Positions 1 through 42,441 of a DNA stretch of 42,441 nucleotides are shown here, piece by piece. Origin of the DNA: Clostridium sp. Lineage in GTDB: Bacteria; Bacillota; Clostridia; Clostridiales; Clostridiaceae. A model generated the notes under the pieces. That model was not told where the DNA came from, did no database searches, and was given only the letters and a program-made list of their open reading frames with translations. The stretch spans positions 1-42,441 of the forward strand of contig JARLHR010000086.1 of assembly GCA_031292145.1 (NCBI GenBank), written 5' to 3'. How positions within the stretch are numbered: the first letter of the stretch is position 1; every line of letters begins with the position of its first letter. The translations under genes were made by a program, and so were the position numbers.

Positions 1-4
1 AACA

Positions 5-1066
5 TTGAAAAAGGAATTAATCAAAATCTTCCAAGTTGCTACAGTATTTATCGGTACAATTGTTGGTGCTGGACTTGCTTCTGGAAAAGAAATTACAGAG
101 TTTTTTACTCAATATGGAATAACAAGTTTTTTAGGTATCATAGGCTGTGGCATTTTCTACATTTTAATGAATTCTATAATTTGTAAAATAAGTATTGATT
201 ATGATCTTAATTCATATAGTGATGTCATGAACATAATAAGCCCAAATATATTTGGCAAATTAACTGGACTCATAACTACACTTTTTCTTATTTCCAGTGC
301 TTCTATAATACTTGCTGGAAGTGGAGCTTTAATTCATCAATTTTTTGGATTACCCAAAATAATTGGTTCCTTAATTATGATTTTAATTGCAGTATTTTTT
401 TTACTTAGAGATACAGAAGGCTTAATAGAAATTAATTCCTTTATTGTTCCAGCATTAATTTGTACGCTTACCCTAATTACAATTTTATATTTCGCATTTT
501 GCAAGGATACCGTTACATTTGCGAATATAACTAGCTTTCCACCTAAGAAATCTGGAATTCTTATTTCAACGATATTATATGCAGGATATAATACACTTTC
601 AGCTTCAGGAGTCTTAGTTCCACTTAGTAATCAAATGAAAAAGACTAAAACTATGATTATTGGAGTAATTACTGGTGCAATCGGCCTCACTATACTTTGC
701 TTGATGATAAATCTATTATTAACTGTTAATCAGCCATATATATACAGATATGAAATTCCACTACTTTTTGTAGCTAATAGGTTTGGTAATCTAATTCAAG
801 CATTATTATTAGTTATTATTTGGCTGGAGATGTTTTCTACTGAAGTATCAGATATATATTCAATTAGTAAGACTTTGAATAAAACATTTAATATAAAATT
901 TAAGAAAGCTATATTTATAGTTATAGCTTTTGCTCTTATAATTTCCCAATTTGGATTTGGAAATCTTATAAATAAGTTATATCCTATGTTTGGGGTTTTA
1001 AGTTTAATTTTTATATTTCAATGTATATTATTCTACTTTAGACATAATCGTAATTTAAATAAATAA
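5..1066 (+). CDS. YkvI-like integral membrane transporter
   Basis: The protein is 353 residues and consists almost entirely of hydrophobic helices, about ten by eye. It opens with a first helix containing GTIVGAGLASGKE, the glycine-rich broken helix typical of the YkvI family in the APC/LeuT-fold superfamily, so it is probably a secondary transporter in the cytoplasmic membrane. Its substrate is unknown. The start is a TTG at base 5. Its ribosome binding site lies outside the window, so an upstream start cannot be excluded, but MKKELIKIFQ followed directly by the first helix is a normal beginning for this family. A strong hairpin follows the stop codon within ten bases, and the next gene has its own promoter, so this is probably the last gene of its transcript. 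Family assignment is fairly secure; the function is not. Confidence 0.75.
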   Translation: MKKELIKIFQVATVFIGTIVGAGLASGKEITEFFTQYGITSFLGIIGCGIFYILMNSIICKISIDYDLNSYSDVMNIISPNIFGKLTGLITTLFLISSASIILAGSGALIHQFFGLPKIIGSLIMILIAVFFLLRDTEGLIEINSFIVPALICTLTLITILYFAFCKDTVTFANITSFPPKKSGILISTILYAGYNTLSASGVLVPLSNQMKKTKTMIIGVITGAIGLTILCLMINLLLTVNQPYIYRYEIPLLFVANRFGNLIQALLLVIIWLEMFSTEVSDIYSISKTLNKTFNIKFKKAIFIVIAFALIISQFGFGNLINKLYPMFGVLSLIFIFQCILFYFRHNRNLNK

Positions 1067-1072
1067 GACATA

Positions 1073-1114
1073 AATAAATGGATTAAGATTGCTTAAGATC
1101 TTAATCCATTTATT
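1073..1114 (+). terminator. Intrinsic terminator-like hairpin after the YkvI-like gene
   Basis: A perfect 17-bp inverted repeat (1073-1089 with 1098-1114, 8-nt loop) begins seven bases after the stop codon. The downstream run of T is poor, so termination efficiency is uncertain. Confidence 0.6.
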
Positions 1115-1295
1115 ATCTAAACTTATCAAAAATTAATACTTTGTTTTTACAAAAACTTACAGATTTTTTATTTATTAAATCAATTATAAAATGCTATATT
1201 ATATGTGTTATAATTTGTTTTAGATAAATTATATAATGATTAAATTACCTTAATATAACACATATACACTGATATATAAAGGAGTTAATAAACAT

Positions 1296-2312
1296 ATGGA
1301 ATATTCATTTAGTAAAAAAGAAAATAACAGCTTAAATATGCTCACTGAATGCAACCTTTGCAATAGGAACTGTAAAGTTAATAGAAATGATAATGAGCTT
1401 GGATTTTGTAAAGCTTCAAATAAAGTTAAACTCGCAAAAGCCTCTTTACACCTTTGGGAAGAGCCCCCTATTTCTCAGGGAAATGGTTCCGGTACAGTGT
1501 TCTTTTCTCATTGCAATCTTAATTGTGTATTTTGCCAAAACTATAATATAAGCCAAGGTATTAAACAACCTCTTTTTTCTGCTCCAAATTCAAATGATCT
1601 AGAAATTCAAAATTCTAGCTGTGAATCTTCAATTATAGGAATGGAAATATCTATCGAACGACTGTCTGAAATATTTTTAGAACTTCAAAAAAAAGGAGCA
1701 AATAATATTAATTTAGTTACTCCAACACATTATGTTCCTCAAATAATAGAAGCACTAAAAATTGCAAAAAAGAATAATTTAACTATACCTATCCTTTACA
1801 ATACAAATACTTATGATTCAATTGAAACCATAAAATCATTGGATGGATATATAGATGTTTATTTACCAGACTTTAAATACTTTAATGATAAATATGCCAT
1901 TAAATATTCTAATGCTAAAAATTATTGCTCCAATACGATAAACGTAATAGATGAAATGATAAGGCAAGCTGGTAAACCAGTATTTAACGCTGCAGGACTT
2001 ATGGTTAAAGGCGTTATTATAAGACATTTAATGCTTCCAGGACTTCTTTTTGATTCAAAAAAAGTAGTTGACTATGTTTATAATAAATATGGTGATGATG
2101 TTTATATTAGTTTAATGAATCAATATGTACCTATGTTTGAGGCTTGCAATTATCCTGAAATAAATAAGTCTCTTAATCCCAAACATTATGATAGTTTAAT
2201 TAACTATGCTTTAAACCTTGGTATTAAGAATGGATTTATTCAAGATGAAGGTTCTAATACCTCTGATTTTATTCCAGAATTTAATTTAGAAGGTGTAAAA
2301 AACAAGTTTTAA
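1296..2312 (+). CDS. Radical SAM protein, PflX/PflA-related (COG1313 type)
   Basis: This 338-residue protein carries the radical SAM signature CNLNCVFC (Cys73, Cys77, Cys80), the CX3CX2C site that binds the catalytic [4Fe-4S] cluster and S-adenosylmethionine. Ahead of it lies a cysteine-rich N-terminus (Cys19, Cys22, Cys26, Cys38), as in the PflX family of pyruvate formate-lyase activase homologues, probably another metal site. The target of this family is not established, and no glycyl-radical enzyme is adjacent to name a partner. The ATG is preceded by AAAGGAG at good spacing. Upstream, TGTTATAAT at 1206-1214 is an extended -10 candidate. It is a single-gene unit between a hairpin upstream and a shared terminator downstream. 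Confidence 0.85.
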   Translation: MEYSFSKKENNSLNMLTECNLCNRNCKVNRNDNELGFCKASNKVKLAKASLHLWEEPPISQGNGSGTVFFSHCNLNCVFCQNYNISQGIKQPLFSAPNSNDLEIQNSSCESSIIGMEISIERLSEIFLELQKKGANNINLVTPTHYVPQIIEALKIAKKNNLTIPILYNTNTYDSIETIKSLDGYIDVYLPDFKYFNDKYAIKYSNAKNYCSNTINVIDEMIRQAGKPVFNAAGLMVKGVIIRHLMLPGLLFDSKKVVDYVYNKYGDDVYISLMNQYVPMFEACNYPEINKSLNPKHYDSLINYALNLGIKNGFIQDEGSNTSDFIPEFNLEGVKNKF

Positions 2313-2323
2313 TCTCCGAAAAT

Positions 2324-2371
2324 AAAAGGCATGCTTTTTCTCCCGAAAAATTAGTAAAGCATGTCTTTTTT
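2324..2371. terminator. Terminator between convergent genes
   Basis: AAGGCATGCTTT (from 2325) pairs with AAAGCATGTCTT (to 2367) with one G-T pair, and is followed by T residues on + and preceded by A residues, so it can act for the radical SAM gene (+) and for the protease gene (-). Confidence 0.7.
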
Positions 2372-2389
2372 ATTCTTAATTTATTTTAA

Positions 2390-5300
2390 TTAATAATAAA
2401 ATTTAGGTATTCCCCTGTTATTATCTAATCCTGGTATAATTGGTGGTATAAACTCATTTATCACACATAACCTACTTGATTCAGTAGTGGTAAGTTCTGC
2501 AAGCTTTGTTATGCCAACATAAACATCTGATATCTTATACCATGTTGCATAATCAACTATTCCTGTTTGTGGCAATGTAAATACTTGCTGAAATATTTTT
2601 ACTGCATCTACTGTTTTTTGAGTATACTGTCCATCTTCAGCTTGCTTTGGAATTAATGGGTAGTTCCTTGATATTCTATTTAATTGACCTTGGATTGTTC
2701 TTACATCTGGACCAGATGATCCAATTGATAATGCATGTCCTGGATATGATTGAGGACTTCCTGCTACTTTTTCAGCTGTAACTAATTCAATGTCATCTCC
2801 ATAATAATTCCTCAATATATCAAATGGCACCATACCTTGCACAGCTAATTCTTGGGTTCCCCATTGACTTAACCATTGAGGGCATGTAACACTCTTTCCA
2901 TCACAATATTGTGTAAAAAGTGGTTGTTTTTTTCCAACTCTTCTTACATAAGTAGAAAAAATTTCATCTACAATTTGGCTTATGCTATCATAAATATTTC
3001 TACCATAATTAAACGCCTGATCATACGCTGTAGAACTTCTAATATCAAAATTCTTTCCTTTCCCTCTATACCATTCAGTAAAAATTCTATTTAATGTAAA
3101 AGACACTATGCAAAAAATATTAGCTCTTAAAGATGATTCCTTCCAAGTTGAGTATATTTCACATGAAGCAACGTTTTTAATATAGTCCTTAAATGGTACC
3201 TTATAATTTGGAGCTGATGGATCATTGGGACCTCCTTGATGAACAATAATATATTCTGGAACTATAGGCTGTGGCAATACAACTCCTGATGTTGGTAGCG
3301 GCATTGGTTTATCTACCTCTTCTGGTATCTTAGGTGGAAAATTACCATTCAATGTATTAGGCTGTATATTTATAACTTCCTGTCTCATATCACCTCTTCC
3401 TAAGCTGATCTCTAAATTACATATTTGATATGCAACCTGAGTTGGAAATACCTGACACCCTCTTATTATTATTGGCTTAAATCCATTCCTATCAACAGTT
3501 ATATCATACACACTATAAGGTATCTGATTGATATTCTTATTTAAGGAATACGCTAGTGGTGGTGCTGCTAACTCTATTTCCGTTGTTAATCCAACTGCAT
3601 CCGTAACTAATTCAATACTTTTTATATTTTCAGTACCTTGTGTGCCCGTTACAGTTATCTTTGCTCCATCAATTGGAATATAATTATCACCTCTAAAACA
3701 CTGAACCTTTAATCTTCCTGTATTTGCCCCAGGATTTATATTACTTGTACTCTCCATATCTGTCCTCTTTATATTTTTTCTCAAAATATTATATTTATTA
3801 GGTATGATATTTGTTACTAGTATATCTTTTTCATCTATATTTCCTCTAGTTAAAATCGAATTTAAATCAGCTTCGAGTAAACTTATGCTATCAAATGCAC
3901 ATACTTCTCCATATCCCCATAATGGGTTTGGATATGTTACATCTGTCCGTCTTCTTTTTGCCCCTTTTATTAAATAATATTTTAGTCTTTGTCCAAATAA
4001 ATAAGGATCATTCCCTTTGATTATTCCCCACTGCATCATCAGTGCGCATATTCCTGCTACTTGTGGTGTTGCCATTGATGTTCCTGTTTTATTATCATAT
4101 CCTCCATTAGGGACTGGTCCAACTATATCTTCTCCAGGTGCAACTAAATCAGGTCTTACTAAATTCCCTTGATTTTGAGCTCCTCGTCCACTGAATGATG
4201 AGAGATTTCCCGTTCTATAATTGTAACTTCCTACTGCAATTATATTATCTACAGTTGCTGGTATTCCCAACGTATTGTATTGAATTGGTTCCATGAATCT
4301 TGTATTAGGATTAAGTGATTCTAAAACTGGAAGCCATATTGAATATACTCCTAAATACTCATTTAAAACACTTATTTCTAAAGTCCATACTCCTTCTGCG
4401 AGATATCCTGTTCTGGCCGAAAGAATAATCTTTATTTCACTATTTAATTCAAATGGCTTTGGTCCTGCCACATATATGTCATATCTATCACGTCCTATCC
4501 CACCTTGAATATAACCTTCCTGTATATTGATATTTCCGCTACTTGTTCCTGTTGGGCTTATTATACTTATTGCTATATTAGGCAAAATTGACTTATAAAA
4601 GTTCATAACTATTGATTTTTCATCGCTTCCTATGTTAAAAGTTTCTCTTTGAGCTTTAGTTAATTCCCCCCCAATATGATGCCCTGCATCGCCATCATTT
4701 CCTGCAGCAATAACAATAGATACCCTCTCTAGATTTGATACAGTTCTAATATATTGCTCAAGTAGACTGCTTCCATCATGTGCTCCATCATTTGTACTTA
4801 AACTCATACTAATAACCACAGGCATATTTAACTCTTTACTTTTATCAAGTAGAAACCTAATTCCCTGCATTATTTGTGAACTTAAAATTGCAGTCCCTCT
4901 TGCCGCTTTAACCATTGCTATTGATGCATTAGGTGCCACACCTTTATACATCTGATTTATATTACCACCACCACATGCTATTCCTGCAACATGGGTTCCA
5001 TGACCTGTATTATCAATAGATGGAACCACTGAATAAGGATTTGAGGACTTTATTGCTTGATTTATTATTTGCTTATCGTAAATACTTCCTCCCGTACTCA
5101 AGTCATAAATGTATTCTATCCTTGTTGTTCCAGCAGTGTTCATAAACGCTGGATGCGTATAATCTATTCCCGAATCTACAAATCCAACTAATACACCATC
5201 ACCCAAAACATTATAATCAGAATTTACTTGCAGTATACATGATACCCTATTGCTCTCTTCATCTTGTTCGTATAAATTTTTGGGCAATTCTATATATTGG

Positions 5301-5581
5301 ATAGTATTACTTAAGGATAGTTTCTCTAGCTTATCCCTAGGTATATTAACTACTGCAAAGTTAAATCCCAAGTCCTGAAACTTCCCTCCTAAACTTTCAA
5401 TAAACACTCTTGTTTGCTCCGGAGTATCCCTGTATAGAATCGTAAGTTCTACAGTATTATCTTGACCTTCTTGTACACTATATTTATAACCCACTTGATC
5501 TAGTATTGCCTTTGGTACATTGGTTAACAATCCTATTGAGGCATCAGTCTTTGAAGATATATCATTTCCTATTTCAGGCAT
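2390..5581 (-). CDS. Csp-type subtilase fused to SleC-type spore cortex-lytic enzyme
   Basis: From the ATG at 5581 the protein has 1063 residues. Residues ~20-110 look like a subtilase prodomain. The S8 protease follows with Asp136 (FVDSGID), His194 (TGHGTHVAG), oxyanion Asn295 (AAGND) and Ser502 (TGTSMATP), all intact. A beta-rich insert at ~320-440 resembles the jelly roll of clostridial Csp germination proteases. After a linker (~575-615), residues ~620-1063 follow the SleC plan: a beta-rich N-terminal module, a SpoIID/LytB-like lytic domain (~793-933; probable catalytic Glu808 in VASCEIYSTW, Cys893 and Cys900), and a peptidoglycan-binding domain (~954-1018). In known clostridia Csp protease cleaves separate pro-SleC, which then degrades spore cortex. 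Here both are joined. The start is chosen because AGGATGTGAT lies 9 nt before it; in-frame ATGs up to 5617 lack such a site. Domain calls are from recalled family features, not a search. Confidence 0.8.
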   Translation of the reverse strand: MPEIGNDISSKTDASIGLLTNVPKAILDQVGYKYSVQEGQDNTVELTILYRDTPEQTRVFIESLGGKFQDLGFNFAVVNIPRDKLEKLSLSNTIQYIELPKNLYEQDEESNRVSCILQVNSDYNVLGDGVLVGFVDSGIDYTHPAFMNTAGTTRIEYIYDLSTGGSIYDKQIINQAIKSSNPYSVVPSIDNTGHGTHVAGIACGGGNINQMYKGVAPNASIAMVKAARGTAILSSQIMQGIRFLLDKSKELNMPVVISMSLSTNDGAHDGSSLLEQYIRTVSNLERVSIVIAAGNDGDAGHHIGGELTKAQRETFNIGSDEKSIVMNFYKSILPNIAISIISPTGTSSGNINIQEGYIQGGIGRDRYDIYVAGPKPFELNSEIKIILSARTGYLAEGVWTLEISVLNEYLGVYSIWLPVLESLNPNTRFMEPIQYNTLGIPATVDNIIAVGSYNYRTGNLSSFSGRGAQNQGNLVRPDLVAPGEDIVGPVPNGGYDNKTGTSMATPQVAGICALMMQWGIIKGNDPYLFGQRLKYYLIKGAKRRRTDVTYPNPLWGYGEVCAFDSISLLEADLNSILTRGNIDEKDILVTNIIPNKYNILRKNIKRTDMESTSNINPGANTGRLKVQCFRGDNYIPIDGAKITVTGTQGTENIKSIELVTDAVGLTTEIELAAPPLAYSLNKNINQIPYSVYDITVDRNGFKPIIIRGCQVFPTQVAYQICNLEISLGRGDMRQEVINIQPNTLNGNFPPKIPEEVDKPMPLPTSGVVLPQPIVPEYIIVHQGGPNDPSAPNYKVPFKDYIKNVASCEIYSTWKESSLRANIFCIVSFTLNRIFTEWYRGKGKNFDIRSSTAYDQAFNYGRNIYDSISQIVDEIFSTYVRRVGKKQPLFTQYCDGKSVTCPQWLSQWGTQELAVQGMVPFDILRNYYGDDIELVTAEKVAGSPQSYPGHALSIGSSGPDVRTIQGQLNRISRNYPLIPKQAEDGQYTQKTVDAVKIFQQVFTLPQTGIVDYATWYKISDVYVGITKLAELTTTESSRLCVINEFIPPIIPGLDNNRGIPKFYY

Positions 5582-5616
5582 AATAATCACATCCTGCATA
5601 AATATATACATAAACA

Positions 5617-5650
5617 TACTATGAAAATAATATATTTATGCATAAAAAAA
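5617..5650 (-). promoter_or_regulatory. Possible sporulation-type promoter of the Csp-SleC gene
   Basis: On the minus strand CATAGTA (5623-5617) resembles a sigma-G -10 element, with GCATA (5641-5637) upstream. The 13-nt gap is shorter than expected for sigma-G, so this is weak. Transcription from here would start downstream of 5617, agreeing with the ATG at 5581 as start. Confidence 0.25.
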
Positions 5651-5686
5651 TAGAGAATAATCGCATTGTTGAATTATTCTCTATTT
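5644..5686 (-). terminator. Intrinsic terminator of the XRE regulator gene
   Basis: A 14-bp perfect stem (5648-5661 with 5673-5686) with an 11-nt loop is followed on the minus strand by seven T residues (5650-5644). It separates the XRE gene from the protease gene. Confidence 0.8.
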
Positions 5687-5713
5687 ATATATTACTTTTT
5701 TCCAAAATTAATA

Positions 5714-6385
5714 TTACTGTAGTGTAATCTCAACTTTTTCTAATTTAGCAATTACACTCATTTCCTTTAATTCCATAGTTTCAGTAATCAAATTTCCAGC
5801 ATTACTTATTAAAAGTACTTTTGAATTTCCTAAAACTTTTACTTGTCTAATCTTTCTTTGCTCCTTATAGTCAATTAAAAAAAATCCATTATTACTTACT
5901 TCTTTTACACTATGTGCAAAAGCAATGTCTCCTTTTAGCATTCTAAAGCCATTCATTTCATCATCTTCTATTTCTAAATAAAATACTTTATCTTGTGGAT
6001 AGTTCTCTATCTTATTTGAATGAACTGGCATTTCTTTAACACCCTTTTTATTAGACAAAGAATAATTGTATATAGGTACACTTCTAAGTACAGATGAGAA
6101 GGCATCTGTCCAAACTTCTGAACTTTCAATACTCTTTCTTGGTAATTCTTTAAAACTTTTCTTTTCTTCCATAAGAGCTTCATCTGTAACTACCATACTT
6201 ATATCATTTAAATCAGCTTTTAAAACTTTAGCTGCCTTATCTATTAATGACTCAGGTGCAACCTTTCTCCCCATTTCAACTTCATTTAAAAACTTTTCTG
6301 CTACACCTAACTTTTTAGCTAAAACTTTAACTGTCATTCCATCTTTTTCTCTAGCTTGCTTTATATTTTCTCCTACACGACTCAC
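5714..6385 (-). CDS. XRE-family regulator with LexA/S24-like C-terminal domain lacking catalytic residues
   Basis: Residues ~6-60 of this 223-residue protein form a Cro/CI helix-turn-helix (MTVKVLAKKLGVAEKFLNEV). Residues ~115-223 resemble the S24 LexA/CI-repressor peptidase fold. The usual nucleophile motif GDSM is replaced by DDEM (Asp142-Glu143-Met144, before MLKGDIAF), and no lysine sits where the partner is expected (KIRQVKV). It therefore probably does not cleave itself and the domain may serve for dimerisation or ligand sensing. The start is GTG, with GGGGAG eight bases before it. The gene is flanked by two hairpins sharing the stem AAATAGAGAAT. Regulatory targets are unknown. The HTH is secure; the S24-like reading is moderate. 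Confidence 0.75.
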   Translation of the reverse strand: MSRVGENIKQAREKDGMTVKVLAKKLGVAEKFLNEVEMGRKVAPESLIDKAAKVLKADLNDISMVVTDEALMEEKKSFKELPRKSIESSEVWTDAFSSVLRSVPIYNYSLSNKKGVKEMPVHSNKIENYPQDKVFYLEIEDDEMNGFRMLKGDIAFAHSVKEVSNNGFFLIDYKEQRKIRQVKVLGNSKVLLISNAGNLITETMELKEMSVIAKLEKVEITLQ

Positions 6386-6424
6386 TTTCTGTTCTCCCCT
6401 TTTGCTCTGCTAAGGCAATTCCAC

Positions 6425-6467
6425 AAAATAGAGAATCAGTATGCTAGTATATTTGATTCTCTATTTT
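6425..6467 (-). terminator. Intrinsic terminator of the DUF3783 gene
   Basis: A 14-bp stem (6425-6438 with 6454-6467) overlaps the stop codon of the DUF3783 gene. The stem ends in T on either strand. Its sequence matches the stem of the hairpin at 5648-5686. Confidence 0.65.
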
Positions 6468-6826
6468 TTTCCATTAGCCTTAAACCATTCTCTTTCTTCA
6501 ATTAAATGCTCTAACAAATACTTAAAAGTCCACTTGTAATTTTGAGGTGTAGATACTGCTAATATCCCGCCTTGAATGAATCCCCTAATGTATCTGATGG
6601 TAAATTTTAATTGCTCATCTTTAAATCCATTGAAAATAAGTGCTTTTTCATCTAACGGCAATTCATCATAAGAATTCTCATTTGTACATTCATTAATTAT
6701 ATTTTCCAACTTCATTGAAATCATATTACCTGTTATCTCTATTACCTTAATATTTTGGCTCTCAATCTTATTAATTTCTTCTTTACTTAATCCATGCACC
6801 AATATACATTTCTTATTTTGAACCAT
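6461..6826 (-). CDS. DUF3783 domain protein
   Basis: This is a 121-residue soluble protein matching the clostridial DUF3783 family, which has no known function. Family-like stretches are CILVHGLSKEEINKIE at the N-terminus, ALIFNGFKDEQLKF in the middle and YLLEHLIEEREWF near the C-terminus. Its length is normal for the family. The ATG is preceded by AGAGGTG at good spacing. It lies 45 bp downstream of the cyclophilin gene in the same direction with no clear terminator between, so the two may share a transcript. The stop codon falls inside the terminator hairpin. Confidence 0.75.
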   Translation of the reverse strand: MVQNKKCILVHGLSKEEINKIESQNIKVIEITGNMISMKLENIINECTNENSYDELPLDEKALIFNGFKDEQLKFTIRYIRGFIQGGILAVSTPQNYKWTFKYLLEHLIEEREWFKANGKK

Positions 6827-6871
6827 TTATAACACCTCTTTTCTTGTAATTTACTATAGTTTAAATATCCT

Positions 6872-7396
6872 TTATTCTTCAATTATTTCTGGTTCTTTAA
6901 TTTCCTCACCTTGCGTATCTACTATAACACTTTTTATAACTTGATCTTCATAAGGCCTATCTGACATATCAGTCTTTTGTGCAACAATCTCATCGGCTAC
7001 TTCTATCCCCTCAATAACCTTACCAAAAGATGCATATTGTCCATCCAAATGTGGTGCATCTGCTACCATTATAAAGAATTGGCTTCCTGCTGAATCAGGG
7101 TGCATAGCTCTAGCCATAGATAATATTCCCTTTGAATGCTTTAAAGTATTTTTGAATCCATTACTTGTGAATTCTCCTTTTATTGAATATCCTGGGCCTC
7201 CAATTCCACTACCTTCTGGACATCCTCCTTGAATCATAAAACCTGGAATAACTCTATGAAAAATTAGTCCATCATAAAAACCTCTATTAATTAAATCTAC
7301 AAAATTTCTTACTGTATTCGGAGCTATTTCAGGATATAATTCTGCTTTAATTACTCCACCGTTTTCCATAGTCATTGTAATAATTGGGTTCTTCAT
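6872..7396 (-). CDS. Cyclophilin-type peptidyl-prolyl cis-trans isomerase
   Basis: This 174-residue protein is a single cyclophilin domain, which catalyses cis-trans isomerisation of prolyl peptide bonds. The active-site strand FHRVIPGFMIQGG (Arg48, Gln56), SAGSQFFI (102-109) and HLDGQYASFG (from 116) are all present. There is no signal peptide, so it is cytoplasmic. A short acidic tail (EEIKEPEIIEE) follows the domain. The ATG at 7396 is chosen over an in-frame TTG at 7417 because AGAGGAG lies about nine bases before this ATG and would lie inside the coding sequence of the longer form. It sits downstream of murI (about 105 bp) and upstream of the DUF3783 gene, all minus strand. Confidence 0.92.
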   Translation of the reverse strand: MKNPIITMTMENGGVIKAELYPEIAPNTVRNFVDLINRGFYDGLIFHRVIPGFMIQGGCPEGSGIGGPGYSIKGEFTSNGFKNTLKHSKGILSMARAMHPDSAGSQFFIMVADAPHLDGQYASFGKVIEGIEVADEIVAQKTDMSDRPYEDQVIKSVIVDTQGEEIKEPEIIEE

Positions 7397-7502
7397 TATT
7401 TTTATTTCTCCTCTCAAATATACATATTAATAAATATTATTATCTAAAATATAAATTTAAATTCATCAATATTTTATGTGTTATCATATATCTGAATTAT
7501 AT

Positions 7503-8276
7503 TTATATTTCTATATTAATTAGATTATAACAGAAATCTATAATCTTATTATCATTTATAGAATTATAAATCACTATATCTCCATTTTCTTTTGAATCAT
7601 TTAACAAATCTTTTTCAATTAATTTTCTCTTTAATTCTTGAGCTGTACCAATTCCACCATCAATAAGTGGTATATCACTTCCGACAACACTCGCTAAAGC
7701 CTTTTTTATAAATGGATAATGTGTACATCCTAAAACTATTGAACTAATATTGCCTTGTAAATACACTTTAAACTTCTCTTTTAAATAATATTCCAATTCT
7801 TCTCCATCTAATATTCCTTGTTCTATAAATTCCACAAGCCCTGCGCAAGGTAATGATACTATATTAGCCTCATTATTATACTTATTCATTAGAGCCTTAA
7901 ATTTCTTTTCTCTTAATGTCATAGGGGTTGCCATTATTATTACATTCCCCTTCCTATGTAACTTAACTGCAGGTTTTAAGGCTGGTTCTATTCCTATTAT
8001 CGGAATATATTTATATTTATCTCTAATTTCTTGAATTGCGGCACTAGTTGCTGTATTGCATGCTATCACAACCGCTTTAACATTTTTCTCTAATAAGAAA
8101 TCTACTGCATTTAAAGTAAGTTTTTTAACTTCGTTTAATTGCCTAGTCCCATACGGAGCATTTTTTGAATCTCCAAAATATATAAACTTTTCGTTTGGCA
8201 TAATAGATATTGCTTCTCTCATTACACTCAAACCGCCTACCCCTGAATCAAAGAATCCAATAGGATTATTTTTCAT
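7503..8276 (-). CDS. murI: Glutamate racemase
   Basis: The enzyme interconverts L- and D-glutamate to supply D-Glu for peptidoglycan. Numbered from the ATG at 8276 (257 residues), the catalytic cysteines are Cys73 in IACNTATS and Cys184 in LGCTHYPF. The N-terminal [12 protein letters not shown] contains the conserved Asp10 and Ser11, and [10 protein letters not shown] follows. Length is normal. An in-frame TTG two codons upstream (8282) is an alternative start. GAGGA lies about ten bases before the ATG and four before the TTG, so the choice is not certain. About 360 bp without a gene separate it from the divergent HD-GYP gene. Confidence 0.93.
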
Positions 8277-8282
8277 ATCCAA

Positions 8283-8643
8283 AGTGTCCTCACTCCATTT
8301 TTTTAATCATTTTATGAAATATTATTATATTATTTCAAAATATTCGCTATTATAGTAAATATTTTATTACTTTATTACCTTACTGTCTAGCAATTCTAAT
8401 ACTCACTTTCTTCTATGCATAGTAATGAATAAAATTTTTCATTATGTAGCTCTGCAAATGAACATGTTATTTAAATATAAACACTAACAAAAATTCATAT
8501 TCTCTATAAAAGTATATTTTTAGATTATTTTGTATATTATTATTTATATTAACCTATTATTTTATATTTTTCCATTATTATAGTATAATTTTGTATATTA
8601 TTTGTGATATAATAACAATTATTAAAGGAAGGGGTATGAAATT
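8283..8643. other. Divergent intergenic region murI / HD-GYP gene
   Basis: AT-rich spacer between divergent genes. It must hold both promoters. A short inverted repeat, TAATGAA with TTCATTA, lies around 8423-8443. An extended -10 element for the + strand gene is listed separately. Nothing else could be recognised. Confidence 0.5.
8605..8613 (+). promoter_or_regulatory. Extended -10 promoter element of the HD-GYP gene
   Basis: TGATATAAT is a perfect TATAAT with a TGN extension. No good -35 lies 17 bp upstream. A strong ribosome binding site AGGAAGGGG follows before the ATG at 8644. Confidence 0.45.
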
Positions 8644-9753
8644 ATGAGGTTAGTTCCAATTGAGTGCATTAGAGAGAATTCATTATTAGGAAAAAATATA
8701 TATACTCCTGATGGTAGATGTTTACTTAAGGAAGGATTTATTCTAAATAGCGATACATTAATAAAAATTAAAGAGCATAAAATATTTTCCCTTTATATAA
8801 TTGATGATTACAGTGATGCTGTTATTGAAGATATTATAAAACCAGAATTAAGGCAAAAATCTATTTCTGTCATTAAAGAAACATTTTCCAATATAGAAAG
8901 AATATCCTCAGCCCATGACTTTAAAAAAAGAACTATTAATGACTATACAAAACAAGAGAAAGAATACTTCAGCTCAATTAATACTATTGCTGAAGAGTTA
9001 GTAGACAACATATCAACAAACAAAAATGTATTACTATCGTTGGTTGATATTAAAAGTATGGATAATTATACTTATGCTCATTGTGTAAATGTTGCTGTAA
9101 TATCACTTGTACTTGGAATTAGTTTAAATCTCTCTAAAAAAAATTTAACATATCTTTGTGTTGGCGCATTGCTTCATGATATAGGTAAATCATTTATACC
9201 AAGTGAAATCCTTCAAAAACCTGCAATGTTAACTCCTGAAGAATTTGAAATAATAAAAAAACATCCAAGATATGGTTATGAATTTTTAAATAATTTTTAT
9301 AGTTTAAGTTCCCATATTAAATTAATAGTCTTACAACATCATGAACGATTTGATGGTTTAGGTTACCCTACTGGTATCTCAACAGAAACCATTAGTTACT
9401 TATCTAGAATTGTATGCATTGCAGATGTGTATGACGCATTAACTTCTGATAGACCATACAAAAGAGCTATGTGTCCAAGTGATGCTTTGGAATACTTGAT
9501 GTCTAATTCCGGTACATTATTTGATCCTAATATGCTCGATGTATTTTGTAAAGTTATTATTATTTTTCCTCAAGGGACATTAGTAAGTCTTAGCAACGGT
9601 GATATAGGTGTAGTCGAAGAAACTCTTCCCTGCTTTCCATTAAGACCTATTGTAAAAATACTAAAAAGCGAACGTTCTAATCATATTGGCTCTAAAGTTA
9701 ATTTAATATATAACCTTTCCATTGTTATTTCCAAAGTAATTTATGAAGTATAA
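8644..9753 (+). CDS. HD-GYP domain cyclic-di-GMP phosphodiesterase
   Basis: This 369-residue protein hydrolyses the second messenger c-di-GMP, by family. The HD-GYP domain spans about residues 130-310: LLHDIGK supplies His178-Asp179, HHE is at 232-234, and the diagnostic GYP is at 240-242 in HHERFDGLGYPTG. All expected metal ligands appear present. The N-terminal ~120 residues have no recognisable sensor domain but begin like other clostridial HD-GYP proteins (LVPIECIRENSLLGKNIYT). No membrane segment is evident, so it is cytosolic. It is monocistronic, with its own extended -10 element, a strong ribosome binding site and a terminator immediately after the stop. It probably affects motility, adhesion or sporulation, but no neighbour shows which. 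Confidence 0.9.
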   Translation: MRLVPIECIRENSLLGKNIYTPDGRCLLKEGFILNSDTLIKIKEHKIFSLYIIDDYSDAVIEDIIKPELRQKSISVIKETFSNIERISSAHDFKKRTINDYTKQEKEYFSSINTIAEELVDNISTNKNVLLSLVDIKSMDNYTYAHCVNVAVISLVLGISLNLSKKNLTYLCVGALLHDIGKSFIPSEILQKPAMLTPEEFEIIKKHPRYGYEFLNNFYSLSSHIKLIVLQHHERFDGLGYPTGISTETISYLSRIVCIADVYDALTSDRPYKRAMCPSDALEYLMSNSGTLFDPNMLDVFCKVIIIFPQGTLVSLSNGDIGVVEETLPCFPLRPIVKILKSERSNHIGSKVNLIYNLSIVISKVIYEV

Positions 9754-9797
9754 AACAAGCTTATAAATACATAACATTTTGTATTTTAGCTTGTTTT
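9752..9797. terminator. Terminator after the HD-GYP gene
   Basis: AAAACAAGCT (from 9752) pairs with AGCTTGTTTT (9788-9797), with an inner AAATAC/GTATTT stem, followed by a T-rich stretch. It may also serve the minus-strand gene ending at 9870. Confidence 0.75.
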
Positions 9798-9869
9798 TTG
9801 TTATATGTATTTCATTATATTGATCATAAGCAATTAATTATAAAAATATTTCTTTAAACATACATATTT

Positions 9870-10115
9870 CTACTGTAACAAATTTAACTTGTGTTTCTTA
9901 TATGTAAACGGATTTAAATTAGCTAGCTCTTCAGCCTCTTTAAAACTTCTAGCTCTAAATACTAACGTCCATCCATTTTTATCATATTTTCCTGCACACA
10001 TTATGTATTTTTCTTGTCCGCTTATGCAATATCCCTGTCTGTCTATTATCAAACTTCTAATATTATCAATATCTTTACAATTTAATTTAACAAAAAAACT
10101 TCCCATTTCCTTCAT
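9870..10115 (-). CDS. Small protein of unknown function behind a consensus promoter
   Basis: I do not recognise this 81-residue soluble protein. It contains four cysteines' worth of scattered Cys residues rather than a paired metal motif, and ends basic (YKKHKLNLLQ). The stretch WTLVFRARSFKEAEELANLNPF faintly recalls YciI-like ferredoxin-fold proteins, but this is only a hint. The ATG at 10115 is chosen because AAGGAG lies nine bases upstream; the in-frame ATG at 10124 would directly abut that AAGGAG. A textbook sigma-A promoter lies about 40 bp upstream, so expression should be strong and constitutive unless a repressor acts. Codon use is like the neighbours. It is flanked by terminators and so is monocistronic. 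Confidence 0.75.
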   Translation of the reverse strand: MKEMGSFFVKLNCKDIDNIRSLIIDRQGYCISGQEKYIMCAGKYDKNGWTLVFRARSFKEAEELANLNPFTYKKHKLNLLQ

Positions 10116-10154
10116 AATATGCATCTCCTTAGCAAACGTATGTTCATTAATTAC

Positions 10155-10183
10155 ATTATACAGAACAGGTGTTTGGTTGTCAA
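10155..10183 (-). promoter_or_regulatory. Perfect consensus sigma-A promoter
   Basis: On the minus strand TTGACA (10183-10178) and TATAAT (10160-10155) are separated by exactly 17 bp. It reads into the 81-residue protein gene. Confidence 0.88.
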
Positions 10184-10263
10184 CTAATCTACGCGCTTCT
10201 TTATGTAAATATATTTAATCGAAATTCCATAGTAAGAGGTTTTTAATTTATCTAAAAATATAC

Positions 10264-10311
10264 TAAAAAACATAAGATCACTGAAAACTTCAATATTTTC
10301 AGCGATCTTAT
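10264..10311 (-). terminator. Terminator of carAB
   Basis: A 16-bp stem with one mismatch (10272-10287 with 10296-10311) is followed on the minus strand by TTTTTT. It lies just downstream of the carB stop codon. Confidence 0.8.
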
Positions 10312-10321
10312 AGTGTTCTTT

Positions 10322-13300
10322 TTATTCAGCTATGTTAAATACTTCTAAGTCGTTCCTTTCATCAAACTTTTCAAGTTCTACATCAGCAATTGCTCTTAAT
10401 GTATCTAATGCAGTAATTACTCCTAAGTTTCTTTCAACGGCTGCTCTTCTTATTAAGAACCCATCCCTATTTGAGTCATTTCCCTTAGTTGGAGTATTTA
10501 CAACTAAATCAACATCTCTGTTCTTAACTATATCTAAGATATTTGGTTCTTCTTCATCAATCTTTCTAATCTCTTCTACCTCTATACCCGCTTCTCTTAG
10601 TAATGCACAAGTACCTGTAGTTGCTATAAACTTATATCCAACTGCTGCAAGGTCCTTTGCTATCGGTAAAAATTCTGCTTTATCATGCTTATTTATTGTT
10701 GCTAGTATCTTTCCTTTTTCCTTAGATGGATACATATACGCTCCAACAAATCCCTTATATAAAGCTTCCTTCAGATTTCTACCTACACCTAAAACTTCCC
10801 CTGTTGATGTCATTTCAGGCCCTAAACTCACTTCAACATTAGGTAATTTTTGAGTTGAGAATACTGGAACTTTAACTGAAACGAGTTTTGGTTCCTTATA
10901 TACATCTATTCCATATCCTAAGTCTGTTAATTTAGCTCCAAGCATTACCTGCGTAGCTAAATCTACTATTGGAACTCCACTTACCTTACTTATATATGGT
11001 ACTGTTCTTGATGCTCTTGGATTAACTTCAATTACATATAATTCACCCTCAAATTCTATAAATTGAATATTTATCATTCCCTTTATTCCAATTTCTAGGG
11101 CTAATTTTCTAGTATATTCTAATACATCAGCTTTTATCTTGTCAGAAATATTTTGACTTGGATACATGGTAACACTATCTCCTGAATGAACTCCAGCTCT
11201 CTCCAAGTGCTCCATAATACCTGGTATTAATATATTTTCACCATCAGATATTGCATCTACTTCTATTTCTCTTCCCATTAAATATTTATCTATAAGAATT
11301 GGATTTTTCTTATCCTTCTCAAAAGCATTTTCTAAATAATATGTCAATTCTTCTTCATCATGAGTTATTTCCATTCCTTGGCCACCAATTACATATGAAG
11401 GTCTAACAAGTACTGGAAACTTTAATTTTCTAGCTTCCTCTAAACCATCATCTACAGACCATACACCTTTACCCTTTGGTCTTGATATTCCTAATCTCTC
11501 TAGTAATGCATCAAATTTTTCTCTATCCTCTGCCAAATCTATTTGATCTGCTGTAGTACCAAGTGTCACAATATTTTGTTCCTTTAAGAAATTTGCAAGT
11601 TTAATAGCTGTTTGCCCACCAAATTGAAGTATTACTCCATCTGGTTTTTCCTTTTCTATTATATTTAAAACATCTTCTTCAGTTAGTGGTTCAAAGTACA
11701 ATTTATCTGACACGTCAAAGTCCGTACTTACTGTTTCCGGATTATTATTAACTATTATAGTCTCAATTCCTAGTTTCTTTAAAGCTTTTACGCAATGTAC
11801 TGAAGCATAATCAAATTCAATACCTTGACCGATTCTTATTGGACCAGATCCTATAACTATTACTTTCTTGTTATTTGATACTTCAACCTCATCATATTGC
11901 TCATAAGTTGAATAGTAATATGGTGATAATGCTTCAAATTCTCCACCACAAGTATCAACCATTTTATATGAAGGTTTTATATTCCATATATCTCTCAATC
12001 TATATATATCATCTGGAGAAACTTTTAACATATCAGCTATAGCCTTATCAGAGAATCCTTTTTTCTTCAAATGATGTAACCATTCTTTATCTAAATCTTC
12101 TATTTTACTTAGTTTTAATCTTTGTTCTTCTTCAACTATCCACTTAATTTTTTCTAAGAAGAACATATCAATTCCAGTAATTCTATTTATTTTCTCTATT
12201 CTATAATCTCTTCTTAACATTTCTGCTAATGCGAAAATTCTTTCATCATCTGGAGCCATTACTCTTTCTTTAAGCTCCGACATGCTCAGTTCTTTAAACT
12301 TCTTATGATCCAAAGAATATTTTCCTATTTCTAAGCTTCTAATTCCTTTTAAGAATGCTTGCTCAAGGTTAGCTCCAATAGCCATGATTTCTCCAGTAGC
12401 CATCATTTTCGTTCCAAGCTCTCTATCTGCACCAAAGAACTTATCAAAAGGCCACTTTGGTATTTTAACTACAACATAATCAAGAGTTGGTTCAAAACAG
12501 GCATAAGTCTTTTGTGTTACAGCATTTTTTATTTCATCTAATCCATATCCAAGTGCTATTTTAGCTGCAAGCTTTGCAATTGGATATCCCGTTGCTTTTG
12601 ATGCTAAAGCCGAACTTCTTGAAACCCTAGGATTTATTTCTATAACTGCATATTCAAAACTAGTTGGATTTAATGAAAACTGTACATTACATCCACCTTC
12701 AATTCCAACTGCATTTATTATATTTATTGATGCCGTTCTAAGCATTTGATATTCCTTATCTGAAAGAGTTTGCGATGGAGCTACAACTATACTATCTCCA
12801 GTATGTATACCTACAGGATCTATGTTTTCCATATTACATACAGTAATACAGTTCCCATAAGAATCTCTCATTACTTCGTATTCTACTTCTTTCCATCCCT
12901 TTACACTCTTTTCAAGTAAAACTTGACCTATTGTACTTAATTGAAGTCCTAATCTTAAGATAGTCTCAAGTTGCCCTTCATCATTAGCAATACCACCACC
13001 AGATCCTCCTAGTGTATAAGCTGGTCTTACTATAACTGGATATCCTATTTTGCTAGCAAATTCTAACCCCGATTTTAAATCAGTTACAATTTCGCTCTTT
13101 ATAACAGGTTCTCCGATTCTATTCATCATATCCCTGAATAATTCTCTATCTTCACCCTCTTTTATAGATGCAATAGATGTTCCGATTACTTTTACATTAT
13201 ATTTTTCTAATATACCAGAATCATGTAATTCTACAGCAAGGTTAAGTCCTGTTTGACCACCCATTCCTGCAAGCAAACTATCTGGTCTTTCCTTAGCTAT

Positions 13301-13531
13301 AACTTTTTCAACAAATTCTAATGTTAATGGTTCTAAATAAACCTTATCTGCAACTTCCTTATCAGTCATAATTGTAGCAGGATTTGAATTTATAAGTACA
13401 ACTTCTATACCTTCTGATTTTAATGCTTCACAAGCTTGAGTTCCTGAGTAATCAAACTCTGCCGCTTGACCTATGACTATAGGACCTGATCCTATAACTA
13501 AAACTTTTTTTATATCTTTATTTAATGGCAT
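10322..13531 (-). CDS. carB: Carbamoyl-phosphate synthase large subunit
   Basis: CarB makes carbamoyl phosphate from bicarbonate, two ATP and ammonia delivered from CarA, for pyrimidines and arginine. The 1069-residue length is normal. The two homologous synthetase halves begin with [20 protein letters not shown] (residue 8 onward) and [20 protein letters not shown] near residue 555. Each half has the ATP-grasp signature, for example [12 protein letters not shown] and [12 protein letters not shown]. The last ~135 residues are the MGS-like allosteric domain ([18 protein letters not shown]). The ATG is 14 bp after the carA stop, with its ribosome binding site GGAGGGG next to that stop, so the pair is a translationally linked operon. 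Control is by the PyrR attenuator upstream of carA. Confidence 0.97.
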
Positions 13532-13545
13532 TTTACTTACCCCTC

Positions 13546-14595
13546 CTATAGTGCATATTCTAAGAATTTATCAAATATGTATTCACTGTCCTTCGGACCT
13601 GCTGATGCTTCTGGATGAAATTGAACTGAATATATTGGTAAAGTCTTATGCTTCATACCCTCTACTGTTCCGTCATTTATATTCACATGCGTAATTTCCA
13701 TATCATCTGGTAATTCTTCTACTACATAACCATGATTTTGAGATGTTATATGCACAATATTAGCTTCTAAATCTTTAACTGGATGGTTGCATCCTCTATG
13801 TCCGAACTTTAACTTAGTTGTTTTACCACCTAAAGCTAATCCTAACAATTGATGACCCAAGCAAATACCTGTAATTGGCTTCTTACCAACTAACTTCTTT
13901 ATATTTTCTATAGCAAAATCTAAATCTTCTGGATCCCCAGGTCCATTAGATAAGAATACTAAATCTGGGTTTACATTTAAAACTTCTTCTGCGGTAGCTG
14001 TAGCTGGGAATACAGTCAATTTACAACCTCTCTTTTTAAAGTTCCTTATTATATTAGTTTTTATACCAAAATCCATAACAGCAACATGCTTTCCATTTCC
14101 TTCAACTGTATAAGATTTACTTGTTGTTACAGTTTTTACAGCTTCCTTAGTTGAAAAACCTGCTATTTTACCTTTAACATATCCGTCATCAACATCTTCT
14201 ATTGCAATAATTCCTCTCATTGTACCGCTATTCCTTAAAACCTTGGTAAGTGCTCTTGTATCTATACCTTCTAGTCCAATAACTTTTCCTTGCTTTAAGA
14301 AATCTTCTAATTCCAATTCACATCTAAAATTGCTTGGTAAATCACATTTTTCTCTTACAATAAATCCTCTTACCTTTATTGAATCTGATTCCATATCTTC
14401 AAGGTTAATTCCATAATTGCCTATTAAAGGATAAGTCATAGTTACTATTTGTCCGTAATAAGATGGATCAGTTAGTACCTCTTGATATCCTGTCATACCA
14501 GTTGTAAATACTACTTCCCCAACGCTTTCTTTCAGATATCCAAAAGCTTTACCTTCAAAAACCATACCATTTTCTAATATAAGCTTTGCCTTCAT
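13546..14595 (-). CDS. carA: Carbamoyl-phosphate synthase small (glutaminase) subunit
   Basis: CarA hydrolyses glutamine and passes ammonia to CarB. The 349-residue protein has the N-terminal CarA-specific domain (~1-150) and a class I glutamine amidotransferase domain with Cys245 in GICLGHQ, His327 and Glu329 in FHPEA, plus the SNGPGDP loop (217-223). The ATG at 14595 is chosen because GGAGG lies seven bases upstream. A TTG two codons earlier is also in frame but is too close to that site. It is first in the carAB operon, behind a leader of about 250 nt with a PyrR-type attenuator, which argues that pyrimidines rather than arginine set its level. Confidence 0.97.
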
Positions 14596-14653
14596 GCTCA
14601 AGCCTCCTACAAATATATTTTTGCTAAAACTACACCTTATAAATTCTTGTTTG

Positions 14654-14708
14654 CAAAAAACAAAAGGATAATAAAGAGATTTCAGTAAAACTGTCCCTTC
14701 ACTATCCT
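14654..14708 (-). terminator. Attenuator terminator in the carAB leader
   Basis: The minus-strand hairpin spans 14708-14665. All 15 outer positions pair (three or four as G-U) starting with AGGATA against TATCCT, and TTTTGTTTTTT follows (14665-14655). It lies within the leader, about 60 nt before carA, so it acts as a conditional terminator. Confidence 0.85.
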
Positions 14709-14813
14709 GTGATATACCTTACAAATATTTGAATTCAAAAAATAAGCTATGAATTTTACATTAAGCGTTCAAATATCATAGTTGTGTTCCCTTTTTGGCC
14801 TCACAGGACCAAG
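14705..14813 (-). promoter_or_regulatory. PyrR-binding antiterminator / anti-antiterminator element
   Basis: The minus-strand sequence GGTCCTGTGAGGCCAAAAAG (within 14813-14786) matches the PyrR-binding loop pattern GUCCNGNGAGGC...AAGG. Its TCCTGTGA (14808-14801) is exactly complementary to TCACAGGA (14712-14705), which enters the 5' arm of the terminator. Between them ATATTTGAA (14776-14768) and TTCAAATAT (14733-14725) are also complementary and would zip the two together. Low UMP should therefore favour the antiterminator. PyrR with UMP would hold the binding loop in its own hairpin and free the terminator. pyrR is not in this window. Confidence 0.85.
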
Positions 14814-14854
14814 TTAAAGTGTATCTTAACTTTTTAAATTTTCTCTTTTTATCT

Positions 14855-14883
14855 ATTCTAGTTTATAGCTTATGCTATGTCAA
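14855..14883 (-). promoter_or_regulatory. Sigma-A promoter of carAB
   Basis: Minus strand TTGACA (14883-14878) and TAGAAT (14860-14855) with a 17-bp spacer, about 40 bp upstream of the PyrR element. Confidence 0.8.
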
Positions 14884-15191
14884 GATAAATTAAGGATAGT
14901 TTTCAATTATAATTCTTCTATTTTTGTTACTTTGCAGTAAATATTAAAATATTTATTTGATAATATAAATATTATCACAAAAACAAAAATATATAAAGTA
15001 TAAAAATTCACTTGTTTTGAATTTTTATTCATGTTTTGTATTATTTTATATATATGAATGCTTATTTTACAATACTTCTATCCCCATTATTATATTCAAC
15101 AAATACTATGCTATATGTATATTTAAACACAATGTCTATATGCTTATTTATATATTATCTCTTAAAAACAAATTCTTAGTCTCAGTTTTGT
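14884..15191. other. AT-rich spacer upstream of carAB
   Basis: About 300 bp between the carAB promoter and the stop of the dehydrogenase gene. No convincing gene, hairpin or RNA was seen. Open frames here lack a ribosome binding site. Confidence 0.5.
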
Positions 15192-15971
15192 TTAACTATT
15201 GCTTTTTAGTATTATCATTCTACTCCATGATCGAGGTATTAATTTATTTCCTATAATCAACAACTTATTTTTATATCCTGGAATTATTATTGCTTTTCCC
15301 TTTAAGAATTCTGCATAAGCTTTATCAGCAACTTTTTTAGCATCCATTAAATATTTCTTTGCTTTTTTTGATTTTCTTATTCCTGTTTTTTCTTGAAAGG
15401 TAGTTTTTACAGGACCAGGACAAAGACAGCTTACCCTTACCCCAAAGTCTTTCACTTCATCGTGAAGAGCTTCTGTTAGTGATAAAACATATGCCTTGCT
15501 AGAATAATACATTGACATTTTAGGACCTCCAACAAATGCAGCTGTTGATGCCACATTAAGGATGCCACCTTCACGTCTTTTAATCATATCTTTTATAAAA
15601 TATTTTGTAAGAGTGGTTAATGCAATAATATTTATATTTATTAATTTTTCCTCAAATCCGTCTTTTGCCTCATTAAAGAATCCAAAACTCCCAATGCCTG
15701 CATTATTTATTAAATTGTCTACAATAAAATTTTTTTCTTCCACAATCCTTATTATATCTTCACAGCTTTTATTCAAAGATAAATCACATGATATTATTTG
15801 AACTTTTATTTTATATTCTTTTTCAAGTTTATTTTTAACTTTTTCTAACTTACTTTTATTTCTTGCCACAATAATTAAGTTATGTCTATTTTCTGCAAAG
15901 ATTTTTGCTAATTCAAAGCCGATACCGTCACTTCCACCAGTTATTAATGTATACTTTTCTGCACTATTCAT
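15192..15971 (-). CDS. Short-chain dehydrogenase/reductase (classical SDR)
   Basis: This 259-residue Rossmann-fold oxidoreductase has the cofactor motif TGGSDGIG (11-18), Arg37 after the second strand, which suggests NADPH preference, NNAG (89-92), and the catalytic Ser142, Tyr155 and Lys159 (YYSSK). The LCPGPVKTTF stretch is typical of the DltE/YqjQ-like group in Firmicutes. The substrate is unknown. The C-terminus has a hydrophobic basic stretch (KNKLLIIGNKLIPRSWSRM), possibly membrane-associating. The ATG has AAGGGA about ten bases upstream, a weaker site than the neighbours'. It stands alone between carA and mgsA, with more than 300 bp on either side, so no pathway can be read from context. 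Confidence 0.88.
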   Translation of the reverse strand: MNSAEKYTLITGGSDGIGFELAKIFAENRHNLIIVARNKSKLEKVKNKLEKEYKIKVQIISCDLSLNKSCEDIIRIVEEKNFIVDNLINNAGIGSFGFFNEAKDGFEEKLININIIALTTLTKYFIKDMIKRREGGILNVASTAAFVGGPKMSMYYSSKAYVLSLTEALHDEVKDFGVRVSCLCPGPVKTTFQEKTGIRKSKKAKKYLMDAKKVADKAYAEFLKGKAIIIPGYKNKLLIIGNKLIPRSWSRMIILKSNS

Positions 15972-16304
15972 ACTAATCTTTCCCTTTATATTGTTTTATA
16001 AAATTATATCAAAATATTGCTCTAAAAATACAAACTTTTAACATTGACTTCATTGTAATTTGATTAAATTTGTGGTATTATTAGATTAAAGAAATATTCA
16101 GAATTTTCAAGCAGTTACAATTTATACTGAACTGACTTTTTAAAATCTGAATATCAATTTTAACGTTACTTTTTCTAAAAATGCACTTATCATATATTAT
16201 GATAAGTGCATTTTTATTTTAACCATATATTTAGAATAAAATCTCTATTCTCTCTTATTCATTGATTGTTATTATAAAATTTTATTCAAATGCTTGTCCA
16301 TTAT
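15972..16304. other. Intergenic region between mgsA and the SDR gene
   Basis: AT-rich. It holds the mgsA terminator (16177-16215), listed separately, and presumably the SDR promoter. Nothing else was recognised. Confidence 0.5.
16177..16215 (-). terminator. Terminator downstream of mgsA
   Basis: A perfect 17-bp stem with a 5-nt loop (16177-16193 with 16199-16215), with A5 and T5 at its ends, about 90 bp past the mgsA stop. It is symmetric and could work on both strands. Confidence 0.75.
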
Positions 16305-16664
16305 TTAAAATTGCCCAATTACAAGTTCTGCTGTTCTTATGTTTGTAACAACTGCCACATTATGTACATTACACACTCTTAGTAATGCTGATACATCTGG
16401 TTCATGAGGTTGTGAAGTTAATGGATCTGTAAAAAATATTACTAAGTCAATCTTTCCTTCTGCAATACGTCCACCTAACTGTTGATCTCCTCCATATGGC
16501 CCCGATAAATATCTCTTAACATCAAGTCCTGTTGCTTCTGATATTTTCTTTCCTGTTGTTCCTGTTGCCACCAATTCATACTTAGCTAGTACATCCTTAT
16601 ATTTTTTTGAAAATTCAATTATTTCCTCTTTCTTTTTATCGTGTGCTATTAAAGCAATTTTCAT
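16305..16664 (-). CDS. mgsA: Methylglyoxal synthase
   Basis: MgsA converts dihydroxyacetone phosphate to methylglyoxal and phosphate, an overflow bypass of glycolysis when phosphate is scarce. The 119-residue protein has the family signature [12 protein letters not shown] with catalytic Asp60, His8 (IALIAHDK), phosphate-binding TGTTGKK (34-40) and PHEPD (86-90). Length is slightly below the Escherichia coli enzyme but normal for clostridia. The ATG at 16664 is chosen because AAGGAG lies eight bases upstream; the in-frame GTG two codons earlier is too close to it. It is monocistronic, between the proA terminator and its own hairpin. Confidence 0.95.
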
Positions 16665-16775
16665 AATCACATCTCCTTTTTAATACGTTTTCATATAAAA
16701 ATTATACTATAAACTTTTTCAATAAAAAAGCTATTTCAATTTAATCTAATTTTTTATAACACAATATTAACATTT

Positions 16776-16816
16776 AAAAATATGAGTGATACTCTAAAAA
16801 TACCTCTCATATTTTT
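16776..16816 (-). terminator. Terminator of proBA
   Basis: AAAAATATGAG (from 16776) pairs with CTCATATTTTT (16806-16816) immediately after the proA stop codon, ending in T residues on the minus strand. Confidence 0.7.
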
Positions 16817-16824
16817 TTATTTAC

Positions 16825-18069
16825 TTATCTTATTTGACCATTTCCATAAATAATATATTTTATTGTTGTTAATTCTTTTAGTCCCATAGGTCCTCTAGCA
16901 TGTAACTTTTGAGTACTTATACCTATTTCAGCTCCAAAACCAAATTCAGAACCATCCGTAAATCTTGTTGATGCATTTACATAAACTGCCGCTGCATCTA
17001 CTCTTTGTAGAAACTTCTGAGAATTTTTATAACTTTCAGTAATAATTGCTTCAGAATGTCCTGTTCCATATTTATTTATATGAGCAATTGCTTCATCTAC
17101 ATCCTTAACTATTTTTACGGCTATTATATAATCTAAATATTCTTTTCCCCAATCATCCTCATTAGTTTTTTCAATATCATTGATTATAGCTTGTGATGCC
17201 TTGTCACCTTTAACTGCAACTCCATTTTCTCTCAATGCCCTTACAGCTATTGGTAAAAAGTCTTTAGCTATTTTTTCATTTACTAATAATTTTTCTGCTG
17301 CATTACAAACTGAAGGCCTAGATGCTTTTGCATTAACAGCTATATTTTTCGCCATTTCAAAATCGCAATTCTCATCAACATATATATGGCAGTTACCTGT
17401 ACCTGTTTCTATAACTGGAACCGTAGCATTTTTTAGAACTGCTTGAATTAAACCAGCCCCTCCTCTTGGAATAAGAACATCTATAAACTCATTCAATCTC
17501 ATCATTTCGGTTGCAACTTCTCTGCTTGTATCTTCTATAAGTTGTACAGATGCCTTAGGTAATCCTGCTCTTTCAATTCCCTTAGTTAAAGCTGCAACTA
17601 CAGCCTTATTGGAGTTAATAGCTTCACTACCACCTCTTAATATAACTGCATTTCCTGTCTTTAAGCAAAGTCCAGCTGCATCACAAGTTACATTAGGCCT
17701 AGCCTCATAAATTATTCCTATAACCCCCAATGGAACTCTTTTTTGTCCTATTTGCAATCCATTTGGTCTTTGCCACATAGAAATTACTTCACCAATTGGA
17801 TCTTGAAGCTTAACAACATCTTTTAATCCATCTGACATTCCTTGAATTCTCTCATCGCTTAATGCTAATCTATCTAACATAGCTTTTGATGTACCCTTTG
17901 CTTTTGCAGCATCTAAATCAATTTCATTAGCTTTAATTATGTCATCCTTTGCCTTGATAAGCTCTTCAGCCATAAAACTTAATGCATCATCCTTTTCTTT
18001 TGTTGATGCAATTCCTAACTCATAAGACGCATTTTTTGCATTTTGCCCTTTGCTTATTAATTCGTTCAC
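16825..18069 (-). CDS. proA: Gamma-glutamyl phosphate reductase
   Basis: ProA reduces glutamyl 5-phosphate to glutamate 5-semialdehyde with NADPH, the second step of proline synthesis. The 414-residue protein is an aldehyde-dehydrogenase-fold enzyme with catalytic Cys255 in [12 protein letters not shown], the conserved [20 protein letters not shown] (121-140), GGSEA (146-150) and PRGGAGLIQ (201-209). The start is GTG at 18069 with GGGAGGGG seven bases upstream. It lies 19 bp after proB on the same strand, so the two form an operon in the order proB-proA. No T-box or other leader element was seen upstream of proB. Confidence 0.97.
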
Positions 18070-18088
18070 TATTTAGCCCCTCCCACTT

Positions 18089-18904
18089 TTATCTTTTTGC
18101 TGATGATATAAATAATGTACCTATTTCTTCACCATTTAAGATATCTAATATTATACTTGGTTCGCTTCCATTTGCCAAAACCATATCTACTCCCGATTTT
18201 GTAGCAGTTTTAGCAGCTGTCAATTTTGTAATCATTCCACCAGTTCCCAAGTTTGAACCAGCTCCTCCAGCGCATTCTTCTAATTCTGGAGTTATTTTAT
18301 CAATTTGACTTAATAACTTTGCATTATCATTATTTCTCGGATCAGAATCATAAAACCCATCAATATCTGATAATATTATTAATAAATCAGCTCTAACTAG
18401 ACTCGATACTATTGCTGATAAATTATCATTATCTCCAAATCGAACTATATTTTCAATTTCATCTATAGAAACTGTGTCATTTTCATTTACTATTGGAATA
18501 ATCTTCTTTTCCAATAAAGTCTCAAATGTATTGCATACATTCTCTCTAATATGTTCATCTTCTACTACGTCCCTTGTAAGTAAAACTTGGCCTACTATAT
18601 GACTATATTCGCCAAAGAACTTACTATATATGTGCATTAATTCACACTGTCCTACTGCTGCTACTGCTTGTTTTTCTCTTATGCTTTCGGGCTTTTCTTT
18701 TAATTTCAATTTGTTTACACCAACACCAATTGCTCCAGATGTTACAAGGGTAACCTGTTTACCAGAGTTAACTATATCTGATAAAATCCTTGTTAATTTT
18801 TCAATTCTGCATAAATTAATGTTCCCATTATCATAGGTTAATGTTGATGTTCCAACTTTTACAACAATTCTATTTGCATCTTTTAATTTTTCACGAAAGC
18901 CCAT
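18089..18904 (-). CDS. proB: Glutamate 5-kinase, short form without PUA domain
   Basis: ProB phosphorylates glutamate to glutamyl 5-phosphate, the committed and usually proline-inhibited step of proline synthesis. The 271-residue protein is one amino-acid-kinase domain: VVKVGTSTLT (14-23), LVTSGAIGVG, FGDNDNLSA, LSDIDGFY and GTGGMITKL are present. The C-terminal PUA domain found in the ~367-residue Escherichia coli enzyme is absent, as in many clostridial and some Bacillus enzymes, and the stop comes at the natural end of the kinase fold, so this is not a truncation. The ATG has AAGGGGATG upstream. A candidate promoter lies at 18950-18978. Confidence 0.96.
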   Translation of the reverse strand: MGFREKLKDANRIVVKVGTSTLTYDNGNINLCRIEKLTRILSDIVNSGKQVTLVTSGAIGVGVNKLKLKEKPESIREKQAVAAVGQCELMHIYSKFFGEYSHIVGQVLLTRDVVEDEHIRENVCNTFETLLEKKIIPIVNENDTVSIDEIENIVRFGDNDNLSAIVSSLVRADLLIILSDIDGFYDSDPRNNDNAKLLSQIDKITPELEECAGGAGSNLGTGGMITKLTAAKTATKSGVDMVLANGSEPSIILDILNGEEIGTLFISSAKR

Positions 18905-18949
18905 TTTTACATCCCCTTAAAAGCATATTTATTTCTTATGTTTTATCTT

Positions 18950-18978
18950 ACTATACCTAATATATCTTATCAAGTTAA
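18950..18978 (-). promoter_or_regulatory. Candidate promoter of proBA
   Basis: Minus strand TTAACT (18978-18973), 17-bp spacer, TATAGT (18955-18950). The -35 is a partial match. Confidence 0.4.
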
Positions 18979-19203
18979 CAAAAGTATTTTATTCGATTTT
19001 TTAAAGATTTATAATTTTATATTATAGATGCCCAAATCAAGTATTTGACTTATTAGATAAACATATTTACAAATTTGCTAAAACTTTAAGTTGATATCTT
19101 CACTAGAAATTATAACTTAAGTATAAGTTATATGTTGTTTATCTATATAGACTCCTCATTAACAATTATATTTATACTAAATAAAGAAGTAGTAAATGAA
19201 ATT

Positions 19204-19240
19204 AAAAAGGGCCAAAGAAATAATTTCTTTGATCCCTTTT
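19204..19240 (-). terminator. Terminator of the hemolysin III family gene
   Basis: AAAAGGG and CAAAGAAAT pair with ATTTCTTTG and CCCTTTT with a small internal bulge. The minus strand continues into T residues. Confidence 0.7.
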
Positions 19241-19289
19241 ATATGTTTCATCTATAAAATAAACGAAATATAAAATTTCTATTCATATT

Positions 19290-19934
19290 TTAAATTATAT
19301 ATGCAAATACACAAATAAAATGACACAGTGTCCCTAGCATAATAAATATATGAAATATTTCATGTCTGCCAAATAGCCATATCCTTTTTTCTGATTTCAA
19401 TGCATATATTACTCCGCCAATTGTATACATTAATCCGCCTACTACTAACCACATTAGTCCTATTAAAGGTAAAACTTGAGCCATTGGATATATAACAATT
19501 ATTGCAAGCCACCCAATCCCTATATACATTGCACTACTTAACCATCTTGGGCAAGTTACCCAACATAATTTAAACGCTATTCCTACAACTGCACATATTG
19601 TTACTGAGATAAACAAATTAAATCCTATTTTACCGCTCAATGCAACTAAGCAAAATGGAGCATATGATCCAGTAATTAAAATGAATATCATTGAATGATC
19701 TAATCTCTTAAGCATCTTTATTACCCTATCATTAGCTATAACTGAGTGATATGTTGCTGATGCGCTATATAATAAAATCATGCTTATACCAAAAAATAGC
19801 ACCGATCCTAAAGTTATTGCTGAACTTTCTGTAACATACGCTTTAATCAACATAGCAACTAATGCAAAAAGTGATAATACTGCACCAATAAAATGAGTTA
19901 ATCCATTAATAGGTTCCCTTAAATATTTCTCCAT
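19290..19934 (-). CDS. trhA: Hemolysin III / PAQR family membrane protein
   Basis: This 214-residue protein has about seven membrane helices and the conserved His/Asp/Ser zinc-site motifs of the PAQR/HlyIII superfamily: SASATYHS (helix 2), LDHSMIF with GSYAPF (helix 3) and HEIFHIF with LCHF at the end. Family members are called hemolysin III or TrhA and have been linked to membrane homeostasis. A true haemolytic role is not implied. Length is normal. The ATG follows AGGAGGG at good spacing. It is monocistronic, with a terminator downstream. A small GTAGTT/AACTAC hairpin lies in its leader. Confidence 0.9.
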   Translation of the reverse strand: MEKYLREPINGLTHFIGAVLSLFALVAMLIKAYVTESSAITLGSVLFFGISMILLYSASATYHSVIANDRVIKMLKRLDHSMIFILITGSYAPFCLVALSGKIGFNLFISVTICAVVGIAFKLCWVTCPRWLSSAMYIGIGWLAIIVIYPMAQVLPLIGLMWLVVGGLMYTIGGVIYALKSEKRIWLFGRHEIFHIFIMLGTLCHFICVFAYII

Positions 19935-20151
19935 ACCTTACCCTCCTATTTATTTCCACGTAGTTTTTATAACTACTTATTATTATACTAGAAATTATTA
20001 CATATATCTACTAGTACTTCAAAATTTTTATTTGTTTTATATTACTAATTAGTATTCTGCCCATAAATGCTTGAATTATATATCCTATTCAATTAATATT
20101 GAAGTTGTAATACATACATAGTTTTTATTACTATGTGAGGAGTGAAATTTT

Positions 20152-20745
20152 ATGAATGACTTTAATATTGATAACTATATAAATTCACAAAAATCATCTA
20201 ATAATATTAATCTAGACGATTTTCCAGAAATTGATTTATACATGGATCAAGTTATGCAACTGTTTGAAAGTAAATTAAGTTATACTAAAAGAAATGATGA
20301 TGATAAAGTTCTTACTAAAACCATGATTAATAATTACGCCAAAGGTAATCTGTTAATTAAAATAAAAAATAAAAAGTATACTAAGAATCATCTTATTTTA
20401 ATGGGCTTAATTTATAATTTAAAGGGTGCTCTATCTTTAGCAGATATTAAAACCATGTTAACTCCTATAATTAATTCTTTTGACAAAGAGCAAGATTGTC
20501 CATTGCATGATATATATCAATCTTTTCTTGATATATATGATTTGAATTTGGAGGATTTTAAATTTTCCTCTAATAAAATCTACGAAAATATAAAACAGCT
20601 AGTAAATACTAAGAATGACACGCTTGGCGATTTTGAAGAAAATTTTTTACTTATATGTGCCTATGTTAGCATGAGCAACCTTTATAGACGTATGAGTGAA
20701 AAAATAATCGATGAATATTTTAATGATGCTAAAAATTGCAAGTAA
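20152..20745 (+). CDS. DUF1836 domain protein
   Basis: This 197-residue protein matches the clostridial DUF1836 family: FPEIDLYMDQVMQLFESKL followed by VLTKTMINNYAKGNL, KKYTKNHLILM and LKGALSLADIKTML. The MINNY region and following helices resemble a MerR-like helix-turn-helix, so a DNA-binding role is possible, but no function is established. There are no membrane segments. The ATG is preceded by GAGGAG. A short inverted repeat (ACATAG at 20115-20120 with CTATGT at 20131-20136) lies directly before the ribosome binding site and could hinder it if folded. It is followed on the same strand by the ABC-F gene, which has its own extended -10 (TGTTATAAT, 20793-20801). Confidence 0.8.
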   Translation: MNDFNIDNYINSQKSSNNINLDDFPEIDLYMDQVMQLFESKLSYTKRNDDDKVLTKTMINNYAKGNLLIKIKNKKYTKNHLILMGLIYNLKGALSLADIKTMLTPIINSFDKEQDCPLHDIYQSFLDIYDLNLEDFKFSSNKIYENIKQLVNTKNDTLGDFEENFLLICAYVSMSNLYRRMSEKIIDEYFNDAKNCK

Positions 20746-20876
20746 TGAAACTTAATTAAAACTCCATGATAATGCAAAATTTAATAATTATATGTTATAA
20801 TAATCAACATGAAACAAACTATTTATACAATTTTTATTAATATAGAACAATTAAGAAGAAATGAGGTAGAAAGAGA

Positions 20877-22472
20877 TTGATAAACGTATCAAATGTTAGT
20901 CTAAGATTTGGTGGACGTAAACTTTTTGAAGATGTCAACCTTAAATTTACTCCTGGAAACTGCTATGGAGTTATTGGTGCTAATGGCGCTGGGAAAAGTA
21001 CATTCCTAAAAATATTATCAGGTGAGGTTGAACCTAATACTGGTGAAGTAATAATTCCGCCTAATACAAGAATGTCAGTTTTAAAGCAAGATCATTATAA
21101 ATATGATGATTTTCAAGTTTTAGAAACTGTAATAATGGGTAACGAAAGATTATATGAAATAATGAAAGAGAAAGATGAAATATATGCTAAACCTGATTTT
21201 TCTGATGAAGATGGAATAAGAGCATCTGAATTAGAAGGAGAATTTGCAGAACTTAATGGTTGGGAAGCAGAATCTGAAGCATCCTCACTTTTACAAGGTC
21301 TTGGAATAGGAACTGATCTTCATTTTAAAAATGTATCAGAATTAACTGGTGGAGAAAAGATTAAAGTTCTTTTAGCTCAAGCCCTATTTGGAAATCCTGG
21401 AATATTGATTCTAGACGAACCTACTAACGGCTTGGACTTAAAAGCTGTAAACTGGTTAGAAGACTTTTTGGGTAACTTTGATGGAACTGTTATAGTAGTA
21501 TCCCATGATAGACATTTCTTAAATGCTGTTTGTACTCAAATGGCTGATGTTGACTTTGGAAAAATTAAACTTTACGTTGGTAACTATGATTTCTGGTATG
21601 AATCAAGCCAATTAGCACTTCAAATGTCAAAAGATCAAAACAAAAAGAAAGAAGAGAAGATTAAAGAATTACAAGACTTTATTGCAAGATTTAGTGCTAA
21701 TGCTTCTAAATCTAAGCAAGCTACTTCTCGTAAAAAATTATTAGATAAAATTACATTAGACGATATCCAACCTTCAAGTAGAAAATATCCTTTTGTAGGA
21801 TTTAAACCTGAAAGAGAAGTTGGTAATGACATATTAATGGTTAAAGACTTATCAAAAACTATAGATGGTGTTAAAGTCTTAAATAATGTAAATTTCATGG
21901 TTAACAAAGGTGATAAGATTGCTCTTATTGGTAATGAAATAGCTGTAACTACATTATTTAAAATCTTATCTGGTGAAATAGAACCGGATAGTGGTGAGTT
22001 TAAATGGGGTATAACTATAACTAATGCTTACTTCCCTGCTGATAATTCAAAATACTTTGATGATTGTAACCTTTCTTTAGTAGATTGGCTTAGACAGTAT
22101 TCTGAAGAAAAGTCTGAAAGTTATATTAGAGGCTTCTTAGGTAGAATGTTATTCTCTGGTGAAGAAGCATTAAAAGAAGCTAACGTATTATCTGGAGGAG
22201 AAAAGGTTAGATGTATGTTATCTAAAATGATGCTTTCTAATGCAAATGTATTAATGCTAGATCAACCTACTAATCACCTTGATCTTGAATCAATTACAGC
22301 TGTTAATAATGGATTAAACGACTTTAATAGTAACATATTATTTGCTTCTCATGATCATCAATTTGTTCAAACTATAGCAAATAGAATTATAGATATTAAA
22401 GACGATGGTTCTATAGTTGATAGAACTATGACATTTGATGAATATTTAGAATTTACTAATTCTAATAAATAA
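20877..22472 (+). CDS. ABC-F family ATPase (YkpA/YbiT-like) with a degenerate second ATP site
   Basis: This 531-residue soluble protein has two ABC ATPase domains and no membrane region, as in the ABC-F family that works on ribosomes. Domain 1 is canonical: GANGAGKST (34-42), LTGGEK (156-161) and LILDEPTNGLD (177-187). The charged linker is at about 243-300. Domain 2 keeps LSGGEK (438-443), but the P-loop reads GNEIAVTT (352-359), without the GKS/T, and Walker B reads LDQPTNHLD with Gln463 where the catalytic Glu normally sits. The second site may bind but probably hydrolyses ATP poorly. This may be a subfamily trait. The start is TTG with GAGG ten bases upstream. A translation-regulating role is inferred; antibiotic resistance is not suggested. 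Confidence 0.88.
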   Translation: MINVSNVSLRFGGRKLFEDVNLKFTPGNCYGVIGANGAGKSTFLKILSGEVEPNTGEVIIPPNTRMSVLKQDHYKYDDFQVLETVIMGNERLYEIMKEKDEIYAKPDFSDEDGIRASELEGEFAELNGWEAESEASSLLQGLGIGTDLHFKNVSELTGGEKIKVLLAQALFGNPGILILDEPTNGLDLKAVNWLEDFLGNFDGTVIVVSHDRHFLNAVCTQMADVDFGKIKLYVGNYDFWYESSQLALQMSKDQNKKKEEKIKELQDFIARFSANASKSKQATSRKKLLDKITLDDIQPSSRKYPFVGFKPEREVGNDILMVKDLSKTIDGVKVLNNVNFMVNKGDKIALIGNEIAVTTLFKILSGEIEPDSGEFKWGITITNAYFPADNSKYFDDCNLSLVDWLRQYSEEKSESYIRGFLGRMLFSGEEALKEANVLSGGEKVRCMLSKMMLSNANVLMLDQPTNHLDLESITAVNNGLNDFNSNILFASHDHQFVQTIANRIIDIKDDGSIVDRTMTFDEYLEFTNSNK

Positions 22473-22481
22473 CTTTTTGAA

Positions 22482-22530
22482 AATGCCCATTAGAAAGATT
22501 ATCAAAATCTCTTTAATGGGCTAATCTTTT
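22482..22530. terminator. Terminator between ABC-F and TetR genes
   Basis: GCCCATTA (22485-22492) pairs with TAATGGGC (22514-22521), with AAAGA/TCTCTTT inside and T residues following. It is placed between convergent genes. Confidence 0.75.
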
Positions 22531-22539
22531 ATGTACAAA

Positions 22540-23112
22540 TTAAATAGTTATTCCCAATCCATTCAATGTAAATTTTATTGTATTATCTATAATACTTTCT
22601 AAATTTATTTTTTCATTATGTATTGATTCATATATTGCTGATGAACATAGTGATCCAAAAAATTGAAATGCCATAAGCTCAGTGTCTCCTTTTTTGATTA
22701 GGTCACTTTCCATAGCACTTTTAATATTTATTTCAATTTCATATATATATTTTCCTATTTTGCTACGTAATTGATTTTGCCTATCCTCTGTACCCCATAA
22801 TTGACTCATTACCACCTTAAAAAAGTTTGTATATCCATATAGAAATGTTAACTGTATTCTGCAAATTTTTACTAATTTTTCTATTGGATTTATATTCATT
22901 TCTTGAACTTCAAGAACTTGACTTTGCAATATTTGAAGCCCTTCTTCAACAATAAAATTAAATATTACTTCTTTACTATCAAAATGATAATACAACGTTC
23001 CTTTTGCAAGACCTGCATTTATAGCGATATCATCCATTGTAGCTCCTCTATATCCGGATTCAGAAAATGTCTTTATTGCAGATTCAAATATTAGCTTTTT
23101 TGTTTTGTTCAT
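22540..23112 (-). CDS. TetR/AcrR family transcriptional regulator
   Basis: This 190-residue protein has an N-terminal TetR helix-turn-helix (residues ~8-52): ATMDDIAINAGLAKGTLYYH followed by FDSKEVIF. The helical C-terminal part (~55-190) would bind an unknown ligand and dimerise. The ATG follows AAGGAGAAG at good spacing. Upstream, TATAAT (23162-23157) and an imperfect palindrome at 23181-23223 could be its promoter and operator, consistent with autorepression. No efflux pump or enzyme is divergent to it except psd, whose ATG is about 390 bp away, so its target cannot be named. Confidence 0.88.
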   Translation of the reverse strand: MNKTKKLIFESAIKTFSESGYRGATMDDIAINAGLAKGTLYYHFDSKEVIFNFIVEEGLQILQSQVLEVQEMNINPIEKLVKICRIQLTFLYGYTNFFKVVMSQLWGTEDRQNQLRSKIGKYIYEIEINIKSAMESDLIKKGDTELMAFQFFGSLCSSAIYESIHNEKINLESIIDNTIKFTLNGLGITI

Positions 23113-23156
23113 AATACTCTTCTCCTTCTACAATTTAACTTTTACATAATAATGTT

Positions 23157-23223
23157 ATTATACCATTTGGTTTAAGATTAAACTATAACTAATAAATAAT
23201 GATTATTAAGTTTAGTTATAATT
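23157..23223 (-). promoter_or_regulatory. Candidate promoter and palindromic operator of the TetR gene
   Basis: AACTATAACTA (23181-23191) and TAGTTATAATT (23213-23223) are inverted copies with one mismatch. They lie just upstream of a TATAAT (minus strand, 23162-23157) and reach its -35 side. TetR proteins often bind such sites next to their own gene, but nothing here proves binding. Confidence 0.35.
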
Positions 23224-23417
23224 TAGTTCCTAGATCAATATAATTTTCAAATTTCTATCTTCTGTGATAAAATTAATACTAACGTATAAAAACAAATTAT
23301 GCTGTTACACATAATTCGTTTTAAATATATTTTCTAATAATTAAAATTCATATATATAAACTATATTATCAATGAGAATATTCTTTTATTAGAACATATA
23401 AAATAAAAATAAGAAAT

Positions 23418-23449
23418 GGAGGATACTTGTCATGACTGTAACATTATAA
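23418..23449 (+). other. Five-codon upstream open reading frame before psd
   Basis: GGAGG (23418-23422), nine bases, then ATG (23432) and four sense codons (MTVTL) to TAA at 23447. The ribosome binding site is better than that of psd itself, 55 bp downstream and in the same frame but separated by several stop codons. It could be a leader peptide or a relic of an earlier start. Confidence 0.35.
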
Positions 23450-23503
23450 AATTTGTTATAATTTTAATCTACAATATTTTATAAAGTTTTGACAATAGTA
23501 TTT

Positions 23504-24394
23504 ATGATTCAAGTATATAATAGAACTACAAAATCTTATGAAGAAGAACTAGTAGCAGGAAAAAAGTACATTAAGTGGACATATGAATCACCAATTGGAA
23601 AAGGTATCACCGAACTCGTTGCCAAAAAGAAACTTTTTTCAAAGATATATGGTAAGTATTGTGATACAAAATTAAGTGCTAATAAAATTCCATCATTCGT
23701 TGATAATTTTAATATTGATATGGCTATATCACAGAAAAATATTCATGAGTTTACTTCTTTTAATGACTTTTTTACAAGAAAATTAACTTCTGAAGCTAGA
23801 CCAGTAAGTAAAGACAATAATATATTAATTTCTCCTGGTGACGGAAGAATTACTGCTTATGAAAATATTGATTTAGACAATATAGTTCAAATTAAAGGAT
23901 TAACATATAGCTTAAAAGAGTTAATAAATAATGATGCTGTTGCTAATACGTACGCAGGAGGAATATGCCTTATATTAAGATTATGTCCTACTGATTACCA
24001 TAGATTTCACTTTATAGATTCAGGAATTCCATGTGAAAATCATTATATTAAAGGTCATTATTACTCTGTAAATCCAATAGCATTGAAAGCTGTTCCAAAG
24101 CTTTTTTGTGCGAACAAAAGAGAATGGTCATTATTTAAATCTGATAATTTTAAGGATATATTACATATAGAAGTAGGTGCAACTTGTGTTGGTTCAATAA
24201 TTCAGACTTACTCACCTAATGTAAGAATAACTAAAGGTGATGAGAAGGGTTATTTCAAATTTGGAGGTTCAACAACAATACTATTTTTCCAAAAGGATTC
24301 TGTTAAAATTGATAGCGATATTTTAGAACAATCTAGACTTGGTTTTGAATGTAAGGTCCTCTTTGGTGAAAGTATTGGAATTAAAAATAAATAA
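23504..24394 (+). CDS. psd: Phosphatidylserine decarboxylase proenzyme
   Basis: Psd converts phosphatidylserine to phosphatidylethanolamine at the membrane. The 296-residue proenzyme is cut before Ser256 in FGGSTTILF, the serine becoming the pyruvoyl group of the alpha subunit. The expected Asp113 (PGDGRI) and His166 (DYHRFH) are present. Length and the start MIQVYNR fit clostridial type II enzymes. The ATG at 23504 is preferred over an in-frame TTG at 23489 because the family begins here. Neither has a good ribosome binding site, whereas a five-codon frame just upstream does. No pssA is adjacent. A terminator follows directly. Confidence 0.93.
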
Positions 24395-24397
24395 AAA

Positions 24398-24449
24398 GAA
24401 AGTAGGATGTCTCGAGGGAATTTTTAATCATTTTGGGGCATCCACTTTT
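24398..24449 (+). terminator. Terminator after psd
   Basis: AAAGTAGGATGTC pairs with GGGGCATCCACTTTT with two single-base bulges, three bases after the psd stop codon. Confidence 0.6.
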
Positions 24450-24752
24450 AAATTTACATTTAAGCAACGAGTTACACGTATTTTAAAATTTATTAATATA
24501 TATATGTTGCAATATAAATTTTACAGGTTAAGTAATAACATTAATATTAGTATGGTTTTTTCAGTAAGAAAGTGACTATGAATTACACTTCATCCAAAGA
24601 TTAACTTTACAATGGAAACGTTTTGAGATATACTTATATAGTAAACATTATAAAAATTGTCTATTATAAAAGGTTAAGAATATACTATGAATTAATGTGA
24701 ATATTTAAATCCAGGTGCCGATGGCATGTAACTAACATGGACAATTCATAAT
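24450..24752. other. Non-coding AT-rich stretch before the tandem repeats
   Basis: About 300 bp with no convincing gene. It contains the short string CCAGGTGCCGATGGCATG near 24712, which looks like the 3' end of a c-di-GMP riboswitch, but the rest of such a riboswitch is missing. Confidence 0.45.
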
Positions 24753-25076
24753 AATATTATTTTATTCATTTATTTTCTTTATGAGAGAAATGTCAAGTTT
24801 CTTTTGTTAACGTGTGCAGTTACTTGATTAAAAGAAATGCTATTTTATATAATTTATTCAAATAATAATTGGAATAATATTGTTTTACTCATTTATTTTC
24901 TTTATAACAGAAATGTTAAGTTCTTTCTGTTAACGTGTGCTATTACTTAATTAAAAGAAGTGCTATTTTATATAACTTATCCGAATAATAATTGGAACAA
25001 TATTGTTTTACTCATTTATCTTCTTTTAAGAGACATGTCAAGTTTTTTTGTGAACGTGTGCAATTGTTTGATTAAT
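24753..25076 (+). repeat. Tandem repeat, ~122-bp unit, about 2.7 copies
   Basis: Copies start at about 24753, 24876 and 24999 (periods 123 and ~121). Each begins AATATT(A/G)TTTTA(T/C)TC, then ATTTATYTTCTTT, GAAATGT(C/T)AAG and AACGTGTGC (24811, 24934 and 25055 for the CGTGTGC). The third copy is cut off after the conserved ACTTGATTAA-like part. Copies differ at many positions, so they are old. The array ends about 60 bp before the start of the secreted protein gene at 25138, placing it where upstream control sites would be. Confidence 0.85.
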
Positions 25077-25137
25077 GGACGGTAAATGTTAATATAACCA
25101 AAAAATTAGAAAAAAAATTACTAGGGGGAAATAAAAT

Positions 25138-27120
25138 ATGATAAAAAGAATTACTAAAATTACAGGTTTATTAATGAGTGCAGCATCAGTTATATCAATT
25201 ATGCCAGTACAAGCTGCTGACATTCCAACACTAGATACAAAAACTGGCTATGTATATGGTTCAAAAGCAAAAGGTGATGGTATTTTTGTGGATGGGGAAA
25301 TAGATGGTGCAGACGAAGCTTGTTATTGGATGACTGATGACGGAAAATTTAATAAGTTAGACGCTGTTCCTACTGGTTCCAATCTTACAGATGAATTAGC
25401 TGGCAAATACTTAGAAATTGATACTGGTGTTACTTCTGGTCCTACTTATTTAGATAAGACAAATGGTTATAAAGATGTGGGCTATGATGTAAGGCAAGAC
25501 TTAGAAAACACTGCAGGAATAGTAACAAGAGCAAAATTGAGGCATGATAATAATGATAGATTTGTTACAATAAATGACTTAGACTTCTATAAGATTGCTA
25601 ACAGGGAAAGTAGTGTAAAAGTAGGTGGGCCAACTGGTACTTCAAGATATTATTCATTTGTAGCTAGTGATTTGTCTGTTTATCAAGTACCGGTAAAGGA
25701 TGCACTTCCTGCTGGAATGGCTAATGCTAAAGATGTTGCTATTTATAGAGATGCATATGCTAGCAAAAAGACTACAAATCCAAGCGGTACATCAGCAGCA
25801 TATCCAACTGATGCAATTTATGCAGATAATACAACTGGAGATTATGTTGATGCAGATTATAACTTAGGATCAGTGAAAATATATGCAGGTTCAACAACCG
25901 GTGCTTCTGTTATTTTGAAAAATACTGACGATAATTATGAACTTAAGAGCCCAGTTGATGGTAAAACTTATAAATTAAGAGCTGTGCTGCAAGAAAGTAA
26001 GTATCTTACAGAGTTTTCCGATAAGGTTACTGTAGAAAGAGAAGCATATCTTACAATTTATAAAAGTCTTGATGGGGTTAATTATAAAAAAGTAAGTGCT
26101 TCTGATGGATTCACATTTGGAGGTGACCATAAAAACAGTAACGGTTATTCTGAAGGACTTCAGGTTGATGGTACTATGACAGTTGTTCAAACCTTCTCTA
26201 AAACAGCTGCTTCAGATACTGTAGATGGAATTAAATATCCTAAGGATTCAACTATTTATTTTCTTTCAGATAAAAATGACGTTGGAGTTAAAGGGTATTT
26301 CATAGGAGATTCTGCAACAAATGCAAACACAAAAACTGGTGCAGCTACAAGTGGCAGCACTAAGGTAACAGCTAATGACAAAGCAGTTTGCAGTATCTAC
26401 TTAGATACTTCTAATAATGAAATATATGCAGAAACTGGTACACTAACCCATAAAAATAGTTTTAATTATGTAGATATAGGTGATTATGATAGTTCTGATA
26501 TTGATTCAGACACTTCAGGCGTATATGGAACTGGAATAAATAATACATCAGGTCTTCCATGGTTTGTAAATAGTGGATATATAATGACATGGGATGATGA
26601 CCATAGTTTTACAAAAGTCGCTAGAATAGATGGAGGCATAACTCGTATAACACCTGGTAGTAAATCAAAAATCTTTGTTTGGTATCCTGATAAAGAAGTT
26701 TATGCAGTTCTAAATATTCCAAAGGCTGCTACAACTAGCACAGGTACAACAGCTGCTACAACTGGTACGAGCACTACAAAAACTACTACTGGTGCAGCTG
26801 TTACTGTTGATACAACTCCAAAAGCTGGTTGGGCAAAGAACAGCGATAATACTTGGAGCTATCTAGAAAATGGAACTAAGAAAACTGGCTGGGTAAAAGA
26901 TAGCGGATCTTGGTATTACTTAAAAGCTGATGGAGTTATGGCTAAAGGCTGGGCAAATGATAATGGTACTTGGTACTACTTAAGTGAATCAGGAGGAATG
27001 AAAACTGGTTGGATTAATGATAATGAAGCTTGGTATTACTGTAATGAATCAGGTGCAATGTTATCTAACACAATAGTTGATGGTTATGTATTAGGAAGTG
27101 ACGGCGCTTGGATTAAATAA
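25138..27120 (+). CDS. Secreted cell-wall-binding protein with choline-binding-type repeats
   Basis: The 660-residue protein starts with a signal peptide (KRITKITGLLMSAASVISIM, probable cut after QA at residue 26). Residues ~27-530 are a polar, Gly/Asp/Thr-rich ectodomain that I do not recognise, with repeated YxxxDG- and tyrosine-rich stretches. A Thr/Ala/Gly linker (~533-560) leads to four or five cell-wall-binding repeats at 562-660 (GWxKDxGSWYYLKADGVMxxGW pattern), which bind choline-type wall polymers. It should be exported and attached to the surface. No catalytic domain is visible. The ribosome binding site AGGGGG is nine bases before the ATG. Upstream lies the 122-bp tandem repeat array. 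Two terminators follow. Related long proteins occur in solventogenic clostridia; their role is not clear to me. Confidence 0.85.
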   Translation: MIKRITKITGLLMSAASVISIMPVQAADIPTLDTKTGYVYGSKAKGDGIFVDGEIDGADEACYWMTDDGKFNKLDAVPTGSNLTDELAGKYLEIDTGVTSGPTYLDKTNGYKDVGYDVRQDLENTAGIVTRAKLRHDNNDRFVTINDLDFYKIANRESSVKVGGPTGTSRYYSFVASDLSVYQVPVKDALPAGMANAKDVAIYRDAYASKKTTNPSGTSAAYPTDAIYADNTTGDYVDADYNLGSVKIYAGSTTGASVILKNTDDNYELKSPVDGKTYKLRAVLQESKYLTEFSDKVTVEREAYLTIYKSLDGVNYKKVSASDGFTFGGDHKNSNGYSEGLQVDGTMTVVQTFSKTAASDTVDGIKYPKDSTIYFLSDKNDVGVKGYFIGDSATNANTKTGAATSGSTKVTANDKAVCSIYLDTSNNEIYAETGTLTHKNSFNYVDIGDYDSSDIDSDTSGVYGTGINNTSGLPWFVNSGYIMTWDDDHSFTKVARIDGGITRITPGSKSKIFVWYPDKEVYAVLNIPKAATTSTGTTAATTGTSTTKTTTGAAVTVDTTPKAGWAKNSDNTWSYLENGTKKTGWVKDSGSWYYLKADGVMAKGWANDNGTWYYLSESGGMKTGWINDNEAWYYCNESGAMLSNTIVDGYVLGSDGAWIK

Positions 27121-27150
27121 TTTGATTAACTTGTTATTCTAGTTAAAGTC

Positions 27151-27245
27151 AGAGCCATCAGCTCAGCTGTTGGTTTTCTGAACGCTAAAGCATAAAAAAA
27201 GGCATCTCAAAATAATTTTAATCATTTTGAGATACCTTTTTATAT
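27151..27245 (+). terminator. Double terminator after the cell-wall-binding protein
   Basis: CCATCAGC (27155-27162) pairs with GCTGTTGG (27166-27173), then TTTT. A second, longer hairpin of AAAAAGGCATCTCAAAAT with ATTTTGAGATACCTTTTT spans 27196-27241. Confidence 0.75.
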
Positions 27246-27405
27246 TATTGTATCAATTATTCTTAATTCACTTTTAGCACGGTAATGAATCTACCATATA
27301 TTACTTAGTAATTTAATTCTATCATAACTTCAGGCTTATAAATATTTATAACTATTCTATATATTAAAAAAGCTTAACCATAGTGATTAAGCCTTTTCTT
27401 TTATT
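27246..27405. other. Spacer holding the tRNA-Arg terminator
   Basis: On the minus strand AAGGCTTAA (27397-) pairs with TTAAGCTTTTTT (to 27366), an intrinsic terminator just after tRNA-Arg. The rest is featureless. Confidence 0.6.
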
Positions 27406-27480
27406 TGGCAGAGCGTGAAGGAATCGAACCCTCAATGTACCGTCCGTAGCGGTATGTTATATCCGTTTAACTAACACTCC
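27406..27480 (-). tRNA. tRNA-Arg (anticodon ACG)
   Basis: 75-nt cloverleaf with encoded CCA. The acceptor stem GGAGTGT/ACGCTCT (with G-U pairs), D stem GTTA/TAAC, anticodon stem TACCG/CGGTA with loop CTACGGA, and T loop TTCGATT are all found. A34 would be deaminated to inosine by TadA to read CGU, CGC and CGA. Confidence 0.92.
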
Positions 27481-27504
27481 ATATTAAAATTTAGCAACAA
27501 ACTT

Positions 27505-27533
27505 ATATTATCACAAGCTTCTATAATAATCAA
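27505..27533 (-). promoter_or_regulatory. Promoter of tRNA-Arg
   Basis: Minus strand TTGATT (27533-27528), 17-bp spacer, TAATAT (27510-27505), about 25 bp before the tRNA. Confidence 0.6.
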
Positions 27534-27663
27534 GTTCATAATAAACTATTGTCATAATTTTATAAAAACTTTTCATATTACTTATACAAATAAGCCATCT
27601 AAAAATATAAATTATATAAAATTATTCTTAGATAGCCTATTCTTATTTAACGTTTTTAATCTA

Positions 27664-28569
27664 TTATAAGTAAATATCTGAAAACTCTAGTTCAAACAAT
27701 TCAACTTTACTTTTAGCATTTAAGTTCCTGTCTTTAGTAGATTCATCTTTTTTTAATATTTCTATTGGCAATTTAATTATAAACTCAGATCCTTTATTTT
27801 CTTCACTTCTAAGTTCTATGGTTCCATTATGAGCTTTTGTTAAGTATCTGACCAAATCTAGTCCTATTCCACTACCACAATTCTCATTATTTTTACTTTT
27901 TGATGATTGAACAAATCTATTAAAAATTGTTTTTTGCTCTTCCTTAGGAATCCCGATTCCTTCATCTTTTATTGAAATAATTAATTGATTAATACTCTTC
28001 CATGTATTTATATATATAAATTTTCCTTTTGGCGAAAACTTTATAGCATTAGAAATTAAATTCATTATTATTCTATCTATTGCTTCTGGATCTATTGCCA
28101 TGATGCATTCCTCTACATTTGTATCAAAAACTAAAGATATGTCCTTTTGTTTAGCATATTTATCAATTGATGCTATATTCCATTCTATTAAATTTATTAT
28201 ATCCAAGTTCTCCCTTTTAAGATTATAATGTTGCTTTTCTAATTTCGTAGTATCTATAAGATTATTTATAAGCTTTAATATTTTGTATGCATTTCTCTTT
28301 ATAATTTCAATATGATCTTTACACTGTTTTTCTTTGCTTATCTCCATATATTCATCTTTATAACATTGCAAAATGCTTAAAATTATATTCAATGGTGATC
28401 TTAAATCATGAGAAATATTTAAAATAAAATCTTCTTGAATTTTTCTAGATTCTGATAAATTAATAATTATATTAATTAATTCCTCTTTTGATAAATTAAT
28501 TAATTCGCTTTTATCTAATAGAGATTCCTTCTCTATTTGACCATTTTTCATAATATCAACCTCACCCAT
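27664..28569 (-). CDS. Orphan soluble sensor histidine kinase
   Basis: This is a 301-residue kinase from the ATG at 28569. The dimerisation/phosphoacceptor helix carries His54 in ILNISHDLRSPLN. The ATPase domain has the N box NLISNAIKFS, G1 DEGIGIP and G2 GSGIGLDLVRYL. There are no membrane segments and no PAS, HAMP or GAF domain; only ~45 residues precede the phosphoacceptor helix. No response regulator is adjacent, so it is an orphan whose partner could be Spo0A or another regulator (inference). GGAAGGG lies nine bases before the chosen ATG. In-frame starts at 28611 and 28551 are possible; the last also has GAGG upstream. A 40-residue tail follows the kinase domain. Confidence 0.88.
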   Translation of the reverse strand: MGEVDIMKNGQIEKESLLDKSELINLSKEELINIIINLSESRKIQEDFILNISHDLRSPLNIILSILQCYKDEYMEISKEKQCKDHIEIIKRNAYKILKLINNLIDTTKLEKQHYNLKRENLDIINLIEWNIASIDKYAKQKDISLVFDTNVEECIMAIDPEAIDRIIMNLISNAIKFSPKGKFIYINTWKSINQLIISIKDEGIGIPKEEQKTIFNRFVQSSKSKNNENCGSGIGLDLVRYLTKAHNGTIELRSEENKGSEFIIKLPIEILKKDESTKDRNLNAKSKVELFELEFSDIYL

Positions 28570-28713
28570 TTTTAATATCCCTTCCGTAACCCTTTTTACT
28601 TTTTTTACCATACACCCTTATTACATAATATCATATTATTTTCCAGCTAACAACTCTATATGAGATAAATTTTATATTTTACTTTTATTAGCCTTACTTC
28701 CTTAAAAGTATTA

Positions 28714-29196
28714 TTAACTCATCTTCCTAATAATTTCATCTTTTATGTACTTTAATATTAATAAAACATAAGTCAATGTTCCTATTATAAACATAGTATC
28801 AAAATCTATATTAGGATTAAATCCTTCCAATATAGCTTGAATTATTAATGGCAATGTTGCCGCATATAAGGTTAATGAAAATAAGGCAATATACTTAACT
28901 ATCATTTTTATAAATATTGTAAATATAGATGCAACAATAGTCACAATTAAACAATTAAACAATAGATTTAAAAATTTTGTTCCAAAATTTATAATAATTA
29001 CTGATATAAAAGATTTGAATTCAAAATGCCCATTTGTATATATCGTAAATAAATCTTTTGTCCCCACTAATATTAAAGTAAGTAACATTGCATATGAAAT
29101 TGATCTAAATATTCCTTCCTTTGCATATTTAGAGAAAACTTTTATGTCATATATAGATGTTATAAATTTAGTTAAAAAATTGGTATTATAATTCAT
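28714..29196 (-). CDS. DUF1189-like integral membrane protein
   Basis: This 160-residue protein has four predicted membrane helices (about 35-52, 65-105 as one or two, 110-125 and 135-150). The opening FLTKFITSIYDIKVFSKYAKEG resembles the start of DUF1189 membrane proteins, which are usually longer, so this would be a short member. Its function is unknown. The ATG follows AGGAGG. It lies upstream of the histidine kinase on the same strand, about 145 bp apart, so a functional link (membrane input for a soluble kinase) is conceivable but not shown. Confidence 0.65.
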   Translation of the reverse strand: MNYNTNFLTKFITSIYDIKVFSKYAKEGIFRSISYAMLLTLILVGTKDLFTIYTNGHFEFKSFISVIIINFGTKFLNLLFNCLIVTIVASIFTIFIKMIVKYIALFSLTLYAATLPLIIQAILEGFNPNIDFDTMFIIGTLTYVLLILKYIKDEIIRKMS

Positions 29197-29555
29197 ATTC
29201 TCCTCCTAATTTGGCATTTCAAATTAATTATGAGATATCTATTTTTCATCAGTTTTTATCAAAATCTTGCCTTATTAAGTAAACTATAAAAGCCCTACTG
29301 AAAATTAATTAACATTCCAATCCGTTATTTTGGGAATATTACTGAATATCTTAAGTATAATAAATTCTTACAAATATATTATCACATATTTTAATTTGTT
29401 AAAATGTTAAGGTTTATTATTTGCTTTTCTTGTCAATATTATAAATAAAAAAGATACTTACAATATTTTAAATTTACTTCAAACTAAAAACTTATTATAT
29501 TTGCTATTTGTAATTATAGTTTAATTTTTAGTTAACTAACTAGGAGGCATTTTTT
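29197..29555. other. Divergent intergenic region
   Basis: AT-rich region between a minus-strand and a plus-strand gene. An ATTCC...GGAAT inverted repeat lies around 29313-29338. The strong ribosome binding site AGGAGG of the next gene lies at about 29542. No other element was recognised. Confidence 0.45.
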
Positions 29556-30731
29556 TTGAATATAAATATATACAATAAAAGAAGAACTAATATGAGACTA
29601 AAAAAAGCTGCATATGCTTTAGTAATACTTGCATTTATATGTTCAACTTGTTTTTATGAGCTTTATAAATATAATAAATTTATTGATTCCTTTAAAACAA
29701 ATTTTAATAAATATAATTTTTCTGAAGCAAATAATTCATTATTAACTACTCAAAATTTTAATCCATTTAAATTATTTTGGCTTAATAGTGATCTTTCCAG
29801 ATACTTTAAAAATCAAATAAATACACTATCAGATGATATAAAAAATAAAAAAGTTTCTTCTGAAGATGCATTAATACAACTTAATGAAATTAAGCGCTAT
29901 GATCTTATAAGCGATGATGAGATAAGCACTATTTCTACTTCCATCGATTTAATTCAAGATTCAATTAAAAATTATAATGCTGGCGTGAATTACTTTAATA
30001 ATGAACAATATGCAGATGCAATTTCATCCTTAAAAAAAGTTTCTAGTTTGGACTTAAATTATCCTAATTCACTAATATACTTAAAGGATTCTAGAAATAA
30101 ACTTAAAGAAAGTTTATTTGCTTATTGTGATACTTTAGTTGACAATAATCATTATAGCGAAGCATTATCTAAAATTTCAGATAATAGCAGTATTTTAGGG
30201 TCTGACACTAATGTAGATGAAAAAATATCAGATATAAAAGCGAAACAACAAGAATATTTAGATAAAAATTCTGCTATTGCTGAAGCTTCCTCTCGTGCAT
30301 TAACAACGGTTATATCTCCTACTAATATTAATACCTTAAATATAGAAAGTAATACATCTTATTTTATTAATGTGGATCTAAAAAGTCAAAAAACCTATAT
30401 CTATAAAGGAAAAGCTGATAATTGGAACTTAATTAAAACTTGTCCATGTTCTACTGGTGTAAGTGGTGAAGATACACCTTCTGGTTCTTTCTCTATTAAA
30501 GAAAAAGGGGATTGGTTCTTTTCAGAAAAGTATTTGCAGGGTGGAAAGTATTGGACTCAAATTACTGGAGATATCTTATTTCATTCAGTTCCATTTGCTA
30601 AAGATAAAACAACTGTTTTAGATTATACCATGAATAAGCCATCATCTCATGGCTGCATTAGATTATCTATAGATGATGCTAAATGGATTTACACTAATAT
30701 ACCTAAAGAAAGTAAAGTAATAATAAAATAA
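29556..30731 (+). CDS. L,D-transpeptidase (YkuD domain), membrane-anchored
   Basis: The enzyme forms or edits 3-3 peptidoglycan cross-links, or attaches proteins to the wall, outside the cell. The 391-residue protein has an uncleaved-looking N-terminal anchor (~16-37), a helical, tetratricopeptide-like middle (~40-235, for example YFNNEQYADAISSLKKV) and a C-terminal YkuD domain (~254-391) with His343 (LFHSVPF) and the catalytic SHGCIRLS motif (His365, Cys367). The start is TTG, eight bases after a perfect AGGAGG. A later ATG (codon 13) has no ribosome binding site. It is monocistronic, with a shared terminator downstream. Confidence 0.92.
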   Translation: MNINIYNKRRTNMRLKKAAYALVILAFICSTCFYELYKYNKFIDSFKTNFNKYNFSEANNSLLTTQNFNPFKLFWLNSDLSRYFKNQINTLSDDIKNKKVSSEDALIQLNEIKRYDLISDDEISTISTSIDLIQDSIKNYNAGVNYFNNEQYADAISSLKKVSSLDLNYPNSLIYLKDSRNKLKESLFAYCDTLVDNNHYSEALSKISDNSSILGSDTNVDEKISDIKAKQQEYLDKNSAIAEASSRALTTVISPTNINTLNIESNTSYFINVDLKSQKTYIYKGKADNWNLIKTCPCSTGVSGEDTPSGSFSIKEKGDWFFSEKYLQGGKYWTQITGDILFHSVPFAKDKTTVLDYTMNKPSSHGCIRLSIDDAKWIYTNIPKESKVIIK

Positions 30732-30743
30732 ATTATGGAATTA

Positions 30744-30783
30744 AAAAGGTGCCCAAAATCTAAAACTCATTTAGGGCACTTTA
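30744..30783. terminator. Bidirectional terminator between L,D-transpeptidase and addA
   Basis: AAAGGTGCCC pairs with GGGCACTTT (one bulge), flanked by A on one side and T on the other; it suits the convergent genes on both strands. Confidence 0.75.
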
Positions 30784-30809
30784 TATATTTTATATACTAT
30801 TAATATATT

Positions 30810-33800
30810 TTAAATTACTTCAATTTCTTTTTCTAATGAAAATGAATATAAATATCTATATCTAACTTCTTTTCCAGTCATTTTAAATATTGCATCGCTA
30901 TAATACTCTAATTGTTTCTTATATTTTTCCTTAAATTTCAGCTCCATACCATCCTCTACATAATCAGTTTTATAATCTAAAAGTATTAAGTCCCCATTAT
31001 ATTCAAAAAAACAATCAATTATTCCTTGTAATCTTACTTTTTCATCCTTATATTTATTATCTAATGATTTATCTACATCTAAACTACTTATCTCAGTATA
31101 GAAAGGTATTTCTCTATATACTTTCTTTCCACTTTCACTTAATTCAATAATTTTACTTCCTAAATCAGATTTAAAAAAGTTTAATATTTTATACGGATTA
31201 ATCTCTCTTAGCTCCTCATTAAGTAGAAGTTCATCTTCAACTAATTGTTGTAATTGCTCCTTGATTTCTTGTACAGATGAAACCTTATTTAAATTGATTT
31301 TTTTCATTACAAAATGAACAGCTGTACCCTTTTCTGATGAAGTTAACCCCCTTTTTTCCTGTAGGAACTTAGGTGCAATCATAATGCTTTGCTTATAAAT
31401 ATCTTCAGTATTATAATTTTCCTCTTCATTTCTTCTTTTTAAATCTGAAACTGAAATATTGCTTTTAATCGTAGTTGATGCTTTAAGTGGATATTCATAT
31501 GATAATACCTTATTTATTTCTTCACTAACCTCTTTGTTTAATGTAGTATTATACATTATTGATTGTTTATTATCCTCTTCCTGATCTAAACCTACCAAAT
31601 CTGTTTTATTAACTAACTCACTTTTATTCCATAGTTTAATTTCCCACTTAGATGAATCATTCTTTGACATTTCATTTAATGACACATTGACCTCTTTAAG
31701 TATAGCTCCATCTCGATGATGGCACAATGCCATACCAATCCAATCCATATATGACCTTCCTTTTAAAACTTCAGATGGTAAAATCCTACTATACTCCAAA
31801 GATGCTGAGCTCAACCATTTTTCTATAGATTTTTGAATATTGTTGACTGTACCTATCATAATCAATTTTTCCTTTGCCCTTGTACAAGCAACATATAGTA
31901 TTCTCATTTCTTCAGATAATGTTTCGAACCTCATTTTCTTTTTTATTGATTCTTTAGCTAAAGTTCCAATGCAAAATCTCTTCTCTAAATCTACGAAATC
32001 TGGACCAAATCCTAAATCATCATGAAATATCATATTCTTGTTTAAATCCATTAAATTAAAGTTTTTACTCATTCCACATAAGAACACTACTGGAAATTCT
32101 AATCCCTTACTTTTATGAATGCTCATAATCCTTACTACATCTTCATTTTCCCCTAATATTTTTGCACTTCCCATATCTCCTGAAGATTTTGTAAGCTTAT
32201 TTACAAAGTTTATAAAATTAAATAAACCTTTAAAACTTGTTTTTTCAAACTGTTTTGCCCTCTGAAAAAGTATCTTCAAATTAGCTTGCCTAAACACTCC
32301 ATTTGGCATTGCTCCTACATATCCATAATATGCTGTATCCATATATAAATACCATATAAATTCATCAATTGCCATGTATATTGATTTCTTTCTCCACTTA
32401 TCAATACTTTCAACTAAGTATCTACATTTATTAATCAAATCTTTAGAATAAAAATTAACTTTAGTCTCATCAACGTCATCACTTACATACTTTATATTTT
32501 CATAAAAATAACTATCTTTATTTATAAGCCTTATATCGCTTATTTCTTCTGCTAAGAAACCTACAATTGGCGATTTCATTACTGCTATCATAGGAATATC
32601 CTGCATTGGATTATCAATAACCTTTAAAAGAGAAATTATTGTCCTAATCTCAATTGATTCAAAATATCCTGATCCCGTATCTGCATATACAGGTATTCCT
32701 TCTGATCCTAACTCATCAAGAAGACTTTCGGACCAATTTTTAGTTGCTCTAAGGAGAATTACAATATCTTTATATTTTAATGGTCTATATTCCCCAGTTT
32801 CCTTGTCTAATACTCTAAAAGCCCTTTCTCCGCTTTGTAACATTAATTCTTTAATTCTTCTAGCAACAATGCGCCCCTCTAAAATAACGTTATTTGTTTC
32901 TTCCTGCTCTTCTATATCATCTTCACTTAATTCTTCTGAAGCCTTATCCACTATATTAACTTCTATTGCTCCGCCAGCTATTATCCTCTCATCATCTACT
33001 TCTTTAAAATCTGCGCCTAAATTTAATGCTTCTTCATCAGTATATTCTAATTCTCCAACTGTTTCAGACATTACTTCCTTAAAAATGTAATTTACTCCAT
33101 CAATAACTTCTTTTCTACTTCTAAAGTTCTTATATAATTGAATCTTTCTATTGCTACCTTCATCTAACTTATAATTATTATATTTTTCAATAAATAATTC
33201 AGGTTTAGCTTGCCTAAATCTATAGATACTTTGCTTAACATCACCAACCATAAATACATTAGGATTGTCATTTTCCTTTCTGGATACCAAATTTATAATT
33301 GTTTCCTGTACATTATTTGAATCTTGATACTCATCTACAAGAACTTCATCAAAATATTCCTTAAGCTCCATAGCTACATCAGATGGTCTTACATTTCCAT
33401 TTTCATCGCAATCACTTAATATTCTTAAACATAAATGCTCTAAATCATTAAAATCTAGTATATTTCTTTCCTTTTTTCTCTTACTAAATCTTTCGCTAAA
33501 TTCTAAGACAAGTTCTGTTAATTTTTTTATATATGGATATGCACCTTGAATATTATATAACATTTGTTCTGGTGTTACGGAAAATGTAGTATTTATTAGT
33601 TCAGATATCTTCTTTTTAATATCATCTCTTATTTTTTTAACAGTGCTTTGGGCAGATTCATCTGATATTTTATCTTTCTTAATGGATTTTAATCTGCCGA
33701 AATTTATATTAGATAGTGCCTTATACATTTCATCTAAATTATTACCAACAGATTCATAAACATTTCTTATATCACCTAATTCACTTTCAAAATTAGCAAT

Positions 33801-34544
33801 ATAAGGCTCTAAGCCATTAGTTTTATTAATTATTTCAATGGCTTTTTGCATCATCCTTATATATCCTTGTATTTCAATCTTTACACTATCAGATAAAACT
33901 TTAACCCACTTAGTTTCATTTAATTCTTTTAATGTATCAATCTTAAAGACTTCCGCATTATCTTCAAGCCACTTTTCTGGCCATGGCCCAGACATAGTAA
34001 AATTATATACATCTAAAACCAAATCCTTTAAACTATCATCATTCTTATAGTTACTAAATGCTTCTATCAAATTAGTAAATCCTACATCTTCCTCATCATA
34101 CTTATCTTCAAAAATTTCCTCTATAACTTCAGATTTTATTAATATTCCTTCTGTTTGATCTCCTATTCTAAATGACGGATCTAAATCAACTCTATGAAAG
34201 TTATTTTTTATTACATCTAAGCAAAATGAATGCATTGTAGTGATATTAGCTCTATTTAACAATGTTAATTGCTTTTGAAGATTTTTAGAATTTGGATTTT
34301 TTTCTAACTCCTTTGATATTGCATCTGCTATTCTCTCTTTCATTTCAGCAGCAGCTGCATTAGTGAATGTTACAACTAATAATTTATCTATATCAACTGG
34401 ATTTTCTTTATTTGTAATTATCTTTATAATTCTTTCAACCAAAACAGCAGTTTTTCCAGAACCTGCAGCCGCTGCAACTAATAAATTGCAATTTCTTGTT
34501 TTAATTGCTCTCAATTGCTCATCAGTCCATTTTGTTTCACCCAT
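30810..34544 (-). CDS. addA: ATP-dependent helicase/nuclease subunit A
   Basis: AddA is the UvrD-type helicase and one of the two nucleases of AddAB, which processes double-strand breaks to a Chi-stopped 3' tail for RecA. The 1244-residue length is normal. Walker A is AAAAGSGKT (Lys31) and Walker B is [10 protein letters not shown]. Further helicase motifs include [31 protein letters not shown] and [13 protein letters not shown]. The C-terminal RecB-like nuclease carries Asp1177, Asp1190 and Lys1192 (GIIDCF, LLDYKTD). The ATG follows AGGAGAG. It lies 72 bp after addB on the same strand and forms an operon with it. Confidence 0.97.
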
Positions 34545-34616
34545 GCATTAATCTCTCCTATACCTAATTAAAATTACATAAACTATATTCTAAAAACTTA
34601 TAACCTCCCACTCACA

Positions 34617-37600
34617 CTAGTGATTTTCATCAGTAATCTTAATTAATTCATCCGAATTATTATCATCATTTGACTCATTTATATTATTCCTTATATTATT
34701 CCAAATATCATTTGCTGATTTCTTAGCTATTATCTTATACTTATTATCTTTTATAGTTGCATCAAATTGACATATGGAAGAAAAATCGCAATACTCACAA
34801 TGAGTTCTATTTGTTCTTTTAGTTGGCTGTATTTTTATTTCTCCACTTAGCATTTCCTCACATAATTCAACCATCTTTTTATTTACATATTCTCTAAGTA
34901 ACGTAAATTCTTCCTCTGTAACTACGTCGCTATTAGCCTTAAATTCTCCATCATTCTTAAATGCTGCTGGTATAATTAATGAATATCCCTCAATATCTTT
35001 ATCCATAGCTTTAACAACTCTGGCATCTTTTAAAATTAATCCTTTAAGCTTTAAAGCACTCAGAACTTCTTCTTCAACTTCTTCTGTTGTCATTTCTTTT
35101 TTACCTTTGATTATAGGATCATCTATTTTAAAATATAGTATAGCTCCTGGCTTTGCCTGTTTATCTAATATATACTTTGAATTTCTAATAAGAGCATCTA
35201 GATACACTAACAGCTGCATTTGTAATCCATAATATAACTCATTTAATTCAAGTTTACTGTTGCCTGTCTTATAATCTATAACTCTTATATAGGTTTCACC
35301 ATCCAATTCCAATGTATCTATTCTATCAATTCTACCTTGAAGATATATTTTTTCATTAGAACTTAATTCTAAAGCTATAGCTTCCCCCGTATTGTAACTA
35401 CCAAAATTAAATTCAGTCTTAAATACTTCAAATTCACCCTTTCCAATCTGATTTGCAATAATTGAAACAGATTTAGATATTACTCTTTTAAATCTTTGGG
35501 TTAAATACTTAAACTTATTTGTACTATTTAATATAGAATTACTTTCTGCATTTAATTTATTATCAATAATATTGGATACAATTTCTTTGCATTTTTCATT
35601 GTTTAATTCAGACCACAATATTCCATCTTCTTTAACCTTATTAGTAAATGTATCTAACATCTCATGAACAAATGATCCCAAATCCGGCGGTGCAAACTCG
35701 TATATTTTTCTATTTTTAGCCTTAAGTCCATATTCAACAAAATAAGAAAATGGACACTCTGCATACTTTTCTAGCCTTGAAACACTAAACACTAATTTTC
35801 CCATCTCATTTTGATAAAGCTCTCTAAGTTTCCTCTTAGCTACTATATCCCCTACATTAGAATATGTAAGGCCTTTAAATATATTTTTAACCTTATCTTT
35901 AAATTCTTCATTTTCTTTGAACCAATTATAAACTTCTGGCCAATAGGTCTCTATATTCTCATTATCAAAATCTCTTCTCACAGCTACTATAAGTTCATTA
36001 AATGTTGGAACTGGTGATATAACCTTGCTAAATTTATTCTTTTTACTGTCAAAATTATAAATATCACTTTCTTCAATTAGATTAGGAAGTATTTTTTTTA
36101 TTCTATGTATTACTATAGATGGTCTTAATGACTTACCTTCAAAATCAGCCATAGGATATGATAACATCAAAAATTCACTACTTATTGTTAATGCTGTATA
36201 TAACAAAAATTGTTCTTCAAATACCTTATTTCTGGTTGTTGAAGCTAAATTTATCCCTATACTACTCAACGTTTCCCTATCTCTATCAGATAATATCCCC
36301 TCATCCTTTTTAGCTGATGGAAATACACCATCATTAATTCCTACTATATAAAGAATCTTTACCTCTCTACCTTTAATTCTTGCTACATCTCCAATATTAA
36401 CTTGATCTAAAGCAACGGGTATAACACCTATCTCCTCATTTTCAAATCCTGAATTTAATATTTTAAAAAACTCAAAGTATTCTAATGTTTCTTCTCCAAT
36501 TACATCTACTGCTTGATCTAATATATCTATAACTATACCTTGAACCTGGCTATATTCTTTAACCTTATCTTCTAATCCTATCTCTTCAAAATTTACAATC
36601 CACTGCTCTATCCTTTCAAAAGCATTTATATCAACTAAAAATTCATAAATAGCCGCACACATATCTTTAACTTTATGCTTTCCATTTATTTTATTATGAA
36701 AAGTAATAAGAGGTCTCCTTATTTCTTCCATAATTTCAGATATTAATATTTTTTCATTTGTTATTTCTTCATCGTTATTAAACCACTTTTCACTTATTAT
36801 TTCTTCTACAGTCCACTTATATCCCCTTATTCCATGTTCTAATATAAAATTTTCTAAAACATCTATATATGAATTATTAATTCCAGTTAATCCACTCTTT
36901 AAATACTTAAATACACTTTCATAAGACCAGTTTTTAAACAAAATTTCAAAGGCAGAGCTTATGAGTATAACTAATGGATTGCTTAATAGTTGCATTTTTT
37001 TATCTAAAAAATATGGAATATCATACTCATTAAAAATTACAGCTGTTATTTTTTCATAATCATCTATATTCCTACAAACAACAGATATATCTTTGTACCT
37101 ATATCCTTTATTTCTAACAATCTCTGTAATGCTTTTAGCAACTCTTTCTATCTCATCGTAAATATTGTTTGCCTTATAAATTTCTACACTGTTACACTCC
37201 TCATAATATCCATTGAATGGATAAGTAAAAAAATACTTTTCTATATGGCAAAGTTCAGGATTATCTTTAAATCTATATGGTTTAAAATTATTTAAATAAA
37301 CGGGTTCATCATAACCTATACTATTTTCCTTCATTATCTTTAATATTTTATTTTCCGTATTCTTTATCACATTAAATACATCTGTTATATCTTCATAATT
37401 ATTCTCAACGGATTTGCTTTGCATACAAAGAGTTATATTTATCCTCTTGCATCTCTTAGCTAATAATTTTAAAATCTCTAACTGTTGAGGTGTAAAACTT
37501 GTAAATTCATCTACCCAAACTTCTGCCCCAGCATATGCATCACATTTAAATAATTTTTCACTTAATAAAGTTAATTCGTCATCTCCATCAATATAATTTT

Positions 37601-38114
37601 CATGCATCTTTGAATTAAATGCCTCATAAATTATGCTTAACTCTTTCAACTTTTTAATCAACTCAAAATTATCTATATCTTTATCTAAATCCTCAAAATT
37701 ATCAATGTTAATATTATATTTTTTAAATTCAGAAATTACCTCTGATATAATGCCATTAAAACCTTGCTCTCGAGATATTTTTTTAAAATAATCTAAAGAA
37801 TCAATATTTTCATTTAATACGCGATGAATTAACATATTTCTTCCTGATTCTTTTATTATTTGCTTAACACGTCCACCATACTCTTCAAAAATTTCATGAG
37901 CCATTTTCTTAAAACTTAATACTTCTGTTCTAAAAAAAGCACGTTCTCCAATCGAACGCAAAACTTTATTTTCAGTAGTAAATGTATACTGCTCTGGAAC
38001 TAATAAAATTAGTTTATTTTCATTTTTATTTTCATTTATATTCTCTTTAATTTTATCGATGCAAAACTTACTTTTACCTGTTCCTGCTCTTCCATAAATA
38101 AATCTTATACTCAT
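34617..38114 (-). CDS. addB: ATP-dependent helicase/deoxyribonuclease subunit B
   Basis: AddB is the partner of AddA, with an inactivated helicase part that recognises Chi and a nuclease domain with an iron-sulfur cluster. The 1165-residue protein starts [16 protein letters not shown] with an intact Walker A. The C-terminal nuclease has VIDYKTGN and the four cluster cysteines: one in ECPFSYF and three in [13 protein letters not shown] (Cys1106, Cys1109 and Cys1115). The ATG at 38114 is chosen because GGTGAGGG lies eight bases upstream; the in-frame GTG at 38129 is part of that site. A 50-residue acidic Asn/Asp-rich tail ends the protein. Confidence 0.97.
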
Positions 38115-38309
38115 GTTATTTTCCCTCACCTCTTAAATATAAATAGTATCTTCTGTAAGTATACCCATAATTAAAGTATCCACATATTTACCATCTATAT
38201 AAGTATTATCTTTTATTAAATCCTATATCTTATTATAATATATAAATTTAAACTAATTTTATATATTATTATTTATGACCAACATAATGCGCCGATATTT
38301 CCATATAAC

Positions 38310-38340
38310 AAAAAAACACCTAACAAAATGTTAGATGTTT
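38310..38340 (-). terminator. Terminator of the first tRNA-Ser pair
   Basis: AAAACACCTAAC pairs with GTTAGATGTTTT, abutting the tRNA 3' end; the minus strand continues as TTTTTTT. Confidence 0.75.
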
Positions 38341-38431
38341 TGGCGGAGGATCCGGGATTTGAACCCGGGCGCCAGTTACCCGACCTACGCCCTTAGCAGG
38401 GGCGCCTCTTCAGCCACTTGAGTAATCCTCC
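38341..38431 (-). tRNA. tRNA-Ser (anticodon GCT), copy 1
   Basis: 91-nt class II tRNA with encoded CCA. The acceptor stem is GGAGGAT/ATCCTCC, the anticodon stem CGCCC/GGGCG has loop CTGCTAA, a long variable arm follows, and the T loop is TTCAAAT. It reads AGC and AGU. Confidence 0.95.
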
Positions 38432-38463
38432 ATGTGCCCTACATATTTAAAATTTTAAATAAT

Positions 38464-38554
38464 TGGCGGAAAGATAGGGATTCGAACCCTAGGTACGCTC
38501 ACACGCACGCCGGTTTTCAAGACCGGTGCCTTAAACCAACTCGACCATCTTTCC
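38464..38554 (-). tRNA. tRNA-Ser (anticodon TGA), copy 1
   Basis: 91-nt class II tRNA with encoded CCA. The acceptor stem is GGAAAGA/TCTTTCC, the anticodon stem ACCGG/CCGGC-type has loop CTTGAAA, and there is a long variable arm. It reads UCN codons. It is 32 bp upstream of tRNA-Ser(GCT) on the same transcript. Confidence 0.95.
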
Positions 38555-38570
38555 GTAACTCACAAAACAT

Positions 38571-38599
38571 ATTATATCAATCAAATTCATTACTGTCAA
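38571..38599 (-). promoter_or_regulatory. Perfect consensus promoter of tRNA-Ser pair 1
   Basis: Minus strand TTGACA (38599-38594), 17-bp spacer, TATAAT (38576-38571), ending 16 bp before the tRNA. Confidence 0.9.
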
Positions 38600-38880
38600 C
38601 AACTTATCATAATAAATTTTATTTAAATACATATTTTTTAATATGCTAACGCTTTAATAGCTTATCTGCGTAAATATTAGATTGAATGTATATATACCAT
38701 ATAATGTTTATCATAAAAAAATACTTATAATAACTTATTTATTGAATACTTGCATATATGTTTTAATAAAACTTTTATGTTAAAACATATATGTTGACTT
38801 AAGGTAAAAATTTATTAATTAAACTAAATATTAGACAATTAATATACTAATTATATTAATCTATACTTTTTTATAACAAA
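38600..38880. other. Spacer between the two tRNA-Ser pairs
   Basis: AT-rich, no gene. It contains a perfect 14-bp inverted repeat, CATATATGTTTTAA (38753-38766) with TTAAAACATATATG (38780-38793), 13-nt loop, lacking a T run on either side; its role is unknown. Confidence 0.55.
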
Positions 38881-38911
38881 AAATACACCTATCAAATTTC
38901 TAGATGTATTT
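38881..38911 (-). terminator. Terminator of the second tRNA-Ser pair
   Basis: AATACACCTA pairs with TAGATGTATT directly next to the tRNA 3' end, with T residues after it on the minus strand. It matches the position of the terminator of pair 1. Confidence 0.7.
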
Positions 38912-39002
38912 TGGCGGAGAATCCGGGATTTGAACCCGGGCGCCAGTTACCCAACCTACGCCCTTAGCAGGGGCGCCTCTTCAGCCACTTGAGTAATTCT
39001 CC
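38912..39002 (-). tRNA. tRNA-Ser (anticodon GCT), copy 2
   Basis: Same 91-nt tRNA as copy 1, with a compensatory change in the acceptor stem (GGAGAAT/ATTCTCC in place of GGAGGAT/ATCCTCC) and one change in the variable arm. Anticodon loop CTGCTAA. Confidence 0.95.
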
Positions 39003-39034
39003 ATAACTATTTTTTTTATTTTTAAACAAAAAAA

Positions 39035-39125
39035 TGGCGGAAAGATAGGGATTCGAACCCTAGGTACGCTCACACGCACGCCGGTTTTCAAGACCGGTGC
39101 CTTAAACCAACTCGACCATCTTTCC
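39035..39125 (-). tRNA. tRNA-Ser (anticodon TGA), copy 2
   Basis: Appears identical to copy 1 over its 91 nt. It lies 32 bp upstream of tRNA-Ser(GCT) copy 2, the same spacing as in pair 1. Confidence 0.95.
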
Positions 39126-39144
39126 ACGCCTCATGACATATATC

Positions 39145-39173
39145 ATTATATCAACGTACTAAACTTATGTCAA
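39145..39173 (-). promoter_or_regulatory. Perfect consensus promoter of tRNA-Ser pair 2
   Basis: Minus strand TTGACA (39173-39168), 17-bp spacer, TATAAT (39150-39145), ending 19 bp before the tRNA. Confidence 0.9.
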
Positions 39174-39350
39174 GAGTATTTTTATATTTTTTTATATTCA
39201 TCATTAAATTTTATAGAAATATTTGTTTTTAAATACTATTACTTTATCTATAACTCTGATATGAAAATCTTCATATCTATCTAATTTATATTATTTTCCA
39301 ATACAAGCTTTAGTCCTATGCATTTTATAATATAATTCAAAAACGTAACA

Positions 39351-39578
39351 TCAATCTATTCTTTTTGTACATACTATATCTATACCAGTATTCATTATAT
39401 TTTTACAAATAATATCTCCAATATTAATAGGTGTGCTTACATAAATTCTGCCAAGTACCTTTGAAAATTCTCTCCATAGACATTTTTCTATAGGTTTATT
39501 ACTTTTCACCGAAACAATCCTGTAATTTTGATTTCCTCTCACTCTAACTAAACTTGTAAATACATCTTTAGATGACAT
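39351..39578 (-). CDS. Short DUF1667 protein lacking the N-terminal cysteine module
   Basis: This 75-residue protein matches only the C-terminal part of DUF1667 proteins (VRVRGNQNYRIVSVKSNKPI, then IYVSTPINIGDIICKNI, then TGIDIVCTKR). Full members are about 120 residues and start with a CPxGC-type cysteine motif, which is missing here. The ATG has its own good ribosome binding site (AGGGGG), so it is a real short gene or a shortened one that re-acquired a start. It lies 15 bp after the FAD/BFD oxidoreductase, with which DUF1667 normally co-occurs, along with a second flavoprotein that is absent here. Role: accessory subunit of a GlpA-like dehydrogenase (inference). Confidence 0.7.
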   Translation of the reverse strand: MSSKDVFTSLVRVRGNQNYRIVSVKSNKPIEKCLWREFSKVLGRIYVSTPINIGDIICKNIMNTGIDIVCTKRID

Positions 39579-39593
39579 ATTTATTTCCCCCTA

Positions 39594-40988
39594 TCATATT
39601 TCATTAAATTCTTTAATCCTACCTACCAAAACTTTCGAATCCATAGAATCATCTACTATACTTAAAATACTTTTATCCATTTCCCTTGCTAATATTTTTA
39701 TAATCTTCATATTGCAGTATGAACCATTACAACCTCCAAGACCTATACCAGTACGTCTTTTTACACCTTCAACAGTTCTTGCGCCTAATGGTCTTCTTAT
39801 TGAATCAACAATCTCTCCCTCTGTAATATTGCTACAATTACAAATAACATTGCCATACCTTTTATCTAACGCAATTATTTTATTTCTTTGTTCTTTAGTC
39901 ATATTTCTAAACACATATACATCTCTTTTTCTATCTACATAATCTCTTTTTTTAGTTATGTTCATATTTATTTTAATCTTTTCTTCTATATCCTTTGCAA
40001 TAACCGGAGAAATTGTTACCTTTGCGTAGTGATTCCCAGTAATGCTTATATATCCATACTGAAGATTACTATCATCTATAATCATATTTTTCTCATTGTG
40101 TGCTTCTGTAAATATGCTATTTATTGATTCCTTATTTATATTTTTTAAAATACCTTCAGATAATTTTAATTCGTTCTCTGAACTTAATAATTTATCACTC
40201 TTTATCCCAATTAAATTTCCTTTTAAGGATGTAGGAACATTAACTATAAATGTTTCTTCATCTATATAGTTCATAATAACAGTATTAATATTTTGCTCTG
40301 ACTTTTCATTTAATAATACGCATTTCATTTTTTTATTTTTAACTTTGTCTTTTACTTCATTACGCTTATCATTAAAAATCTCATCAGGTATCGTGTTAAC
40401 TACAAATTTGCAAGTAAACTTATTTTTATTTGTTGTAACCTTAAATCCTTTCGAAATAGATTTAATGTCCAGAACCTCTTCTTCTAATCTAAAATTCACT
40501 CCATTATCTGCTGCTATCTCTGCATAAGATACTGCTAAGTTGTAAGGAGACATTACTGCAACATTCTCTGAATATAAGGCTTTATTTATTTTTATTTTAA
40601 GGTTCGGTTCTATATTATAAATCTGATTATTTTCTATGATATGTATTCCGTCTATACCTCTCCCTTTAGATTCATTATATAATTTTTCAACTATATTAAA
40701 TTTAGTTTCATCTAATTGAAATCTTAATGAACCAACTTTATTATATGTTATATCAAATTTTTCACAATATTTTTTAATTAATGTCATTCCTCTATGCTCT
40801 AATTTTGACATAGCAGCATCTTTAGCTTCTGATCCATCATAAATAATTGCAGTATTAGCATAAGAAATATCATTTGCTATATCATAATTCTTTTCAATTA
40901 AAGCTATATTTAAATTATATTTCGAAAGCTCATATGCAACAGCACATCCAATTATCCCTCCACCTAAAATTAACACATCATAATCCAT
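39594..40988 (-). CDS. FAD-dependent oxidoreductase with C-terminal BFD-like [2Fe-2S] domain (GlpA/LhgO-like)
   Basis: This 464-residue flavoprotein belongs to the DAO/GlpA family. The N-terminal FAD-binding motif is LILGGGIIGCAVAYELSKY (residues 6-24) with Glu at the end of the second strand (ALIEKNYDIA). The C-terminal BFD-like domain (~378-430) has four cysteines: Cys383 and Cys385 (ICNCSN), Cys420 and Cys425 (GGCNGSYC), a [2Fe-2S] site. Relatives oxidise glycerol 3-phosphate or 2-hydroxy acids; this substrate is not known. The sequence between is diverged from typical GlpA. The ATG is two bases after the niaR stop, with its TTGGAGG inside niaR, so the two are translationally coupled. Confidence 0.85.
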   Translation of the reverse strand: MDYDVLILGGGIIGCAVAYELSKYNLNIALIEKNYDIANDISYANTAIIYDGSEAKDAAMSKLEHRGMTLIKKYCEKFDITYNKVGSLRFQLDETKFNIVEKLYNESKGRGIDGIHIIENNQIYNIEPNLKIKINKALYSENVAVMSPYNLAVSYAEIAADNGVNFRLEEEVLDIKSISKGFKVTTNKNKFTCKFVVNTIPDEIFNDKRNEVKDKVKNKKMKCVLLNEKSEQNINTVIMNYIDEETFIVNVPTSLKGNLIGIKSDKLLSSENELKLSEGILKNINKESINSIFTEAHNEKNMIIDDSNLQYGYISITGNHYAKVTISPVIAKDIEEKIKINMNITKKRDYVDRKRDVYVFRNMTKEQRNKIIALDKRYGNVICNCSNITEGEIVDSIRRPLGARTVEGVKRRTGIGLGGCNGSYCNMKIIKILAREMDKSILSIVDDSMDSKVLVGRIKEFNEI

Positions 40989-40990
40989 TA

Positions 40991-41512
40991 TTAATCCTCC
41001 AAATCTGAAACTATAAAATTATGCTTTTTTAATTCTGATATAATTAAATTAATATCATTTTGATTTTCAGCTGCTATTGTATGAAGATGAACTCCGTTTG
41101 TTAATGCAGATAATAATTTTGCTCGCTGTTCTTTATATTTTTGGATAAACTTATTTAACTCATTATAATTTTTAATCATAAGCATTCCTTTTATCTCTCC
41201 ATATAGTGGATGCTCTACTATAACATCTTCAATTATTCCACCATACTTAATCACTATGCTCAATTCATTAAACATTTCCTCTTCTGTATGAGTTACTGCG
41301 ATAATTGCCTTAGCTTTATTTTGATTGGCATTAATTATATACCCATCAGGAGTTGCTATTATATTCTTCCCCTTAGCTCTAAGAATAGCTATATCTTTCA
41401 CTATAACTTGCCTAGTCACAGAATAATTTTTAGCTATAACACTTCCCTTTAACGGTTCCTTGCTATCTAATAATAATTTAATTATACAATCTCTTCTCTC
41501 AATAGAATTCAT
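40991..41512 (-). CDS. niaR: Niacin-responsive transcriptional repressor (HTH plus 3H domain)
   Basis: NiaR represses NAD-synthesis or niacin-uptake genes when nicotinate is available. The 173-residue protein has an N-terminal winged helix (residues ~5-60, EPLKGSVIAKNYSVTRQVIV) and a C-terminal 3H domain (~68-170). The 3H metal/ligand residues are visible: His75 (AVTHTEEE), His142 and His144 (NGVHLHTI), with HPLYGEI at 101-107. Length is normal. nad genes, its usual neighbours, are absent; instead the gene is coupled to a FAD/BFD oxidoreductase. It lies 15 bp after the HD protein gene. Confidence 0.92.
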   Translation of the reverse strand: MNSIERRDCIIKLLLDSKEPLKGSVIAKNYSVTRQVIVKDIAILRAKGKNIIATPDGYIINANQNKAKAIIAVTHTEEEMFNELSIVIKYGGIIEDVIVEHPLYGEIKGMLMIKNYNELNKFIQKYKEQRAKLLSALTNGVHLHTIAAENQNDINLIISELKKHNFIVSDLED

Positions 41513-41527
41513 ATTTACCTCCTATTA

Positions 41528-42037
41528 TTAATTACAATTATCACATATACGCAATATTTCTAAATATTTATTGTCTCCTCTTGTATCATCATCATGATGA
41601 TATTTAACACAATTTATTATATCTAAATCTTCTTCGTTAATACTTTGTAATAACTCTGCTCCAATTTGAGCATGATTATAATAACTTATTATTGTTTTAT
41701 TTCTATTATACTTTAAAAATTTACCACAAGTAATCTTATTTATAATAACAATAATGCTTTTATAAAATATATTTAACTTGATTTGAGATTTTCCTATATC
41801 ATGTAACAATGCACACTTACACATAATATACCTATCAATATTTAGTCTATTATTGGACTTAATATATTCTATTGCGGTATTACATACTCTTATTGAATGT
41901 TGGCGCTCTGATTTAGTAAGTTTCATAAACAAATTCAATTCAGACTGATTAAGATATTTATTTATGATTTCAAAATCATCTTCAATAAATAAAGATTCTA
42001 TTGCCCAATAGAATTGTTTAATTCTATAAAATAGCAT
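41528..42037 (-). CDS. HD domain protein (HDIG type)
   Basis: This 169-residue protein is essentially one HD phosphohydrolase domain, with metal ligands His47 (RQHSIRV), His79-Asp80 (LLHDIGKSQ), His122 (YNHAQIGAELL), and His147-His148 (KYHHDD). It is related to the small clostridial HDIG proteins that act on nucleotides. The substrate is unknown, and it is too short for HD-GYP. The ATG follows GAGGAG at nine bases. It is first in a four-gene unit with niaR, the FAD/BFD protein and the DUF1667 protein. The interval to the tRNA-Ala terminator is only ~60 bp and no clear promoter is present, so read-through from the rRNA operon may contribute (inference). Confidence 0.8.
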   Translation of the reverse strand: MLFYRIKQFYWAIESLFIEDDFEIINKYLNQSELNLFMKLTKSERQHSIRVCNTAIEYIKSNNRLNIDRYIMCKCALLHDIGKSQIKLNIFYKSIIVIINKITCGKFLKYNRNKTIISYYNHAQIGAELLQSINEEDLDIINCVKYHHDDDTRGDNKYLEILRICDNCN

Positions 42038-42094
42038 ATATAATATCTCCTCATATACTCATTTTCATTTAAAATATTTAAATGATTATATAAC

Positions 42095-42124
42095 AAAAAA
42101 AGTTATGAATTACTTCATAACTTT
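42095..42124 (-). terminator. Terminator of the rRNA/tRNA operon
   Basis: A perfect 11-bp stem, AAAGTTATGAA (42099-42109) with TTCATAACTTT (42114-42124), followed on the minus strand by TTTTTT. Confidence 0.85.
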
Positions 42125-42128
42125 ACAT

Positions 42129-42204
42129 TGGTGGAGATAAAGAGATTCGAACTCTTGACCCCCTGCGTGCAAGGCAGGTGCTCTCCCAGCTGAGCTATAC
42201 CCCC
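42129..42204 (-). tRNA. tRNA-Ala (anticodon TGC)
   Basis: 76-nt cloverleaf with encoded CCA. The acceptor stem is GGGGGTA/TATCTCC (G-U pairs), the anticodon loop TTGCACG, the T loop TTCGAAT. It lies one base after tRNA-CAT. Confidence 0.95.
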
Positions 42205-42205
42205 A

Positions 42206-42282
42206 TGGTGGACCTTCAGGGACTCGAACCCTAGACCTACCGGTTATGAGCCGGTTGCTCTAACCAACTGAGCTAAAGATCC
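42206..42282 (-). tRNA. tRNA with CAT anticodon, probably tRNA-Ile2 (else elongator tRNA-Met)
   Basis: 77-nt cloverleaf with encoded CCA. The acceptor stem is GGATCTT/AAGGTCC, the anticodon stem ACCGG/CCGGT has loop CTCATAA. The GGAxCTT...AAGGTCC acceptor resembles Firmicute tRNA-Ile2, whose C34 is made lysidine by TilS, more than elongator tRNA-Met, which starts GGCGG. It is certain as a tRNA; the amino acid is inferred. Confidence 0.85.
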
Positions 42283-42295
42283 CTTTTATAATTTA

Positions 42296-42412
42296 CCTGG
42301 CAACTTCCTACTCTCCCACACAGTCTCCCGTGCAGTACCATCAGCGTAATAGACCTTAACTTTCCTGTTCGGAATGGGAAGGAGTGTTACCTCTATGCCA
42401 TCATCACCAGAT
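42296..42412 (-). rRNA. rrf: 5S ribosomal RNA
   Basis: About 117 nt. The minus strand reads TCTGGTGATGATGGCATAGA at its 5' end and contains CATTCCGAACAGGAAAGTTAAG-type 5S core elements (CCGAAC loop A/C region) and GGGAGAGTAGG near the 3' end. The ends TCTGG and CCAGG pair. It is followed by tRNA-CAT and tRNA-Ala. 23S rRNA must lie beyond the window end. Confidence 0.95.
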
Positions 42413-42441
42413 CATCACAATGAATATTATACTTACTAATG

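Follow-up and report, generated by a model that had tools for sequence, protein, structure and literature searches.

The germination protease CspB and its substrate, the cortex hydrolase SleC, are encoded as a single polypeptide in a clade of Clostridium. The gene lies in the window, i.e. the whole stretch of 42,441 nucleotides analysed here (contig JARLHR010000086.1), where it occupies positions 2390..5581 of the minus strand and encodes a CspB-prepro-SleC fusion of 1063 residues. The fusion is genuine and conserved (13 of the 68 genomes sampled from the genus carry intact copies, 16 in all), and the sequences indicate that it most likely stems from one fusion event in the ancestor of a C. 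beijerinckii-like clade, followed by partial reversal and by the budding off of free copies. It is apparently a variant within the Csp-SleC system that has been undescribed so far. Most work on the encounter of Csp proteases with pro-SleC, on its activation and on the place and time at which each is deposited in the spore has been done in pathogens. The occurrence of protease and substrate as a single chain in a group with non-pathogenic, industrially used species makes stoichiometry, timing and co-delivery testable in C. beijerinckii.

Architecture of the fusion protein

The open frame extends without interruption over 2390-5617 of the minus strand (the strand of all coordinates below unless stated), which gives 1075 residues when counted from the first ATG. 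We judged the ATG at 5617 to be too early because it lies inside a promoter-like -10 element, CATAGTATG (5615..5623), a putative mother-cell signal upstream of the fusion that we take to be sigmaE/sigmaK-like; the putative start at 5581 looks better. The pattern CATANNNT[AG] is present upstream in 13 of the 16 fusion copies.

Both full modules are matched within this one frame. Csp and SleC are encoded as a single polypeptide, as the initial annotation had proposed, and the residue numbers that it gave for the protease triad and for Glu808 are exact. The N-terminal half consists of a CspB prodomain (residues 11-101, 5279..5551; Pfam CspB_prodomain, E 8e-21) and an S8 subtilase (Peptidase_S8, E 2e-42) with the Asp/His/Ser triad D136 (5174-5176), H194 (5000-5002) and S502 (4076-4078). 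C. perfringens CspB (4i0w) is matched over residues 109-569 (3875..5257) at E 5e-166; it is by this sequence alignment that the jelly-roll insert of about 130 residues is placed in the subtilase. Alignment also points to YEQ106|D107 as the putative position of prodomain autoprocessing; the autoprocessing position of CspB is described as conserved in PMC3567191.

The C-terminal half is related to SleC over the full prepro length, residues 622-1031 being homologous to pre-pro SleC (PDB 9h68) at E 7.7e-113, with a catalytic Glu and a PG-binding domain. The former, Glu808 (3158..3160), aligns as a putative SpoIID-like lytic residue and is invariant in all 16 fusions; its catalytic role, also given in the initial annotation, is one that we assume. 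The pro-region spans residues 734-767 (3281..3382) by alignment, and Csp presumably cuts SleC near V767/V768. It is preceded by the pre-region (residues 622-733, 3383..3718), aligned likewise and bounded according to the YabG site given in PMC6464247. Further upstream lies an internal ATG, Met609 (3755..3757), identified by comparison with relatives as the old sleC start codon; the first start codon falls at the matching place in 9 of 15 stand-alone relatives. The SleC C-terminal tail comprises residues 1029-1063 (2393..2497). In a profile search of the two halves, a check that had been suggested with the original proposal, CspB_prodomain, Peptidase_S8 and PG_binding_1 (residues 956-1016, 2534..2716; E 3e-13, 50.1 bits against a cut-off of 23) all exceeded their cut-offs, while SpoIID reached 19.3 bits in the window fusion and 22.2 in the copy L130, against a cut-off of 23, and TIGR02669 scored 26.9 against 83.3 in the SleC half.

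Comparison with known Csp and SleC proteins

The fusion resembles C. perfringens CspB (4i0w) acting on pro-SleC in its modules, triad, prodomain, jelly-roll and SleC pre/pro layout, but there CspB and SleC are two proteins from two genes, which in strain SM101 carry neighbouring locus tags. With C. difficile CspBA it shares the CspB N-terminal half, the translational fusion and an expected YabG cut between the halves, whereas the partner in CspBA is a second Csp unit, the pseudoprotease CspA, in place of which the present fusion has SleC. No second Csp unit was found after CspB: NF040809 matches residues 71-569 only, after which SleC follows, and with the CspBA model of NCBIfam the score is 344.8, where 1250 would be needed, the match being confined to model positions 28-524 of 1099. 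Finally, C. difficile SleC is a stand-alone protein with its own sigmaK promoter, whereas here CspB precedes it in frame.

The statement in the initial annotation that no fusion of this kind had been characterised agrees with the literature covered here. Among the papers listed in searches of the open PMC library, none names a Csp-SleC fusion in its title or at the start of its abstract; subscription papers on csp phylogeny, such as those of Kevorkian and co-workers, lie outside this scope, and an earlier mention may exist. Nor does one appear in the accessible portions of PMC6464247, PMC5083711, PMC3567191, PMC3533761, PMC10681294, PMC6362236, PMC12880746, PMC4433262, PMC3789822, PMC6199464, PMC7522474 and PMC4490342.

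Occurrence and conservation

The genus sample comprised 68 genomes (300 had been requested), 66 of which have matches to the SleC half; frames of at least 1050 residues occur in 13 genomes, and reading of the loci gave the 16 intact fusions. The survey of this architecture across clostridia, which the initial annotation had called for, was extended with the SleC half to the family (206 genomes) and the order (225 genomes), and no additional genome with a frame above 1050 residues was seen among the matches listed, which reach down to E about 1e-132. Another locus search returned single-frame fusions at 5 of the 80 loci kept and a broken fusion at another, L024, all in genomes already in the genus count and hence not independent. 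Other loci covering most of the query, L031 and L035 among them, proved to be adjoining separate genes and were rejected as fusions. In tblastn with the fusion, none of 72,556 plasmid records covered 80% of it. The fusion-bearing group is made up of solvent-making, C. beijerinckii-like Clostridium.

Thirteen of the 16 fusions share a syntenic slot, in the order racemase, cyclophilin, DUF3783, XRE/S24 regulator, fusion and radical SAM (for L139, counted among the 13, the contig holds the downstream side only). The three others are L130, L140 and L142; L130 lies on a 73-kb contig that is probably a plasmid, since it carries Rep3 initiators.

An artefact of assembly or sequencing could be suspected because the window's genome resembles a mixed assembly. 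However, the same fusion is found in other genomes and in named records, e.g. C. beijerinckii HUN142, and some fusion-bearing genomes consist of one or two contigs. A frameshift or sequencing error joining two genes, which had been named as a finding that would overturn the proposal, is ruled out by the 16 intact copies in 13 genomes, and the probability of an artefact is negligible.

When separate csp and sleC genes were sought, as had also been suggested, a further free SleC was found in 11 of the 13 fusion genomes and none in G004 and G012. These two have no SleC besides the fusion and no other Csp above 35% identity, so that the fusion is probably functional in them in one way or another. 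This bears on the reading that the fusion is a neutral relic without function, tolerated since stand-alone SleC works. Such a relic would fit the further SleC copies and the broken native copy of G049 (L143, interrupted in the Csp part and elsewhere), but it is at odds with G004 and G012, with the frame that has stayed open in copies diverged to 70-94% identity with the window's halves, and with the purifying selection on both domains (dN 0.084 and 0.074 versus dS 0.94 and 0.70, 12 pairs). We consider it very improbable.

Evolutionary history of the fused locus

Eight unfused relatives were chosen from the 55 non-fusion genomes of the genus. In all eight, the slot of the fusion holds a separate csp (cspB or cspBA) and then sleC, and in three of them, with a plain cspB, the gap between the two genes is 58-92 nt. 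One node of the SleC tree (98/96) unites the 16 fusions with 15 stand-alone genes, apart from 9 unfused genes. The fusions of G022, G004, G012 and G047 branch off successively, the next nodes being 99/94, 100/97, 88/54 and 100/99, and all 15 stand-alones fall with 12 fusions in a node (100/99) without these four. In the Csp tree, 15 fusions group with the CspB of G021 (100/98). The place of G022 among the unfused Csps is not settled in that tree, and the single origin therefore rests on the SleC tree, the synteny and the shared linker.

In G021 and G033 the slot holds a CspB of 628 or 634 residues that ends in the SleC C-terminal tail, and stand-alone SleC is present in both genomes. By its sequence, the tail is the scar of an in-frame loss of SleC, the fusion having been lost again in two species. 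The clade and its relatives offer a natural series in which the two genes are separate, fused, reduced again with a scar, or accompanied by free copies budding off.

Across the csp stop, the unfused L161 reads CAG TAA CAA ATG and the fusions read CAG GTA ACA AAT or similar, suggesting a one-base shift over the old csp stop. Sequence comparison shows that the linker (residues 576-608, 3758..3856) was once the intergenic region between csp and sleC, now translated in frame. Its protein sequence is variable among the fusions. It appears to be a case of a promoter region turned into a protein linker with much of the nucleotide signal kept.

Promoter-like element in the linker

The linker contains a bipartite promoter-like element, GTAACAAAT-N14-ATATAATA (3787..3817), and a Shine-Dalgarno-like AAGAGG (3764..3769) before the internal start. 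Fifteen of the 16 intact fusions carry an exact GTAAYAAAT-N14-ATATAATA, whereas in the intact copy of G049 it has decayed. In each of the nine leaders examined from unfused sleC genes, AC is followed after 16-17 nt by CATA, then by a Shine-Dalgarno sequence and a start; AC, 16-17 nt, CATANNNTA is what we take to be the sigmaK promoter consensus, and the full CATANNNTA occurs in five of the nine. The linker descends from such a leader, and this raises the question of whether the gene is nested. In that case sleC would be expressed mainly from a promoter, ribosome site and start of its own in the linker, and the fused product would be a minor one or a side effect of losing the csp stop.

Several observations agree with a nested gene. 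The same DNA precedes stand-alone sleC, mostly with stops (in-frame within 30 codons of the start in 11 of 15 leaders). Exact matches to the element number 26 in 15 genomes, 25 of them at sleC (15 intact fusions, one broken, 9 stand-alones), versus one match for the reversed control, although the pattern was drawn from these loci, so that the count speaks for specificity and descent and not for independent selection. Downstream of the element, a Shine-Dalgarno sequence and start are kept in all 16 fusions despite amino-acid changes, ATG being exchanged in G022 for GTG with GGAG before it. The linker (residues 576-600; 25 codons, which are few) has a mean dN of 0.222 and dS of 0.281, versus 0.084 and 0.940 for the subtilase (12 pairs), as expected if nucleotides rather than residues are held. 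In a post hoc count over overlapping sliding windows, synonymous change as low as that of the 12 linker windows occurs in 12 to 100 of 1044 windows, and in 2 to 15 of 1044 it is combined with equally high non-synonymous change; windows at 632-664 are also low in synonymous change. According to PMC3789822, csp of C. difficile is controlled by sigmaE, and both sleC and yabG are controlled by sigmaK.

Against this, the fusions read AATATAATA at -10, without the C (AATA instead of CATA, 16/16), and at -35 14 of 16 fusions still have AC and the other 2 have AT, but 9 of the 15 stand-alones have AT. The nested promoter may thus be weak or dead, and the state of most stand-alones weakens both a nested gene and any dual use of the linker. 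The Shine-Dalgarno sequence is unremarkable in strength: each gene has 20 to 38 further in-frame starts, of which 0 to 7 are equally strong. Synonymous shuffles are mixed, with 6 to 1006 of 5000 reaching the observed match; they are suggestive for some copies and weak for others (G049, 1006; the first copy of G002, 716; G013, 606). The decay of the element in the intact G049 copy also counts against a nested gene, and shared ancestry alone could account for much of the likeness. A generic promoter scan found no excess (25 versus 23.2 expected), GTAACA-18-TATAAT being listed at the element; when two mismatches were allowed, a second match appeared in the window at 8348-8378, and two matches were reached by 16 of 100 shuffles. 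On balance, we find it unlikely that sleC is expressed mainly in this way.

From a fused gene, SleC would be produced at the time of Csp; its separate timing would return if the nested promoter were live. The linker could thus be a protein joint and a live late promoter, ribosome site and start at once, giving an early fused precursor and later free hydrolase, with the Csp half activating its own partner where that is the sole SleC. We hold such dual use to be possible rather than probable. If true, the built-in control region would explain why functional free-standing sleC genes could bud off from the fusion.

Predicted processing of the fusion

R733-Q734-E is invariant in all 16 fusions, and Arg733|Gln734 (3380..3385) is by alignment a putative YabG cut. 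The RQ aligns with the SRQS stretch of C. difficile prepro-SleC (CD0551) in which YabG cuts after Arg (PMC6464247). Among stand-alones RQ is found in 14 of 15 and among unfused sleC genes examined in 4 of 9 (Arg alone in 8 of 9), so that Arg-Gln is not essential to the family. The window's genome has a yabG gene, as do 14 of 15 clade genomes, that of G049 being in two pieces 37 kb apart; none was found in G047, which is 93% complete. The invariant site and the presence of yabG together indicate that the chain is probably severed before dormancy. Precedent is provided by C. difficile, where YabG, thought to be Arg-specific, severs CspBA (PMC10681294). On all these grounds a polyprotein is favoured.

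The reading we prefer, with roughly even confidence, is that the fusion is a polyprotein severed by YabG in sporulation, perhaps with additional free SleC from the nested start. The cspB stop codon would have come to be read past, probably by the one-base shift, through the intergenic region into sleC. We infer that the fusion would be made in the mother cell at the sporulation stage, that the Csp prodomain would be removed by autoprocessing, and that YabG would then cut after Arg733, separating pro-SleC from a product made up of Csp, linker and SleC pre-region. The two products would be delivered together to the cortex/coat, and in germination Csp would cut the SleC pro-region and free the lytic enzyme. 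The promoter-like region, ribosome site and start of the linker may also yield some free prepro-SleC.

The initial annotation had instead suggested self-activation in cis: the intact fusion would stay in the dormant spore, where Csp would cut its own SleC half at one-to-one stoichiometry, with a new way of silencing. Its account of the fusion and of the two identities holds; cis activation, the 1:1 ratio and the new silencing are not the leading reading, given R733-Q734, yabG and the losses of the fusion in G021 and G033. An intact chain would fit the absence of a linker stop in all 17 clade loci with both halves (the 16 intact ones, which were found by their open frame, and L143), versus the 11 of 15 stand-alone leaders with stops over the matching 30 codons, and it would fit G004 and G012, where no other SleC or close CspB is at hand. 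However, the invariant YabG-like site lies between the halves, free SleC accompanies most fusions, and the linker varies in protein sequence. That dormant spores contain the whole chain as an enzyme that activates itself is thus conceivable but less probable than a YabG-cut polyprotein, and we doubt it. Nor need the Csp:SleC ratio be 1:1, since free SleC exists and the linker keeps its promoter-like element, Shine-Dalgarno sequence and start. Against the polyprotein reading, every intact copy keeps the fused frame open even though relatives manage with separate genes, and the joined form may therefore have a use for which a polyprotein has no need.

GerA-type receptors were present in all six genomes tried, and the upstream germination signal is therefore probably an ordinary nutrient one.

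Broken, reduced and additional copies of the fusion

In the genome of one relative, G049, the native CspB-SleC fusion (L143) is split into several frames, and this genome also has an intact ectopic copy (L142). The gene for YabG, the protease proposed to cut the fusion, appears in the same genome as two pieces on a single contig (G049:C53:74545-75201 and 36881-37078), with approximately 37 kb between them. A reduced form was observed at L144:5129-7015 and L168:4662-6566, where CspB has a SleC C-terminal tail as its end; this tail is the scar of a lost SleC module. An additional intact fusion was found in another genome on a 73-kb contig (L130/L170, G002:C2), which also encodes Rep3 initiators and is a probable plasmid. 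Among the stand-alone SleC proteins, some have long Gly/Thr/Asn-rich repeats preceding the SleC core (N-termini of L153-L156).

Csp content of the relatives and of the window's assembly

CspBA-type double Csp proteins are present in Clostridium relatives at L158:6632-10339, L160:3659-7393, L163:4282-7899, L164:5864-9427 and L165:2115-5837. In all five, the catalytic triads of both units are complete, whereas C. difficile CspBA does not have two complete triads. A 1399-residue protein encoded at L014:123-4322 contains two complete Csp units and part of another.

The window's assembly contains 12 Csp matches, compared to 5-7 in nine relatives, and a further contig of this assembly (L013, G000:C172) is syntenic with window positions 2-13531, with 83-95% protein identity. 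Together, these results make it probable that the assembly combines sequence from two related strains.
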